NCBI GenBank assembly: GCA_020721005.1
Contig: DYNP01000014.1
Coordinates: forward strand, 1-64,000
DNA length: 64,000 nucleotides
Direction: 5' to 3'
DNA from: Thiomargarita sp.
GTDB taxonomy: Bacteria; Pseudomonadota; Gammaproteobacteria; Beggiatoales; Beggiatoaceae
Shown here: in pieces, positions 1 through 64,000 of the stretch
How positions within the stretch are numbered: position 1 is the stretch's first letter
Layout of the letters: each line of letters begins with the position of its first letter
Position numbers and translations under genes: made by a program
The notes under the pieces: generated by a model
What the model saw: the letters and a program-made list of their open reading frames with translations, nothing else
What the model was told of the DNA's origin: nothing
Database searches by the model: none

Positions 1-2
1 AG

Positions 3-260
3 AAGGAAGAGGAATTTAAGAAAGGAGTTAAGTTGGGTGAACAACTCGGTGAACAGCGTGGATTGGAAAAGGGAATTGAACTCGGTGAACAGCGCGGATT
101 GGAAAAGGGAATTGAGCTTGGGGAACAGCGCGGATTGGAAAAGGGAAAATTGGAAGTTGCCCATAAACTTCTGGAAATTGCTCATAAACTTCAGGCTCAA
201 GGAACGTCGGTTGAGTTGATCGAGCAGATTACAGGACTTTCTCGGGACCAATGGCAGTAA
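3..260 (+). CDS. Rpn-family nuclease/putative transposase, C-terminal fragment (5' end outside window)
   Basis: The frame is open from the left edge to the TAA at 258-260, so this is the 3' end of a gene starting outside the window. The visible 85 residues are a charged helical tail with three near-identical 12-residue units of the type LGEQRGLEKGIE, then a short helical C-terminus ending in LSRDQWQ. Rpn (PD-(D/E)XK) recombination-promoting nucleases and related transposase-like proteins often end in exactly this kind of E/K/G-rich repeat tail. The nuclease core is not visible, so the family call rests on the tail alone. The repeats are also near-identical in DNA (period 36 bp), so unit number could vary by slippage. 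Confidence 0.55.
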   Translation, partial: KEEEFKKGVKLGEQLGEQRGLEKGIELGEQRGLEKGIELGEQRGLEKGKLEVAHKLLEIAHKLQAQGTSVELIEQITGLSRDQWQ

Positions 261-266
261 GTGGTA

Positions 267-293
267 GATGGGCTTCCCATTGGTCAGCCCATC
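267..293. terminator. Hairpin between two convergent genes
   Basis: GATGGGCT (267-274) pairs with AGCCCATC (286-293) around an 11-base loop. It sits between the convergent ends of the Rpn-like gene and the giant minus-strand gene. No clear U-run follows on either strand, so a terminator role is only suggested by position. Confidence 0.3.
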
Positions 294-336
294 CTATGTG
301 TGTTAGTTGTATGTTTTAATTACTTTACCAACTACG

Positions 337-3300
337 TCATTTATTGTCAATCATATCATCAGCCGTAATTTCTGAATTTTCCTCCTTCACGTTGTTTTGA
401 CTGTCAGCCATCGCGCAGTCACCAGAGATAAGGGCGTGGAATTTAACATTCTTCTGTTTAATCTGGTCTTCCAACTGGCTTAAGTCAGTTTCAGGGTAAG
501 GCGAAGCGTCAGTGGCTAACATCAGAATGCCACCGTCTTGGAGATGTTTAAGTCCTATTTCTAAAGCTTCCGCTGAGGCTTCCGGACATTCGCCACCGCC
601 CGTCGCGCGTAACTGTTCGGCGGCATTCAACAACAGTTGCAAGTCTTGAGTGAAGACGTTCAGTTTCACGTCATCCTTGAAAGTGACAAGGGCTGCGCTC
701 GGTCTTTGGTCGGCGGGCACTTCTGCAATAAAGGTCTTAATCGCTGCCACCACACCGTTAAGCTCTTCCTGCATACTGTTAGTAGTGTCGAGCACAAAAA
801 TCATGTCCATTTTGACGTCGTCAGGAATAAAAATAGGCGTCCGTTCTTTGACCGTATGGGGAGAATAATTGGCCGCGAAGACTGTCGCATCATTGGTCAG
901 CAGTAACATTCCAGCGTCTTTGAGTAACACTTCTAAATTAACGGTAGTTTGACCTCCCACGGGTAAATCCGGCAGTGAGCAAATGACGATCGGCAATGTT
1001 GTGGTATCGCAGTCACCAAATTCCGTTGTGGCGGTTTGCAATTCCACTCCACTGGGAAGCTCAGACACCAACTTTACTTCCGTTGCAGCTGCCGTGGCAA
1101 GGGGGCTTAATTCCACTTGATAAGTATACTGTAACTTATCCAGCATATTCACCGGATCAGGAGTATCCTTGGTCTTCACAGACAACAGGGGCTTTACCTC
1201 TGTCAACGTCTTAGCAATGTCTCCTGGATAGTTGTGGGCGGTCACCTTGACTGTATTTTCCAACACCGTCACTTCCATGGGCTTGATCACCAATTTGACA
1301 GTAGAAGACGCATTTGCCGCCAAGTCAGGCAAGGTACAACTGACCGTTTGCATGTCACAATCACCTCCATCAAGCGATTCTAAAGACAACAATTCTGCAC
1401 CTGTGGGGAGAATGTCTTCCAGGATCAGGGCTATTGCCGTTTCAGTACCCGTATTCGTAACGGTGACATTATAAGTCAGATTTTCTTCCAGTCCCACTGC
1501 TGAAGAAGGAGAGACACCGACCTTTAATTGGAGCAATGAACCGACCGGTTTGGCATGGCAAGTATAGAGTGAATTTTTATTTTGTTGACATTGAATCACT
1601 TGGGATTGATAACCACTGCCTGACAACGTTGCGACATAAGCAGATTCACCGACGGGCAGCCCCGTGAGACGCCAGTTACCCTCAGCATCTGTGGTGGTGA
1701 TTTCCTCACCCAACTGAACGATGACACCGGCTACAGGTTGATTAAAATCATCCACCAATTTGCCAAAGGCGGAGGCGCCGGTTATTTCTGTGTTTGGAGT
1801 AGTTGGTTCAACGGTCTCATCAGGTTTGACATTGATACGAATTTCTGCCACTGCAGTCATTGAGGGATCATTTTGAGAAGTGGCAACCCACGTAATCACA
1901 TCCTCAGCACCACGAGTTGCAGGCACGGTGACTTCAAAATTCAATTCAGCATGCGCTTGACCAGCAATCGTAACCACCGTTGGCACTTCTTTGAGGTTGA
2001 ATTCACTCGCTACATTCGTCATTGTGAGAGTATAACTGTCTTCTGTGGGACCGCCATTGATCAACGTCATCGACATGGTTACCGTCTCACCAGGTTCAGC
2101 AACGACATGCTCTGTGCCCGACCAAGACGCATAATAAAGAATTTTTGCCGGACCTGTGATCAGATTGGGAGTTTGTACCACCTGTTGCAAAGTGACCCCT
2201 TCGTCAAGCAAAATTGAATTGGCAAAAATTTCCACCTTTTCTGCTGCTTTGAGGGCATTGGCTGCACTGCCTCGGAAGTCAATCACGCCCTCTTTACCAA
2301 TGGCCAGAGTGATGGTCTTCGCCGCATTGATAGCACCTTCGGACAGATTGCGCAACTCCATAATCCAGTCTTCCCCTCCGAAGATGACGATATCATCAGC
2401 ATCTTCAATGCGAGTGGTACTGTCAAAAGTAAGAGTCGTGGGGTCAATTCCTATAACGCCGCCTGGACCTCCTCCAATAATGGTACCTCGGTTATTGCCA
2501 ATATTGACCTCAGCACGTCCCCCCACACCAGCTCTTCCACCTGTGCCATTCCACCATACTTCAGCACTTCCACCCCAACCGCCTATCAATTTGCCGGTGC
2601 TGGAATTGACTGATTCCGCCATATTTGTAGCTTGAACACGTACTAAGCCACCGTTACCACCTTTAGTAGTACCATTTCCATGCACGCAGTGAAACATTCC
2701 ACATCGATCTGCAACCCCCCCATTCCCAGCTCGAATGATACCGTTATTGGTGATTCGGGCAGGATAAATTTCGACGCTCCCACCTGCACCTCCTAAGGCT
2801 GGCACTTGATAATTATCCGCCATATATAGCCAAGTAGAATCCGTGCCGCCATTGCCGGCGATAATTGTACCGTCATTGACAACTTGATTGCCCCACAGAA
2901 TAATATTGCTTCCACCAGTTGCATGTCGGAAAGGTCGCGGACCTCTGCCATCAGGATCAATTCCATTCAGTCCATTAGCCCCTTTGATAGTACCTCGATT
3001 ACGAATACTGGCTGCCTGAATTGCTACCCAAGTGGTTGGCTGACCCCATGAATTGGCAGCACTGGTGAGAATCGCATTTCTAGCAACACACAGTCCTCTT
3101 ACCCGATAAGGTTGATTAGAATAAATGAGGGGTGGTTCCTTAAGAGTGACCGTGGTCCCTGCAGAAATAGTCACCCAAGCCGAAGAATTTGGTACCACGG
3201 CAGGACTCCAAGTGGTGGGGTCAGACCAATTGCCAGTTTTGACAGATTTTACCGTTGCCACACCTGCAACACAGGGATCCGTTTGACTATTACGGACAGT

Positions 3301-4992
3301 AACGAAGTTGGCACTACAATTCTTGGCTTCAGACAGAGTCACCGTTGTCGTCGTTGCAGTCCCAGTGCAATCTCCTCCCCAATTGACGAATTGAGAACTT
3401 TCCATAGGGATAGCAGTTAAAGTGATTTGCGTATCGGCAGAATAACCTTCTGTACAATCGGTGCCACAATTAATACCCGTGGCAGTCACATCGCCATAAC
3501 CAGTTTTGGTCACGGTCAGAGTCATTTTCCCGTAAAGTTGCTTGATTTCAATTTCAGAAAGAGCACGGTTGTAAATGCGCAAATCATCAAGCAAGCCGTC
3601 AAAAGTTCTTCCAGGTGGCAGTAATGAAGTGATAACTCTGCCGTATGTGCGATAGTAAGTCCCTATTAAAATATCATAGGGGTTATCAAGAGTACCTGTG
3701 TGTTGAACGGTTTTCTCACTGACCAACACACCATCAATGTAGAGTTTAGTATTACCGGCATTGTAGATTGCAGACACATGATGAAACTCCTTGATTGGCA
3801 AGGTATAACTTGGATATTTGCCGGGCATCCAACCTTCATTATTGAAACCACTGATAGCAAATAAGGTACTGCCACTGAAACCACTGCCATTGCCATCATT
3901 TGAAGTAGACCATAAATGAAAACCTATTACACCAGGGTTATAGGAGTACTTGGAGAAGATTGACTGTCCTCTGCCATTGGTTGAGACCCAGGCGGCAATT
4001 GTGTACTGATCTGTAAATTTCTGAATGGGATTGGGAACACGAAGATAGCCCAAATATCCACCATTCAATTTGGCTGCTTGACCCATTGTGCCTGTTACAT
4101 AACTGACTCCACTGTGGGCAAGTGCATGATTGCTATTGCCACTCCCATCCAACGAATTCCCATCAAAGGGATAGCAGGCGACTAAGCCAGTCGTGATACC
4201 CTCGCATTTGGGGGGTTGAATACCCGCGAGTTGTTCAATTTCAGAGGGAGACAACGCGCGCTTGTAAATGCGCAAGTCATCCATTACCCCATAAAATTGT
4301 TGTCCAGTCTCAAAACAGCCATTGACGCAATCTTGATCCTGTCCTAGATGAAGGAAACTGCTAATCTGAAGTGGTGGCATTAGTTTGGTGAACTGCACCG
4401 CTTTTACCAGTTGACCGTTCACATAAGTGTTGTGCGCCTTTGAAGAAGTGGTTATTGCCAGGTGAAAGAACTGCTGAACAGGTACTGCCCATCCGGTGGG
4501 GTAGCTAGTGGTGTAAATAGAAGGTGCAACCTTTCCATTGTTCAGAAAAATGAGGTATTCATTATGATAAATGTTGTTTTTTGCACCACTCAGAATTCCC
4601 ATGCTTCTTAAGTTGTCAACCGACAACCAGATAGAAACAGTTGTCTCTGAATAGCCGTTTAAAGATCCATTGGGTAACTTAATGATATCCTTAAATTTGC
4701 TAAATTTGTAAGCACTGTTGGCATTTCCCAATCTATCAGCGGTCGGGGTAATAGTGCCACTTATTGTGCCATGATAGCCATTCCCACTGTAATCCTTAGC
4801 ATCACCATCAAAGGGATAGCAAGCCACCATTCCCTCACTGGGTTCGGAACAAGATGGAGTTTGGGCCAAGCCCCATGAGGGAAAAAGCAAGCCAGAAGCG
4901 CTTAAGATTCCGATGAAACCCAGTGCGTGGAGACGAGTCCACTGTTTTTTATCAGGCAACAAATTGCCAAAAAGTATATTTTGCGTTCGCAC
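337..4992 (-). CDS. Giant secreted LamG/DUF11/vWA-domain surface protein (1551 aa)
   Basis: An N-terminal signal peptide ends near residue 43 (...SWGLAQ). Two LamG/concanavalin-like modules follow (about 54-258 and 268-490), each opening with a CYPFDG motif and closing with DDLRIY(K/N)RALS. Then come a bacterial beta-repeat with paired cysteines (about 490-560), a W-rich beta region followed by a Gly/Asn-rich beta-solenoid-like stretch (570-860), a CARDB/NEW3-like sandwich (about 970-1080), a carboxypeptidase-regulatory-like domain (about 1095-1160), two DUF11 repeats (about 1180-1400) and a C-terminal vWA domain whose metal site reads DTTNS. These modules are typical of adhesins that bind glycans or matrix; the ligand is unknown. 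The vWA domain stops after the SGDCA strand, short of its usual last helix. From the carboxypeptidase-like domain onward the protein parallels the gene at 5197-10560. Confidence 0.8.
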   Translation of the reverse strand: MRTQNILFGNLLPDKKQWTRLHALGFIGILSASGLLFPSWGLAQTPSCSEPSEGMVACYPFDGDAKDYSGNGYHGTISGTITPTADRLGNANSAYKFSKFKDIIKLPNGSLNGYSETTVSIWLSVDNLRSMGILSGAKNNIYHNEYLIFLNNGKVAPSIYTTSYPTGWAVPVQQFFHLAITTSSKAHNTYVNGQLVKAVQFTKLMPPLQISSFLHLGQDQDCVNGCFETGQQFYGVMDDLRIYKRALSPSEIEQLAGIQPPKCEGITTGLVACYPFDGNSLDGSGNSNHALAHSGVSYVTGTMGQAAKLNGGYLGYLRVPNPIQKFTDQYTIAAWVSTNGRGQSIFSKYSYNPGVIGFHLWSTSNDGNGSGFSGSTLFAISGFNNEGWMPGKYPSYTLPIKEFHHVSAIYNAGNTKLYIDGVLVSEKTVQHTGTLDNPYDILIGTYYRTYGRVITSLLPPGRTFDGLLDDLRIYNRALSEIEIKQLYGKMTLTVTKTGYGDVTATGINCGTDCTEGYSADTQITLTAIPMESSQFVNWGGDCTGTATTTTVTLSEAKNCSANFVTVRNSQTDPCVAGVATVKSVKTGNWSDPTTWSPAVVPNSSAWVTISAGTTVTLKEPPLIYSNQPYRVRGLCVARNAILTSAANSWGQPTTWVAIQAASIRNRGTIKGANGLNGIDPDGRGPRPFRHATGGSNIILWGNQVVNDGTIIAGNGGTDSTWLYMADNYQVPALGGAGGSVEIYPARITNNGIIRAGNGGVADRCGMFHCVHGNGTTKGGNGGLVRVQATNMAESVNSSTGKLIGGWGGSAEVWWNGTGGRAGVGGRAEVNIGNNRGTIIGGGPGGVIGIDPTTLTFDSTTRIEDADDIVIFGGEDWIMELRNLSEGAINAAKTITLAIGKEGVIDFRGSAANALKAAEKVEIFANSILLDEGVTLQQVVQTPNLITGPAKILYYASWSGTEHVVAEPGETVTMSMTLINGGPTEDSYTLTMTNVASEFNLKEVPTVVTIAGQAHAELNFEVTVPATRGAEDVITWVATSQNDPSMTAVAEIRINVKPDETVEPTTPNTEITGASAFGKLVDDFNQPVAGVIVQLGEEITTTDAEGNWRLTGLPVGESAYVATLSGSGYQSQVIQCQQNKNSLYTCHAKPVGSLLQLKVGVSPSSAVGLEENLTYNVTVTNTGTETAIALILEDILPTGAELLSLESLDGGDCDMQTVSCTLPDLAANASSTVKLVIKPMEVTVLENTVKVTAHNYPGDIAKTLTEVKPLLSVKTKDTPDPVNMLDKLQYTYQVELSPLATAAATEVKLVSELPSGVELQTATTEFGDCDTTTLPIVICSLPDLPVGGQTTVNLEVLLKDAGMLLLTNDATVFAANYSPHTVKERTPIFIPDDVKMDMIFVLDTTNSMQEELNGVVAAIKTFIAEVPADQRPSAALVTFKDDVKLNVFTQDLQLLLNAAEQLRATGGGECPEASAEALEIGLKHLQDGGILMLATDASPYPETDLSQLEDQIKQKNVKFHALISGDCAMADSQNNVKEENSEITADDMIDNK

Positions 4993-5061
4993 AAAAAACT
5001 CCTTATTGATTACAAAATAGTGATGAAGTTTGATACTGACTTGAGTCCAAAATCGGCCCTT

Positions 5062-5126
5062 GGAGTGGAGGCTTTAGCCGGCTAAAGCCTCCACTCCAAT
5101 CTACCGGCTAAAGCCTCCACTCCAAT
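5062..5126. repeat. Palindromic repeat, GGAGTGGAGGCTTTAGCC family (compact copy)
   Basis: GGAGTGGAGGCTTTAGCC (5062-5079) is followed at once by its exact reverse complement (5080-5097), a perfect 36-bp palindrome. A third arm in the inverse orientation lies at 5105-5124. The same arm sequence recurs near 20.07, 25.36 and 41.83 kb. Confidence 0.9.
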
Positions 5127-5157
5127 AACATTTAATTATCAAGTTTCCATACAGTTA

Positions 5158-5188
5158 AAAACCGAGTTTCTCAAAGAAACTCGGTTTT
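5158..5188 (-). terminator. Rho-independent terminator of the 5197-10560 gene
   Basis: A perfect 14-bp stem (5158-5171 with 5175-5188) has a three-base loop. On the minus strand it is followed by a short U-run (complement of 5157-5161) and starts 8 bases after the stop codon of the upstream giant gene. It is the clearest intrinsic terminator in the window. Confidence 0.8.
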
Positions 5189-5196
5189 CTGATTAC

Positions 5197-8100
5197 TTAC
5201 TGATTTACTGCTTGAGCAAACTCGTTGTCATTCGCACTGTTCCCGTCAGCACAATCTCCGGTAACTGTGGCGTGAAAACGAATATTCTTGGCTTGTAACA
5301 AGTCCAAAACCGCTTGCACATTGGCGTCAGGATAAGGAGAAGCGTCGGTGGTGAACCAAATTTGACCACCTGGCCGTACGTGTAACGTGGCCACTTCCAC
5401 TGCTTCTGCCGAAGCTTCTGGGCAAGTCCCACCGCCTTCTGCTTTCAGACCTTCCACGGCTTTCAATAACACATTCATATCCTTAGTGAAAGCTTTCACT
5501 GTGACCTCATCCTTGAACACAATCAGCGCCATCAGTGGGGAACTGGCTGGGTCCAGAGTGGCAATGAATTGTTTCAAAGCCGCTTTGGTGCCGTCAATTT
5601 CACCTTGCATGCTGCCCGTAATATCAACCACCATAGCCAAGTCGGCTTGAATAGTGGCGGGAATAAGGATCTTATTGCGCACTTTACTGCTGTGTTGAGC
5701 ATAGTTCTCAGCAGAGACTGTGGTTTCTTGAGTCAGTGCCAACAACCCAGCATCTTGCAAAATCAGATGGCTGTGAATAGTGGCCTGATTGCCCAAATTA
5801 TCGTTGCTCAGTTCAGACAATTCACAAGTCAGAGTGGGCAATTGATCAGTCTTGCAGCTGCCAAAATCCGTAGTCACAGAATGCAATTTCACTCCAGTGG
5901 GTAAAGTTGAGACCACTTTGACTCCAGTGGCTGGGGTCGGTGCAGTGGATTGCAAGTTCACAGTGGTTATGCACTCCAAACTTTCCAACATAGGCACTGG
6001 ATTGGGAGTGCATTGGGTAGAGACCGACAACACTGGTATCACTTCCTTGACATTGGTCACCTGATCAAGAGGATAATTGCTGGCAGTTACCGTGGCCGTA
6101 TTTTCCAGACGACCGGTATCTGGCGCATTGACCATGACCTTGATTTTAGCCGTTTGATGGGCTGCCAATTCAGCAATGTGGCAACTGAGACTGTTAAGAT
6201 CACAATTCTCTCCATCCACTGATAACAAAGTAGTGCCTTCGGGAATCACATCTTGAACACGCACTCCAGTGGCAGGTTTGGGACCGTTATTGGTCACATT
6301 GAGCACATAAGTGATATTGTCACCGGGTTTGACCAATTTGGGTTGCGCAGAAATTTGCAATTTCAACAAAGAAGCCAATTTCAAAGGCACATTGGCTTTG
6401 GGCAGGGCTTGCCCAACTTCAAATTGTTGAATGACTGACAAATACCCTTCTTTATAAGCTTCAGCAGTATAATTCCCTGCCACCAGGTCCACAATTTCCC
6501 ATTGACCTTGAGCATCGGTGAGGGCAGTTTGACTGCCAATTTGCACTGTCACTCCGGCAACTGTTCCCAATTTATCCTTAACAGTCCCAAAGGCGCTGTA
6601 AGGACCTTTTTCCAAAGCAATCAAGGGACAATCACTGGTTGCCAACACGGTGGATTCTCCGCTGCGTTGACCGCTGCGCTTGAACCAGCTTTTTACAGTG
6701 CTGACAACTTTGCTGAGAGTAGTGGGCAGTTTCACCAGGGCATTGCTCACATTCAACACCGTCTTAGAGATATTGGCTGTCTTGGTCACAAATCCCAAGA
6801 AGGAACTGCCAGGAGCGGTAATGTTTGCAACCTTGCCGGCTAAGCTGGCGACCGTGCAGAAAAACCAGCAACTGGCGCTGGTGCTGGCAGTGCTTGCTTT
6901 GTTAAAGGCCCAATTTTGAACAGTGGTGGCTATATTATTTATCACCGGGGCTTTGTTCAGCAACCAGTTGGCACCGACGTTGACCACATTGGCCACAGTG
7001 TTGACAAAACCGCTGGCTTTGGCGACTACTCCAAACGCGTTATTTACAAAACCAACCGCTTTTTGAGTCACTTTTTTGATTGAGTCCCAAAGTCCACGAG
7101 TACTGCCTCGATCGCCAGTATCTGCAGTATCTGCAGTTAAACATTGGCCAGTGAGATTGTCAATCACTTGCACACTGCCGTCCATGGGATTGACGATGGA
7201 AACCCAATCTGGGTTTTCGGGATCGTGGACGGTGTAAATGCCTTGTGCATCACGGGTTGCCGACATTCCAGAATGAAGGTCTGTGATCTGGACCTGCCCA
7301 GTTTGATCAAAAGTCATTGACAACTCAGGCATGCTCGCATCGGTCACCACAGTATTGCCTTCCGCATTATAAGTGGCAATTACCCCTGGGAACGCTTCAT
7401 TGGTGGCAGTGGCAGTTCCATCTAGCATTGCAGTAAATATAATGCCGGGAGCGGTTTCATCGAGCACGGAGATGCTGCCATCTTCGTTTAAAGCAGCTGA
7501 CAAATTAGGTTCTTCAGTGTCGGTAAAAATTGCAGTCCCATCCGGATGCAAGGTCAAAGCAGTGTTGGGAGATTGCGCATCAATCAGAGAATAGCTGCCA
7601 TCTGGATTGGGAACAACCTTTGTTGAAGAAACTGCTTTGGTATCAGTGAGATTTTGACCGGTGATAATGGTCAATTCGTCGCCCGTGCCAGAGCCTTGTG
7701 GTTTGATTGCCATCGTCGTGAGACCATTGGTGGCAGTGTAAGTGCCATCCCCATTGTCAACCACTTGCAATTCCGTTTCGGGACCGGGGGCAGGTTGAAT
7801 TTCCAAGGTGTGAGTGGCGTCAGTGATGATCAGTCCATCATCCACGCTGGAAGATTGGAGTTCACCTTGTAGGGTAAACACAGCAGTTTCTGCGTTGACA
7901 GTGACTGATTGTGAGGGGAATGTATAACCTGCTTTGGTGACAGTAATTTGATGTTCTCCTACGGGTAAATCCATGAGCATCCATTGCCCTTGAGCATCAG
8001 TAGTCGTGGTCTGCTCACCGATTTGAACCGTGGCTTCTGCAAGAGGTTGACCGGCAGGATCCAAAACTTTGCCATAAAGATCATAGACTTCAAGGGCCAC

Positions 8101-10560
8101 TTTTAGGTGTAAAGTGGTGGTGACTTGGAGACTGGGATCAGTTTGAGAAGTGGCAGTCACGGTGACAGTATTGGCTGCACCTCGGCTGAGTGGAAGGATC
8201 ACTGGGCATTCCAACTTGACATTGCGTTGACTGTTGACAGTCACAGTTTTAGGAAGCGTGCACATTGCCCAATCTTGAGGATTGCTGACAGTCAAAGTGT
8301 AAGTGTCTTTGGCAGGTCCCAAATTGTCCAAGGTCAAGGGCAATAGCAGAGTTTCGGCCGGTTCACCTATCATTGTTTCTTCGCTGCTGAACCAGCTGGC
8401 ATACATCAAAAGTTTGGCCGGTTGAAGAGTGACTTTGGGAGCATCCACCAATTGGGCTAAGGTTTTGCCTGGCGGTAAGATGAGATTGTCTGTATAAACG
8501 ATCATTTCTTCACCGGCTTTAAAGGCTTTGTTGCTGACTTGACTAAAGTCAATAATGCCACCTTTGCCAACTGCCCAGGTGAGAGTTTTTTCAGCAGTAA
8601 CAGCACCTTCGGCAAGATTACCGACTTCGATTTTACCGTCGTCGTCGCCAAAAATAGTAATGTTTTCTGAGTTTAAACGAGTGTCTATATCCAATTTGAT
8701 ATGGATGGGATCTATGGTCAGAGCATTGGAGCCAAAAATAACGGAACGAGTGCTCAATCCAGTGCAGTTTATAACTGCTGATCCCCCAAATCCACCAGCT
8801 CCATGTTGAGTGGTACCGCCATTTCCAGTTTGCAGTCTCCCTTGAGAAGTGGATTCGCATTCTCCTGTGCCCGTAATGGTTAATTGTCCTCCGTTTCCAC
8901 CATTAATTGACCCCATTAGGAAAGCATACAGTCCTACACCGCCATTGCCGGTTTGGATGGTTCCAGAATTGGAGAGATCAGCAGTGTCGATTCTGACAGG
9001 TCCTCCATTTCCTCCGAAAAGGGAGCGATAGTCTCCACCAGAATATCCACCATTCCCTGAGCGAACTACACCTTCATTTTGAAATTTGCCAGTCACAGTA
9101 AGCGCAATTCCCACACCAGGCCCTCTGCCCAATGCGCCATCACTGGAAACTATTGTGCCTCTGTTATGGAAGTTTCTGGCATTGATTGCCAACCAATATT
9201 GTTGTCCATCGGCAGGAGGAGGACCAGAGGGACTTTGCAAAGTGCCCTCATTACAAAGGACGCCTACTCGTTGATTTGCATTGGGGGGAATGACACAAGA
9301 TACACCTGCGGGAACAAATAAACTGTCTTGAGCTGTCAAATCTCCATTTGGATCCCAACTGGTTGGATCGTTCCAAACACAAGGATTTTTGGCTGTTTTG
9401 AGATTTCGAGTCATGCCAAATGCGCAGTGCTCTATGCCTCGAGTCCCACTCTTTTGGTTTTTGGGAACAATCACTTTATCTACCAGGTTGGCAGGAGGCG
9501 TTTTCAGTTGTCGATAGGAAACACTGTTTAAGTTTGTACCATAATCCACACACAATCCCCTTACACGCAACTCGTCATTTTTCAACCGTGAAGTGGTGAT
9601 TGCGGGTGCTCTCACTGAATGTCCGGAACTGATCTTGACCCAATCCGACCGATTGGGAACACGTCCTGTACTCCAAACATCAGCGTCTTTCCAGTCCCCA
9701 CTTCGGGTGGACCACACATTGACTGCTTTCACATCACAAGGATGCGTGGTAACTGCATCTCGTACGATGATTCGACCCGTTCCTTCTGCCTTTGCGCCAT
9801 TATCACTGATCGCAGTGACTTTGACTGGATATTCTCCCCCTTTAGGAAAGGATACCGCAAGTTCGATGGGCAGTTTGGCTGCAGCCACCCGATCGATAGC
9901 CGCCACTGTCTTTACTGACGTGTAGCCAAAAGCTTCTACTGTGAGGGTTAAATCACTGCCATCCGGGCTATTGTCTATCACGTAACCCCCCACTTTGACC
10001 TCTTCTCTGGCATCGGTCTGCTGATCATTGGCAAGGACACACAGAGTACAATTTGGACGTTCCACACCGTCCCAGAGGCCAAAATTGATGACCAATTCCC
10101 GATTATCTGGCAAATCAGTGTAAAATTGCTCAAATAATCCCACATCATACCCTAAAACAGGAGATGTCTGCCAAAATGGTTCTTTTACACCAGTCCAAAC
10201 GGTGTACTTACCCACGGGCAATCCAGTCAAACGATACCGTCCCTCCATATCAGTGTAAGTGGTATAATAACCTCCTTTATTGGCATTGGCCAAGGTATCA
10301 TTACGTATATAAACGACCTCTGCGGCAAATCCTTTTTCACCTGGATCTTGAACAGCATTGTTATTGAGATCGTTGAATTTCACGCCTGAAATAATAGAGG
10401 TAGCCAAGGCAGCTGCAGGCAGAGTGCTTGCCCCTACGACAGCACCTATTGCCAAGCCTACCTGAGTCCAGCGAGTGAGGGTTGATCGCCAACCCATGAT
10501 TGTTGCACTTCCACTGCCTTTGGAAGTGGGTCTATTGCGGTCTGAACAACTCATGTTCAT
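5197..10560 (-). CDS. Giant secreted SdrD/DUF11/vWA-domain surface protein (1787 aa)
   Basis: Paralogue of the neighbouring giant protein with a different front end. A signal/membrane segment lies around residues 34-53 (AIGAVVGASTLPAAALA). An SdrD B-like domain (about 55-150) starts with GVKFNDLNNNAVQDPGE. Two W-rich units (GDWKDADVW near 290, and near 395) lead into a Gly-rich beta region (about 465-605). A regulatory-like sandwich follows (about 840-900), then seven degenerate 20-residue beta repeats (about 1000-1138), an Ala/Val-rich segment (about 1150-1290), a second regulatory-like domain (about 1310-1375), two DUF11 repeats (about 1390-1620) and a vWA domain with metal motif DITGS near 1645. 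As in its neighbour, the protein ends just after the vWA strand ending in TGDCA. A terminator directly behind the stop argues that this end is real. Confidence 0.8.
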   Translation of the reverse strand: MNMSCSDRNRPTSKGSGSATIMGWRSTLTRWTQVGLAIGAVVGASTLPAAALATSIISGVKFNDLNNNAVQDPGEKGFAAEVVYIRNDTLANANKGGYYTTYTDMEGRYRLTGLPVGKYTVWTGVKEPFWQTSPVLGYDVGLFEQFYTDLPDNRELVINFGLWDGVERPNCTLCVLANDQQTDAREEVKVGGYVIDNSPDGSDLTLTVEAFGYTSVKTVAAIDRVAAAKLPIELAVSFPKGGEYPVKVTAISDNGAKAEGTGRIIVRDAVTTHPCDVKAVNVWSTRSGDWKDADVWSTGRVPNRSDWVKISSGHSVRAPAITTSRLKNDELRVRGLCVDYGTNLNSVSYRQLKTPPANLVDKVIVPKNQKSGTRGIEHCAFGMTRNLKTAKNPCVWNDPTSWDPNGDLTAQDSLFVPAGVSCVIPPNANQRVGVLCNEGTLQSPSGPPPADGQQYWLAINARNFHNRGTIVSSDGALGRGPGVGIALTVTGKFQNEGVVRSGNGGYSGGDYRSLFGGNGGPVRIDTADLSNSGTIQTGNGGVGLYAFLMGSINGGNGGQLTITGTGECESTSQGRLQTGNGGTTQHGAGGFGGSAVINCTGLSTRSVIFGSNALTIDPIHIKLDIDTRLNSENITIFGDDDGKIEVGNLAEGAVTAEKTLTWAVGKGGIIDFSQVSNKAFKAGEEMIVYTDNLILPPGKTLAQLVDAPKVTLQPAKLLMYASWFSSEETMIGEPAETLLLPLTLDNLGPAKDTYTLTVSNPQDWAMCTLPKTVTVNSQRNVKLECPVILPLSRGAANTVTVTATSQTDPSLQVTTTLHLKVALEVYDLYGKVLDPAGQPLAEATVQIGEQTTTTDAQGQWMLMDLPVGEHQITVTKAGYTFPSQSVTVNAETAVFTLQGELQSSSVDDGLIITDATHTLEIQPAPGPETELQVVDNGDGTYTATNGLTTMAIKPQGSGTGDELTIITGQNLTDTKAVSSTKVVPNPDGSYSLIDAQSPNTALTLHPDGTAIFTDTEEPNLSAALNEDGSISVLDETAPGIIFTAMLDGTATATNEAFPGVIATYNAEGNTVVTDASMPELSMTFDQTGQVQITDLHSGMSATRDAQGIYTVHDPENPDWVSIVNPMDGSVQVIDNLTGQCLTADTADTGDRGSTRGLWDSIKKVTQKAVGFVNNAFGVVAKASGFVNTVANVVNVGANWLLNKAPVINNIATTVQNWAFNKASTASTSASCWFFCTVASLAGKVANITAPGSSFLGFVTKTANISKTVLNVSNALVKLPTTLSKVVSTVKSWFKRSGQRSGESTVLATSDCPLIALEKGPYSAFGTVKDKLGTVAGVTVQIGSQTALTDAQGQWEIVDLVAGNYTAEAYKEGYLSVIQQFEVGQALPKANVPLKLASLLKLQISAQPKLVKPGDNITYVLNVTNNGPKPATGVRVQDVIPEGTTLLSVDGENCDLNSLSCHIAELAAHQTAKIKVMVNAPDTGRLENTATVTASNYPLDQVTNVKEVIPVLSVSTQCTPNPVPMLESLECITTVNLQSTAPTPATGVKVVSTLPTGVKLHSVTTDFGSCKTDQLPTLTCELSELSNDNLGNQATIHSHLILQDAGLLALTQETTVSAENYAQHSSKVRNKILIPATIQADLAMVVDITGSMQGEIDGTKAALKQFIATLDPASSPLMALIVFKDEVTVKAFTKDMNVLLKAVEGLKAEGGGTCPEASAEAVEVATLHVRPGGQIWFTTDASPYPDANVQAVLDLLQAKNIRFHATVTGDCADGNSANDNEFAQAVNQ

Positions 10561-10747
10561 ACTCCTTAGATTGATTGAAAAAAATTGTAGTACTTTAAAT
10601 TACGAAGTTATCCGGGTATCAGCCAAATAAGATAAATTCCTCCTTAAATAAGGTAGTAAAATTACTGAGACTTGGGGTCATTTTTTCCTTCTCTTTTTAG
10701 GGAGAAGTGAGTACCCAATTTACGTCGCCATTTAAAAATGGATGACT

Positions 10748-11226
10748 GAATTTTTTGGTGTTCACCCCTAAAGGAGTTGGAGGGGTTAAATTTGTTAAGT
10801 TGATCGGATGAACGGTAGTAAATTTTAGATAAGTGGAATAATTATCTCCTTTCTAAGAATAAAATAAAATGAATTTTGTCCTTAAGTCCCAACTCCTCTT
10901 TTAGAAGAATGACGGAGACTAAACCCCAATTTCTGCTCCTGAATTTTTTGGTGTTCAGCCCTAAAGGAATTGGAGGGATTCAATTTGTTAAGTTGATCAG
11001 ATAAAAGGTAGTAAATTCTGGACAAGTGGAATGATTATCTCCTTTCTAAGAATAAAATAAAATGAATTTTGTCCTTAAGTCCCAGCTCCTCTTTTAGAGA
11101 AAGGACGGAGACTAAACCTCAATTTCTGCTCCTGAATTTTCTGGTGTTCAGCCCTAAAGGAATTGGAGGGATTAAGTTTGTTAAGTTGATCAGATAAACG
11201 GTAGTAAATTCTGGACAAGTGGAATA
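10748..11226. repeat. 193-bp tandem direct repeat, about 2.5 copies
   Basis: The gap 10561-11414 holds no gene I can support. It contains units starting at 10748, 10941 and 11134 (each at GAATTTT(T/C)TGGTGTTC), spaced exactly 193 bp. The third is cut off near 11226, after AAATTCTGGACAAGTGGAA. A weakly similar stretch precedes the first unit near 10680. Copies differ by scattered substitutions and have no long open frame. The array separates two divergently oriented sets of secreted-protein genes. Confidence 0.9.
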
Positions 11227-11414
11227 TTTTGGCCAAAAATAAAGGGCAGTCCCCAGATGTAGATTACTTAAAACCAGGATAACTTAAAAACTGAAGTTTC
11301 TCCCTCCCTTAATTCTTGTCAATACGTTATATTTGTGCAATACTTTTTAAGTTTGTTGTCGGAGTTTAATGGTCATTTTCCAGGATTTTAAATTTCAATA
11401 GCGTGAGGACTATT

Positions 11415-12992
11415 ATGTACTTTCAAATGGCAGTATTTAAAAGAAAGCATCATCTTCATTTGTTAGGGGTGTTGATGGGTTGCTTTATGGTGTTGGCACC
11501 TAACTTGTGGGCAATTCCAACGATTTTGTATCATCATGGAGATCCCACGGATCTTGAGCAGTACATGCTCGAGTTGATCAATCGTGCACGCGCAAATCCT
11601 GTTGCAGAAGGACAACGTTTAGAAGATCAGCGGCAAACCTGCCCTGAAAATTTTACGCATTGGTCAGAAGAATTTGCCAGTTATCCAATTGCACCCCCCT
11701 TGGCTTTTAATGCACAACTTCTTCAGGCTGCCCGACTTCATTCTCAAGATATGGTACAACGGAATTATTTTAGCCACGATACTCCTGAAGGGTTAAGTCC
11801 CAGCGATAGAGTCAAAGCACAGGGATATTCATTGGGGGCAGGAGAAAACATTTATAGCGGGGGAGCTACTACTGTTGAAGGAATCGAAGGATATCATGCT
11901 GGTTTTATGATAGATTGTGGCATACCTTCACTAGGTCATCGCTTAAATATTCTTTTCCCTTCTTATAAAGAAGTTGGCATTGGAAATGTTGTTATAGATG
12001 ATTCAGGACGTATCACACAAGATTTTGGGGCTGCATCAGAGCAAATCCTTTTGTTAGGTGTGGTTTATCACGATCGAGATGGCAATGGTTTTTATGGCCC
12101 AGGTGAAGGTCTAGGGGGAATCACAGTAATGCCTGCAGAGGGAGATTATTACGCCGTGACATCTGCTTCAGGTGGATATGCAATTCTGTTCACAGTCCTT
12201 GAAACCGTTGATGTAGGGGCTATTTCTAGCACAGTCCCTGTTAACAGTTCATGGACTCAGGTATCGCCCATAGCCGACGCATTTCAACAGGATTATCGAG
12301 CTAATCCTGCAAATCAGGCTACTCTGAATTTGACAGTCACATTTTCGGGGGGATCATTGTCAAATCCCAGCACCAAGAATATTTCTATGGTGAAACCTGT
12401 GTTGGTGAATTACCGAATTAACGAAGTGTCTGGAGGTGTCTACTGGCCTCAACAATTCATGTTGGGAAATAATGTGAAGTTGGATCTTGATACGGCAGTT
12501 TCTCAACCTCCGTTGGAAACACCAACCTCAGTTTTTCCCACATTGGGTCAGAATTTTAATGGCGGAATTGCGGTGAATGGTCAAGCATATCAAGCGCAAG
12601 CCACGTTGAATCTATCAGATACAGTAGACGTCAGTGGAGATATTCAAGTGGATGCCACTGATGTCGGCAAAACTGCAGATATTGTTGTGTATGCAGAAGC
12701 CACGTTGTCATCCTCACCGGAAAAAGTCTACTTTATGTTGGGAGAAGGTTTAACAATTTCAATGTGGGACCAAAATCCAGCAACGCTCGTGGCTTTTCAA
12801 CGTGACGTAACATTGAATACCTTACACTCGGTCCCAATGTACAGTGGACATTTCATTTACCCGGGAACGTTGAAGGTGTTTTTTGGCTATCGTTTGGCGG
12901 ATGGGACGTTGGTTGTTAACAGTCAGCCGATTGATATAACTATTTTGCCCTCCATCGCTATATTTTCATACCCATTTAGAACAACAGGTTAA
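11415..12992 (+). CDS. Secreted CAP-domain (SCP/PR1-like) protein
   Basis: A signal peptide (MYFQMAVFKRKHHLHLLG..., cleavage near LWA) is followed by a CAP domain at about 35-190, with LINRARANP, FNAQLLQAARLHSQDM, NYFSHDTPEG, GENIYSGG and a late His in GHRLNILFPSY. Bacterial CAP proteins are secreted proteins of varied function. A short SdrD/regulatory-like stretch (YHDRDGNGFYGPGEG) follows. Residues about 395-520 form a domain nearly identical in layout to one in the next gene (LSDTVDV...PIDITI). I chose the ATG at 11415 because GAGGA lies 5 bases upstream; a GTG at 11403 is in frame but contains that site. The protein is 525 residues. Confidence 0.82.
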   Translation: MYFQMAVFKRKHHLHLLGVLMGCFMVLAPNLWAIPTILYHHGDPTDLEQYMLELINRARANPVAEGQRLEDQRQTCPENFTHWSEEFASYPIAPPLAFNAQLLQAARLHSQDMVQRNYFSHDTPEGLSPSDRVKAQGYSLGAGENIYSGGATTVEGIEGYHAGFMIDCGIPSLGHRLNILFPSYKEVGIGNVVIDDSGRITQDFGAASEQILLLGVVYHDRDGNGFYGPGEGLGGITVMPAEGDYYAVTSASGGYAILFTVLETVDVGAISSTVPVNSSWTQVSPIADAFQQDYRANPANQATLNLTVTFSGGSLSNPSTKNISMVKPVLVNYRINEVSGGVYWPQQFMLGNNVKLDLDTAVSQPPLETPTSVFPTLGQNFNGGIAVNGQAYQAQATLNLSDTVDVSGDIQVDATDVGKTADIVVYAEATLSSSPEKVYFMLGEGLTISMWDQNPATLVAFQRDVTLNTLHSVPMYSGHFIYPGTLKVFFGYRLADGTLVVNSQPIDITILPSIAIFSYPFRTTG

Positions 12993-13010
12993 TTAACAGG
13001 AGAACTTAAA

Positions 13011-13239
13011 ATGAATCAAAATAAGAGTCAGCAATCGATCGGACAGTTCCGCCAGGTTATGTTGTGGCTGGGGACCAACCCTCCCCTTAATTTAGGGAAT
13101 TAAAGGTATGACGAACTCAAACTTTATCAAGTATATCCATAATGGTGTCGGCATTTTACGGGTGCTGGTGCAACAATTCTTAAGCATCCTGCTAATCACT
13201 CTTGCGCCAAATATTTGGGGTGTATCAATTCCTACTTGA
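13011..13239 (+). pseudogene. Remnants of small or secreted-protein reading frames
   Basis: The gap 12993-13419 has no intact gene. At 13011 an ATG with a good AGGAGA site opens a 30-codon frame ending at 13103. Frame 13144-13239, without its own start, reads like a signal peptide ending LAPNIWGVSIPT, which resembles LAPNLWAIPT of the CAP protein upstream. The ATG at 13110 is out of frame with it. I read this as a decayed duplicate of the neighbouring secreted-protein gene; a functional small protein is less likely. Confidence 0.35.
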
Positions 13240-13419
13240 TAGCATTTTTAATACTAACGTGCTTTTTTGTCCGAATCGCTGATTGACGCTGAGGTCACAG
13301 ATAACGCTGATTAACCGTGCCTAATTTAGCAGTGAGGTGGTTAACTCAATCTGCGTCATCCGTGTAATATGCGTCAATCGGTGATTCCAACTAGACAATT
13401 TTACAAGGAGAAATCTATT

Positions 13420-16227
13420 ATGTTCACCATAGGCATTACGCGGCTATTTCATATTCAATGTTGGTCTCCGCCCAAGGGATTAAACGTGGGTGGGGTGTGG
13501 GTTGCTTTGCTGTTTAGTTTCTTGGTCTCGACTGGGGATGTTGGGGCGGAAACGTTGACGGTGAAAGGGACGGGAAATGATACCTTTTGCGGGTATGATA
13601 TGACAGGAAAGCAAATGGGTTGTAGAAGTACCAATAGTGAAATTGAGTTATCTCCTGGTACTTACAGCGTTTCCTTACATGGCGCCAAACAAACTGCCAC
13701 TGTTCAAGCAGGACAAAAAACAACATTGGTAGCGGGTCTTGCCACGTTGAAAGGAACCGGGAATGACGCTTACTGTGTCTATGATTCGACGGGACAACAA
13801 ATGGGTTGTTTGAGTACCAATCAGGAAATAGAATTATTTCCTGGTACTTACAGTGTTTCCTTACATGGTGCTAAACAAACCGCTACTGTTCAAGCGGAAC
13901 AAAAAACGACATTGATAGCGGGTCTTGCCACGTTGAAAGGAACCGGGAATGACGCTTACTGTGTCTATGATTCGACGGGACAACAAATGGGTTGTTTGAG
14001 TACCAATCAGGAAATAGAATTATTCCCCGGCACTTACAACTTCTCCTTGCATGGTGCTAAACAAACCGCTACGGTTGAGGCTGAACAAAAAACGGTTTTG
14101 ACCGCAGGAATTTTGAAAATCCCAGGAAACGGTGAAGACACCTCTTGTGTCTATGATTCAACAGGACAGCAAATGGGTTGTTTGAGTACTGGCCGTGAAA
14201 TGGAATTGTTCGCCGGCACCTATACCGTCAAACTAAACGACACCAGCCAAACCATAGTCGTTGAGGCTGATGCGCCTTCTATTCCGGTTGCTACTCAACC
14301 TCCCATTGACCCTTCCGATGCGACTTCTACCCCAGTCGTCACTCACCCCCCTCTTGGCCCTTCTCAGGCCACCGACACCACCGGCAAACCGGTTACCACC
14401 ACCACCGTCATGGAAGGTGGCAACTCTGTCAATGGCAAATCACCCGAAAAACAGGTGAAGCAAAAACTATCGGATACGGTGGACGTTAAGGGCAACATCA
14501 CCGTTGACCCGGCTGATGTGGGGCAATTTGTTGACATTTTTGTCTATGCAGCAGCGACCTTTCCCGGTTCGGATACGGTCATGTACTTTATGTTGGGACC
14601 TGGACTCACTATCTCGGCCTGGGACCAAAATCCTGCCAGTTTAGTGGCCTTCACGAATGCTACTTTGGGAAGTGTGCAAACTGTGCCAATGTACAGTGGG
14701 ACCTTCTTTTATCCGGGGACGCTGAAAGTCTTTTTCGGTTATCGGTTAGACAATGGCACCTTGGTTAGAAATACTCAACCCATTGACATTACCATCGATG
14801 ATGACTCTGCCGCGGCAGTGAGTGCCAGCAATAACGAATTTGCTTCTACTTTTAAACGGGTAGAATACTACAAACCTGCTGGCTATTGCGCCGCAGATAT
14901 GATTTTGGTTTGGTTCCTTTTTGAAGCGACTGGGGTTAATACTTCTGATCTCCTGTACGTTGAAGAAAAGTCAATCTATCAAACGGATCCGGCCAACCCT
15001 TACGTTGAATCTCTTCAAGCATTTAATTCTGAAGGATTTATTGTGCGGGGATTTTGCGCTCCACCAGGCATGAAATCCGATTTTCAGGTTCGTCTTAAGG
15101 AAAAAAGCACTGGACGACTCAGCAATGTGATGGTTTTTACAGTGGATGTCAATTCTGCTGTCATCGATAAAGAAGCACCGCCGTTAACCGCTACTCCTGT
15201 GGAAACTGAACCAGCAAGCAGTGACCCAATCCTGGTCTCTCAAGTCACTAACCCTGATACTGAACTAGGATTTATTGCCACCACTGGCAAGGAGACCATG
15301 GAACTTTTTGGCACGAAGGATAGCCAAGGACGTTTAGTTAGTATTAATAAAATCTCCTTTGGTTCTCAAACCGATGAGAGTCAAAACCTCGTCATCACTT
15401 TGGACAAGGATTCTTTGCCGACCACGATGGAATTTCCTGATGGGTCCAAGGTGGAATATAGTAATTACACCAGTGAGGGTGCGACGGCTACTTATCGTCG
15501 TCCCGATGGCAGTGTCGCTAATCAAGCGTTTGTGCCAATGCCATTTGATGACATTCAGGAAGGTGCTAAAGCTATTGAACAATTTGTTCAGTCGCCTCAG
15601 CAAACCGAAGGCAATTCTGTACCTTCCTCACCAGGTAGTACAAGTTCACCGAATGACAGTAATTGTAAAGAGGTGATGGGGGCATTCTGTAACGCTGTGG
15701 ATAACCTATTTTGGGGAGTATTTCAATTAGCATCAGTTATGTCTTGTGCGGCCGCTGGAACTGCAACAATTTTGACAAGCGGTGCGGCGTTTCCCTTGGC
15801 AGCTTGGGCTTGTGGTTCTGTGATGTTAAGCGGCATTGCGAGAATGACAGATGTTATGACGGGGAAGGCAGGGTGTGGTAAAGAGGGATCTCCTCTCACA
15901 AAGTTAAGCAATTTGAATGATGTTGCACAAGGTGTAAGTGGCGGTTTAGCTGGTTTTATCCAACTTGTAGCTGATAAAATTCTCGTGGATGCACTGAAGG
16001 AGGCTTTGGATCCTGAGAAGGTGTGTCAAGCAGAACCCGAAAACAAATGTGACGCGATGGAAAAACTGTGTGACAAATACAAGGGAACCCTCTGGCCAGG
16101 CGGTGTGCCAGGGTCGTGTCTTTGTTCAGTTGGGCTTTCCCTTAGTCAGGAGGAAGGAAAGAAATTTGTGGAAGAATGTAAAGCCATCGCTGGTGAACCA
16201 CTGGGTATTGTGCAGTGTTCTTACTAG
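13420..16227 (+). CDS. Secreted protein with four tandem 60-residue repeats and the shared C-terminal domain
   Basis: A signal/membrane segment (GVWVALLFSFLVSTGDVGA) ends near residue 43. Four tandem repeats of about 60 residues follow (to about 285), each with the pattern L.GTGND..C.YD.TGQQMGC.S and a later PGTY. The conserved Cys pair suggests a disulfide-held fold. A Pro/Thr linker (about 288-340) leads to the domain shared with the CAP protein (about 348-457), a beta-rich region, and a Cys-rich C-terminus with an Ala-rich hydrophobic stretch near 770-810. I chose the ATG at 13420 because AAGGAG lies just upstream; an ATG at 13369 is in frame but lacks a site. Function unknown; it looks like a surface or matrix protein acting with the CAP protein. 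Confidence 0.75.
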   Translation: MFTIGITRLFHIQCWSPPKGLNVGGVWVALLFSFLVSTGDVGAETLTVKGTGNDTFCGYDMTGKQMGCRSTNSEIELSPGTYSVSLHGAKQTATVQAGQKTTLVAGLATLKGTGNDAYCVYDSTGQQMGCLSTNQEIELFPGTYSVSLHGAKQTATVQAEQKTTLIAGLATLKGTGNDAYCVYDSTGQQMGCLSTNQEIELFPGTYNFSLHGAKQTATVEAEQKTVLTAGILKIPGNGEDTSCVYDSTGQQMGCLSTGREMELFAGTYTVKLNDTSQTIVVEADAPSIPVATQPPIDPSDATSTPVVTHPPLGPSQATDTTGKPVTTTTVMEGGNSVNGKSPEKQVKQKLSDTVDVKGNITVDPADVGQFVDIFVYAAATFPGSDTVMYFMLGPGLTISAWDQNPASLVAFTNATLGSVQTVPMYSGTFFYPGTLKVFFGYRLDNGTLVRNTQPIDITIDDDSAAAVSASNNEFASTFKRVEYYKPAGYCAADMILVWFLFEATGVNTSDLLYVEEKSIYQTDPANPYVESLQAFNSEGFIVRGFCAPPGMKSDFQVRLKEKSTGRLSNVMVFTVDVNSAVIDKEAPPLTATPVETEPASSDPILVSQVTNPDTELGFIATTGKETMELFGTKDSQGRLVSINKISFGSQTDESQNLVITLDKDSLPTTMEFPDGSKVEYSNYTSEGATATYRRPDGSVANQAFVPMPFDDIQEGAKAIEQFVQSPQQTEGNSVPSSPGSTSSPNDSNCKEVMGAFCNAVDNLFWGVFQLASVMSCAAAGTATILTSGAAFPLAAWACGSVMLSGIARMTDVMTGKAGCGKEGSPLTKLSNLNDVAQGVSGGLAGFIQLVADKILVDALKEALDPEKVCQAEPENKCDAMEKLCDKYKGTLWPGGVPGSCLCSVGLSLSQEEGKKFVEECKAIAGEPLGIVQCSY
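13741..14112 (+). repeat. Two near-identical 186-bp units inside the repeat-protein gene
   Basis: Units 13741-13926 and 13927-14112 each encode 62 residues and are almost identical for their first 120 bases, including synonymous positions. The flanking units (from about 13555 and 14113) have diverged. The middle pair therefore looks like a recent duplication or a gene-conversion product. Confidence 0.88.
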
Positions 16228-16281
16228 ATAATTCGGCAACGCCTAGCTGACTCTTTCCAATATGGTCTGAATCAGGATTTT

Positions 16282-16339
16282 CAGAATTTTAGAATTTTCA
16301 GAATGAGATGGTTTTCATTCTGTTAATTCTAAAATTCTG
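16282..16339. repeat. 24-bp inverted repeat (AGAATTTTAGAATT family)
   Basis: Arms 16282-16305 and 16316-16339 pair with two mismatches around a 10-base loop. Similar pieces occur at 27150-27210 and near 38005-38035, and the companion word CTGATTCAGA recurs near 27208 and 33031. It is a dispersed intergenic hairpin family. Confidence 0.75.
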
Positions 16340-16377
16340 CAAATTCTGATTTTGAAATAACGCTACAAGGAAATAAT

Positions 16378-16621
16378 ATGCCAACAATTTCAATATTTTT
16401 CATGGACAATGACAGACATCATTTACCGCATCCATGTTCGTTATCAAGGCATGAAAGCATCTGTTGCTATTGAAGATGGACAATTACTCGATGGCACTTT
16501 TCCGCCTAAACAACTAAAGTTAGTACAAGCCTGGATTGAAATTCACCGTGACGAATTACTCGCAGATTGGGAACTTGCCGTCACCGGCGAAGAACTTTTC
16601 CGTATCCCTCCCTTACAATAA
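16378..16621 (+). pseudogene. DUF4160 protein, apparently frameshifted
   Basis: The ATG at 16378 has a good site (AAGGAAATAAT) and reads MPTISIFF then MDNDRHHLPH, the usual DUF4160 opening. The family sequence then continues in the next frame as IHVRYQGMKASVAIEDG to WELAVTGEELFRIPPLQ, ending at 16621. The switch lies near 16430. The first frame alone stops within about 32 codons. A 70-residue product from an internal ATG at 16409 is possible but has no visible ribosome site and lacks the family N-terminus. The segment GIIIRMY, common in relatives, is also missing. DUF4160 genes usually sit beside DUF2442 genes, as here. Confidence 0.65.
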
Positions 16622-16634
16622 TAGGAATACTTTT

Positions 16635-16898
16635 ATGCTATTAGATGTTATCAAAGTGACCGTATTAGCTCACTCTGTTTTATTATTGGAATTTGAGAAT
16701 GGTGAAAAACGTTGTTTCGATATGACTCCCTATTTGGACAAAAAGCCTTTTATACGGTTAAAAAATCAAGCCTTATTTCGCCGAGCATCGGTAGATTATG
16801 GTACAGTGGTATGGCCAGGTAACATTGATATTGCTCCAGAAACACTCTATGATTTTTCTATTCCAGTGGCAAGTGTAGAGTGCATTAGCATAGCGTAA
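16635..16898 (+). CDS. DUF2442 domain protein
   Basis: An 87-residue protein, MLLDVIKV...SVECISIA, with the DUF2442 pattern: an LLLEFENGEKRCFDM strand pair, a central PYL..KPFIRLKN and a closing TVVWPGNIDIAPETLYDF. AGGA lies 8 bases before the ATG at 16635. DUF2442 proteins are small and accessory, commonly paired with DUF4160 in a layout like toxin-antitoxin modules; the biochemical role is not established. Its partner upstream is frameshifted, so the module may be on its way out although this gene is intact. Confidence 0.8.
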   Translation: MLLDVIKVTVLAHSVLLLEFENGEKRCFDMTPYLDKKPFIRLKNQALFRRASVDYGTVVWPGNIDIAPETLYDFSIPVASVECISIA

Positions 16899-16997
16899 TG
16901 TACCATTTTCTCTCCTAAAAACGGTGCGTTACCGCGCAAAAAAGACTCGCCTAACGCACCATAACAGATGGGCAACCCCTTACCGATTTTTGAGAAA

Positions 16998-17030
16998 AGA
17001 CCTGCCAGGTTTTAAAAACCTGGCAGGTCT
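16998..17030. repeat. 14-bp stem hairpin upstream of the antitoxin-like gene
   Basis: AGACCTGCCAGGTT (16998-17011) pairs perfectly with 17017-17030 around TTAAA. Another T-rich stretch (GATTTCTTCT) follows on the plus strand. It could end transcription of the DUF2442 gene, though the same palindrome is a common dispersed repeat in bacteria. Upstream, 16922-16966 carries GGTGCGTTA and TAACGCACC in inverted order, matching the TAGCTAAC repeat family. Confidence 0.55.
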
Positions 17031-17082
17031 GATTTCTTCTGAGGCAAAATTTATACATTTTAGAATTTAAGGAAAATAACTA

Positions 17083-17298
17083 ATGTCAAATATTTTAGCC
17101 CAAATGACTCAAGAAGAATTTGAGAATCTCCTCTCCGATCTTGTTGAAAAGAAAATATTAGAACTGCTCGTTGACCCCGATAAAGGACTGACAGTTCAAG
17201 CCAGTTTACAAGCACAATTGCTACAGCAACAGCAGATGACTGCTCAAGGAGAACGCGGCAAAGCATTTAACGAGGTCATTACACAATTGGGTCTGTAA
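17083..17298 (+). CDS. Small antitoxin-like protein preceding a ParE-type toxin frame
   Basis: A 71-residue, mostly helical, Gln/Leu-rich protein (MSNILAQMTQEEFENLLSDLV...) with AAGGA 9 bases before the ATG. I do not recognise a named antitoxin domain. The call comes from its size, helical character and position directly before a RelE/ParE-like frame, the normal antitoxin-toxin order. The TAA at 17296-17298 is in frame with the toxin codons that follow, so only that stop separates the two. Confidence 0.6.
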   Translation: MSNILAQMTQEEFENLLSDLVEKKILELLVDPDKGLTVQASLQAQLLQQQQMTAQGERGKAFNEVITQLGL

Positions 17299-17562
17299 AC
17301 CGTATACCCAGTACGAATCCTAGAGAACGCGATTACTGAGTTATCCGAACTTGATAAGGCAATCGCAAAACGTATTGTTAAACGTATCAATTGGTTATCA
17401 GAAAATTTTGGGAATATTCATCCGGAACAACCGCTGACGGCAAATTTAACGGGTTTTTATAAATTGCGAGTAGGTGATTATCGAGTTATCTATGAAATAT
17501 TCACAAATGAACAATACCTCGTTATTCACAAAATTGGCCATCGGCGAGAGATATACCAATAA
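17299..17562 (+). pseudogene. RelE/ParE-family toxin without a start codon
   Basis: From 17299 an 87-codon frame reads TVYPVRILENAITELSELD, then LTGFYKLRVGDYRVIYEI and HKIGHRREIYQ before TAA at 17560-17562. The core GFYKLRVGDYRVIYE and the final GHRREIY are hallmarks of RelE/ParE toxins, which cleave mRNA or poison gyrase depending on subgroup. There is no ATG, GTG or TTG between the antitoxin stop and the conserved core. The likeliest reading is loss of the start codon and an inactive toxin; readthrough of the TAA or a rare start codon would be alternatives. Confidence 0.7.
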
Positions 17563-17691
17563 TATTTAGTTAGAAAGCGTATGGTTCATTGGCACAGCAT
17601 ATGGAATAATGGACTGGATTTAGACTCTGAATATCTGTATGAAAAAAGCGAGAGTATTACTTATTAGAGTAGTATCATGCACGATGTTCTC

Positions 17692-19503
17692 TCATAAAAA
17701 CGGTGCGTTATTGTGTAAACAGCGGTTTTTCCAGACTTGGCGGTATAATTTTTCCAGCCGATCAGTGAATATTGCTCCGTCCATTAGGGGAGAATTCTGC
17801 ATTCTTTGGCGTAAAGATTGGCGCCAATGTTGGAGGGCAGGCAAGTCATGAGCTAAATTGATCACCAATTGTAGGTACTGTTTTGGAGAAGTAGCCGCCC
17901 AGGACTGGAGTCCTAAACAAGTGAGGAGACTCAATCCCATACGAGAGACGTGTTTTTCACCTACCCAAGTGATGACGGGTACACCCATCCAAAGTGCTTC
18001 ACAGGTAGTCGTAGCGCCGTTATAGGGATAGGTGTCGAGGGCGATGTCGATTTCGTGATAAGTACTGAGGTGTTTGAAAGTGGTTGTGGAATTGGGTTTG
18101 AGGATGAGGCGGTGCGTGGGAATTCCCAATTGATTCATGGTATCGAGAAATTCCTGCTTAAGAGTGGGATCGCCGAGGGCTTGGGCTTTGATAAGGAGTT
18201 TGGCTTGAGGCAATTGTTGAAGTATATTACTCCAAACTTGAAATAGGAGGGGATTGAGTTTAGGGTAGGTGTTCAGACTGCCCAAAGTGAGGTAGCCATT
18301 GTGGAGAGCGGGTAGAGAATTGAGAGGGGGATTTTCAATGGGATCAACGGGTTGATAGCAAAAATAGCTGCCGGGGAGTCTCAGTAGAGTTTCGGAATTG
18401 AGCGAGTCTGCCAGTGGAAAAGGATCGGTGTAAGCATCTGTAAGGCGGTAATCAATGGCGGTGACTCCGGTAGTATTGGAATAGGCTAAATAACTGATTT
18501 GAATGGGGGCAGGTTTGTGGGCAAGTACGCGGAGTCTCTGTCGGGGATGATGTCCCATGAGTTCGATGAGCAGATCAATGCGGTCCTCTCTGATTTGAGC
18601 AATGAGTTGATCATCAGTATAGTCAAAACAGGGCAGCCATTGATCGGCAAATTGTTGAAGTTGTTGATGAATTTGGTCAGTTGGAGTATTATCGTAGTAG
18701 CAGGTGATGTGGAAGTGAGTGTGGTCATGGTGGGCGAGAATGGGATATAGGAAACTGGCGCCAACTACGTGTCGATATAGATCTGCAGATAAGTAGCCAA
18801 TTTTTAGACGTTTTTGGGGGTCAAGAAGGTTTGGGTGGGGGAGAATGGCTTGACTAAAAGGTAGAAGATGGTGATCGTTAAATTGTTGGACGGCTTGCAA
18901 AATGTCGATTTGGCGGTGGGTAGTGGAGTAGTTTAAAGTGTTGAGTAAGTGGCTGTGAAGTTCTAAAGCGTTGGGATTTAATTGAATGGCTTGTTGGTGA
19001 TAGGCCAGCGCTTGTTGAACGTGCCCTTTTAACAGTTCCAGATGTCCAAGTTGTTGATAATATTGGTCATTGTGGACTGGATCGAGAGTTAATAAGTGGT
19101 GGTAACAGGCGGTGGCTTGGGTGAGTTGGTATTGAGTGGTGAAAACTTGGGCCAGAGATTTATGTAGAGCGGGAACGTGAGGGGCCAAGGTTAGGGCATG
19201 TTGATAATGCTGAATTGCCAGATCATAGTTTCTTTGATGGGCTAAGGTGTTGCCCAAGTTGAAAAGGGCTTTGACTGAAGTGGGATCGAGTTCGAGAACG
19301 CGTTGATAGTGGATGAGGGCTTGGGAGAATTCCTGAAGTTGGGCATAGACATGTCCGAGTTGATAATGGGCTTCTGCATGGCGCGGGTCCAGGCTTAGGG
19401 CATGGTGACAGTGTTGTAAAGCAGCCTCGAATTGTTTTTGTTTGCGCAAGGTGGCTGCCAGTTTGCTATAATAGTCAGGGGAATGAATAAGTTCAGAGGT
19501 CAT
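17692..19503 (-). CDS. TPR protein with O-GlcNAc-transferase (SPINDLY/GT41-like) catalytic region
   Basis: Residues 1-190 hold about five tetratricopeptide repeats (AAYHQLGH/ALFNLGN-type helices with A8, Y11 and P32 positions). Residues 220-600 match the bacterial GT41 glycosyltransferase fold: a LIELMGHHPRQRL segment, YLAYSNTTG (GTTG-like), a Lys in AKLLIKAQ, and the strongly conserved DIALDTYPYNGATTTCEALW then GVPVITWVGEKHVSRMG. This family transfers a sugar from UDP-GlcNAc (or a related donor) to Ser/Thr of proteins; the target here is unknown. No signal peptide is seen, so a cytoplasmic role is likely. It is not in an operon. TPR number is lower than in eukaryotic OGT, as usual for bacteria. 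Confidence 0.85.
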   Translation of the reverse strand: MTSELIHSPDYYSKLAATLRKQKQFEAALQHCHHALSLDPRHAEAHYQLGHVYAQLQEFSQALIHYQRVLELDPTSVKALFNLGNTLAHQRNYDLAIQHYQHALTLAPHVPALHKSLAQVFTTQYQLTQATACYHHLLTLDPVHNDQYYQQLGHLELLKGHVQQALAYHQQAIQLNPNALELHSHLLNTLNYSTTHRQIDILQAVQQFNDHHLLPFSQAILPHPNLLDPQKRLKIGYLSADLYRHVVGASFLYPILAHHDHTHFHITCYYDNTPTDQIHQQLQQFADQWLPCFDYTDDQLIAQIREDRIDLLIELMGHHPRQRLRVLAHKPAPIQISYLAYSNTTGVTAIDYRLTDAYTDPFPLADSLNSETLLRLPGSYFCYQPVDPIENPPLNSLPALHNGYLTLGSLNTYPKLNPLLFQVWSNILQQLPQAKLLIKAQALGDPTLKQEFLDTMNQLGIPTHRLILKPNSTTTFKHLSTYHEIDIALDTYPYNGATTTCEALWMGVPVITWVGEKHVSRMGLSLLTCLGLQSWAATSPKQYLQLVINLAHDLPALQHWRQSLRQRMQNSPLMDGAIFTDRLEKLYRQVWKNRCLHNNAPFL

Positions 19504-19607
19504 TTGCAGTTATTGTGTGGCAGGTTTACGATACTTGTGACAAGAAGCCCGCGTGGGTTGGGTTGGCACGTCCTTTTGCGCTAACTCAACAACAGTCTCG
19601 ATAAGAC

Positions 19608-19777
19608 ATAATATAGGGCGCAATGGCGTTAGCGTATTGCGCTGTATGAAAATGCGATAGACCAGGCAATTCCTCCAATCCTTGATTTTACGATAGGTAA
19701 ACGAAATTAAGGGAGTGGCCGTAAATTTGGGGCCAACATGCGGCGCAATACGTTAACACTATTGCGCCCTATATTAT
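19608..19777. mobile_element. MITE-like element with long terminal inverted repeats
   Basis: The 170-bp segment opens with ATAATATAGGGCGCAAT (19608-19624) and ends with its exact complement (19761-19777). Similarity of the arms extends about 40 bp inward (19608-19650 versus 19735-19777) with a few mismatches. No coding frame is inside. The size and structure fit a non-autonomous miniature element or a large hairpin repeat. I could not identify a clear target duplication. Confidence 0.65.
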
Positions 19778-19810
19778 TGGAAAGACGATAGGTAACAGAC
19801 AGGTGAATGT

Positions 19811-19984
19811 ATGAAGTTAAAACGTAGAAATTGGGCCGCTCAGGCATTGATCTCGCACAGAGGGGGTGCCCATGTGGAGTCACGGGCTCATCAGCGCAAT
19901 CAGGGTAAACGGTTTATTCGGAAGGCGTTGGGTGAGTTGGAAGTTCGGGATGAGTCCCAACAGCAAAAAAGTCGAAGTGGGTAA
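19811..19984 (+). CDS. Small basic protein of 57 residues, unknown function
   Basis: MKLKRRNWAAQALISHRGG continues to AHVESRAHQRNQGKRFIRKA and ends in KSRSG. AGGTGA lies 6 bases before the ATG. The protein is strongly basic with an acidic patch (LGELEVRDES). I recall short gammaproteobacterial proteins with a similar arrangement (basic N-terminus, R/K-x-GG-x-H, then S...R), but cannot name the family with certainty. Binding to RNA or the ribosome is a guess from charge only. Confidence 0.45.
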   Translation: MKLKRRNWAAQALISHRGGAHVESRAHQRNQGKRFIRKALGELEVRDESQQQKSRSG

Positions 19985-20018
19985 CATACGAAAAAATAAA
20001 ATTGCTAAAAGTCTAATG

Positions 20019-20181
20019 GTAGGGTGGGCAACCAAAAGGACGTTTGCTCACCCTACAGTGTTTTAGCCGGAGTGGAGGCTTTAGCCGGTCGGCATCAGCC
20101 CACACACTCAAATTGCAATGCACCTAACAACATCCGGCTAAAGCCTCCATTCCAACGACATCCGGCTAAAGCCTCCACTCC
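20019..20181. repeat. Hairpin GTAGGGTGGGCAA plus a GGAGTGGAGGCTTTAGCC-family element
   Basis: GTAGGGTGGGCAA (20019-20031) pairs with 20044-20056 with one mismatch. Next to it a family element has its left arm at 20069-20088, a loop holding CACACACTCAAATTGCAATG, and two inverse right arms at 20134-20153 and 20162-20181. Both repeat types also lie side by side near 25.32-25.45 kb. Confidence 0.85.
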
Positions 20182-20222
20182 AATGTATCTTAATTGAATT
20201 TTTTAAATGGGGGGGTGATGTT

Positions 20223-21647
20223 TTATCTATTGAAGGGACCGAGGAACCGGGCTTCTTCAGTGGTATGAAGAGATGGATTGTCGAGGGCAGTGAGGGTGAA
20301 ATACACTTTGGAACTGGGTTGTTTGAGTTGTTCAGGATGTATTAGCAAGCGGACTGGAATTTCTTGCACTTCGCCCGGTTGAGCTTGAATGTGGCGATGG
20401 GTTTTGATCTGCAGTCCCTCAATACCTTTGGCAGAGATTTGGTATTCATGGGCAATTTTGTCAATGTTGATGACTTTCAGGGTGTACACATTTTCAATGA
20501 GCCCAGCTTCATTTTCTCTGAATAGACTGTTGCGGTCTCGTATCACATCCAATTCCAGCAGGGGTCGATTGGCAATGGCATAGCCGGTCCCAATAAACAG
20601 GCTGAGGAGAATGCCACCATAGACAAAGACTCGAGGTCGAAAAACGTGAGTGGCTGTTTTGCCAGTGAGAATGTTTTCAGTGGTGTAGCGCACCAGACCG
20701 CGAGGATAGCCCATTTTGTCCATGACTTCATTGCAGACGTCAATACAGGCTGAGCAGCTGATGCATTGATACTGCAGTCCATCTCTGATGTCGATACCGG
20801 TGGGGCACACTTGTATGCACAGGGTGCATTGTACACAGTCTCCCAGACCTTTTTGTTTGTAGTCATCGGTTTTTTTGCGGGGACCGCGAGGTTCGCCGCG
20901 GTTGGGATCGTAGGCGATGATCAGGGTGTCTTTGTCAAACATGGCGCTTTGGAATCGAGCATAGGGGCACATGTAGATGCAGACTTGTTCTCTTAGCCAA
21001 CCGGCATTGCCATAAGTGGCAAGTGAGTAGAAAAGTAGCCAGAAGGTTTGCCAGCCGCTGAGGTTAAAATGGACGAGGTCGGTGGCCAATTCTCTGATGG
21101 GACTGAAATAACCAATGAAGGTGAAGCCGGTGAAGAGGGCAAAGGTGATCCAAAGGAGATGTTTGGTGGCTTTGATGCGAATTTTGCGCAGGCTGGTGGG
21201 AGATTTGTCCAATTTTATGCGTTTAGGACGGTCTCCTTCTACCCAGCGTTCCATCCACAGGAAGATGTCGGTCCACACGGTCTGGGGGCAGGCAAAGCCG
21301 CACCAGAGGCGGCCAGCGAGGGTGGTGAAGAAGAAGAGGGAGATGCCAGCGATGATGAGCAGGAAGGCAAGATAGATGAGGTCTTGAGGCCAGAAGGTGA
21401 GGCCAAGGATGTGAAATTTGCGGGTGGGCAGGTCGAGGAGGACCGCTTGTTGGCCGTTCCATAACAGCCAAGGGGTGATGTAATAGATACCCAGTAGGAT
21501 GATGACGCTGAGGATTTTGAGAGTGGAGAAGAGTCCAAAAACTCGCCGTGGGTGGATTTTTTGATGCTTGGCGTAGAGAGTCACGTCAGCAGATTCAGGA
21601 GTATTGGCGGATTCTGAGGGTGTGGAATGGGGGGTATCGTGAGTCAT
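20223..21647 (-). CDS. ccoG: Cytochrome cbb3 oxidase accessory protein CcoG (FixG/RdxA)
   Basis: A 474-residue inner-membrane ferredoxin-like protein. Membrane helices lie near 40-60, 85-110, 160-180, 190-210 and 335-355. A CGFACPQTVW motif sits near 120. Two 4Fe-4S motifs follow at about 260-310 (CVQCTLCIQVCPTG and CISCSACIDVCNE). The C-terminal 110 residues are a periplasmic Ig-like domain. CcoG is known to act in copper delivery or reduction during cbb3 maturation. It lies downstream of ccoNOQP on the same strand, separated by 277 bp that include a terminator-like hairpin, so it probably has its own promoter. The ccoH, ccoI and ccoS maturation genes are not in the window. Confidence 0.93.
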   Translation of the reverse strand: MTHDTPHSTPSESANTPESADVTLYAKHQKIHPRRVFGLFSTLKILSVIILLGIYYITPWLLWNGQQAVLLDLPTRKFHILGLTFWPQDLIYLAFLLIIAGISLFFFTTLAGRLWCGFACPQTVWTDIFLWMERWVEGDRPKRIKLDKSPTSLRKIRIKATKHLLWITFALFTGFTFIGYFSPIRELATDLVHFNLSGWQTFWLLFYSLATYGNAGWLREQVCIYMCPYARFQSAMFDKDTLIIAYDPNRGEPRGPRKKTDDYKQKGLGDCVQCTLCIQVCPTGIDIRDGLQYQCISCSACIDVCNEVMDKMGYPRGLVRYTTENILTGKTATHVFRPRVFVYGGILLSLFIGTGYAIANRPLLELDVIRDRNSLFRENEAGLIENVYTLKVINIDKIAHEYQISAKGIEGLQIKTHRHIQAQPGEVQEIPVRLLIHPEQLKQPSSKVYFTLTALDNPSLHTTEEARFLGPFNR

Positions 21648-21846
21648 AATTTATACTATAAAAAGGGACAAAAATAGTTGGGCGGCTGAATAATAAGGGG
21701 AGTGAGCGGGTCTCGTTCTTTCCCTGTAGAGAACGGAGGGAGCTTTTTTCCTCTTAAAGAGCAGAGTTAAATTCAGGACTGCCAATCTTTAAAGGATTGT
21801 CAGTGCTTATTTGTAGAAAATGCAAGGGGATTTATCCTGCAAAATG

Positions 21847-21883
21847 AAAAAGCGCCCCTCTCCTTAGTGAAGAAAGGAGGGGG
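21847..21883 (-). terminator. Terminator-like hairpin after ccoP
   Basis: A 10-bp stem with one bulge (21855-21865 with 21874-21883) is followed on the minus strand by a U-run (complement of 21847-21851). A second stem, GTTCTCTTT/AAAGAGAAC (21893-21915), lies between it and the ccoP stop. The arm resembles the dispersed CCCCTCC/GGAGGGG repeats, so it may be a repeat that happens to terminate. Confidence 0.5.
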
Positions 21884-21924
21884 ATGAGTTGAGTTCTCTT
21901 TGGGGTAAAGAGAACAGGAGGGGG

Positions 21925-22854
21925 TTATTTTTGAGTGTTGGGTAGGTTGTAGATGTAAGCAGTGAGTAGGTGTACTTTGGCCTCGCCCAGGAAAGTGCCA
22001 TGAGCCGGCATTTTGCCTTGTCTGCCGTGAGTGACAGTTTTGGTGATGCTGTCTCTCAGGACATTTCCATCGTTGTATAGCCAAATGTTGTCAGTCAAAT
22101 TAGGGGCACCGACTGCAGCCATCCCTTTGCCATCGGGGCCATGACAGGCAATGCAGATTCTGCCATACACAGCTTGACCTTGTTCTGCTGCGGCTAAGTC
22201 ATGTTGGTTATTGCTGATCTTTAGGATGTATTCAACGACATGGGTAATATCCGCTTCATTAAGCCCGTTTTGTTGGGCAGTGGGCATCATGCCTTGTCTA
22301 CCGGCGGTGATGGTGGTTTTGATGGCAGTGGGTTCTCCACCATATAGCCAGTCTGCATCGCGCAGGTTAGGGAAGCCAGGTCCACCGCCAGCATCTGAGC
22401 CATGACATACGGTGCAATAGGTCATGTAAAGCCGATGGCCGATGTTGAGGGCGTCTGGGTTGTTGACCAGGGTTTCAACAGGTTCGCTTTTGAAGCGGTC
22501 ATACAGAGGTTGATACTTGACTTCAGCGGCTTTCATTTCCTGGTTATATTCCTTGATTTCGGTCCAGTTGAGCAGTCCAGCAAAGGAACCCATGCCAGGG
22601 TAGAGCAAGAGGTAGATGATGCCGAATACCAAGGTGATGTAGAACATTCCCAACCACCACAGTGGCAGGGGGTTGCTGAGTTCTTCCAAGTTTTCATCCC
22701 AAACATGACCCATGGTTTCAATTTTTTGGTCGGGCTTGGGACGATCTGTGGACATCCAACGGATGAGCCAAAATACGCCAATAATGCCGACACTGGTGAG
22801 GATGATGATGAACCAGCTCCAAAAGGGACTGACAAATAAGGTGGGATCAAACAT
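21925..22854 (-). CDS. ccoP: Cytochrome cbb3 oxidase diheme subunit III
   Basis: A 309-residue subunit that passes electrons from cytochromes c to CcoO/CcoN. Two N-terminal membrane helices (about 8-30 and 60-80) frame the conserved HVWDENLEELSNPLP segment. Two cytochrome c domains carry CTVCH (near 150) and CIACH (near 235), with downstream Met ligands in GMMPT and GKMPA contexts. I start at the ATG at 22854, which has AGGAG upstream and overlaps the ccoQ stop (ATGTTTGA). A longer frame with extra residues MTMPSNPLARRSP upstream is formally open but falls inside ccoQ. Confidence 0.93.
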   Translation of the reverse strand: MFDPTLFVSPFWSWFIIILTSVGIIGVFWLIRWMSTDRPKPDQKIETMGHVWDENLEELSNPLPLWWLGMFYITLVFGIIYLLLYPGMGSFAGLLNWTEIKEYNQEMKAAEVKYQPLYDRFKSEPVETLVNNPDALNIGHRLYMTYCTVCHGSDAGGGPGFPNLRDADWLYGGEPTAIKTTITAGRQGMMPTAQQNGLNEADITHVVEYILKISNNQHDLAAAEQGQAVYGRICIACHGPDGKGMAAVGAPNLTDNIWLYNDGNVLRDSITKTVTHGRQGKMPAHGTFLGEAKVHLLTAYIYNLPNTQK

Positions 22855-23026
22855 AGGGCTTCTCCTTGCGAGTGGGTTGGACGGCATCGTCATCTTCTAA
22901 AGGAAGTTGGGCTGCCTGTTCAAATTCAGTTTTGCGTTTGCCACTGTAAGCCCAGGCGACAATGCCCAGGAATAATATCATGACGATTACGGTCCACGCC
23001 GATTGTAGAAATACCAGTAATTCCAT
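22847..23026 (-). CDS. ccoQ: Cytochrome cbb3 oxidase small subunit CcoQ
   Basis: A 59-residue protein with one membrane helix (about 8-28: SAWTVIVMILFLGIVAWAY) followed by a charged cytoplasmic tail (SGKRKTEFEQAA...). Its position between ccoO and ccoP, its size and the WAYS...R pattern identify CcoQ, which stabilises the assembled oxidase. The start is 3 bases upstream of the ccoO stop region and its own stop overlaps the ccoP start by 8 bases, suggesting translational coupling. Confidence 0.88.
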   Translation of the reverse strand: MELLVFLQSAWTVIVMILFLGIVAWAYSGKRKTEFEQAAQLPLEDDDAVQPTRKEKPYV

Positions 23027-23029
23027 AAC

Positions 23030-23650
23030 TTATTTCACCGTTTTGAGTGTTGTGCCTAAGTTTTGTAGGTAAGCTATGACCGCTTCCATTTCCGTTTTAC
23101 CCTCAACAGCTTTGGGAGCTTTCTCAATTTCTTCTTCAGTGTAAGGGTGCCCAAACCAATCTTTGAGAGTGCGCATTTTGTGTTGAATGTCGGCGCCATC
23201 GATTCCAGTATCAGCCAACCAAGGATAGGCAGGCATCACTGATTCGGGAACGACTGCGCGAGGATCCATAAGGTGAGCATAGTGCCAATCGTCACTGTAA
23301 CGACCGCCGACTCGATGTAAGTCAGGACCGGTGCGTTTGGAACCCCATTGGAAGGGTCGATCATAGATGAATTCCCCAGCCACGGAATAGTGTCCGTAAC
23401 GTTCAGTTTCCGCGCGGAAAGGACGAATCATCTGAGAATGGCATAAGTAGCAGCCTTCTCGAACATAAACATCTCGTCCCACTAGCTGTAGAGCAGGATA
23501 AGGTTTGAGACCTTCTACGGCTTGAGTGGTAGATTGCATAAAGAATAGGGGAACGATTTGGACCAATCCACCAATGCTGATAACCACGATAATCAGCACG
23601 ATCATCAACCCAATATTTTTTTCAACTTTTTCGTGTCCGGTAGCGGCCAT
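23030..23650 (-). CDS. ccoO: Cytochrome cbb3 oxidase monoheme subunit II
   Basis: A 206-residue subunit with an N-terminal membrane anchor (about 12-35), a single c-type heme motif CYLCHSQM near residue 68, and the family segments [16 protein letters not shown] and [20 protein letters not shown]. The heme relays electrons to the CcoN active site on the periplasmic face. AGGAG sits about 9 bases before the ATG. It lies 26 bp downstream of ccoN in the ccoNOQP operon. Confidence 0.95.
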
Positions 23651-23676
23651 GACTGTTTCTCCTGAATGTAAAGTGG

Positions 23677-25095
23677 TTAGTGAGCGGGGGATGGAATCGC
23701 ATCATTGATAGCCACTCGTTTATCGTGAGTGACGGTTCTGAAGATATTGTAGGCCATCACCAGCATGCCGAAGAGGAAGAAAGAGCCTCCCAGGAAACGG
23801 GTCACATAGTAGGGATGCATGGCTTGTACGGATTCCACAAAACTGTAGGTCAAAGTGCCGTCAGGATTGACTGCGCGCCACATAAGACCCTGCATGATAC
23901 CAGATACCCACATTGCAGAAATGTAGAGCACGACTCCAATGGTGGCAGTCCAGAAGTGAACTTCTACCAATTTGAGACTGTACAGTTCACGACCCACGAT
24001 GCGGGGAATCAGGTAATATAAGCTGCCCATGGAAATCATCGCGACCCAACCAAGAGCCCCAGAATGCACATGTCCAATCGTCCAATCAGTATAGTGAGAC
24101 AGGGCGTTGACGGTTTTAATCGCCATCATAGGTCCTTCAAAAGTAGACATGCCGTAGAAGGAGATGGAAACGATGAGGAAGCGTAAGATTGGATCGCTGC
24201 GCAGTTTCTCCCAAGCTCCGGACAAGGTCATAATACCATTGATCATCCCGCCCCAAGAAGGTGCTAACAAAATCAAGGACATTGCCATTCCCAAGGACTG
24301 AGTCCAGTCAGGAAGAGCGGTATAGTGCAGATGGTGAGGACCTGCCCAAATATAGGTAAAAATCAACGCCCAGAAATGGACAATGGACAAGCGGTAGGAA
24401 TAGACTGGACGATTAGCCTGCTTGGGCACAAAATAGTACATCATGCCCAGGAAGCCAGCGGTGAGGAAGAAACCCACCGCATTATGACCATACCACCATT
24501 GGACCATGGCATCCTGAACACCAGCATATGCAGAGTATGATTTGAACCAGGAAACTGGAATAGCCAAATTATTGAAGATATGCAACATGGCAATGGTGAG
24601 AATAAAGGCTGCATAAAACCAGTTGGCTACGTAAATATGGGGAGTTTTCCGTTTCACAATCGTCCCAAAGAAAACAATGGCATAAGCCACCCATACTACA
24701 GTAATCAACAAATCAATGGGCCATTCCAACTCTGCATATTCTTTACTTTGGGTTATTCCCAATGGCAACGTGATGGCTGCCAGTACAATGACTGCCTGCC
24801 AACCCCAGAAGGTAAGAGTTGCCAAGAAATCCGAAAATAGGCGAGCATGACAGGTTCTTTGTACCACATAATAGGAAGTTGCAAATAATGCGCTGCCTCC
24901 GAATGCGAAAATAACGGCATTGGTATGTAATGGACGGAGTCTACTGAAAGTTAAGTAAGGTATATCAAAATTTAGCCATGGCCAAGCAAGTTGGGCGGCG
25001 ATGAACACACCGACAGTCATGCCCACCACTCCCCAGACTATGGTCATAATGGCAAATTGTCGAACAACCTGATAATTATAGGTTTCTTGTGCCAC
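23677..25095 (-). CDS. ccoN: Cytochrome cbb3 oxidase catalytic subunit I
   Basis: A 472-residue membrane protein with about 12 helices that reduces O2 at a heme b3-CuB site and pumps protons. Conserved histidines appear in [14 protein letters not shown] (heme b), [11 protein letters not shown] (CuB with the cross-linked Tyr region), [14 protein letters not shown] (CuB) and [14 protein letters not shown] (heme ligands). The enzyme type has very high oxygen affinity, fitting microaerobic life. The start is GTG at 25095, with GAGGAG 8 bases upstream. First gene of the operon. Confidence 0.95.
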
Positions 25096-25169
25096 TCGGG
25101 TATCTCCTCAATTGGAATTGAACATTTAGGTTTAGTGAAGGATTAAAAATAATTTACATTATTTAAGGG

Positions 25170-25198
25170 ATAAGTTAAAAGTTAAACTTTATTGTCAA
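25170..25198 (-). promoter_or_regulatory. ccoN: Possible ccoN promoter
   Basis: On the minus strand TTGACA (complement of 25193-25198) is followed after 17 bases by ACTTAT (complement of 25170-25175), 75 bp upstream of the ccoN start. The -35 matches the consensus perfectly and the -10 is weak, as for an activated promoter. I found no clear FNR site (TTGAT-N4-ATCAA) close by. Confidence 0.35.
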
Positions 25199-25320
25199 CC
25201 TGCTTGTTATACCTGATATTGGACTGCCGCGTCAACTTTTTTTAGATCATTAGTTTTTTTACTGACCTTTCAACTTTTACTAATGGGAAATCGACCAGTC
25301 AGTTTACTCTAAATTAGCCT

Positions 25321-25520
25321 TGTAGGGTGGGCAACGATAAAGTGGACTGGAAGTTTTAAAATGGAGTGGAGGCTTTAGCCGGTCAGCGGTGGGCATCACT
25401 CCACATGTTCAAATTGCAAGGCGCCCACCGCTGACCGGCTAAAGCCTCCACTCCTACTCCGGCTAAAGCCTCTACTCCTACTCCAGCTAAAGCCTCCACT
25501 CCAGCTAAAGTTTCTACTCC
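25321..25520. repeat. Large palindromic element of the GGAGTGGAGGCTTTAGCC family
   Basis: Arms 25363-25394 and 25423-25454 are perfect 32-bp inverted repeats. The 28-base loop contains CACATGTTCAAATTGCAAGG. Extra right-hand arms follow in tandem to about 25515 (ACTCCGGCTAAAGCCTC variants). The hairpin word GTAGGGTGGGCAA precedes at 25322. The rest of the gap 25096-25757 holds the ccoN upstream region and a direct repeat: GGTCGATTTCCC-type sequence (TGACTGGTCGATTT on the minus strand) occurs near 25286 and again near 25590. Confidence 0.88.
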
Positions 25521-25757
25521 AGCTGCTGTGTCACATACTTTTACAAGAGACCTATTCATTTTTTTACTCACCTTTCAACCTTTATCAATGAAAAATCGAC
25601 CAGTCAGTTTACTCCAAATTAGCACATAAGCTTGAATGTTTATCCCTTTAAACTCATCTTGACGCCAACCTTATAACGGGAGACAATTCCAACTCATCAA
25701 CCTCAATCAACATTATCAACCCTAATTTCAGCCTCTTGTCAATCAAGGAAAACCCTC

Positions 25758-26882
25758 ATGAACCCTCGTTATCAACCCCTGTTAACTCCTCTGACCCTTC
25801 GATGTGGCGTTAAACTCAACAACCGTATTCTGATGGCCCCCATGACCACCTGGTCTGGACAAGACGATGGACAATTATCTGACGGAGAAATTGCCTATTA
25901 CCAAAGACGCTCCCCTGGCTTAGGCGCAGTCATCACTGCCTGTGGTTATGTCTCTCCACAAGGTAAGGGTTTTCCCGGCCAATTCAGTCTGCACAGCGAC
26001 GAATATCTCCCTGGTCTAACCCACTTGGCCAATACCATTCGCCAAGCAGGGACTCCAGCCATTGTACAGATTTACCATGGTGGGCGCATGTGTCCACCAA
26101 ATATTTTACCCGATGCTCAACCCCTCAGCGCCAGCAATATTCCAGCCGAGCACACCAATTCCCACATTCCTCGAGCCATGACTGAAACTGAAATTCTCAG
26201 CACCATCACCGCCTTTGGAGAAGCCACTCGGCGCCTCATCCAATCGGGATTTGACGGTGTTGAAATTCATGGCGCCAATGGATATTTACTACAACAATTC
26301 TTTTCCCCCCATGCCAACCGTCGCTCCGACTCATGGGGAGGCAATTTGGAAAAACGTTTACTATTCCCACTGTCCATTGTTGACGAAGTCATTAAAACAG
26401 TCAGACGGCAAGCCAACTTTCCCTTTGCTGTGGGATATCGGTTATCTCCGGAAGAAATTGAAACCCCGGGCATCACTTTTGAAGATACCCTACAATTGGT
26501 TGATGCACTTGCCACTCGGGACTTAGACTATTTACACATTTCGACCATGAATTTTTGGGGCGGCTCTTTACGTGATTTGGGGGATAAGCGTCCTCGTGCC
26601 CAGTTAATTCACGAACGGATTGCGGGGAAATTACCAATAATTGCGGTGGGATCCATTTGCACTCCAGAACAGGCTTTACAAGTATTAGAGACTGGATTGC
26701 CACTCGTGGCTTTGGGACGAGAATTACTGATGGAACCCGATTGGCTGAGCAAAATCCAAACCGGTCAAGAGGATCAAATTCGCTTGAACCTATCCAAACA
26801 AGATCAACAAAAATTAGTGCTGCCAGACAATCTATGGCAAATATTGGTCAATGCTGGGAATTGGGTACCCTTCACGGATTAA
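25758..26882 (+). CDS. NADH:flavin oxidoreductase / Old Yellow Enzyme family protein
   Basis: A 374-residue (beta/alpha)8 FMN protein. Family marks are LNNRILMAPMTTW near the start, QIYHGGRMC near 115, HGANGYLLQQFFSPHANRRSD near 173-193 (the paired active-site His/Asn region), GYRLSPEE near 230, and the phosphate-binding end IAVGSICTPEQA...ALGRELLMEPDW. Such enzymes reduce activated C=C bonds of enals or enones with NAD(P)H; some longer relatives handle dienoyl-CoA, but no FeS or NADH domain is present here. AAGGA lies 9 bases before the ATG. No partner genes adjoin it, so the substrate is open. Confidence 0.88.
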   Translation: MNPRYQPLLTPLTLRCGVKLNNRILMAPMTTWSGQDDGQLSDGEIAYYQRRSPGLGAVITACGYVSPQGKGFPGQFSLHSDEYLPGLTHLANTIRQAGTPAIVQIYHGGRMCPPNILPDAQPLSASNIPAEHTNSHIPRAMTETEILSTITAFGEATRRLIQSGFDGVEIHGANGYLLQQFFSPHANRRSDSWGGNLEKRLLFPLSIVDEVIKTVRRQANFPFAVGYRLSPEEIETPGITFEDTLQLVDALATRDLDYLHISTMNFWGGSLRDLGDKRPRAQLIHERIAGKLPIIAVGSICTPEQALQVLETGLPLVALGRELLMEPDWLSKIQTGQEDQIRLNLSKQDQQKLVLPDNLWQILVNAGNWVPFTD

Positions 26883-27440
26883 TGATCTTCCCTCTGCTCT
26901 CCCCTCGATAGAGTAAAAAATCTCAACTGGAGTGGGCAAAACATCCCTTACTATGCCTCTTTGCAAGCCCCCTATCAAGACCGTTTTTTATCTACGGAAG
27001 AAAACGTCACACCAAATCAGCGTGAGGAGGTGAGTAAAACGGACCAGTCCTCTTCTGGCTTAGCCCACCAACCTCTTACGTCTTCTTTAAAGAGTTGCGT
27101 TTCAGTAGGTTAATGAAAAACTCATGACCGGGGACTGAATCAAAATTTGCCGAATTTTAGAATTTACAGAATGGAAGTGGAATTTCATTCTGTTCATTCT
27201 ATAATTCTGATTCAGACAATTAAATGGTTAGCGTTCTCTCCTTCCCATGCATGGCGTGGGAACGAAAGAAAACATCAATTACCATTTACATTATCTTTTG
27301 ACGACACCGTCTGGAAATGGGACCTATTAGAACCGGATTTACTTGGGAAAATATGGAAATTGAAAGAGCAAGCATCTTTACAGTCTAACTTAAACCGATA
27401 ACCCATCTAACAACTCAATACCTACCAAATAGACTGAAGG
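26883..27440. other. Gene-free stretch with an unstarted open frame and repeats
   Basis: Frame 26886-27113 is open for 75 codons (VKNLNWSGQNIPYYASLQAP, then YQDRFLSTEEN) but has no start codon; it may be a gene relic. From 27150 to 27215 there is an AGAATTTTAGAATT-family inverted repeat with CTGATTCAGA. Near 27240 lies the TCCCATGCATGGCGTGGGA palindrome of the GCATGGGAACGA family. A possible coding tail (FDDTVWKWDLLEPDLLGKIW) ends at 27401. I cannot assign a function. Confidence 0.4.
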
Positions 27441-30400
27441 CTAGTCAGAAATATAAAACTCTGCCAACTTTCGTAAACCGTCTAAATCAAAACCTTCCAA
27501 AAGTACAGTTAACTGAGTCGAGAGAATGGGACAGCATCCTAACTTGGCCCAATGTTTGGCCAATTCTTGTAGGCCTAAAACATCGCCACACGACACAAGT
27601 TCTTGAAAATAATCGTTTTGTTCTGAAGATAACGGTTCTGGAACCATTTCAATTCTTTCATCTTTTTCCACAGGATTCACAACATTCCAGTTTAAGGGCA
27701 GTAATTGACCTAGAGTATCCAGCAATTCCCGTAAGTGCACCGGTTTACCCAAATGGGCATTACAGCCAGCCAATTGCGTCTGTTGATAATCATCAGCAAA
27801 AATGCTGGCCGATAATGCAACAATGGGAACTGTCTTAAATGCGGGCAAAGTCCTTAATCGTCGCGTAGTTTCTAATCCGTCTATTCCATGCATGCGTAAA
27901 TCCATCAATATTAAGTCTGGGAATTCAATTTGAGCCAAAGTGATGCCTTCTTGACCTTCTTTGGCTTCGATAACATTGAAACCAAGGGGCTCTAACAGAT
28001 AACGCAGCACTTCCCGATTGTCGACAATATCATCAATGACCAAAATTTTAAAGGGGCCTGTTCCTTGAGAACGTTGATACCCAGTAATTTTATATTCCCC
28101 ACAAGTGGATTGAGCTGCTTTTAAGGAACAAACTACCTCGCTTGGAATAATTACGTGAAATACACTGCCTTGTCCTAATACACTTTCGACATTCAATTTT
28201 CCTCCCATCGCAGCCACCAAACGTTGGGTAATAGCCAGTCCCAATCCAGTGCCTTGAATTTTATAACGATCTTCTCCAGTTTGTTGAAAAGGTTCAAAAA
28301 TTTTCTCAATATGCTCCGGGGCAATGCCAGTGCCGGTATCTATGACTTTCAAATGCAAATGGTTTCCTACAAAATGACTGCGTAAAACAACTCCCCCTTT
28401 TGCAGTGAATTTGATGGCATTCCCTAATAAATTGATGATAATTTGACGTAAACGCTTATTGTCACAATATAAAGCTTGAGGTAAGGCTTCTACAATTTCA
28501 TGGCGAAAGTAAATGCCTTTTTGTTCAGCCCGAGTTTGAAATATATATTCGAGTTCCCTGAAAAAACTTTGAGTGTTCCACGTGTCTGGTAACAGTTCAA
28601 AACGGCCGGCTTCCACTTTGGCTAAGTCTAAAATGTCATTGATTAGGGTGAGCAAGTATTCTCCTCCATTTAAAATGCGTTGTATCTGATTCAGTTGGGA
28701 CTGAGCTAAACCAGGATTGCTGAGGAGAATTTGAGCAAAGCCGAGAATGGCATTGAGGGGAGTGCGCAGTTCATGGCTCATATTGGCGAGAAAAGCACTT
28801 TTGGCTTGATTAGCCGCTTCTGCAGCTTGACGAGCCCGAATGAGTTCTTCTTCAACATGCTTGCGAGCAAGAATATCTTGAAAAATAACGATGCTGGAAA
28901 TGATTTTATTTTGTTCATTGTGAATGGGGGCGCCGATAACTTGCAACAAGGCTTTAGAACCATCTAAACGGCGCACTTCCATATCTTCCACCATGGAAAT
29001 TTCCCCGCTGAAAGCCCGGATAACTGGCATTTTTTCAAGTGGATATGGGATGTTTGTGCCATAAATAAAAACTTCATAAGTCTGCTGTAAATCTTCTTTT
29101 TGAGTGTTGTTTAATACCGGACGTCCCAGCAATTCTGCGGCTCGTTGATTTGCCATGAGAACGGAAAGGTCGGGGGCAAATACCTGTACACCAACGGGAA
29201 TATTTTCCAATACAGTTTGCAGAGTGCGACGTTTTTCCTCAACTTCCAATTTGGCATTGCGACTGGCAGTGATGTCGGTAAAAGTAGCCATTCCCGCATA
29301 GGGTAATTTTTCTCCGAGTTGAAATAAAGGTTCGGCATTGACCAAAATCCAGATCAATTCTCCATTGGGTCTATACACTCCTTGAATAATATTGCATTGG
29401 GAACGACCCGTTTGTAAAGCCAGGACCAGAGGATGTTCCTCTCCAGGAAAAATCGAACCGTCTTCTCGAATTACCTTCCAAAGAGGATCAACTGAAGTGC
29501 GCCCCATCATTTGTTCCTTAGTGACTCCCAAAATTCGTTGTGCAGCAGCATTGCATTCCATAATTTCTCCATGGTAGTTTTGCATGACAATTCCTTCTGC
29601 CATGGCCGTGATTAAGGAGCGATAGCGTTCTTCACTTTGACGAAGGGCTTCTTCTGCTCGTTTACGAGTGGTGATATCAAGGGCAATTCCTTGATTGTAG
29701 ACGTGTTTTCCCTGTTCATCATATACTGCATGAGCAGTGACCGACAAGGTACGTAGACTGCCATCTCTGTGAGTAAAGCGCATTTCCAATTCTGCAACGT
29801 CCATCAATCCCGATTGAAATTGACTTTGAATGTCCCAAGCAGCTTCTAAAGTCCCTTTGTCCCAAGAAACCATGTCTTGCCAAGTCCGGCCCATGGCCTC
29901 TTCAGGGGAGAGACCAAATACATGAGTAAAACTATTGCTTAAATATTCCACGCTGCCATCAGCATGGTTGCTAAAAATGACACAGTTTGGGCCAATGTCA
30001 TCGACCAGGCGTTGATATTTCAACTGACTGTCTCGCAAAGCTTCTTCCATTCGTTTACGTTCGCTTATATTTCGGGCAACCACTGTGCTGCCAGAGAATT
30101 GGCCCTTGGCATCATAACGAGCAGAAAGGGAGGCACTGAACCAGTGCCAGCCAGAGCGAGTTTTGAGTGGATATTCAAAACTTTGGGGACCGTTGCGTTG
30201 AGCATGGAGGATAGCTTGATCCAGTTGATCACTTAATGAGACTGGTAAAATTTCCCGATAGTGTCGACCGATAAAGTCAACGGGTGACATCATCATTTTT
30301 TCCAAATCATCTTGGTAAGAATCGATAAAATATCCTTGAGCATCAAGGACAAAAATAAGATCATCTATAGAATCCAATACGGAATGCAGACGTTCGGCAT

Positions 30401-32828
30401 GAGTTTGGGCAATGGTTTGAGCCTGTTGCAGAGCCTGGCGAGACTGGGCCAATTTGCGATTCCAATACAGGATGATCATAATGATCAATAGAGCGCCCCC
30501 AATGATTTCTAGACGGGAGCGATAGTCGATCGTTTCTGTCAATTCGACACTGAAATATTTGCGTTGAATAATATTGCGTTCTTCAGGGGAGATGGCGGCT
30601 AAGCCTTTATTGATAATTGAGACCAGTTGCGGCCAATCTTTACGCACTGCAAAAGCCTGCTTGTGGGCACCCAAATCTGCATCAGCGGCCACTTTCAAAT
30701 TACTGAATCCTTGTTGGACAATATGATACTGAGCCACGGTAAGATTGCCTACATAGGCATCGGCTTGACCCTTGCTGACTGCAAATAAAGCTTGGGCAGC
30801 ATCGGGAACAGTTAATTGTTTGATTTGTGGATAGTCTTTAGCCAACTGCTCCTGTAAAACATAGCCCTTTTCCATCGCAATGGTTTTGCCAGCCAAAGCG
30901 CCCAGACCATACACCCCATGTTCATCTTTACGGGTGAAAATCACCCATGGCAAATGCAGATAATTTTCTGTGAAGTTTAAGTAAATTTCACGTTCTGGAG
31001 TATATTTGGCGGTCAACAAGATATCCAAATCTTTACTTTTGCGAATCCGTTCCAAAGCATCTGCCCAATTGAGATTAGGATAAACGTATTCCACTCTAAA
31101 ACCTGCTTTTTCAGCGATATTGTTCAATAATTCCACGGAAATACCCTTGGCTCCACTGTCCCAAAAATGATAGGGCGGAAATCGGGAAGCCCGAGCCCGC
31201 ACCACTGGATGGCTCTGTATCCAATTGCGTTCATCCTCGGTCAAAGGTAAACGAGAGAGCAATTGGGAAGCATTGTCCCCGGTACCTAACCAATTTTTGC
31301 GGATTCTTTCATGCTCATAAGCAGGAATATTGGACAGGGCCTTGTTTAAAATGGTGGTAAGAAGAGACCAGTCATTGCGAATTGCCATCACGACTGGAAA
31401 ACGACTGTCAGGAAGAATTCCAATAGTTTTAATTCCCACCAAACTGTTTTGGCGTCGCCACCATTCAAAATCAAGCGTACCAACCACAGCATCTACCTGT
31501 TGTTCAAGTAAAACTGTGGCCATAGCCAAATTATCGTTTAAGGGAACGAGCTGTAAATTGGCAATTTTCTGTTCCTGAATAAAATCTTCAATTTTTTTCA
31601 AACCGGCCATATATCCGACTCGTTTGCCAGCTAAATCAACTAAACTGTTGATTTCTTGGCTATCTTTATTAACATATAGGTGCAAATAACCGTGGTAATA
31701 AGGTTGGGTGTAAAGGAAACTCTGGTCCCAACTTGAATTGGGAACCGCAGAGGCCAATCCAGCCAATTCCCTTTTTAAAGCTTTATCAGTCACTTTGAGC
31801 CAGTCATGTTCAACTTGTAACTGCAAATAGTTACTCCCCAAGTGCTGATTAAGCAAGTTGAGATAATCCACCACCAGTCCAGACAATTTTCCATTGCCTT
31901 GTGTAACTACAGCCGGTTGGAATTGATCGGTAATGCCCAGCACAATTTTAGGATGCTCAGCCAGCCAAGCGCGCTCTTTTGGAGTTAATGAAAGTCCAGG
32001 GGTGGGAGCATTGTGCACGGTTCCCCATTTTTCAAGAATGACATTCATTTCTTGCTGACTCATTGCTGCCAATGCTTTATTGACAATACTTAATAATTCT
32101 GGATATTCTTTACGGATAGAATAGACTAGGGGAGTTTCCGTATTGGGTACAGTGAAGGCAATACTGAAATTAGGTAGCAAAGAATCTCGTATATTCACCA
32201 GAAATGAAACTCCGGAAATTGCCGCATCCACTTCCCCATTTAACAAGGCGACTGCCAAATCAGAATAACTGTCCAATAAAACGGGAATGATCTGGGACCA
32301 ACGGGCCAGTATCTTTTGTTCCAACAAATTGCCACGCAGCATACCCACTTTTTTGCCACCCAAATCCTCCATTGATCGCAACAAGGAAGTGGAATCGGTA
32401 CGGGCATAAATATAACTGGCAGCACTGTAAAGACTGTTGCTGAACAAAAAATGAGCAGCTCGTTCCGGATGGGCAGCTGATGCCGCCAAACCTTCCAATT
32501 CCCCTCGCTCTGCCCGTGCGACCATATCGCTCCATCGTCCCAATTCCAAACGGATATTTGCTCCTGTCAACGCATTGACATAGGCCAACAAGTCCACTTC
32601 AATACCAATGGCGCTGCCATCTTCCCGTAACTTAGCATAAGGCAACCAATTGGAATCAGTGCCAAAACGAATGACCGGGTGGGCAGTTAGCCAATTTTGT
32701 TCCTCCAGTGTCAAATCCAACTTGGAATTTGACGATGGGGTAATTTGTGCCCAAACCACTGTTCCTGATATCCACAATATCAGTAGTGAGTGCAGACATT
32801 GTAAAAAATATTTTTTTGTGTTATTCAT
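27441..32828 (-). CDS. Hybrid sensor histidine kinase with three periplasmic binding domains and four PAS domains (1795 aa)
   Basis: After a signal segment (residues 8-28) there are three SBP_bac_3-type solute-binding domains (about 35-275, 285-515, 525-755), each starting with a (T/S).(E/D)E..W(L/I)..HP motif. A membrane helix (about 765-785) leads to four PAS/PAC domains (about 810-1310), a HisKA domain with ANMSHELRTPLNAILGF (His near 1352), an HATPase domain (N and G boxes: NLLGNAIKF, DTGTGIAPEH, GTGLGLAI), a receiver domain (Asp in LILMDLRM near 1641) and a helical tail of about 90 residues. It likely senses small ligands such as amino acids and passes phosphate internally; the output partner is unknown. 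A close paralogue lies upstream at 33067. The start ATG adjoins a repeat with no clear ribosome site. Confidence 0.88.
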   Translation of the reverse strand: MNNTKKYFLQCLHSLLILWISGTVVWAQITPSSNSKLDLTLEEQNWLTAHPVIRFGTDSNWLPYAKLREDGSAIGIEVDLLAYVNALTGANIRLELGRWSDMVARAERGELEGLAASAAHPERAAHFLFSNSLYSAASYIYARTDSTSLLRSMEDLGGKKVGMLRGNLLEQKILARWSQIIPVLLDSYSDLAVALLNGEVDAAISGVSFLVNIRDSLLPNFSIAFTVPNTETPLVYSIRKEYPELLSIVNKALAAMSQQEMNVILEKWGTVHNAPTPGLSLTPKERAWLAEHPKIVLGITDQFQPAVVTQGNGKLSGLVVDYLNLLNQHLGSNYLQLQVEHDWLKVTDKALKRELAGLASAVPNSSWDQSFLYTQPYYHGYLHLYVNKDSQEINSLVDLAGKRVGYMAGLKKIEDFIQEQKIANLQLVPLNDNLAMATVLLEQQVDAVVGTLDFEWWRRQNSLVGIKTIGILPDSRFPVVMAIRNDWSLLTTILNKALSNIPAYEHERIRKNWLGTGDNASQLLSRLPLTEDERNWIQSHPVVRARASRFPPYHFWDSGAKGISVELLNNIAEKAGFRVEYVYPNLNWADALERIRKSKDLDILLTAKYTPEREIYLNFTENYLHLPWVIFTRKDEHGVYGLGALAGKTIAMEKGYVLQEQLAKDYPQIKQLTVPDAAQALFAVSKGQADAYVGNLTVAQYHIVQQGFSNLKVAADADLGAHKQAFAVRKDWPQLVSIINKGLAAISPEERNIIQRKYFSVELTETIDYRSRLEIIGGALLIIMIILYWNRKLAQSRQALQQAQTIAQTHAERLHSVLDSIDDLIFVLDAQGYFIDSYQDDLEKMMMSPVDFIGRHYREILPVSLSDQLDQAILHAQRNGPQSFEYPLKTRSGWHWFSASLSARYDAKGQFSGSTVVARNISERKRMEEALRDSQLKYQRLVDDIGPNCVIFSNHADGSVEYLSNSFTHVFGLSPEEAMGRTWQDMVSWDKGTLEAAWDIQSQFQSGLMDVAELEMRFTHRDGSLRTLSVTAHAVYDEQGKHVYNQGIALDITTRKRAEEALRQSEERYRSLITAMAEGIVMQNYHGEIMECNAAAQRILGVTKEQMMGRTSVDPLWKVIREDGSIFPGEEHPLVLALQTGRSQCNIIQGVYRPNGELIWILVNAEPLFQLGEKLPYAGMATFTDITASRNAKLEVEEKRRTLQTVLENIPVGVQVFAPDLSVLMANQRAAELLGRPVLNNTQKEDLQQTYEVFIYGTNIPYPLEKMPVIRAFSGEISMVEDMEVRRLDGSKALLQVIGAPIHNEQNKIISSIVIFQDILARKHVEEELIRARQAAEAANQAKSAFLANMSHELRTPLNAILGFAQILLSNPGLAQSQLNQIQRILNGGEYLLTLINDILDLAKVEAGRFELLPDTWNTQSFFRELEYIFQTRAEQKGIYFRHEIVEALPQALYCDNKRLRQIIINLLGNAIKFTAKGGVVLRSHFVGNHLHLKVIDTGTGIAPEHIEKIFEPFQQTGEDRYKIQGTGLGLAITQRLVAAMGGKLNVESVLGQGSVFHVIIPSEVVCSLKAAQSTCGEYKITGYQRSQGTGPFKILVIDDIVDNREVLRYLLEPLGFNVIEAKEGQEGITLAQIEFPDLILMDLRMHGIDGLETTRRLRTLPAFKTVPIVALSASIFADDYQQTQLAGCNAHLGKPVHLRELLDTLGQLLPLNWNVVNPVEKDERIEMVPEPLSSEQNDYFQELVSCGDVLGLQELAKHWAKLGCCPILSTQLTVLLEGFDLDGLRKLAEFYISD

Positions 32829-33066
32829 ATAGCTAACGCACTATAAATTGGTTTAAAAATGACATATTTAATAGGATGTTATTTCGTTCCCACACTCTGC
32901 ATGGGAACGAGAGAACGCGATTGATAGGTTTCCTATCGTCAACCCATCCTACAAGTGCTCTGTACGCATTCCCATGCATAGCATGGGAACGAGAAATGCC
33001 GAGCATGGGAAGCAGAAATTTAACAGTCCTGATTCAGACAGCTAAAAATGAGGGGATGGGAACGGT
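32829..33066. repeat. Composite intergenic repeat: TAGCTAAC end plus GCATGGGAACGA palindromes
   Basis: TAGCTAACGCACTATAAA (32830-32847) directly adjoins the start codon of the kinase on the minus strand. It is followed by GCATGGGAACGAGA palindromes near 32884-32915 and 32966-32995. The start of this stretch (to GATGTT and CGTTCCCA) closely matches 47452-47520. Confidence 0.75.
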
Positions 33067-36000
33067 TTAGGATGCATAAAATTCTGCTAATTCCTTTAAT
33101 CCTTCTAAATCAAAATGTTGCATGAGCCAATTGAGTTTTTCCACGAGAATTGGGCAGCAGCCGGAATGTTGCCAGTGTTCAATCAGTTCCTGAAGACCAG
33201 TGATGTCTCCATAATTGACCAATTCTTGAAAATACCTCGATTGTTCCTGGGATAAAGGTTCCGGGATGGCTTTTTCATCAAGGGTAGCGGCATAACTCCA
33301 AACCAGTGGGAGTAATTTGCCTAAGGTGTCTAGCAATTCTTTCAAACGAATCGGTTTGCCCAAATGGGCATTACTGCCAGCAGCTTGAGTTTGGAGACAG
33401 TCTTCTGCAAAAATGCTGGCAGACAGCACGACAATGGGAACAGTTTGAAATTTGGGTAAAATTCGTAATTGTCGTATTGCTTCCAATCCATCTAAATTGG
33501 GCATGCGTAAATCCATGAAAATTAAATCGGGTAACCAAGTTTTGGCGATGTCTAAACAATGTTGTCCATCATGGGCTTCTGCCACTATAAAGCCTAAAGG
33601 TTCTAATAAATGTCGCAATACCAGTCGATTGTCAGCAATATCATCGACCACTAAGATTTTAAATGCCTCATTGCCTTGGCAACATTGGTAGCCAATGACT
33701 GCTGGCTGATCAGTCTGTGATTCAGTTTCTCGAAAAGTGGAAACCACTTCCACGGGAATTTTGACGTGAAACGTGCTGCCTTGTCCCCATAAACTGTCCA
33801 CACTGAGTTCCCCTCCCATGGCTGCAACCAGGCGTTGGGTAATAGCCAGTCCCAAACCAGTGCCTTGCGCTTTATAACGATCTTCTCCAAACTGTTGAAA
33901 AGGTTGAAAAATTTTCTTTAGATCAGTTGGAGTAATGCCCATTCCAGTGTCTGAAACGTCTAGGCAAAGTTTGTCTTCAACAAAGTAAGTGCGTAAAGTT
34001 ACTGTACCATTGGCAGTGAATTTGAGGGCATTTCCCAATAGATTGATGAGAATTTGGCGCAATCGTTTGTCATCAGCATATAAACTTTGGGGGAGAGTCC
34101 CAACCACTTCATGGCGAAAAAAGATATCTTTTTGTTCGGCTCGCAGTTTGAAGATATGCTCCAAATCTTGGAAAAACCCTTGAGTATTCCATATTTCTGG
34201 TAATAGTTCGAAACGCCCAGCTTCCACTTTAGCCAAGTCTAAAATGTCATTGATCAAGGTGAGCAGATATTCTCCACCACTTAAAATTCGTTGTACTTGA
34301 TTATGTTGAACTTTAGTCAATTGGGAATCGCTTAGAAGAATTTGGGCAAAACCAAGAATGGCATTAAGAGGAGTGCGCAGCTCATGGCTCATATTGGCAA
34401 GAAAGACACTTTTGGCTTGATTGGCTGCTTCTGCAGCTTGACGAGCCCGGATGAGTTCAGTTTCCGTTTGTTTGCGAATCGTGATATTTTGAAAAATGAC
34501 TACACTGGAAACGACTTTACCTTGTTCATTATGGATGGGAGCACCAATGACTTGTAGCAAGATGCGGCTGCCATCAAAACGGCGTAATTCCATATCTTCC
34601 ACCATGGAATTCTCTCCCGCCAAAGCGCGGATGATTGGCATTTTGTTAGGAGGATAGGGAGTCTCTGTACCATGAATGAAAACAGGATAGATTTGAGTTA
34701 AATCTTTTCCAGCTTGTGGGACTGTGGGCTGCCCCAACAATTCTTCTGCCTGGCGATTGGACAATAATAGGTTTACCTCGGGGGAAAAGACTTGGACTCC
34801 AGCAGGGATGTTCTCCACCACAGCTTGCAGTGTACGACGTTGTTCCTCAATTTCTAATTTGGCATTGCGAGTGGCAGTAATGTCGGTGAAAGTGGCCACT
34901 CCAGCATAGGGAAGTTTGTTCCCAGATTGAAATAAAGGTTCAGCATTGATTAAAATCCACACCAATTGGTCATCGGATCGGTAGATTCCTTGAATAACAT
35001 TGTATTGGGAATGTCCAGTGCGCAGAGCCAGGGGCAGAGGATGGTCCTTGCCAGGAAAAGGGGAACCATCTTCCCGAATTACCCGCCAATATGGATCAAG
35101 TGAGGTTTTGCCCATCATTTGTTCCTTGCTCAGTCCCAAAATTCGTTGCGCAGCTGCATTGCATTCTACAATTTCCCCATTGCAATTTTGCATCACAATT
35201 CCCTCAGCCATGGCAGTGATCACGGAACGAAGTCGTTCGGCATGATTTTCGGCAGTGGTTTGAGCCTGTTGCAAAGCATGACGAGAATGGGCCAACTGGC
35301 GATTCCAATAGAGAATAATCATGATGATCAACAGAGACCCAACAATTATCTGCAACAATTGGCGGTAATCTATTTTTTCTTCCAAAGTATGAGTGGTCCA
35401 TTTGCGTAGAATATCATTGTGCTCTGAGGAACTGATGGAAGCCAACATTTTATTCATGATGCTCAATAACAGCGGCCAATCGTTGCGGATGGCAATAGAA
35501 ATGGGATAGGCATAATCCAGTTTGCCAATGATTTTGTAATTGTGCAATCGCTCATTTAACCAATGCACCGCATTCTCCAATGGCACTACAAAGGCATATA
35601 CTTCATTTTCATCTAACATTTTTTCCATATTCGCCGTATCAGCAGTGACCAATTTCAAATTAGGAAAATCGTGTTGTAATAAAGATTGCACAGCAGAATT
35701 TGGCAACACAGCAATGGTTTGATCTTGAATAGCTTCCAAATTGCTGACAAAAGTTTTATCCGGTTTGGCAATGAGAACTTGGGTGATATTGAAATAAGAT
35801 TGACTGAAATTGAGATAATTTTCTCGCTCCGCAGTACGCACCGCTCCAGAAATAAAATCACATCGTCTGTTTTTGGCAAAATCCAAAGCTTTTTTCCAAC
35901 CCAAAGAGGCATCATCTGGGACCAGGGTAGGTATGGGCTCCAAAGTGATTCCCAATTTATGAGCAAATAAGTCTAGGTAATCCTTAAACATTCCCACATG

Positions 36001-37020
36001 TTGGCCATTTTCAAAATAATCATAAGGTTTCCAAACTGGACTGAAACAATAACGCAAATTTGTATGTTGACTCAACCAAGTTTGTTCCTGCTCAGTTAGA
36101 GACAATGTGGAGACAATATTTTTATCGAGAATGGATGAATTATAAATTGCTCCCCATTTGATTAAAAGGGCATAAATTTCATCCTGACTGATGGAAGCCA
36201 ATGCCTTATTCACTATGCTGAGCAATTCCGGATGTTCCTTGCGAATTGAATAACGAAGAGGTATTTCAGTATCTGGCACTGCAAAAGCAATTACCAGGTC
36301 GGGCAATACCTCTTCCCGAATGCTCAAGAAAAAGGAAATGCTGGAAATAGCCGCCTCTATTTGCCCATTCAGTAAGGCCACAGCCAACGCCGAATTAGAG
36401 TCCAATAACACAGGTCTCACTTCAGGCCAACGCGCCAATACTTTTTGTTCAGCCAAATTACCCCGTTGCATACCCACTTTTTTGCCAGCCAAATCAGCCA
36501 TTGAATGCACTGCAGATAAATGACGAGCATGGACATAAATGTAACGAGAAACAGTATATGGACTGTCACTGAAGAAAAAATGGGCAGCTCGTTCCGGGTG
36601 TGCAGCGGAAACGGCCAAACCATCTAATTCCCCACGTTCCGCCCGGATTACCATATCACTCCACACGCCCAGTTCCAATTGAATATTAGCCCCGGTCAAG
36701 GCGCAAATACGAGCCAGCAAGTCGGCCTCAATACCAGCAATGCTTCCATTGTCTCGTAATTTGGCATAAGGTATCCAATTGCGATCTGTGCCAAAACGAA
36801 TTATCGGATGAGCCTCTAACCAAGTTTGTTCCTGTGGTGTTAAAATTAACGAGTTGATTTTTTCACTGACCGGAGCTGCCCAGCCATTTGGTATCCATAA
36901 GAGTAAAAGGAATAGAATTAAGACAGGAGGAAAAAACATAAGCATCCCGGTGTTTCCCATTAAAATAAACGATTTTCGGAAGAAATAAACCATTAAGGAG
37001 GGGTCGGTTACCCCGCTCAT
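33067..37020 (-). CDS. Hybrid sensor histidine kinase with two periplasmic binding domains and two PAS domains (1317 aa)
   Basis: Close paralogue of the kinase at 27441-32828, reduced by one binding domain and two PAS domains. Order: signal/membrane segment (about 20-45), SBP_bac_3-like domains (about 50-290 and 305-540; the first very similar to that of the paralogue), membrane helix (about 550-575), two PAS/PAC domains (about 590-835), HisKA (LANMSHELRTPLNAILGF, His near 878), HATPase, receiver (LIFMDLRMPNLDG, Asp near 1171) and a C-terminal helical tail ending AEFYAS like its paralogue (AEFYISD). No ribosome site favours one start; the ATG at 36960 (MGNTGMLMFF...) gives the most typical signal peptide, while 37020 is the longest. 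Confidence 0.88.
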   Translation of the reverse strand: MSGVTDPSLMVYFFRKSFILMGNTGMLMFFPPVLILFLLLLWIPNGWAAPVSEKINSLILTPQEQTWLEAHPIIRFGTDRNWIPYAKLRDNGSIAGIEADLLARICALTGANIQLELGVWSDMVIRAERGELDGLAVSAAHPERAAHFFFSDSPYTVSRYIYVHARHLSAVHSMADLAGKKVGMQRGNLAEQKVLARWPEVRPVLLDSNSALAVALLNGQIEAAISSISFFLSIREEVLPDLVIAFAVPDTEIPLRYSIRKEHPELLSIVNKALASISQDEIYALLIKWGAIYNSSILDKNIVSTLSLTEQEQTWLSQHTNLRYCFSPVWKPYDYFENGQHVGMFKDYLDLFAHKLGITLEPIPTLVPDDASLGWKKALDFAKNRRCDFISGAVRTAERENYLNFSQSYFNITQVLIAKPDKTFVSNLEAIQDQTIAVLPNSAVQSLLQHDFPNLKLVTADTANMEKMLDENEVYAFVVPLENAVHWLNERLHNYKIIGKLDYAYPISIAIRNDWPLLLSIMNKMLASISSSEHNDILRKWTTHTLEEKIDYRQLLQIIVGSLLIIMIILYWNRQLAHSRHALQQAQTTAENHAERLRSVITAMAEGIVMQNCNGEIVECNAAAQRILGLSKEQMMGKTSLDPYWRVIREDGSPFPGKDHPLPLALRTGHSQYNVIQGIYRSDDQLVWILINAEPLFQSGNKLPYAGVATFTDITATRNAKLEIEEQRRTLQAVVENIPAGVQVFSPEVNLLLSNRQAEELLGQPTVPQAGKDLTQIYPVFIHGTETPYPPNKMPIIRALAGENSMVEDMELRRFDGSRILLQVIGAPIHNEQGKVVSSVVIFQNITIRKQTETELIRARQAAEAANQAKSVFLANMSHELRTPLNAILGFAQILLSDSQLTKVQHNQVQRILSGGEYLLTLINDILDLAKVEAGRFELLPEIWNTQGFFQDLEHIFKLRAEQKDIFFRHEVVGTLPQSLYADDKRLRQILINLLGNALKFTANGTVTLRTYFVEDKLCLDVSDTGMGITPTDLKKIFQPFQQFGEDRYKAQGTGLGLAITQRLVAAMGGELSVDSLWGQGSTFHVKIPVEVVSTFRETESQTDQPAVIGYQCCQGNEAFKILVVDDIADNRLVLRHLLEPLGFIVAEAHDGQHCLDIAKTWLPDLIFMDLRMPNLDGLEAIRQLRILPKFQTVPIVVLSASIFAEDCLQTQAAGSNAHLGKPIRLKELLDTLGKLLPLVWSYAATLDEKAIPEPLSQEQSRYFQELVNYGDITGLQELIEHWQHSGCCPILVEKLNWLMQHFDLEGLKELAEFYAS

Positions 37021-37103
37021 CCTTGGGCGGTAACCGGAATATAGGCAAAACTCTAAGTAAACAATACTTAATTGGTATTCTCTAACTTAAAAAGTGGGAA
37101 GTA

Positions 37104-37385
37104 TAGCTAACGAACCATAAAAGGAGACCACATGTCTCCGGTATCCTATGTAGGATGTGCTGAGCGTTTTTTGCGAAGCGCATCTGTCGCGTTAATCTGC
37201 CGAATAAACATCCCGCGCCACAAAATCATGGAGACTCAAATATAGCCTTCTTCGATTGATGCTCAGCATATCCTACATATTAACCATTCATAATTTACAA
37301 TTAACGGATTGATGCGCTTCGCAAAAAACGCTCAGCGCATCCTACGCAGTCTATTACGCGGTCTCTTTTTATGGTGTGTTAGCTA
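37104..37385. mobile_element. MITE-like 280-bp element bounded by TAGCTAAC inverted ends
   Basis: The left end TAGCTAACGAACCATAAAAG (37104-37123) and the right end (37360-37385, ending CTTTTTATGGTGTGTTAGCTA) are imperfect inverted repeats of 26 bp. Just inside, 37150-37184 and 37311-37345 are a second, nearly perfect 35-bp inverted pair built on GCGTTTTTTGCGAAGCGCATC. No transposase is present. The right end overlaps the last codons and stop of the adenosyltransferase gene. A partial copy in the opposite orientation lies at 38127-38282 and a fragment at 52554-52635. Confidence 0.75.
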
Positions 37386-37929
37386 TATTTTCTAAATTGG
37401 CAGTTATTCCCGCCCGCAATTCAGTCAATCTTGCCAATAACCATAGCAGGTCAGATAACCGATTTAAATAGGCAATGACCGGCAAATCAAACTTTTCACC
37501 TTCTTCCTTCATTTTAACCACTTGTCGCTCAGCCCGCCGACATACTGTACGAGCCACTTCTAAATAAGCTGATTCCAAATATTCCCCAGCAACGGCCCAC
37601 CCCATCACAATACTTGGAATATTTTCAATTTGCTCTACCTGTTTAGTGAGAGTCTCCACCATATCATTACTAACGATCGCCTTCTTTTTCTGACTGTCAG
37701 GCGGGGCGGCCAGAGAACTGTTTACAACAAATAATTCCCGTTGTATCTGTTTCAATATATCTTTAATTTCAACATCTTGACAAATAGCCCGTGCCAAACC
37801 AATACAAGCTGACAACTCATCTATATGACCTAAAGCGTCCACCCTAATATGCGATTTGGAAACCGTAATTCCTCCAATTAAGCCAGTTTGTCCCCGATCA
37901 CCTTGTTTAGTGGTTATACTCGTCATCAT
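37369..37929 (-). CDS. Cob(I)alamin adenosyltransferase, PduO type
   Basis: A helical-bundle enzyme (186 residues from the ATG at 37929) that transfers adenosyl from ATP to cob(I)alamin to make coenzyme B12. Visible family features: TKQGDRGQTGLIGG at the N-terminus (ATP site), DALGHIDELSACIGLA near 33-48, and the ARTVCRRAERQVV and NRLSDLLWLLAR helices near 130-170. AGGAG lies 6 bases before the ATG. The last residues (ENIANTP) and the stop codon come from the terminal repeat of the adjoining element, so the natural C-terminus may have been altered slightly. No B12-dependent enzyme or cobalamin synthesis gene adjoins it. Confidence 0.9.
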   Translation of the reverse strand: MMTSITTKQGDRGQTGLIGGITVSKSHIRVDALGHIDELSACIGLARAICQDVEIKDILKQIQRELFVVNSSLAAPPDSQKKKAIVSNDMVETLTKQVEQIENIPSIVMGWAVAGEYLESAYLEVARTVCRRAERQVVKMKEEGEKFDLPVIAYLNRLSDLLWLLARLTELRAGITANLENIANTP

Positions 37930-38053
37930 CAATCACTCCTAATAAAATGTGAAGTTTATGATAAACTAGAAATTATCCTTTGTCATCTTCTGCTTGTTTA
38001 AAACAGAATCTACAGCATTTTAGAATTTTCAGAATGGGGAAATAAAAAAACTG

Positions 38054-38089
38054 CCCCTCCTTTTTTTCCAAGGAGGAGTTAGGGGAGGC
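38054..38089. repeat. CCCCTCCTTTTTT / AGGAGG hairpin repeat, copy 1
   Basis: CCCCTCC, a T-run, AAGGAGGAG, then TTAGGGGAGG. A second copy is at 38307-38342 and a third ends the 33-bp array at 59391-59423. It is a widely dispersed bacterial intergenic hairpin, and could act as a terminator. Confidence 0.7.
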
Positions 38090-38126
38090 TTAAAAAAAGG
38101 GGGAGGGAAAAATCGAATTGGAGTTA

Positions 38127-38282
38127 ATCAGCGCATCAATGGAGGAAGGCTACATTCGAGTCTCCATAATTTTGTGGCGCGGGATGTTTATTCGGCAGGT
38201 TAACGCGACAGATGCGCTTCGCAAAAAACGCTCAGCGCATCCTACGCGGTCCATATGAGCTCTTTTTATAGTGCGTTAGCTA
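38127..38282. mobile_element. Partial copy of the TAGCTAAC element, inverted relative to 37104-37385
   Basis: The reverse complement of about 37104-37262, including the ATGTTTATTCGGC and GGCGCGGGATG segments, the 35-bp block at 38211-38245 and a terminal TTTTTATAGTGCGTTAGCTA ending at 38282. Together with the left copy it frames the adenosyltransferase gene. The rest of the gap 37930-38384 holds an AGAATTTTCAGAATG half-repeat near 38010 and two CCCCTCC hairpins. Confidence 0.75.
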
Positions 38283-38306
38283 TAATTCCAGAAATCAGAA
38301 AGGATT

Positions 38307-38342
38307 CCCCTCCTTTTTTTCTAAGGAGGGGTTAGGGGAGGT
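38307..38342. repeat. CCCCTCCTTTTTT / AGGAGG hairpin repeat, copy 2
   Basis: Same layout as 38054-38089 (CCCCTCC, T-run, AAGGAGGGG, TTAGGGGAGG). It lies just downstream of the phasin gene on its coding strand and may end the PHA transcript. Confidence 0.65.
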
Positions 38343-38384
38343 TAAAAGGGGGGAAAGGAAAAACGAGTGTGTGGAGGGGAAGAT

Positions 38385-38753
38385 TTACTTTTTGGCAGTT
38401 GGAGTTTTAACCGGTAAATTGCTGGCCGCATTTTGCATCCCTTTTTCAACCCAAGCATTCAGTTCCGTTTTCACTTCTACCAATACTTCCACAGTCTGCC
38501 GGGCATTTTCCATCAATTTTTCATTCAATTCGGCAAACAGCCGGGACTGAGCTGCCACCATATCTGGCATCCCTTTGATTTGGCTGAGGGTTTCCAATTG
38601 CTTGGCGCCTCCTTCCATGTATAGATTGACCATTTCCATTTGGCGTTGAGTCAGGCGGGTCATGGCATTGGTGTTGATTTCGCCCAGCTCTTTAATGGCT
38701 TGCATGGCGGCTTTATTGAGTTCAGTCCATTGTTGAATAAGATCATTTTGCAT
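38385..38753 (-). CDS. phaP: Phasin family protein
   Basis: A 122-residue, amphipathic helical protein (MQNDLIQQWTELNKAAMQAI...). Residues 1-100 carry the phasin pattern of spaced hydrophobics with LTQRQMEMVNLYMEGGAKQL and LMENARQTVEVLVEVKTEL, followed by an Ala/Pro/Lys tail (NLPVKTPTAKK). Phasins coat PHA granules, controlling their number and access of enzymes. It lies 54 bp downstream of phaB on the same strand, and granule-bound PhaR upstream in the cluster is the usual repressor of phasin genes. GGAG precedes the ATG by about 10 bases. Confidence 0.85.
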   Translation of the reverse strand: MQNDLIQQWTELNKAAMQAIKELGEINTNAMTRLTQRQMEMVNLYMEGGAKQLETLSQIKGMPDMVAAQSRLFAELNEKLMENARQTVEVLVEVKTELNAWVEKGMQNAASNLPVKTPTAKK

Positions 38754-38807
38754 AATTCGTGGTCTCCAAATAATGTGTGAGGTTAGGCCGATTTTGGGGT
38801 GGGAAAT

Positions 38808-39548
38808 TTATCCCATGTGCATTCCACCGTTGATGGCAATGTTGGCACCGGTGATAAAGCCGGATCGTTCGTCAGCTAAAAAGGTGACTAGCCACGCAAT
38901 TTCTTCAGGTTTACCTAAACGACCTACCGGAATGCCTTTGATAATTTCATTGCGCACTTCTTGTTTAATCGCCATGACCATGTTAGTGGCAACATAGCCA
39001 GGGGAAATAGTATTCACAGTAATGCCTTTGCTGGCCACTTCCTGAGCTAAGGCCATGGTGAAACCGTGCATGCCAGCTTTGGAAGCTGAGTAATTGGCTT
39101 GGCCGGCTTGGCCTTTTTGCCCATTGACTGAGGAAATGTTGATGACGCGCCCAAATCCACGGTCTCTCATACCACCAATGACTTGCCGGGTGACATTGAA
39201 AACGCTGTCCAAATTGACTCTCAACACAGCTTCCCATTGTTCCCATTTCATTTTGTGGAAAAAGCCGTCTTTGGTAATACCTGCTCCATTGACTAAAATG
39301 TCAACGGGACCTAATTGACTTTCTACTTCTTTGACCAGTTTGGTGGCTGCCTCGAATTTAGAAACATCTCCTTCTACAATGGCAAATTGAAATCCTTCTG
39401 CCTTACATTTGGCCTGCCACCCTTCTCCATCATCAACTCCAGCCAACCAAGTGGCGGCAACCTGATAACCGGCATTGGCTAGGGATTTACAAATTTCTGT
39501 ACCAATACCACCAGTACCTCCTGTAACTAGGGCTACTTTTCCGCTCAT
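38808..39548 (-). CDS. phaB: Acetoacetyl-CoA reductase
   Basis: A 246-residue short-chain dehydrogenase that reduces acetoacetyl-CoA to (R)-3-hydroxybutyryl-CoA with NADPH for PHA synthesis. It has the TGGTGGIGTEIC nucleotide loop at 9-20, NGAGITKDGFF near 88, the catalytic Ser in NISSVNGQKGQAG near 138-148 and YSASK near 153. PHA-type features include KMKWEQWEAVLRVNLDSVFN and the C-terminal GANIAINGGMHMG. A strong AAGGAGG site lies 6 bases before the ATG. Third gene of phaA-phaR-phaB-phaP. Confidence 0.95.
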   Translation of the reverse strand: MSGKVALVTGGTGGIGTEICKSLANAGYQVAATWLAGVDDGEGWQAKCKAEGFQFAIVEGDVSKFEAATKLVKEVESQLGPVDILVNGAGITKDGFFHKMKWEQWEAVLRVNLDSVFNVTRQVIGGMRDRGFGRVINISSVNGQKGQAGQANYSASKAGMHGFTMALAQEVASKGITVNTISPGYVATNMVMAIKQEVRNEIIKGIPVGRLGKPEEIAWLVTFLADERSGFITGANIAINGGMHMG

Positions 39549-39746
39549 TTAGGTCCTCCTTAAAAGTGTGTTCAGATAATCTTTGCGTGGTTTTTAGGGA
39601 AAAAATGGTCTTTTCTTCTCTGTTAAGGGAAGAATGTTGCATTGCAACAAATAGCATAAACTGGATTTAGGATTTTGTCAATTCTAGGGAGGTGATAAAT
39701 AATAACTCGTCAATAGGATATCTGGAGTTATTTCAGTACCTAAAAT

Positions 39747-40238
39747 TCACTGAGAGTCTGAATTTGGAGTATTTTGTTTGTCCTCTTTATCCTTATCCAA
39801 TTTGAGACTCGATAAAGTGGCTCGAAAAAAACTTTCTTGCATATCTTTCCATAAATTGATATTTTGTTCAGCAATATCAGTCATTAAAGACAGCGGGTTG
39901 TACATTTTCTCCCGGAGATCATCCTGTTGTTTTGCAAACAGTCCTAGGCTGCGCTCAAAATAATTGGCCACAATGCTTTGAAAAGTATCCCCATAACATC
40001 GAATTAATTGGGCAAGGACTTCGCTGCTAAAAATAGGTTCTCCTTCTTCTTCTTGTTCCAATATGATTTGTAACAAGATACTGCGAGTAATGTCTTCTCC
40101 AGATTTGGCGTCCTGAATGCAAAAAACAATGTGCTGCTTGACTAATTTTTTAACATCTTCTAGGGTGATATAACTGCTGACTGTGGTATCATATAAGCGA
40201 CGATTGGGATATTTTTTTATGATTCTGAGATCATTCAT
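39747..40238 (-). CDS. phaR: Polyhydroxyalkanoate synthesis repressor PhaR
   Basis: A 163-residue regulator. The N-terminal DNA-binding part carries the family signature IIKKYPNRRLYDTTVSSYITLEDV, read here in pieces at residues 4-28, followed by the PHB-accumulation regulatory domain (DITRSILLQIILEQEEEGEP and ANYFERSLGLF). PhaR binds both PHA polymer and phasin promoters, so it represses phasin until granules form. The ATG at 40238 gives the normal family N-terminus; an upstream ATG adds 19 hydrophobic residues and is unlikely. Confidence 0.93.
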   Translation of the reverse strand: MNDLRIIKKYPNRRLYDTTVSSYITLEDVKKLVKQHIVFCIQDAKSGEDITRSILLQIILEQEEEGEPIFSSEVLAQLIRCYGDTFQSIVANYFERSLGLFAKQQDDLREKMYNPLSLMTDIAEQNINLWKDMQESFFRATLSSLKLDKDKEDKQNTPNSDSQ

Positions 40239-40360
40239 GATAATGAGCTGGGTGAGTAGGATAATTAAGGTGATGAGCATTCCCCTGCCGTTCAATTGGG
40301 AACAGGGAGTCCCAATTGAACGAGAGGGAAATTTTTATTTGAATAACAGTTGGGAAATAA

Positions 40361-41539
40361 TTAGCATTCAATCGCTAAAGCAACGCCTTGTCCTCCCCCT
40401 ATACATAAGGTTGCCAAGCCTTTCTTCGCTCCTCTACGAACCATTTCATGTACCAAGCTAACTAAGATGCGAGCCCCAGAGGCGCCGATGGGATGTCCCA
40501 GCGCAATAGCCCCCCCATTCACATTGACCTTTGACAGATCCCAACCTAATTCTTTATTAACGGACATTGCTTGAGCAGCAAAAGCTTCATTGGCTTCAAT
40601 CAAGTCCAAGTCTTCAGGCTTCCACCCCGCTTTTTCCAAACATTTGCGAGTGGCGGGAATGGGCCCTGTGCCCATGATTTTTGGATCGACGCCGGCACTG
40701 GCATAGGAAACTATACGAGCCATGGGGGACAGTCCCAAAGCTTGGGCTTGGCGTTCACTCATGACCAATAGAATGGCGGCACCATCATTGATACCCGAGG
40801 CATTGCCAGCGGTGACCGTTCCATCCCGACTGAAAGCCGGTCGCAATTTTGCCAAACTTTGAGCTGTGGTGCCCGCCCGTGGAAATTCATCTTGTTTGAT
40901 GATGAGAGGATCTCCTTTTTTCTGGGGAATTTCAATGGGCACAATTTGTTCATCAAAGTAACCGGCTTTTTGAGCTGCCTCAGTTTTTTGTTGGGAACTG
41001 GCGGCAAATTCATCTTGGGCTTGTCGAGTGAATTGATATTGTTGAGCAATATTTTCGGCAGTGCACCCCATATGGTAATCATTAAAAACATCCCATAAGC
41101 CATCGACAATCATACTGTCCAACATTTTCCATTCGCCCATTCGGGTGCCTTGTCGCGAGCCGGGCAAAACATGAGGGGCTAAACTCATATTCTCCTGTCC
41201 CCCAGCCAAAATAATTTTGGCATCTCCGCAAGCAATGGCTTGGGCGGCCAGATGCACGGCTTTTAAACCGCTGCCACAAACTTTGTTAATGGTCATTGCT
41301 GGAACTTCCACTGGCAAACCGGCCACCAAAGTGGTTTGACGAGCCGGATTTTGTCCCACCCCAGCTGTTAAAACTTGTCCGAGAATGACTTCATCAATTT
41401 GGTTGGGAGCTACCCCTGTTTTTTGCAACAGATGAGTTATCACCTTGGCTCCCAATTGATGGGCAGGTATGGCTGATAGAGTTCCATTGAAACTGCCAAT
41501 GGCAGTTCGAGCGGCGGCTACTATGACACTGTTTTCCAT
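40361..41539 (-). CDS. phaA: Acetyl-CoA acetyltransferase (beta-ketothiolase)
   Basis: A 392-residue thiolase that condenses two acetyl-CoA to acetoacetyl-CoA, the first step of PHB synthesis. The acyl-binding Cys is in [12 protein letters not shown] (near 89), the catalytic His in [13 protein letters not shown] (near 348) and the second Cys in LCIGGGQG (near 378). NEAFAAQ and the full family length are present. The N-terminus ([15 protein letters not shown]) is typical of the biosynthetic type. It heads the PHA cluster, followed by phaR after 122 bp. Confidence 0.95.
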
Positions 41540-41825
41540 AGAGAAATTTCCTAGGCTGACTGTTAATCAATTATGGATTATACTCTACCCAGTCACATTA
41601 TGAAGGCAGAATTCCATTTTCCCAATGGATCATGGGAATGGGTATGTAAGCAGATTCACAGTGGAAAGGGTTAAGTGTAGAATGTTGCCAAATAGGTTAT
41701 AAACCAGTGGCGAAGTTGAAGTTGAATGAGTTTACAGTGGTAAAACGGTGGATGGACAGATTTTTAAAATGAGCAATTTGACGAATTTAAAATACTGATT
41801 AACTCACTTTACGCACATAATCTAA

Positions 41826-42013
41826 AGTGGAGGCTTTAGCTGGTACGTTGGAGTGGAGGATTTAGCCGGTACATTGGAGTAGAGGCTTTAGCCAGTACGT
41901 TGGAGTGGAGGCTTTAGCCGGTATGTTGGAGTGGAGGCTTTAGCCGGTCAGCCGTAGGCATCCCCCCACATACACAAATGGCAAGGGCCGGCCGGCTAAA
42001 GCCTCCACTCCAA
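41826..42013. repeat. Five 26-bp tandem repeats leading into a GGAGTGGAGGCTTTAGCC palindrome
   Basis: AGTGGAGGCTTTAGC units start at 41826, 41852, 41878, 41904 and 41930, exactly 26 bp apart, joined by GGTACGTTGG-type linkers. The fifth is the left arm of a family element whose loop holds CACATACACAAATGGCAAGG and whose inverse right arm ends at 42013. I see no gene in the rest of the gap 41540-42273. Confidence 0.9.
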
Positions 42014-42273
42014 CATATCTTAACCAATGGGCAACTCTCATTTTTTCATAGATCGCATATTGAAACCCATCTTATTGGGATTAAACCTCAAAGGTTAGGT
42101 TGCTCACCCAGTTATATAGGGCTAAGTTAATATAGTTAACCGACCTTACACAGGTAAGACTTTGCAGAATGAAAAATCAAAGACTTACGTTTTAGGGCTT
42201 ATTTTATAACTTATTGATTCTTCATAGTCGATAGCTTCTTTTTGCGTAACGTGAGTGATTAAATTTGAGATAT

Positions 42274-43314
42274 TCATTCCCAGTTCCCAATGCGGGCACA
42301 ATGAGTAAATGCTGTGCTGTCCTTAACCCAGTTTACAATTTTCGCTTGAGATTCTTTGGGCAAAGTGTCTTTCCATTTATTTTTCACCAAGGCAGGATTT
42401 TTAAATACTGAAAAATAGTTACCAATTCCAATTTCCCGCCACCGTTTAGACTTAGAAAGTTCCGGCTGAGTCAATTGTGTTAAAAATGCCTCGGTTTGAG
42501 CAGAAAAGTCCAATCCCAAATGTTGAAAAACACGCTGGGAAACTTGCATGGGTTGGTCGCACAATTCTTCATACACCACCAATAAAATATGAGGGTATTG
42601 CTGTACTGCTGCCATGCCCTTATTAACATCAATTCGCCACAACAGAGTTTCCTTATCCAAAGCATCTAATTGAGACAATTGTGGAATTACCCGCTCAGCA
42701 AGGTCGGGTTCATATTTCCTTAACAACTTATCCAAAATGGCATGGCGGCCCACAGGCATCACGCCTTCCTTTTGACCTTTTAAAGTGGAAGCAACCACTG
42801 CACAAGGATGACGCACCAGATATACTACTTTCATCGAGGTCTTTTCCAAGACGTTACTCATCATGGATTCCATAGTGACCTCTTTAAAAACCAGTGGGGG
42901 GATATACTTTTTAACAGAATAAATTTTTTGAAAGACACTTTGGAGTATTTCAAATCGTAAAGCCAAGGGACGCAATTCTGTTTTACCCCAACTCATCCCA
43001 TAACTTTTTGGAAAAAAAGGGGGGCGTTCCACGCGAGGATGAGCAGGCAATAAAACTTGATATACACTCGCCAAATCCTGCTCAGTTAATTCAGCAGATT
43101 CCAAGAGTTGTTGCGCTTGGGCCACCGCTGGCAAATGTTTAAGACGATGAAAAGGTTCAAATCGGTAGGCTACTTCTGGATGTGAACTGACAATAGAACC
43201 TAACCAGGAGCTGCCGGAGCGACCTGTCCCAAAAATCCCCATTATTTTAGCTGAAGAACAACCTTCACCCTTAAAAGAGGATTGAGAGGCGCTATTTTCA
43301 CCTTTGAGTTTCAT
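42274..43314 (-). CDS. Sulfotransferase family protein
   Basis: A 346-residue P-loop protein. GIFGTGRSGSSWLGSIVSSHP at about 27-47 is the 5'-phosphosulfate (PAPS) loop; VYLVRHPCAVVASTLKGQ near 185-202 is the 3'-phosphate motif with Arg and Ser. The C-terminal part (VVYEELCDQP, then FQHLGLDF and NKWKDTLPKESQ) follows the usual carbohydrate-type sulfotransferase layout. It would transfer sulfate from PAPS to an unknown sugar, lipid or small-molecule acceptor. No signal peptide is seen and no polysaccharide genes adjoin it. No strong ribosome site supports the ATG at 43314. Confidence 0.8.
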   Translation of the reverse strand: MKLKGENSASQSSFKGEGCSSAKIMGIFGTGRSGSSWLGSIVSSHPEVAYRFEPFHRLKHLPAVAQAQQLLESAELTEQDLASVYQVLLPAHPRVERPPFFPKSYGMSWGKTELRPLALRFEILQSVFQKIYSVKKYIPPLVFKEVTMESMMSNVLEKTSMKVVYLVRHPCAVVASTLKGQKEGVMPVGRHAILDKLLRKYEPDLAERVIPQLSQLDALDKETLLWRIDVNKGMAAVQQYPHILLVVYEELCDQPMQVSQRVFQHLGLDFSAQTEAFLTQLTQPELSKSKRWREIGIGNYFSVFKNPALVKNKWKDTLPKESQAKIVNWVKDSTAFTHCARIGNWE

Positions 43315-43753
43315 ATGAGGGTTATTTAAAATAATCTGAAATGAGTAAAGAAGTTAAAAGGGGGCCAACCATGGCGGGTTAAGAAATCTAGGCACTCTTT
43401 GATTGGTTTAAGGACAAAAGCTGGATTTCACCGACTCAACCCAATCTGAATCACCCCAATTGAGCCTAAAAGTTCCCTTTATAGAGTAAGAAGGATCGAT
43501 AAAATTCCGTCGATACACAAAACTTGTATTCCATAGCGACCTTCAACTAAGATTATAACTCAATTTATCAACCTTATTCAACCACCCCCTCAGCGAAAAA
43601 AACCTTGCCTCATTCAAGTTAAATTCAGTAAAGACGTATTGATAACCCCACTTTACTCTCCGTCCGTTAAGAAAAAGTTTGGAATCACTGCCCTTTTCTC
43701 CTCCAAAAAAGATCAAAAGTAAGGTTACTCAGTCACAAGGAACCCAATGGACC
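43315..43753. other. Gene-free spacer between divergent genes
   Basis: No repeat or RNA was recognised. It must hold the promoters of the divergent sulfotransferase and kinase genes. A TTG at 43679 opens the kinase frame 25 codons earlier but has no clear ribosome site. Confidence 0.4.
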
Positions 43754-46700
43754 ATGTCACATCCCCCACTTCAAACTGCCCAAGACTGCCTGTTGCAAGT
43801 TCTCGATAGCCTAGACGCCTTGGTATACATTATCGACCTCCCCAGCGGCGAAATCCTCTACATCAACCAATATGGACGCCACCTGTTTGGAAACGTAGTC
43901 GGCAAAATTTGTGGACAAATCAGCCGCTCTCCTTCCTCCCAAAACCTCTGCCCATTCTGCTGCAATAGCCCCTCCTCCCACTCTCCCAATTCCCAGTCAA
44001 CCCCGGCTTGCAGTCTAGGAGACCCAAACCACCCCACCGAGACCACTCAGGTTTGGGAATGCTACAGTCATTACGCCCAAAAATGGTATCTCATCAACAC
44101 CCGAATAATTCAATGGATCAATGGACAAAATGTATGCCTAAAAGTAGCCTATGACATCAGCTACCACAAAAATGCCCAACACCACCTTAAAATTAGCCAA
44201 GAGCGCTATGCTTTGGCAGTCAGTGCCGGTAAAACTGGAGTTTGGGACTGGCATATTCAAACCGATGAACTCTACCTAGACTCCAGTCTTAAAGCCCTCC
44301 TCGGCTACCAAAATCATGAACTTCCCAACCAACTCTCAGCCTGGATGGCCCTCATTCATCCAGAAGACGTTGCCTATGTGCGTCAAGCTTCCCGAGACTA
44401 TCTAAAAGGCAAAATCCCGGTATTTGAAGTCGAACACCGCCTTATTCACAAACAAGGACACTTACGCTGGATGATCGTGCGTGGCAGTCTCATCACCAAT
44501 GACCAAGGCCAACCCTATCGTCTGGTCGGCACCAATACCGACATTACCCAACGCAAAGCCGCTGAGGAACGCTTACATGAACAAGACCGACTCCTCCGTG
44601 GAGTTACCCAAGTCACTCACACTCTCCTTACCATTCCCAACTATGACAAAGCCATCAAAACTGCCCTAGAAATCCTGGGTCGCATCACAGCAGTAGATCG
44701 AGTCTACATCTTTGAAAACCACCAACTCCCGGAAACCCAAGAAATCGTTATCAATCAATGCTTTACCTGGGTAAATACTCAATACAAACCCTACAACACC
44801 TCCCGTAAACTCAAAAACCTCTCTTACACCCGCTATTTGCCCGGCTGGTATGACCTCCTCAGCCAACACGAACCCATTGTCAAACTGGTCAAAGACTTCC
44901 CACAACCCACCCGCTCCCTACTCGAATCTTACAAAGTCATCTCTATTCTAGTCGTTCCCATCCATTTTAATGGAAAATTTTGGGGCTTCATGGGACTCGA
45001 TGACTGCCACAAAGAGCGACAATGGAGCCAATACGAAATCTTCATTCTCAAAGTCATTGGCGACGGCATTCGAGGTGCTTTAGCCCGTCAACAAGCCAAA
45101 GAGTCCCTACGCCAAAGTGAAGAAAAATTCAGGGCCATCATTGAAAAAAATCGCGATGCCATCATCATCATCGACAAACAAGGCATCATTCTCTATGTAA
45201 ACCCGGCTGCCACCGAACTCTACAAAGCCCCTCCAAGTGCCCTCATGGGCAAAAGTTTTTGCGCCCCCGTTGACATTGGCAACAAAGCCGAATTCCGCTT
45301 TACTGACCAACAAGGTCAACATCACACTGGAGAAATTCAAGTCTCTGATATCGAGTGGGAAGGAGAATGGCTTACCCTAGTCTCTTTGCGAGACATTACC
45401 GACCGCAAACAAATCCAAATTGAACTCCAACGTGCCAAAGAAGTCGCTGAAGCTGCCAACCGTTCCAAAAGCCTATTCTTGGCCACCATGAGCCACGAAA
45501 TTCGCACTCCCATGAATGGTGTATTGGGCATGACCAAACTCCTTCTGCAAACTCATTTGACCCCTCAACAATTGCATTATGTCAAAATGATTGACAATTC
45601 TGGACAAGTTTTATTCACAGTAATCAATGACATACTTGACTTCTCCAAAATTGAAGCTGGCAAAGAACTTACCCTAAGTCTCACTCCATTCAACTTAAGA
45701 GAACTCATAGAAAATGTAGTCAACCTTTTTGCTGGCACTGCCCAACAAAAGGGACTCGAAATGCTCTGTCAACTCCCTCAATACCTGCCTTTAAAACTGT
45801 TAGGTGACCCCAGTCGGCTGCGCCAAATTCTCAACAATCTGCTCAGCAATGCCGTTAAATTTACCCCCACCGGCCAAATTTTACTGCGAGTCTCCATACT
45901 TCAAGAAAATCAAGATCAAATTAATCTACACTTTGAAGTCATCGACACTGGAATTGGTATCTCCCCTCAAACCAAACCTCACCTATTTCAACTTTATTCT
46001 CAAGACCAAAATTCCCAGCCTTACTACCATGGCACAGGATTGGGACTGTTTATCTCGCAGCAACTCGTTTACAAAATGGGTGGAGAAATTGATCTGACCA
46101 GTGAACCCAATAAGGGTACTCGTTTTTACTTCAGCCTATTTTTAGAAAAACTCACTTCCTCCTCTCTCGAAACCCCAATTCCCTACCCCATGCTGGCCGA
46201 TAAAAAAATACTCATCGTGGCTGATAATCTTACACTGAGACAAATTCTATTGGCAGAAACTCAGGATATTGGCATGGAAACTCATACCGTTCCCGATTTA
46301 GAAAAAGCCTTTTTGGAAATTATGACCGCTCATGAGCAGCAATATCCCTATCAATTGATACTGGTTGACAGTACAGTAGACAAACAAGAAACCAATCTGA
46401 TTCCCATTCTCAAAACTGATCCTCGATTCCATGATCTAGCTATCATTCTCATTATTCCTCTCAAATACCAATTGGATTCATCGTTGCAAGTATATCTGGC
46501 CAACACCCTCCAAAAACCCATTTTTCAAACCAATCTTATTCATTGTCTGTTGTCGGTATTACAAAAATCTCCCCTGGAAATTCCCGTTCAAGACCATAGA
46601 TTTCCTGAATTGACTTATCCAAAATGGCGCGTTTTATTGGCAGAAGACAACTTGATCAACCAAGAAGTCAGTAAGGGCATCCTAACTCAACTCAATTGCG

Positions 46701-47401
46701 AAGTATATTTAGCCAACAATGGACAAGAAGCAGTCGATATAATACAAACACAAGATTTTGACCTCATTTTTATGGATTGTAACATGCCAGAATTGGATGG
46801 ATTTGCCGCCAGCACTCAAATTCGAGCCTTTGAAACTCACTGTCATCGACCCAAAACTCCAATCATTGCATTCACTGCTGACGTCATGCCTTCCACCCGG
46901 GAACGTTGTTTGGCGGCTGGCATGGACGACTATTTGACCAAACCTGTAATATTTGAAGACCTGAAAAAAATGCTAGCCCTTTGGTTAAATCCCTCAGATA
47001 TTTCAGCCATTCCCACTAAAAAACGACCCACCACTCCAACCGCCCCGCCTGTAGACAGTCCCATAGACCCCTATATTCTTGAAGACATGCGCAATAATAT
47101 GAAAGGACACGATGTCAAATGGTTGATTAAACTATTCATGCAAGAATTGCCTAACTATTTGAATGAACTGCAAAAAGCAATTGCTGACCAAGATGGAGAA
47201 GCGCTGTACTTGGCTGCTCATAAGTTCAAAGGAGCAACCTCTATTTTAGGGGCTCATCGAGTGGTAGAATTGTGTAAAAATCTAGAAAAATATGGGCGAG
47301 CTGGAACCTTATCAGATGCCACAGCCCAACTGCCCCAGATGAAAATAGAATGTGAAGAAGTAATTCAATTTTTAATTACTTTAGAAAAGGATATGCTTTG
47401 A
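43754..47401 (+). CDS. Hybrid histidine kinase with PAS-PAS-GAF-PAS input, two receivers and Hpt
   Basis: A cytoplasmic-looking multistep phosphorelay kinase (1215 residues from the ATG at 43754). Order: a PAS domain (about 10-115) with several Cys (LCPFCCN), a PAS_3/PAC domain (about 150-280, WDWHIQTDELYLD), a GAF domain (about 285-445), a third PAS (about 455-570), HisKA with ATMSHEIRTPMNGVLGM (near 600), HATPase (NNLLSNAVKF, DTGIGIS, GTGLGLF), a degenerate receiver (VADN in place of the acidic pair), a full receiver (LAEDN, LIFMDCNMPELDG, KPV) and an Hpt domain (AAHKFKGATSIL near 1160). No membrane segment is seen, so the signal is probably intracellular, perhaps redox or light via PAS/GAF cofactors. 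Confidence 0.88.
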   Translation: MSHPPLQTAQDCLLQVLDSLDALVYIIDLPSGEILYINQYGRHLFGNVVGKICGQISRSPSSQNLCPFCCNSPSSHSPNSQSTPACSLGDPNHPTETTQVWECYSHYAQKWYLINTRIIQWINGQNVCLKVAYDISYHKNAQHHLKISQERYALAVSAGKTGVWDWHIQTDELYLDSSLKALLGYQNHELPNQLSAWMALIHPEDVAYVRQASRDYLKGKIPVFEVEHRLIHKQGHLRWMIVRGSLITNDQGQPYRLVGTNTDITQRKAAEERLHEQDRLLRGVTQVTHTLLTIPNYDKAIKTALEILGRITAVDRVYIFENHQLPETQEIVINQCFTWVNTQYKPYNTSRKLKNLSYTRYLPGWYDLLSQHEPIVKLVKDFPQPTRSLLESYKVISILVVPIHFNGKFWGFMGLDDCHKERQWSQYEIFILKVIGDGIRGALARQQAKESLRQSEEKFRAIIEKNRDAIIIIDKQGIILYVNPAATELYKAPPSALMGKSFCAPVDIGNKAEFRFTDQQGQHHTGEIQVSDIEWEGEWLTLVSLRDITDRKQIQIELQRAKEVAEAANRSKSLFLATMSHEIRTPMNGVLGMTKLLLQTHLTPQQLHYVKMIDNSGQVLFTVINDILDFSKIEAGKELTLSLTPFNLRELIENVVNLFAGTAQQKGLEMLCQLPQYLPLKLLGDPSRLRQILNNLLSNAVKFTPTGQILLRVSILQENQDQINLHFEVIDTGIGISPQTKPHLFQLYSQDQNSQPYYHGTGLGLFISQQLVYKMGGEIDLTSEPNKGTRFYFSLFLEKLTSSSLETPIPYPMLADKKILIVADNLTLRQILLAETQDIGMETHTVPDLEKAFLEIMTAHEQQYPYQLILVDSTVDKQETNLIPILKTDPRFHDLAIILIIPLKYQLDSSLQVYLANTLQKPIFQTNLIHCLLSVLQKSPLEIPVQDHRFPELTYPKWRVLLAEDNLINQEVSKGILTQLNCEVYLANNGQEAVDIIQTQDFDLIFMDCNMPELDGFAASTQIRAFETHCHRPKTPIIAFTADVMPSTRERCLAAGMDDYLTKPVIFEDLKKMLALWLNPSDISAIPTKKRPTTPTAPPVDSPIDPYILEDMRNNMKGHDVKWLIKLFMQELPNYLNELQKAIADQDGEALYLAAHKFKGATSILGAHRVVELCKNLEKYGRAGTLSDATAQLPQMKIECEEVIQFLITLEKDML

Positions 47402-47451
47402 CTAAGATATAAGGGAATGGAATTTTCAGCATAAGAATCACATCTATTCTA

Positions 47452-47720
47452 TAGCTAACACACTATAGATTGCTTTAAAAATCACCTATTTAACAGGATG
47501 TTCTCGCGTTCCCAGGATTTGCATGGGAACGCGTGTGGCACCGCTGCACGCTGTCAATAGGTGGATGCTTAATAAAGAATTACTCCCATTTTGTGATGCG
47601 GAGCCTCACTGTACACATTTCCTCGCAGATTGTGGGAACGAGAAAATAAGCAAACCCCATTTTATTCATTCCACAATTCTGATTCAAACCATCAACAATA
47701 TGCGAGTATAACGGTTAAGC
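47452..47720. repeat. Composite repeat: TAGCTAAC end plus GCATGGGAACG palindrome
   Basis: TAGCTAACACACTATAG (47452-47468) and the following 60 bases match 32830-32895. TTGCATGGGAACGCG at 47519-47533 and GTGGGAACGAGAA near 47632 belong to the GCATGGGAACGA family. The end near 47680 has ACAATTCTGATTCAAAC, matching the CTGATTCAGA words. There is no gene in 47402-47756. Confidence 0.7.
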
Positions 47721-47756
47721 CATCATTTATTCATTTCCACAATAAACCTCAAACTT

Positions 47757-48248
47757 TTAAGACCTTATAATCAACTCCTGCTCTGAAACCAAAATTCCGT
47801 CTTCATCGGAATACAAATACCACTGCGGAAAAAATGTAATCCCTGCAAAGTTGACCGGAACCTGCACCTCCCCACGTCCTTTTTTACTACTTTTTGAAGG
47901 ATGAGTGTTCAACGCCTTAACACCGATGGGGAGTCCAGCAATTGCCGCTGAATCCCGTATACATCCATAAATCACAATCCCTTCCCACCCTCGATCAAGC
48001 GCCAATTGAGCCAAATTATCTCCCAATAAAGCACAGCGCAACGATCCTCCCCCGTCTACCACTAACACCTGTCCCTTTCCAGAACGACCCAAACTTTCCT
48101 TAACCAACACATTATCATCGTGCACCTTAACTGTTTGAATCTGCCCACTAAATGCGCTTTTTGCCCCAAAACTCCGAAACAATGGATCGGCAACCCTAAC
48201 CAATTGAGGATAATGATCACAAAGATCAGCCGTAACAATAGACCCCAT
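47757..48248 (-). CDS. RraA family protein (RNase E inhibitor-like / HMG aldolase-like)
   Basis: A 163-residue protein with the RraA fold: TADLCDHYPQLVRV at the start, GQVLVVDGGGSLRCALLGDNLAQLA near 75-98, and GWEGIVIYGCIRDSAAI then LPIGVKALNTHPSKS near 105-135. The GDN(L)A...GCIRD set is shared by RraA proteins, which bind RNase E, and by the related class II HMG/CHA aldolases that keep Asp and Arg for metal-dependent catalysis. Length and the NTHPSKS segment favour the RraA group. I start at the ATG at 48248 with AAGGAG upstream; an in-frame start 8 codons earlier has none. Confidence 0.85.
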   Translation of the reverse strand: MGSIVTADLCDHYPQLVRVADPLFRSFGAKSAFSGQIQTVKVHDDNVLVKESLGRSGKGQVLVVDGGGSLRCALLGDNLAQLALDRGWEGIVIYGCIRDSAAIAGLPIGVKALNTHPSKSSKKGRGEVQVPVNFAGITFFPQWYLYSDEDGILVSEQELIIRS

Positions 48249-48348
48249 AAAATTCTCCTTGTGAGATGGCAAATGACCTAAAATTGACTATAATAAAAGA
48301 TCATTAACCCCAATACAACTCAAATAAACCCATTTGCCAAATCATTTT

Positions 48349-51300
48349 ATGAAAAATCACCTGCTCAATCTCACCCTATTTCCCCTATTACTACTGGGAC
48401 AACTCGCTCAAGCCGCCCTAACCCCCGGGGATATAGCTTTTGTACACTATAATTCCGTAAATCCAGACAACTTTGCCTTTGTAATTCTCACTTCCCTTCC
48501 CGCCCAGGAACAAATCCATTTCACTGACAACGGTTGGTTAAACCCCAATGCCACTGGTTTTCGCACTGGAGAAGGCATTATCACCTGGACCGCGCCGGCC
48601 AATGACCTGACCGCCGGGACCGTTGTCACACTCAGCATTTCTACTGCTTCAATTGGGACCATAACCACCTCTGGAACACTCAACTTTTCGGAACAAGGCG
48701 ACCAACTCATTGCTTATCAAAACAATGATACCATATTGGCTGCTCTCAACAACAGCGGAAATCAAATTTGGCAATCCGAAGCTACCAATTCCCAAACCAG
48801 TGCCTTACCCCTAGGACTTACGTTGGGACTCAATGCCATTGCCCTTCAACAAATCCAAAATGCCCGTTATCAAGGACCCATAACTGGAGACCGATCTGGC
48901 TTACTCAATTGTCTCAATGATCCAAAATATTGGATTGGCCATTCCAGTCAAACCCAAACCTTCTCTGACAATTTCACCCTAGGCCCGGCACTCTCATTTA
49001 CCAGCACCAACCAACACCTTTTAGAAGCAACCACCTCCATCACCCTGACCATAAAACTCTCCGAACCAATTACCCAAACACTTAATATTCCCTTCACCCT
49101 TGGCGGCACTGCCACCCTAAACCAAGACTACCAACTGAGCAACAACTCGCTCAGCATTCCCAGCGGAAAAACCGAAACCAACCTCCCGATCAAATTACTT
49201 GAAGATCAAGAACTTGAAACCAATGAAACCATTCTCATTAACTTAGAAAAACCCAGCAATGCCCTGCCTGGCATCATTACCACCCACACCATTCTCATTC
49301 AAGACAACGACAGCGAATTGATCATCAATGAAGTCGACTATGACCAACCCACACCCCCTCAAGAAGACTCTGCAGAATTTATCGAACTTAAAAATATCAG
49401 CACCTCTGCCCTTAACCTAGAAAACTATACCCTTGAATTTTTCACCGATGCCACCGATCAAATTTATCGCAGCTATCAACTGCCAAACTTATCACTGGCT
49501 GCAGGTGACTACTATGTCATCTGTGGAAATTCCCAAACCGTGCCCAACTGTGACTTCCAAATCAGTCCCAATAAAGAACTCATTGAAAATGCTCTTATTT
49601 CCCCCGACGCCATCGCCATCAAACGTGGCAGCCAATTCATAGACGCCCTTACTTACACCGGCAACACCAATCCCTTCAGTCTCTATGTAGAAACCACAGC
49701 GACCACTGTAAAAGACAGCGCTCAAGAAATTCTGGTGGGACTCTCACGTTTTCCTGACGGCACGGACACCAATGACAATCAACGCGATTTTGCCCTTCGC
49801 TGCATTACTCCTGGAGGTCCAAATCTCATTACAGATTCCCAACACTGCTTCACCCTCAGCATTCACCCCCCGGCCCCTGTCACCGAAAACTCCCAAACCT
49901 CCACCAACCTTGATTTTACTGTTACCCTCAGCCATCCCTCGTCCTCAATAATCACCCTTAACTACACCACTGAAAATGGCAGTACCCAAGCTGGCTCTGA
50001 TTACCTAACTGCTTCAGGCACCTTAACTTTTCTTGCTGGGGAACTTACCAAAACCGTCACTGTTCCCATTCTCGCTGACCAGGATCCTGAACCCACCGAA
50101 ACCTTCACAATCCTTCTCAGTTCCCCAAGCCCCAATGCTCAATTGTCTGCCACAAATTATCGTGCCACCGGGACCATTTTAGATGCTGTTTCCATAAACA
50201 ACAACACAAACGACAACACCTCGCCGCCCTCCATTCCCAATGCTCCGGACAAAACTGAAGAATTGATTCCTTCGGAATCTAACTTTCCACAACCCTCTGA
50301 TTATCCAGAAACAATTACGGAAAACACCCCATTACTCTATACCTTACAACTCAACCTTGTGGGACAAGGTCAAGGGCAAGTCACCAGTTCCCCAACTGGT
50401 CTTGACTGTCATCACAACTGCTTATTAACTCCCCCAAAAATCTGTCAAACCACCTGCATTGCCTCATTTATGCCGGGTACCACAGTCACTTTTACCCCAT
50501 TGGAAAATAAAAATTCCGTATTCAGTGGCTGGGGTGGGCATCGAGACTGTTTAGACAGTACCATTTGGATGACTGGCTCCATTCTCTGTACAGCTTATTT
50601 TCAACCCATCCGCCAGTTAATTCTCACTGTTCAAGGAGAAGGGCAAGTATTGGTCGCCCTCAATCAGCATCAAGACAGTTGCGAAGAAAAAAACAGTCCC
50701 TGTGTCCATTATTTCAGTCCTGACAGTCACTTATCTTTACAAGCTCAACCTGGACAAGGCTTTGAATTTGGCGGTTGGCAAGGCAATTGTGAATCCAAAT
50801 TCAATCCTATCAATTTTATTTTGGATGAGGACTGGGACTGCCAAGCCATCTTTCGAAAATTGCCTCCAATGCAACCTTTGGCAACCCCTGAATCGATTGA
50901 AAATGATGATATAGAAAGTGAAACTGATCACTCTATTTCTGCAGAAAATGCCAATGTGCCCATTTTAGTTGAGCATACCGATGATATGCCCGTTTTACCT
51001 GAAAATATGGACATACCTATGCTTAATGAGAATGCAGATATGTCCATTCCAATTGAGAATACTGATTCATTGCTCGAGAATGCAGCTTTATCACCTGAAA
51101 ACACTGAGATAGAATTGCCTGAGAATACAACGATATTGCCAGTTCCTAATTCATCTGAACTGATTGATTTGAATGTAGTTTCTGAACCCACATCACCTTC
51201 AATTGATCTCGAATTGTCCAAGCCAGTTCCCACCCAGTTTATCCAGTTTAATTTTGGGAATAGTCTCAATTGTCCTCCCACAACCGAATGGTTAGATGAA

Positions 51301-51801
51301 GTGTGTCATGCCGGTTTTCATACCTTATATCAGGATTTAACTATTGGTTCTCATGGCAATTTATCTCATGCAATTTTAGTAGGTAAAGTTGACAACCAAG
51401 GCTGGGTCTCTAACCTGTTGATCACTAAAGACAGTCAACTGCAAGGCGGCATTGTCACCGGCTATATTACCAATCAGGGTCAAATGGCCAATTTTGAATT
51501 TCGGGGAGCAGCAATTGAAGGGGGAATATTAGCCGGTCATATTCTTAGCCGAAGTGAAATTGTTCATAAAATCAACAATGTAACCTTTGCTGCAGGCAGT
51601 CATTTTCAAGGGAATCGTTATACAATTTTATCGGGTCATATTCAGGGTGATCCCAAGCAACCGGCCATTTTGGAGGGGGTGAAATTCAAGAGTTATCCTC
51701 CGGCGATAACTCAAATCAATCACGTAATTTTGGTTGAACCTTTTCGCATTGAAGGGCTTGTATTATTGGGAAATCATGTGATAATTACAGAGCGTCCATA
51801 A
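48349..51801 (+). CDS. Secreted Calx-beta / lamin-tail-domain protein
   Basis: A signal peptide (MKNHLLNLTLFPLLLLGQLAQA) leads to a beta-sandwich starting ALTPGDIAFVHYN (about 25-220), a Calx-beta domain (about 225-320, ending ILIQDNDSE), a lamin-tail domain (about 325-500: IINEVDYDQ, AEFIELKNIS), a second Calx-beta (about 505-610), two Cys-paired bacterial beta repeats (about 660-840, FSGWGGHRDC and FGGWQGNCE), an acidic linker with repeated EN(A/T/M)(D/N) units (about 860-945) and a C-terminal right-handed beta region (about 965-1150) with repeated G(K/Y/H)(V/I) turns. Such modules bind calcium and occur in adhesins or exported nucleases; no catalytic domain is seen. The ATG at 48349 was preferred over an in-frame TTG at 48334. 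Confidence 0.78.
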   Translation: MKNHLLNLTLFPLLLLGQLAQAALTPGDIAFVHYNSVNPDNFAFVILTSLPAQEQIHFTDNGWLNPNATGFRTGEGIITWTAPANDLTAGTVVTLSISTASIGTITTSGTLNFSEQGDQLIAYQNNDTILAALNNSGNQIWQSEATNSQTSALPLGLTLGLNAIALQQIQNARYQGPITGDRSGLLNCLNDPKYWIGHSSQTQTFSDNFTLGPALSFTSTNQHLLEATTSITLTIKLSEPITQTLNIPFTLGGTATLNQDYQLSNNSLSIPSGKTETNLPIKLLEDQELETNETILINLEKPSNALPGIITTHTILIQDNDSELIINEVDYDQPTPPQEDSAEFIELKNISTSALNLENYTLEFFTDATDQIYRSYQLPNLSLAAGDYYVICGNSQTVPNCDFQISPNKELIENALISPDAIAIKRGSQFIDALTYTGNTNPFSLYVETTATTVKDSAQEILVGLSRFPDGTDTNDNQRDFALRCITPGGPNLITDSQHCFTLSIHPPAPVTENSQTSTNLDFTVTLSHPSSSIITLNYTTENGSTQAGSDYLTASGTLTFLAGELTKTVTVPILADQDPEPTETFTILLSSPSPNAQLSATNYRATGTILDAVSINNNTNDNTSPPSIPNAPDKTEELIPSESNFPQPSDYPETITENTPLLYTLQLNLVGQGQGQVTSSPTGLDCHHNCLLTPPKICQTTCIASFMPGTTVTFTPLENKNSVFSGWGGHRDCLDSTIWMTGSILCTAYFQPIRQLILTVQGEGQVLVALNQHQDSCEEKNSPCVHYFSPDSHLSLQAQPGQGFEFGGWQGNCESKFNPINFILDEDWDCQAIFRKLPPMQPLATPESIENDDIESETDHSISAENANVPILVEHTDDMPVLPENMDIPMLNENADMSIPIENTDSLLENAALSPENTEIELPENTTILPVPNSSELIDLNVVSEPTSPSIDLELSKPVPTQFIQFNFGNSLNCPPTTEWLDEVCHAGFHTLYQDLTIGSHGNLSHAILVGKVDNQGWVSNLLITKDSQLQGGIVTGYITNQGQMANFEFRGAAIEGGILAGHILSRSEIVHKINNVTFAAGSHFQGNRYTILSGHIQGDPKQPAILEGVKFKSYPPAITQINHVILVEPFRIEGLVLLGNHVIITERP

Positions 51802-51908
51802 ACTGTTCCAATTATTCCAGGGGAGAGGAAATTTCCTATTTCTACTTTCTGTGTTTGTTGGAAAAATTCTGATAAACTTTGTAAAACAACTTCTTGGGAG
51901 ATTTAAGA

Positions 51909-52553
51909 ATGTTAAAACAATGGGTATGTATCATCATCTTTTTGGTAGGGGGACAGGGGGTCTTAGCCGCTGAAACAATACTTGTCATGGGAGACAGTTT
52001 AAGCGCGGCTTATGGTTTATCTCCTCAAAAAGGTTGGGTGCACTTGTTGGCCCAACGCGTGTCGGATCAGTCTCATCAGGTGATCAATGCCAGCATCAGT
52101 GGGGAAACCAGCAGTGGAGGATTGGCTCAATTGCCTGCTGCCTTGAAAAAATTTAAACCCACAATTGTGATTTTGGAATTGGGCGGGAATGATGGTTTAT
52201 TTAATTTGGGTTTGGCTGCTATGCGTTCCAATTTGGCAAAAATGATTGAGCAAAGTCAACAGGCCAAAGCCAAGGTGATTTTGGTGGGTATAAAAATGCC
52301 CAGCAATTATGGCAAGCAATACAATCAAAATTTCCACAATATTTTCGTAGAGTTATCAGAAAAATATTCAACAGCATTTGTTCCGTTTTTGCTAGAAGGG
52401 TTGATAGGATATCCACAATTTGTACAAGAAGATGGCTTACATCCCACTGCACTTGCACAACCCATTATTTTGGAAACGGTTTGGCAGGTGTTGAAAGATA
52501 TGTTGCCGAAACAAGATGCGGTCATGCCAACTGAATCAGAATTTTTAGAATAG
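51909..52553 (+). CDS. tesA: TesA-like GDSL esterase (arylesterase / lysophospholipase)
   Basis: A 214-residue SGNH hydrolase with a signal peptide ending GVLAAE. Block I is ILVMGDSLSAAYGL (nucleophile Ser), block II INASISGETSSGG (Gly), block III ELGGNDGLF (Asn), and block V DGLHPTALAQ (Asp and His). This is the E. coli TesA/LypLA pattern: periplasmic hydrolysis of aryl esters, acyl-CoA thioesters or lysophospholipids. The ATG at 51909 follows a GGGAG site; a TTG 5 codons upstream is less likely. Its stop codon touches the repeat fragment that fills the gap to the next gene. Confidence 0.9.
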   Translation: MLKQWVCIIIFLVGGQGVLAAETILVMGDSLSAAYGLSPQKGWVHLLAQRVSDQSHQVINASISGETSSGGLAQLPAALKKFKPTIVILELGGNDGLFNLGLAAMRSNLAKMIEQSQQAKAKVILVGIKMPSNYGKQYNQNFHNIFVELSEKYSTAFVPFLLEGLIGYPQFVQEDGLHPTALAQPIILETVWQVLKDMLPKQDAVMPTESEFLE

Positions 52554-52635
52554 ACGCAACAGATGCACTTCGCAAAAAACGCTCAGCACATCCTACACGA
52601 GATATGCGGTTCGTTTTTTGTGGTGCGTTAGCCAT
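52554..52635. mobile_element. Fragment of the TAGCTAAC element filling an intergenic gap
   Basis: The 35-base block at 52562-52596 matches 37311-37345 and 38211-38245 with three or so changes, and the end TGTGGTGCGTTAGCCA closes at 52634. It spans the whole space between the tesA stop and the next gene's ATG at 52636. Confidence 0.7.
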
Positions 52636-53766
52636 ATGTTGATGCCTCCAATTGATGCAGTGTTAATTGTAAGCACCTCAGCCAGGCCCTTGGCCTGTGC
52701 TGCTCATAAATTGGGTATAAAGGTGTATGCGATTGATTTATTTAATGATGAGGAAACTCAAGCCTGTAGCATAGCCAGTCAAGCCGTGGCGGGTCAAGCC
52801 GATTTGAGCTTTGAGCCTGCTTCGTTATTGAAAGCAGTGGCCACTGTTCCCAAACATGTGCCTGTGGTTATAGGCAGTGGTTTTGAGCATTGTTCACAAT
52901 TGCTGATTGATGTGATTGGCGATCGAGAATATTATGGCAATGTTCCACAGTTAGTAACCCGTTTGAAAAGTCCACAAGATTTTTTTTCTTTGCTGACTGC
53001 ATTGGATATTCCCCATCCACTGACCAGTTTGGAACCTCCCTTTTCTAATACAAAATGGTTAACTAAGTCCATAGGTGGATTTGGCGGCGGACATGTTCAA
53101 CTTTATGATAATTCTTTGGATAATCAGCAAGATCGGAGTTCAATTTACTATCAGCAGTGGGTACCTGGACTGCCTTATTCTGTGCTATTTCTTGCCAATG
53201 GTCAGCGTGCTCATTGTGTGGGTTATAATGCCCAATGGGTGTTTGCGGCTTCGCCCACCAGTCCTTATTTGTATGCGGGGGCCATGAGTGTGGAAGGGTT
53301 ACCAATACAAGATCGATTGCAAATTATGGTGGACCGCTTGGTGGAGACCACTGGTTTGTGTGGGTTAGGCAGTGTGGATTTTATGTTGCACGATCAAGAG
53401 TTTTGGATCTTGGAGGTTAATCCAAGGCCGACAGCGACTGTGGAATTGCATCAGCTGGGTGGGGAATTGTTGGCTTGGCATCTGCTGGCTTGTTGTGGAC
53501 GATTGCCAGATCGATTATCTCACCCTTCATTACCTCGAGCTCATGCCATTGTTTATGCAGAATATACAGTGGCTATTCCCAAGGAAATAATTTGGCCGGC
53601 TTGGGTAACTGATCGACCTGTTGCAGGCAGTGTCATTGATTCGGGACTGCCAATTTGCACCATTTTGGCCCAGGGTCCTCGTTGTCAATGGCTGGTTGAA
53701 CAGCGACGAAAAATCGTGTATGATCTCCTAAATAGGTCATCAATTTTTGTGGTGAATTGTGAATGA
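52636..53766 (+). CDS. ATP-grasp domain protein
   Basis: A 376-residue protein with an N-terminal preATP-grasp Rossmann-like part (AVLIVSTSARPLACAAHKLGI) and an ATP-grasp fold. Lys and the Gly-rich loop are in WLTKSIGGFGGGHVQLYD (near 140-157), and the Mg-binding Glu/Asn in FWILEVNPRPTATVELH near 265-281. The family joins a carboxylate to an amine or thiol through an acyl phosphate; the substrate is not evident. Its stop overlaps the start of the next ATP-grasp gene by 4 bases (ATGA), so the two are translationally coupled. The ATG at 52636 (or the second at 52642) adjoins a repeat, and no ribosome site is clear. Confidence 0.78.
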   Translation: MLMPPIDAVLIVSTSARPLACAAHKLGIKVYAIDLFNDEETQACSIASQAVAGQADLSFEPASLLKAVATVPKHVPVVIGSGFEHCSQLLIDVIGDREYYGNVPQLVTRLKSPQDFFSLLTALDIPHPLTSLEPPFSNTKWLTKSIGGFGGGHVQLYDNSLDNQQDRSSIYYQQWVPGLPYSVLFLANGQRAHCVGYNAQWVFAASPTSPYLYAGAMSVEGLPIQDRLQIMVDRLVETTGLCGLGSVDFMLHDQEFWILEVNPRPTATVELHQLGGELLAWHLLACCGRLPDRLSHPSLPRAHAIVYAEYTVAIPKEIIWPAWVTDRPVAGSVIDSGLPICTILAQGPRCQWLVEQRRKIVYDLLNRSSIFVVNCE

Positions 53767-54674
53767 AGTCAGATCAAGTGCTCATTTTAACAGAATCTGT
53801 GGATTGGCACACCCAGCAGTTGCAGAGGGCACTTTCAAATTTGGGTCGGTCTGTTCACTGTTGTTCCCTAAAGGAATGTTATTTCGACACTTTAGCCCCT
53901 TATGGTTTAAGGCTACCTGGTTTTGAAGAGCAACTTCCTTTGGGAGTGTTGGTCAGGGGTATTTCCAAGGGTACTTTTGAACAAGTCACTTTGCGATTGG
54001 GTATTTTGCATGCCTTGCAAGAATGGGGGGTGTTGGTGTATAATAGTGCCAATAGTATTGAGCGGACCGTGGACAAATCGATGACCACTTTTTTGCTCAA
54101 AAAAGCAGGGATTCCCACCCCAGATACTTGGGTCTCAGAGTCTTTCCCTCGCACTTGTCAGCAATTACAAATTTTAGCAAGCTTGGGGAATAAGGGGGTG
54201 CTTAAACCTCTATTCGGAGCCCAAGGTCGAGGTTTATTGTGTTTGGAGACTGGGAAGGATGAATTTGACAGGGAATACTATCAGGGCGTTTATTACTTGC
54301 AAAAATTTATTTCCACTTGGCAATCAGAGAGTTGTACTTATTGTGATTGGCGAATCTTGGTGGTGGGCAGGCAGGCTGTGGCAGCTATGTTGCGCCGTCA
54401 TGAGCATTGGGTAACCAATTGTGCTCAAGGGGCAAGTTGTGAACCGGTGAATTTGGAGCCTGCCTGTATGCAGTTGGCAGAGGCTGCTGCCCAATCGGTG
54501 GGAGTGGAGTATGGAGGAGTGGATATTGTGCGCGACCAAATTGGACAGTATTGGGTTGTTGAAGTGAATAGTATTCCAGCTTGGCGAGGATTGCAAAGTG
54601 TGTGTACAATTGATTTGGCTGCCTATATTGCACAGCACTTTGTCAATTGTTTAGGCAAAGTTAATTCTAGGTAA
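53763..54674 (+). CDS. RimK-like ATP-grasp ligase
   Basis: A 303-residue RimK-type ligase: DKSMTTFLLKKAGIPTPDTWV near 100-120, the ATP loop GNKGVLKPLFGAQGRGLLCL near 140-160, DWRILVVGRQAVAAMLRR near 195-212, and the metal motif YWVVEVNSIPAWRGLQ near 263-278. RimK relatives add glutamate or other amino acids to a carboxylate on a protein, peptide or cofactor. One known member, MptN, adds glutamate to tetrahydromethanopterin; whether this is such an enzyme is only a hypothesis from the ATP-grasp pairing. It is coupled to the gene before it and followed after 23 bp by a membrane protein gene. Confidence 0.82.
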   Translation: MKSDQVLILTESVDWHTQQLQRALSNLGRSVHCCSLKECYFDTLAPYGLRLPGFEEQLPLGVLVRGISKGTFEQVTLRLGILHALQEWGVLVYNSANSIERTVDKSMTTFLLKKAGIPTPDTWVSESFPRTCQQLQILASLGNKGVLKPLFGAQGRGLLCLETGKDEFDREYYQGVYYLQKFISTWQSESCTYCDWRILVVGRQAVAAMLRRHEHWVTNCAQGASCEPVNLEPACMQLAEAAAQSVGVEYGGVDIVRDQIGQYWVVEVNSIPAWRGLQSVCTIDLAAYIAQHFVNCLGKVNSR

Positions 54675-54697
54675 TAACTTGATTTGATAGGAAAAAT

Positions 54698-55360
54698 ATG
54701 AATTTTACAGCGCAATTGTTACCAGCAAGTTGGTTATGGGGGGCTCATGGGTTGTATGCAATTGTTGTGTTATGGGCAATTAAACAGGCGGCTTGGCAAC
54801 ATTTAAAGAATGCTCAAGACACCCATATTTTGTTGGGCGCTTGTTTGGCGATGACTCTGATTTGGCAACTGACTGCTGGAGTGACTGCCGGTTTAGAATT
54901 TCACTTGCTATTGGTGACCACGGTAACTTTGATGTTTGGTTGGCCATTTGCAGTATTATGCACTGGATTGGCCCAGTTGGGGCTGACTTTGTCTGGTTAT
55001 GCGGAATGGATGGGATTTTCGATCAACGCATTGTGCAATGCCATTATTCCCATTGGGGTCAGTTATCTGGTATATTGGCTGACATTTTACGGATTGCCCC
55101 GGCATTTTTTCATCTACATCTATGTCACAACCTTTGCTGGCTCTGCCCTGGCTATGTTGGCCAGTCGCTTGGTGGGAATGGGGTTGTTATTGATGGGAGA
55201 ATCCTATCAATTTGCTGACCTGGGGGATGAACCTTTATTTATTATCGTGATGCTGTTCCCAGAAGCATTTATCAATGGTTTGTTGATGACCCTACTGGTG
55301 GCTTATCGTCCCCAATGGGTCAGCAGTTTCAGTGATAAGTTATATCTACATGGAAAATAA
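54698..55360 (+). CDS. CbiM-like membrane protein (energy-coupling-factor type)
   Basis: A 220-residue protein with about six or seven membrane helices: WLWGAHGLYAIVVLWAI, LLGACLAMTLIWQLTAGVTAG, LLLVTTVTLMFGWPFAVLC, INALCNAIIPIGVSYLVYWL, TTFAGSALAMLASRLVGMG and FIIVMLFPEAFINGLLMTLLVAYRP. The FPEAFINGL ending and general layout resemble CbiM-type components that bind a metal or vitamin in ECF transporters, but the His-rich N-terminal metal loop of true CbiM/NikM is absent. No ATPase or CbiQ partner adjoins it. Co-orientation and the 23-bp gap suggest cotranscription with the two ATP-grasp genes. Confidence 0.65.
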   Translation: MNFTAQLLPASWLWGAHGLYAIVVLWAIKQAAWQHLKNAQDTHILLGACLAMTLIWQLTAGVTAGLEFHLLLVTTVTLMFGWPFAVLCTGLAQLGLTLSGYAEWMGFSINALCNAIIPIGVSYLVYWLTFYGLPRHFFIYIYVTTFAGSALAMLASRLVGMGLLLMGESYQFADLGDEPLFIIVMLFPEAFINGLLMTLLVAYRPQWVSSFSDKLYLHGK

Positions 55361-55443
55361 GGAAAAATTACAGCCCCCCATTCAAAAATAGGGGGAAGAT
55401 TAATGGGCATTTTTTATTTAGCGACTCATGAAGATCGGATGTT

Positions 55444-56970
55444 TTAGGTTTTGGGAACTTCGCTCAGAGCATCGGCGATAGTGGTGAGAAGGTTTTCTAT
55501 GGACACTGGTTTGGTTAAATAATGATCGCACCCTGCTTCCAAAGCAGCATTCTGATCAGCCAACAAATTTGAGGCAGAAAGTCCAATGATAGGCCGGGTA
55601 AACTGCTGGGCTCGCAATTGTTGAACTGCAGAATAACCATCCAATATTGGCATTTGCATGTCCATGAGAATTAAATCTGGATGATTGGCGAGGGCAATTT
55701 GTACGGCTTCTTCCCCGTTACTGGCATTCATGACGGTGTATCCTCCTTCTTTCAGGTAAATCTCTATCAGTTCATGAATGACTACATTGTCTTCGGCAAT
55801 GAGAATTCTGGCGATGGCATTGGGATAAGTGGTGGGACTTGATTGAACCAGGGGAGCCCTGATAAAGCCACTGAATACAGAGCCTTCTCCCAAATGAGAT
55901 TCTACTTTCAAATCTCCACCCATTAAATTGACCAAATGGTGACTGATGGTCAGTCCCAGCCCGACTCCAGGGTAAGCATGAGCGGCGCTGTCCCTGTGAA
56001 AAGGGGCGAAAATTTTTTGTTGGGAATCTGCTGAAATTCCCGGACCACTGTCGACCACTGTAAATTCCAAACGATCTTCTTCCCAACCCAACACCACTTG
56101 TACAAAACCTTGTTCTGTATACTTCATGGCGTTGGCTACCAAGTTGATAAGCACTTGGCGAAATCGCAATTCATCTATCAACAAACGATTGGGCAGATTG
56201 TATTGTAAATGGGTTTCAAACTGTAGATTTTTCTGTTGGGACTGTGGGTAAAACAAGGATTTAATATCGGTAATCAACTGTTTGAGATCGCAACTGCCCA
56301 GTTGTAAGGTCACTTGGCCGCTTTCCAACTGCGCTTGCTCTAACAGATTGTCGATCAAAGTCAATAAATGATTGGCATTATTTTTAACATTGTGTAAATA
56401 ATCAAGCTCTTCTGCAGAGTCTTGGGCAGATTGATCAAGGAGTTTGGTATAACCGACAATTGAGGTCAGTGGGGTGCGCAACTCATGAGATAAAGAGGCA
56501 ATGAAACGACTTTTTAGGACGCTGTTCTCTTCAAGTTGGCGGTTCTCTTCTGCCAACATTTGGCGAGTGGTCTCCAACTCCTGCAACAATTGACTTTGTC
56601 GATAACTGAGAAGACTGAGATCATTGACTTGTTGTTGAATTTTCTGCTGTTTTTCATATTCAATCGTAGCATCCATCAACAAGATCCAATGTCCTTCTTC
56701 AAAAGGGACCAAATGAACATGGGCATATCGTCCCCCTTCTAAACATAAAAATTGCAGGACTTGGGTGCGAGTCACAGGCAACAGTCCCTCTAAAAAACTG
56801 ATTTGTTCAGTTGCAGATTGGCCGGCAGTCAGTTCAGGAATTCCGTAGTGACGCGGATATCCACCCCAACCGACCAGTATTCCTTGATGATCAATATGTA
56901 GATAGGTGAGGATCATTTCGGACATCCAAACGGAATGAATGTACTTGGCAATTTTAATTGGAATAGTCAT
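55444..56970 (-). CDS. Hybrid histidine kinase with C-terminal receiver (508 aa)
   Basis: The N-terminal 95 residues form a small sensory (PAS-like) part, with a coiled coil at about 95-150. HisKA has FIASLSHELRTPLTSIVGY near 155-173; the HATPase domain carries NLVANAMKY, DSGPGIS and GVGLGLTI near 275-350; and the receiver at about 385-500 has LIAEDN, LILMDMQMPILDG and YLTKPV. No signal peptide or membrane segment is seen, so it is cytoplasmic. Without an Hpt domain, it needs a separate phosphotransfer or output protein. It runs convergent to the ATP-grasp/CbiM-like set and divergent from fabA. Confidence 0.87.
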   Translation of the reverse strand: MTIPIKIAKYIHSVWMSEMILTYLHIDHQGILVGWGGYPRHYGIPELTAGQSATEQISFLEGLLPVTRTQVLQFLCLEGGRYAHVHLVPFEEGHWILLMDATIEYEKQQKIQQQVNDLSLLSYRQSQLLQELETTRQMLAEENRQLEENSVLKSRFIASLSHELRTPLTSIVGYTKLLDQSAQDSAEELDYLHNVKNNANHLLTLIDNLLEQAQLESGQVTLQLGSCDLKQLITDIKSLFYPQSQQKNLQFETHLQYNLPNRLLIDELRFRQVLINLVANAMKYTEQGFVQVVLGWEEDRLEFTVVDSGPGISADSQQKIFAPFHRDSAAHAYPGVGLGLTISHHLVNLMGGDLKVESHLGEGSVFSGFIRAPLVQSSPTTYPNAIARILIAEDNVVIHELIEIYLKEGGYTVMNASNGEEAVQIALANHPDLILMDMQMPILDGYSAVQQLRAQQFTRPIIGLSASNLLADQNAALEAGCDHYLTKPVSIENLLTTIADALSEVPKT

Positions 56971-57379
56971 AATCTTCCTTTGTTAGATCATGTTGAGAAG
57001 GTTAAGGATGTGCAAATTTTAAACCAGATAACACTTGAAATAATATGGCATGGTAACAAAATACGATAAATGGAAGTTTTGAGCAAGATCAATACTAACT
57101 AACTCTTTTTTACAAATTAGTCAAGTGGGGAGGAATACTTTTAATGTAAAACTCTCTGGGTAAATTCAGTATACCTTTATCCCAGTGAAAATTAACGCAG
57201 AGCCCAACATGAGCTTAAAATAATTAATCGTTCAAATCAAGTGCAAAAAATGGCTGAACGCAGTGCTCCGATAAGAAACAACCTCACTTTGGTTGATTTC
57301 AAGCCTTGCTTGAGAATAAGAAGGCAACACTCAATACCGAACTGCAACTTAAGTTCGCTTTCAATATGAAGGTACTCAG
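56971..57379. other. fabA: Upstream region of fabA-fabB, no gene
   Basis: No repeat family, open frame or RNA was recognised. The spacer separates the divergent kinase and fabA genes and should hold both promoters. I could not identify a FabR or FadR site with confidence. Confidence 0.4.
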
Positions 57380-57904
57380 ATGACAAAACGCAATAGCTAT
57401 ACCTATGAAGAGCTACTTCAATGTGGACAAGGAAAAATGTTTGGTCCCGGAAATGCGCAATTACCCATGCCCCCCATGCTCATGTTTGATCGCATCGTGC
57501 AAATTACTGAAGATGGAGGAAGTACTGGAAAAGGCTATATTTTGGCAGAATTAGACATTCGTCCAGATCTTTGGTTTTTTGACTGTCACTTTCCAGGAGA
57601 CCCGGTCATGCCAGGCTGTTTGGGACTGGATGCCATGTGGCAACTGATAGGCTTCTTTTTAGGGTGGTTGGGAGGTCCCGGTCGGGGCCGTGCCTTGGGA
57701 GCTGGAGAAGTAAAATATACCGGACAAGTCACACCGGTTACCCAATTGGTTAGATATCGAATTGATATAAAAAGGATTATTATGCGAAAATTAGTAATGG
57801 GAATTGCAGATGCTACTATGGAAGCGGACGGTAAAGAGATCTATTTTGCCCAAGATTTACGAGTGGGCCTATTCATTTCCCCAAATGACAAACTGGGAGG
57901 ATAA
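57380..57904 (+). CDS. fabA: 3-hydroxydecanoyl-[ACP] dehydratase/isomerase
   Basis: A 174-residue hotdog-fold enzyme that dehydrates 3-hydroxydecanoyl-ACP and isomerises the product to cis-3-decenoyl-ACP, the branch point to unsaturated fatty acids. The catalytic His is in [14 protein letters not shown] (near 73) and Asp in [11 protein letters not shown] near 86. [11 protein letters not shown] at the N-terminus and [14 protein letters not shown] are typical, and the length equals that of E. coli FabA. It lies 3 bases before fabB, an operon arrangement seen in many proteobacteria that make unsaturated lipids anaerobically. Confidence 0.96.
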
Positions 57905-57907
57905 CAA

Positions 57908-59125
57908 TTGAAACGAGTCGTCGTCACTGGAATTGGCATTGTGTGCAACATTGGCCATGATCAACACCAAGTTCTTGAATCCCTTAAAAAAGGACGTTCA
58001 GGCATCGAATTCTCACCCGAATATGCAGAATTGGGATTCCGATCCCATCTGCATGGCATGGTACACGTGGATTTAGATGCCCTCATCGACAAAAAAATCA
58101 AACGCTTTATGGGCGATGCCGCTGCCTTCACCTATTTAGCGATGAAGGAAGCAATTGCCGATGCGCAACTTTCTGAACAACAAGTCTCCAATCCCAACAC
58201 CGGCTTAATTACCGGCTCTGGAGGTGCTTCCACTTCCAACCAAGTCTTGGCGGCTGATTTGCTGAGAACCAAAGGTCTTCGTAAAGTCGGTCCCTACATG
58301 GTGCCCCGAACCATGGGCAGCACCACCTCAGCCTGTCTAGCTACCCCCTTTAAAATCAAGGGCTTAAACTATTCCATAAGCTCAGCCTGTGCCACCAGTG
58401 CTCACTGTATTGGACACGCCTATGAGCAAATTCAAATGGGCAAACAAACCCTCATTTTTGCTGGAGGAGGTGAAGAAGTCCACTGGAGCATGACTGTATT
58501 ATTCGACGCCATGGGAGCACTTTCCTCCAAATACAATGACAGTCCCCACATTGCCTCCCGGCCCTACGATGTCAATCGTGACGGATTTATTATCGCAGGA
58601 GGAGGAGGCATGTTAGTTTTAGAAGAACTCTCCCACGCTCAAGCCCGCGGTGCCAAAATTTACGCAGAAATCGTCGGCTATGGCGCCACTTCAGACGGAT
58701 ACGATATGGTTCAACCCTCAGGAGAAGGTGCCGTGCGATGCATGCAACAAGCTCTCTCCACAATCTCGGAACCTGTCGATTACATCAATGCCCATGGGAC
58801 CAGCACTCCAGTTGGAGACAGTCGAGAACTCGAAGCCATCAAACAAGTTTTTCCAGACAACGCCCCTTCCATCAGCTCCACCAAATCTCTAACTGGACAT
58901 GCTCTGGGTGCTGCCGGAGTCAATGAAGCCATCTACAGCCTATTGATGATGCAACACAATTTCATCAGCGCCTCTGCCAACATCACTGAACTGGACCCTC
59001 AAGCAACAGGAATGCCTATTGTGCGGGAACGGAAAGACAACGTTAACCTAAACATTGTCATGTCCAACAGCTTTGGTTTTGGGGGCACCAATGCCAGTCT
59101 GATCTTCAAAAAATTTAAACCCTGA
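57908..59125 (+). CDS. fabB: 3-oxoacyl-[ACP] synthase I
   Basis: A 405-residue condensing enzyme that elongates cis-3-decenoyl-ACP and other acyl-ACPs. The nucleophilic Cys is in [15 protein letters not shown] (near 161), with catalytic His in [13 protein letters not shown] (near 298) and [14 protein letters not shown] (near 333). It starts with TTG at 57908, supported by GGAGGAT 5 bases upstream and by the perfect family N-terminus ([12 protein letters not shown]). The rare start codon may set the FabB:FabA ratio. Pairs with fabA. Confidence 0.95.
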
Positions 59126-59171
59126 CATTTCCCAAACAAGCAATAACTGCCCCTAACTCCTACTTATTAAG

Positions 59172-59425
59172 GAAGGGAACAACAAAAATCCCCTCTTTCT
59201 TTACGAAGAGCGAAACAAAAATCCTCTCTTTCTTTACGAAGGGCGAAACAAAATTCCCCTCTTTCTTTACGAAGGGCGAAACAAAATTCTCCTCTTTCTT
59301 TAAGAAGAGCGAAACAAAATTCCCCTCTTTCTTTACGAGGAGCGAAACAAAATTCTCCTCTTTTTTTGCAAGGAGCGAAACAAAAATCCCCTCCTTTTTC
59401 AAGGAGGGGTAAGGGGTGGTTTAAC
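59172..59425. repeat. 33-bp tandem repeat array ending in a CCCCTCC hairpin
   Basis: The word GCGAAAC recurs at 59210, 59243, 59276, 59309, 59342 and 59375, exactly 33 bp apart, with a degenerate first unit near 59177. Each unit is CTCTTTCTTTACGAAG plus AGCGAAACAAAATTC. Because 33 is divisible by 3, the minus strand stays open as 11-residue KKEGNFVSLFV repeats, which I regard as an artefact. The array ends in the CCCCTCC / GGAGGGG hairpin seen at 38 kb. It occupies the gap between fabB and modB (59126-59458). Confidence 0.88.
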
Positions 59426-59458
59426 CCCAAACCATATCCTACAATAAGTAGTCTCAAC

Positions 59459-60154
59459 ATGCTTGAAATATTCGGCAATCCCATCGATCTTGCCCCCATC
59501 TGGCTAACTTTAGAAGTCGCCAGTTTAACCACCCTCATTCTCATATTGCTGGGCACCCCCTTGGCTTGGAAAATGGCCCACATGTCTTCCCACCACAAAA
59601 TCATCCTCGAAGCCTTAGTTGCCTTACCCTTAGTCCTACCCCCCACCGTATTGGGCTTCTACCTACTCATCATTCTCAATCCAACCGGTCCCCTCACCGA
59701 ATTTCTACGCTGGTTCGGATTCACCGGACAATTAACTTTCAGCAAGACTGGACTCATTATTGGCTCCGTATTCTACTCATTACCCTTTACCATTCAACCT
59801 CTTATGCATGCCTTTGAAGCCATTCCCCAGCGACTTCTGCAAGCCGCTGCCACTTTACGAGCCAGTCCCCTCGACTACTTCTTCACCCTGGTCATTCCCC
59901 TTTCAAGCAGAGGATTTCTCGTCGCCGCCACCCTAACCTTTGCCCACACAGTAGGCGAATTTGGAGTCGTGCTCATGGTTGGCGGCAACATTCCTGGAGA
60001 AACTCGCATGGTCTCCATTGACATCTTTGACCACGTAGAAGCCCTAGAATATGCCCAAGCCCACATTCTCTCCGCCATGATGCTCACCTTTTCCCTGCTG
60101 GTCTTAACACTGGTCTATGGAATTAATCGACGTTTTGGCGTCAAAATAGGCTAA
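59459..60154 (+). CDS. modB: Molybdate ABC transporter permease
   Basis: A 231-residue permease with five or six helices. WLTLEVASLTTLILILLGTPLAW at the N-terminus, PLVLPPTVLGFYLL near 57-70, and the EAA loop EAIPQRLLQAAATLRASPLDYFF near 120-142 (the ATPase contact) identify ModB. Three residues (VGEFG near 163) are typical of the family. The ATG at 59459 gives the normal length; the frame continues upstream only through the 33-bp repeat array. It is 4 bp before modC. The binding protein gene modA is not found on either side within the window. Confidence 0.93.
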   Translation: MLEIFGNPIDLAPIWLTLEVASLTTLILILLGTPLAWKMAHMSSHHKIILEALVALPLVLPPTVLGFYLLIILNPTGPLTEFLRWFGFTGQLTFSKTGLIIGSVFYSLPFTIQPLMHAFEAIPQRLLQAAATLRASPLDYFFTLVIPLSSRGFLVAATLTFAHTVGEFGVVLMVGGNIPGETRMVSIDIFDHVEALEYAQAHILSAMMLTFSLLVLTLVYGINRRFGVKIG

Positions 60155-60158
60155 CTCC

Positions 60159-61226
60159 ATGATGCGAGGCAACTTACAACTCTCTTTGGGCAATTTTACC
60201 CTTGACAGCGGCTATTTTGAACTGCCTCTATCTGGAATAACCGTATTATTTGGACGCTCTGGCAGTGGTAAAACCACATTATTACGCGCAATTAGCGGAT
60301 TGGATATCAACACCCGTGGCCAACTCAAAGTCAACGACGAAATTTGGCAACAGGGCCGCCACCACTTACCCCCACAAGCCCGCCACATTGGCTTTGTTTT
60401 TCAAGAAGCCGCCTTATTCCCTCATCTCACAGTCCGGCAAAACCTACTCTATGGACTCAAACGACTTCCCAAAACCTGCCCCGTTGTCATTGATTTCACA
60501 GACATTGTACAACGCACCAACCTCGGCGCTCACTTAGACCGCAATATCCACTTTCTATCCGGTGGCGAACGACAACGGGTAGCCATTGCCCGGGCTCTAC
60601 TCATGCATCCCAAACTATTATGTATGGATGAACCCCTTTCTGCGTTAGATTGGCGCGCTAAACATGAATTACTGACTCTACTCGAAGAATTGATCGCAGC
60701 CTATCACATTCCCACCCTGTATATCACCCATTCTCCCAAAGAGGTGGAGAGGCTCGCTGATCGCATCATATTTATGCGTGATGGACATATTGAGACCATT
60801 GAAACCCTACCACAAGCCTTGACCAGACCCGATTCTCCCCTCTTTGATGAACAAGGGGCAGTCTCTGTATTATTTGGGCATCCTCAACCATTTGACTTGG
60901 GACTGCAACCAGTGCGAATCGGAGAAGATACCCTCTGGTTATCCGACATTCTCTTAACTCATCTGCCTTCTGTCCGGATACGAATTTTGGCTCGGGATGT
61001 CAGTCTAGCTCGCTCTGATCCAAGAGACCTCAGTATTATCAATCACTTAAAAACCACAATTCTCGAACTCATTCCACAAGGAGACTATCGTTTACTGGTC
61101 AGACTGCAACTTAAAGATGGACAACACCTATTCTCTGAAATCACTCGACAATCCGCCGAACGTTTAAATCTACACCCCACTCAACCCATTTACGCCCTGA
61201 TAAAATCTGTGGCGGTCACCGCCTAA
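60159..61226 (+). CDS. modC: Molybdate ABC transporter ATP-binding protein
   Basis: A 355-residue ATPase with Walker A in LFGRSGSGKTTLL (near 31-43), Q-loop FVFQEAALFPHLTVRQN, signature LSGGERQRVAIARALL near 128-143, Walker B LLCMDEPLSALDW and the switch His in YITHSPKE near 191. Residues about 290-355 form a mop-type TOBE domain (IRILARDVSLARSDP, then the oxyanion-binding tail) that can sense molybdate and inhibit transport. It follows modB by 4 bp in an operon. Confidence 0.95.
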   Translation: MMRGNLQLSLGNFTLDSGYFELPLSGITVLFGRSGSGKTTLLRAISGLDINTRGQLKVNDEIWQQGRHHLPPQARHIGFVFQEAALFPHLTVRQNLLYGLKRLPKTCPVVIDFTDIVQRTNLGAHLDRNIHFLSGGERQRVAIARALLMHPKLLCMDEPLSALDWRAKHELLTLLEELIAAYHIPTLYITHSPKEVERLADRIIFMRDGHIETIETLPQALTRPDSPLFDEQGAVSVLFGHPQPFDLGLQPVRIGEDTLWLSDILLTHLPSVRIRILARDVSLARSDPRDLSIINHLKTTILELIPQGDYRLLVRLQLKDGQHLFSEITRQSAERLNLHPTQPIYALIKSVAVTA

Positions 61227-61331
61227 CCTCTGAATTCAATATTTCTCAAGTACTTGCAAATAAATACTGTTTGGAACGATAATTGCCGCAATAAAACTAT
61301 CATTTTATCTTACTTGCGGGAGTTATCCAGT

Positions 61332-64000
61332 ATGTTATCCCTATTCAGAAACAGTTTTTTGCTATTACTGATCATCAACAAACCTCTTGCAGCTGCCATC
61401 ACGACCGACGGCAGTTTAGGTCCCCAACTCACTCTCCCCGGTCCACATTACCTGATTAAATCTCAACTTGGGCAGCAACACGGTCCCAATTTATTCCATA
61501 GTTTTCAAGAATTTAACTTAGGAATAGATGAAATTGCCACCTTTTCTGGCCCTGATCACATCCACAACCTCATCACTCGTATTACTGGTGGTCATCCTTC
61601 TAACATTCAAGGCACTCTCCGATCCACCCTGCCTTATGCCGATTTTTACCTACTTAATCCAGCAGGTATTTTATTTGGACCTACGGCTCAACTTGATATG
61701 GCAGGCAGTTTTTACGCCAGCACAGCCGACTATTTGCGCCTTGGGGACCAGGGACGGTTCAATGCTTCAACCCCTCAAGACAGTCTATTGACTGTGGAAC
61801 CGGTAACCGCCTTTGGTTTCCTCACCAATTCCCCTTCTCCCCTCTCTATTTTTGGCAGCCAACTTACTCTCAATTCCCAACAACACTTGGGTCTATTCGC
61901 CGGTCCCCTCACTCTTCAACATGCCCAATTACAAATCCCCCAAGGGAATATTCGACTGCTCAGTGTTGCCCACAGTGGAGAATTTAATCCTATCAATGAA
62001 ACACCTCTGGACCTGTCCACAGGTCAAATTACCTTAGATCACAGTCGTTTAGAAGTCAGTGGTCCCGGAGGAGGTGCACTGTTTATCCAAGGAGGTGCTC
62101 TTAATTTACGCAACAGTTACCTGTATGCCCAAACTACTGGAGACCAAGCCGGGCAACAAATTAAATTGGAAGCGCACACCTTGTTACTAGAAGGGACCGA
62201 GTTGAATACAGAAACTCAGGGTGCTGGGAAAGGCGCAGATATTTTCCTGCAGGCAGCCCACGCTCTCAACATTGGGGAACATAATGAACAGGGGGTACCG
62301 AGTAAAATAATTGCCAATTCTCGAGGGAACTCTGATGAAATGGGGAATGCAGGTAATATAACTATAGAGGCTGGAAACATCTTTATAAATGATGATGCGC
62401 TGATTTCCACTGCCACCCACAGCACTGGACAAGGTGGGCATCTGGTTTTGAAAGCAACGGACACTGTTCAATTGATCAGCGATGGCAAAAAACCCCTGAC
62501 CGAATTGAATGCCAGCACCACCAGTTTGCATGAATATGCTGGGAATGGCGGTAGTTTGGTTATCGAAGCCCGAGAAATCATACTTAGAGACGGCGCCATT
62601 TTGGACATTACTGCTCGAGGAAGGGGTAGCAGTGGGCAATTGAGACTACAAGCTCAAGAACGTATCAGTCTCACTGGGAATGGAGGCTCAGCCAGCAATG
62701 CCCCTAAAATCAAAGCTTATGCTGAGATGAACAGCACCGGGGGGCATGCCGGCGATGTTTACTTGCAGTCCAAAGACATCGAATTGGCAGATGGTGCTTA
62801 TATCAATGCCAGCACTTTTGGTCCCGGCGATGCTGGCACGATCACCCTTGAAGCCACTGGCAAGGTCACTCTCATTGGCGCCAAATCAGAAGGATGGGGT
62901 ACCTGGATAGGCACAGGGTCTCATGCCCGGCTAGATGGAGTTAAAACAGGTAAGGGAGGGCAAATTGTCTTAACAGCCAATGAATTAAAGATTCAGCATG
63001 GCGCCAGTATTGGCAGTTCCTCAGTGGCTGACAAAGGTAAATTCAGCAGCGAAGCTGGCAATATTCTCATTCAAGTTGAGGGGACTGTGACCTTATCTGG
63101 AGTCAATCCATATGGAGAAACAGAGGATGGTTTTGGCAGTGGTCTCTATGTCCACAGTCGGGGAGTGGAAGACAGTGCTGGCCGAGGGGGTTCTCTTCGT
63201 TTAGAAGCGGATCGATTAATCTTAGAGCAAGGGGCAGTGATTTCCAGCAGCACCTCTGGGAATGCTCAAGGTGGAGATATTGAAATTATCAGTCGAGAAT
63301 TTATTTTAATCACAGGAGATTCGTCACATCTGCTCTTAGAATCTCCGGGCGAGATTCAACTCGATTATCGGGAAAGTTTTGACAAACAGGAACCGGATTA
63401 TTCCATCAGTGGCATTTATGCCAAATCTTCAGCTTCCCATTCTCAAGCCGGAGAAGCTGGACGAATCAGTATTACCACTCCCAATTTGACTTTAAATCAA
63501 CATGGGGTTATTAACACCTCCACAGAAAATTCCGGGGGAGGAGATATTACTCTCCATGTTTCTGGACTGCTGGACCTTCGCGAAGGTAAAATTACCACCA
63601 GTGTACATGGTGGCAACAGTGCCGGTGGCAATATCAGTATTCAAAAATCATTATTTACGGTTTTGGATAATTTCAGTTTAGTGGCTCAAGCTGATGAAGG
63701 TCAAGGTGGAAATATTCATATTATTGCCAATAACTTACTTAAAACTCCCAACAGTTTTCTAAGTGCCTCTTCCCGTTTGGGCATTGATGGATTAATTATG
63801 ATTGAATCTCCAGAAGAAAATTTCAGCTCTGCTCTTCTCACTTTATCCACTGGTTTTATCGACGTTAGCAGGCGATTGTTACCCCCTTGCGACGCGAATA
63901 ATCCCATAGATTCTCCATATCGAAGTCATTTTACCATCAATCGCATTACAGGCAGTTCCCGTTCCCCATACGATTTAATTCCCAGTACCTACGGTGGCAC
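61332..64000 (+). CDS. Filamentous haemagglutinin N-terminal (TPS) domain protein, 3' end outside window
   Basis: From the ATG at 61332 (GGGAG 9 bases upstream) one frame stays open to the window edge, at least 889 codons. A signal peptide (FLLLLIINKPLAAAI) is followed by the two-partner-secretion domain: HYLIKSQLGQQHGPNLFHSF, FNLGIDEIATFSGP, and the hallmark LNPAGILFGP near 110. A long right-handed beta-helix follows, rich in short repeats (GGGALFIQGG, GNAQGGDIEI, SGGGDITL). The end seen at 63.84-64.0 kb (LLPPCDANNPIDSPY, then SRSPYDLIPSTYGG) matches the closing segment of cyanobacterial and Beggiatoa-type members, so only little is missing. Exported by a TpsB-type pore; none is in the window. 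Confidence 0.82.
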   Translation, partial: MLSLFRNSFLLLLIINKPLAAAITTDGSLGPQLTLPGPHYLIKSQLGQQHGPNLFHSFQEFNLGIDEIATFSGPDHIHNLITRITGGHPSNIQGTLRSTLPYADFYLLNPAGILFGPTAQLDMAGSFYASTADYLRLGDQGRFNASTPQDSLLTVEPVTAFGFLTNSPSPLSIFGSQLTLNSQQHLGLFAGPLTLQHAQLQIPQGNIRLLSVAHSGEFNPINETPLDLSTGQITLDHSRLEVSGPGGGALFIQGGALNLRNSYLYAQTTGDQAGQQIKLEAHTLLLEGTELNTETQGAGKGADIFLQAAHALNIGEHNEQGVPSKIIANSRGNSDEMGNAGNITIEAGNIFINDDALISTATHSTGQGGHLVLKATDTVQLISDGKKPLTELNASTTSLHEYAGNGGSLVIEAREIILRDGAILDITARGRGSSGQLRLQAQERISLTGNGGSASNAPKIKAYAEMNSTGGHAGDVYLQSKDIELADGAYINASTFGPGDAGTITLEATGKVTLIGAKSEGWGTWIGTGSHARLDGVKTGKGGQIVLTANELKIQHGASIGSSSVADKGKFSSEAGNILIQVEGTVTLSGVNPYGETEDGFGSGLYVHSRGVEDSAGRGGSLRLEADRLILEQGAVISSSTSGNAQGGDIEIISREFILITGDSSHLLLESPGEIQLDYRESFDKQEPDYSISGIYAKSSASHSQAGEAGRISITTPNLTLNQHGVINTSTENSGGGDITLHVSGLLDLREGKITTSVHGGNSAGGNISIQKSLFTVLDNFSLVAQADEGQGGNIHIIANNLLKTPNSFLSASSRLGIDGLIMIESPEENFSSALLTLSTGFIDVSRRLLPPCDANNPIDSPYRSHFTINRITGSSRSPYDLIPSTYGG

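Follow-up and report, generated by a model that had tools for sequence, protein, structure and literature searches.

What joins a CAP-domain protein to the repeat protein encoded by the next gene, and what would the block that they have in common do for two otherwise dissimilar proteins? The question arises from a 64,000-nucleotide stretch of a Thiomargarita sp. genome (the window), for which an unrecognised domain, serving as a common attachment or interaction module, had been suggested from the sequence alone (the original prediction).

A block common to two neighbouring proteins

Both open reading frames are real, and comprise the following parts:

11403-12992, + strand: CAP-domain protein with signal peptide, ORF of 529 aa; the true start codon is probably a few codons downstream
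11571-12023, + strand: CAP (cysteine-rich secretory protein family) domain, Pfam PF00188, residues 57-207, E 2.6e-10
12546-12944, + strand: shared, predicted Ig-like domain, copy 1, in the CAP protein; profile match E 6.2e-60, AlphaFold2 model pLDDT 95.1
13369-16227, + strand: repeat protein with internal copy 2, ORF of 952 aa; no Pfam family above cut-off
13555-14250 (approximate limits), + strand: four N-terminal repeats of about 50 residues in the repeat protein, read from the translation
14326-14799, + strand: copy 2 plus its lead-in, which starts at about 14326; extended profile, E 1.4e-58
14395-14799, + strand: shared, predicted Ig-like domain, copy 2, in the repeat protein; profile match E 1.4e-55

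BLASTP confirms the block between the CAP protein and the repeat protein (162 bits, E 9e-47, 53% over 169 residues), the remaining alignments between the two being at chance level. Its core is about 69% identical between the two copies, and its length is about 135 residues, or about 160 including a lead-in that is conserved in most copies (consensus LPxLGxxxAxxxxGxxxxTxxxFxGG). In the CAP protein, where PF00188 is the sole Pfam family, copy 1 is the last folded part and is followed by 15 residues, while the repeat protein is one of the minority of hosts with an internal domain. The N-terminal repeats of the latter (pattern GNDxxCxYDxTGxQMGCxSTxxEIELxPGTYxxxLHG) are near-identical, contain paired cysteines (CxYD...MGC) and match no Pfam family above cut-off. 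Upstream of the pair lie two adjoining giant surface-type proteins (337-4992 and 5197-10560, both on the - strand), each with DUF11, CarboxypepD_reg and a C-terminal VWA_4, and one also with LamG (Pfam).

Sequence family and predicted fold

Judged by its sequence, the domain appears to be undescribed, with no matching family in Pfam, NCBIfam or the PDB, in agreement with the original prediction. An alignment of 21 sequences compared with Pfam and NCBIfam (E <= 1), and 65 extended copies compared with Pfam, gave only weak and scattered matches, and PDB sequences matched at chance level. None of the known Pfam Ig-like families (Big_1, PKD, Big_7 and others) surpassed its curated cut-off; in Pfam, the window copy matches Big_7 alone (E 0.22), at 12.6 bits where 24.1 are required. 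No paper on such a domain was found in the open-access literature.

Structure prediction with AlphaFold2, run on two alignments, yields a compact all-beta Ig-like sandwich (mean pLDDT 95.1 and 95.7). Comparisons using Foldseek and VIA-align relate this model to Ig-like domains generally, antibodies included, and as no relative stands clear of the others, the model would secure the fold class alone and points to no close structural relative. Foldseek detects the AGS-C Ig domain (E 9.6e-4), and the best VIA-align match is the ester-bond adhesin domain CPE0147 (Z 8.7, 3.1 Å, 114 residues, 8% identity), with a Z within 1 of those of antibody and T-cell-receptor domains. The O-antigen-binding domain of Wzt is recovered in both comparisons (5hno, E 8e-4; 8dky, Z 8.3, 3.1 Å over 116 residues), a weak resemblance (TM 0.40) that antibodies and the Ig domains of adhesins equal. 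The fold matches listed include no type IX secretion system (T9SS) C-terminal domain (CTD), which excludes nothing.

Several columns are conserved across genera, namely Y116 (100%), G115 (96%), W75 (95%) and R117 (89%, alignment numbering), and further D76, Y100 and N126. Together W75, D76, Y100, Y116, R117 and N126 could form a site for a protein partner or for a glycan, or could be structural.

Distribution among genomes

The domain occurs widely outside the pair, so that the absence of other occurrences, which would have refuted the original prediction, clearly does not apply. The genome of the window (4.05 Mb, 99.7% complete) holds 23 copies according to a single-sequence search and 26 according to a profile, and the profile search of Beggiatoaceae and beyond that the original prediction had called for revealed a lineage-wide module. 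Within the order, 41 of 43 genomes carry it, with 1-63 copies each, as do all 31 genomes of good quality; since every one of the 43 belongs to a single family, the amplification is family-wide. Named carriers are Thiomargarita, Thioploca, Parabeggiatoa, Thiotrichaceae MAGs and one unassigned Guaymas gammaproteobacterium, their membership in the family being judged from the matching contigs. The module hence reaches wider than originally supposed, and its C-terminal placement, described below, is the main clue.

Other families almost entirely lack the domain. The single-sequence search found it in none of 21 other families, the profile in 2 of 365 class-mates, and a further sample drawn as "phylum" contained it in none of 397 other genomes. 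With a larger profile, the only match among class-mates was G258 (E 2.9e-18), a gammaproteobacterium of another family, in which 3 of 24 genomes carry the domain, perhaps through sporadic transfer; its copy (locus L165, 3753-4907) is located at the C-terminus of a DUF2202 protein. Spread by phage or plasmid was considered and rejected, with no relative of the domain in viral contigs and no match on plasmids.

Host proteins and placement of the domain

In total, 165 distinct copies were collected from about 20 genomes. The domain is present as a single copy in 146 of 154 host proteins, unlike in repeat adhesins. Among the sampled hosts with a complete end, which represent the best-scoring matches and not a random draw, 105 of 146 stop at most 8 residues past the domain and 118 at most 30; uniform placement would let 7.7 of 140 (SD 1.8) end near the domain, as compared to the 100 observed. 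The usual C-terminal copy terminates in PI(D/E)xTIxE directly before the stop, and in many the last strand finishes 1-2 residues ahead of it. When the 142 full-length copies are sorted by position, 113 lie at most 30 residues from the end, 12 near the N-terminus, directly behind the signal peptide, and 17 internally.

The hosts are diverse, with CAP, papain, LamG_3/WSC, L-type lectin plus VWA, NHL propeller, Sortilin/BNR propellers, beta-helix, Big_1/invasin, HYDIN/ASH Ig repeats, PKD plus astacin, GBD_T9SS_assoc, and choice-of-anchor I plus metallophosphatase. A crude score, and thus a weak test, assigns signal peptides to 111 of 148 hosts versus 278 of 577 other long ORFs. Two hosts (L067:4389-8713, on contig C73 of the genome of the window, and L070:5374-8823) contain long acidic low-complexity repeats (EEVVAEE, GEAVVEEV), and here the domain lies near the C-terminus, followed by an extra tail of 20-96 residues. 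In Thiotrichaceae S06.Bin195 (L037:5996-10399), three consecutive genes each end in the domain, the third encoding a CAP protein (Pfam) and the first two having near-identical signal peptides; this trio is a local expansion.

Exchange between hosts

In a tree of 144 copies, in which many forks are poorly supported, the two copies of the window belong to different subclades with different host types instead of forming a sister pair: copy 1 is placed beside the papain and PKD/astacin hosts of related genomes, copy 2 beside a LamG/WSC host and proteins related to it. Moreover, 82 of 131 domain pairs that are 50-70% identical lack detectable upstream similarity. These two findings show that the domain has passed between hosts as a unit and thus moves as a module. 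The exchange is not recent, as all pairs above 80% identity also share the upstream part. C-terminal versus other placement requires 22 changes on the tree, compared with 26.6 in shuffles, and placement has therefore changed many times.

Secretion machinery and gene neighbours

A conserved partner gene, for which the original prediction had proposed to look, did not emerge: when ORFs up to 5 kb from the hosts were clustered, broad families alone came out and no consistent partner, the widest cluster (26 loci, 8 genera) being apparently of sensor-kinase type, judging by the N-terminus. Exosortase was not found in G000, G002, G010, G007 or G028, a set comprising the genome of the window and several of the highest-copy genomes, and a PEP-CTERM/exosortase system was rejected on this ground. 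The type II secretin GspD scores above its curated cut-off in 41 of the order's 43 genomes; hence the type II route is available, with nothing linking it to the domain. Most of these genomes have two GspD genes, one scoring near 580 bits and the other near 380. Of the 43 genomes of the order, only one contained SprA (SprA_N), and it was not that of the window. The one positive genome, G031, has an estimated contamination of 5% and encodes full-length SprA, the T9SS translocon, on contig C34, likely as a contaminant.

Proposed role and alternatives

Single copies, sharp C-terminal placement, unrelated exported hosts, genome-wide dispersal and exchange between hosts together give the domain the anatomy of a sorting or anchoring tag. 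We therefore propose, at roughly even chances, that it represents a lineage-specific, transferable and mostly C-terminal targeting or retention tag. The hosts would leave the cytoplasm via Sec, using their signal peptides, and a common, family-specific partner, either an outer-membrane transporter or receptor, or a sheath polymer, would then recognise the folded C-terminal domain, be it in the periplasm or on the outer surface. In this manner, unrelated enzymes, lectins and adhesins could be brought to one place, presumably the surface or the sheath. That the Thiomargarita/Thioploca/Beggiatoa family possesses a system of its own for export across the outer membrane or for surface display, one not related to T9SS and with substrates (tens per genome) set by the domain, is a bolder proposition and unlikely. 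Of the originally suggested attachment or interaction module, the module is borne out by the distribution, the mostly C-terminal placement and the varied hosts, whereas attachment is what we infer from them.

Some observations count against a tag. About a fifth of the copies are not C-terminal, a freedom incompatible with a strict C-terminal signal, and neither a recurring machinery neighbour within 5 kb nor SprA or exosortase in the genome of the window was found. As that fifth is N-terminal or internal, an anchor binding sheath or polysaccharide is a serious rival. Here the domain would be a ligand-binding accessory, akin to a carbohydrate-binding module, that keeps its hosts attached to polysaccharide (the own sheath, mucilage or an external substrate) without being read by any secretion machinery, and it would likewise end in retention. 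Carbohydrate-binding modules are often single-copy and terminal at either end, as is the present domain, W75, Y100, Y116, R117, D76 and N126 would suit a putative site, and both structure comparisons recover O-antigen-binding domains of Wzt. However, the likeness to Wzt is no closer than that to antibodies and adhesin Ig domains, and the placement, with the last strand so near the stop in many copies, is sharper than binding alone needs. We consider this alternative rather doubtful, if clearly less so than the remaining two.

The domain may instead be a structural Ig-like end cap that stabilises its host, has no specific partner and became amplified as genes duplicated and fused. Such a cap would fit the generic fold and the abundance of other Ig-like repeats in several hosts, but structural Ig domains are usually tandem and inside proteins, while one copy, mostly at the end, is found here, and the columns conserved across genera, from the invariant Y116 to R117, also speak against it; we regard the end cap as improbable. 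If the module were a remote member of the T9SS signal-domain family of Bacteroidota and operated with a T9SS, the same placement, fold class and cargo diversity would be accounted for. T9SS tail models are absent from the matches listed for the 21 members (Pfam and NCBIfam, E <= 1) and from the 25 of 26 Pfam families listed for the 65 extended members, and SprA, the component searched for, was not found in the genome of the window. T9SS membership was consequently rejected, and has at most a very slim chance of being correct.

In the large sulfur bacteria (Thiomargarita, Thioploca and Beggiatoa relatives), which are mostly uncultured, the module makes recognisable a set of proteins that may represent the proteome of the surface or sheath. 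If the sorting tag is correct, it would point to an unknown export or anchoring pathway in Gammaproteobacteria; if sheath binding is, the domain would identify sheath-associated proteins. In either case, dozens of "hypothetical" proteins in each genome can be grouped by the profile into a single class amenable to testing.

Comparison with known systems

The C-terminal O-antigen-binding domain of Wzt is also a C-terminal beta-sandwich and shows a weak fold similarity; however, Wzt is a cytoplasmic ABC ATPase subunit, and the two are related by TM 0.40 with no sequence similarity found. Bacterial Ig-like adhesin domains (Big_1, PKD and ester-bond domains such as CPE0147) may share the predicted fold class, but are commonly tandem, and the module has 8% identity to CPE0147 and no Pfam match above cut-off. 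PEP-CTERM/exosortase sorting similarly involves numerous exported proteins with a dispersed tag at the C-terminus, yet PEP-CTERM combines a short motif and a transmembrane helix, in contrast to a folded domain.

The T9SS signal domain has an Ig-like beta-sandwich fold and, within a single lineage, occupies the extreme C-terminus of numerous unrelated proteins exported via Sec (PMC4804311, PMC11285876). The module differs from this Por secretion tail (TIGR04183/PF18962) in its length (about 135-160 versus 70-100 residues, with no sequence match), in the fifth or so of copies that are not C-terminal, and in its occurrence in Gammaproteobacteria, in a genome without SprA, as opposed to Bacteroidota. 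Nevertheless, both place a C-terminal Ig-like sandwich, predicted in the case of the module, on varied exported hosts, and by this resemblance the T9SS signal domain would serve as the closest working analogy for a targeting or retention tag.
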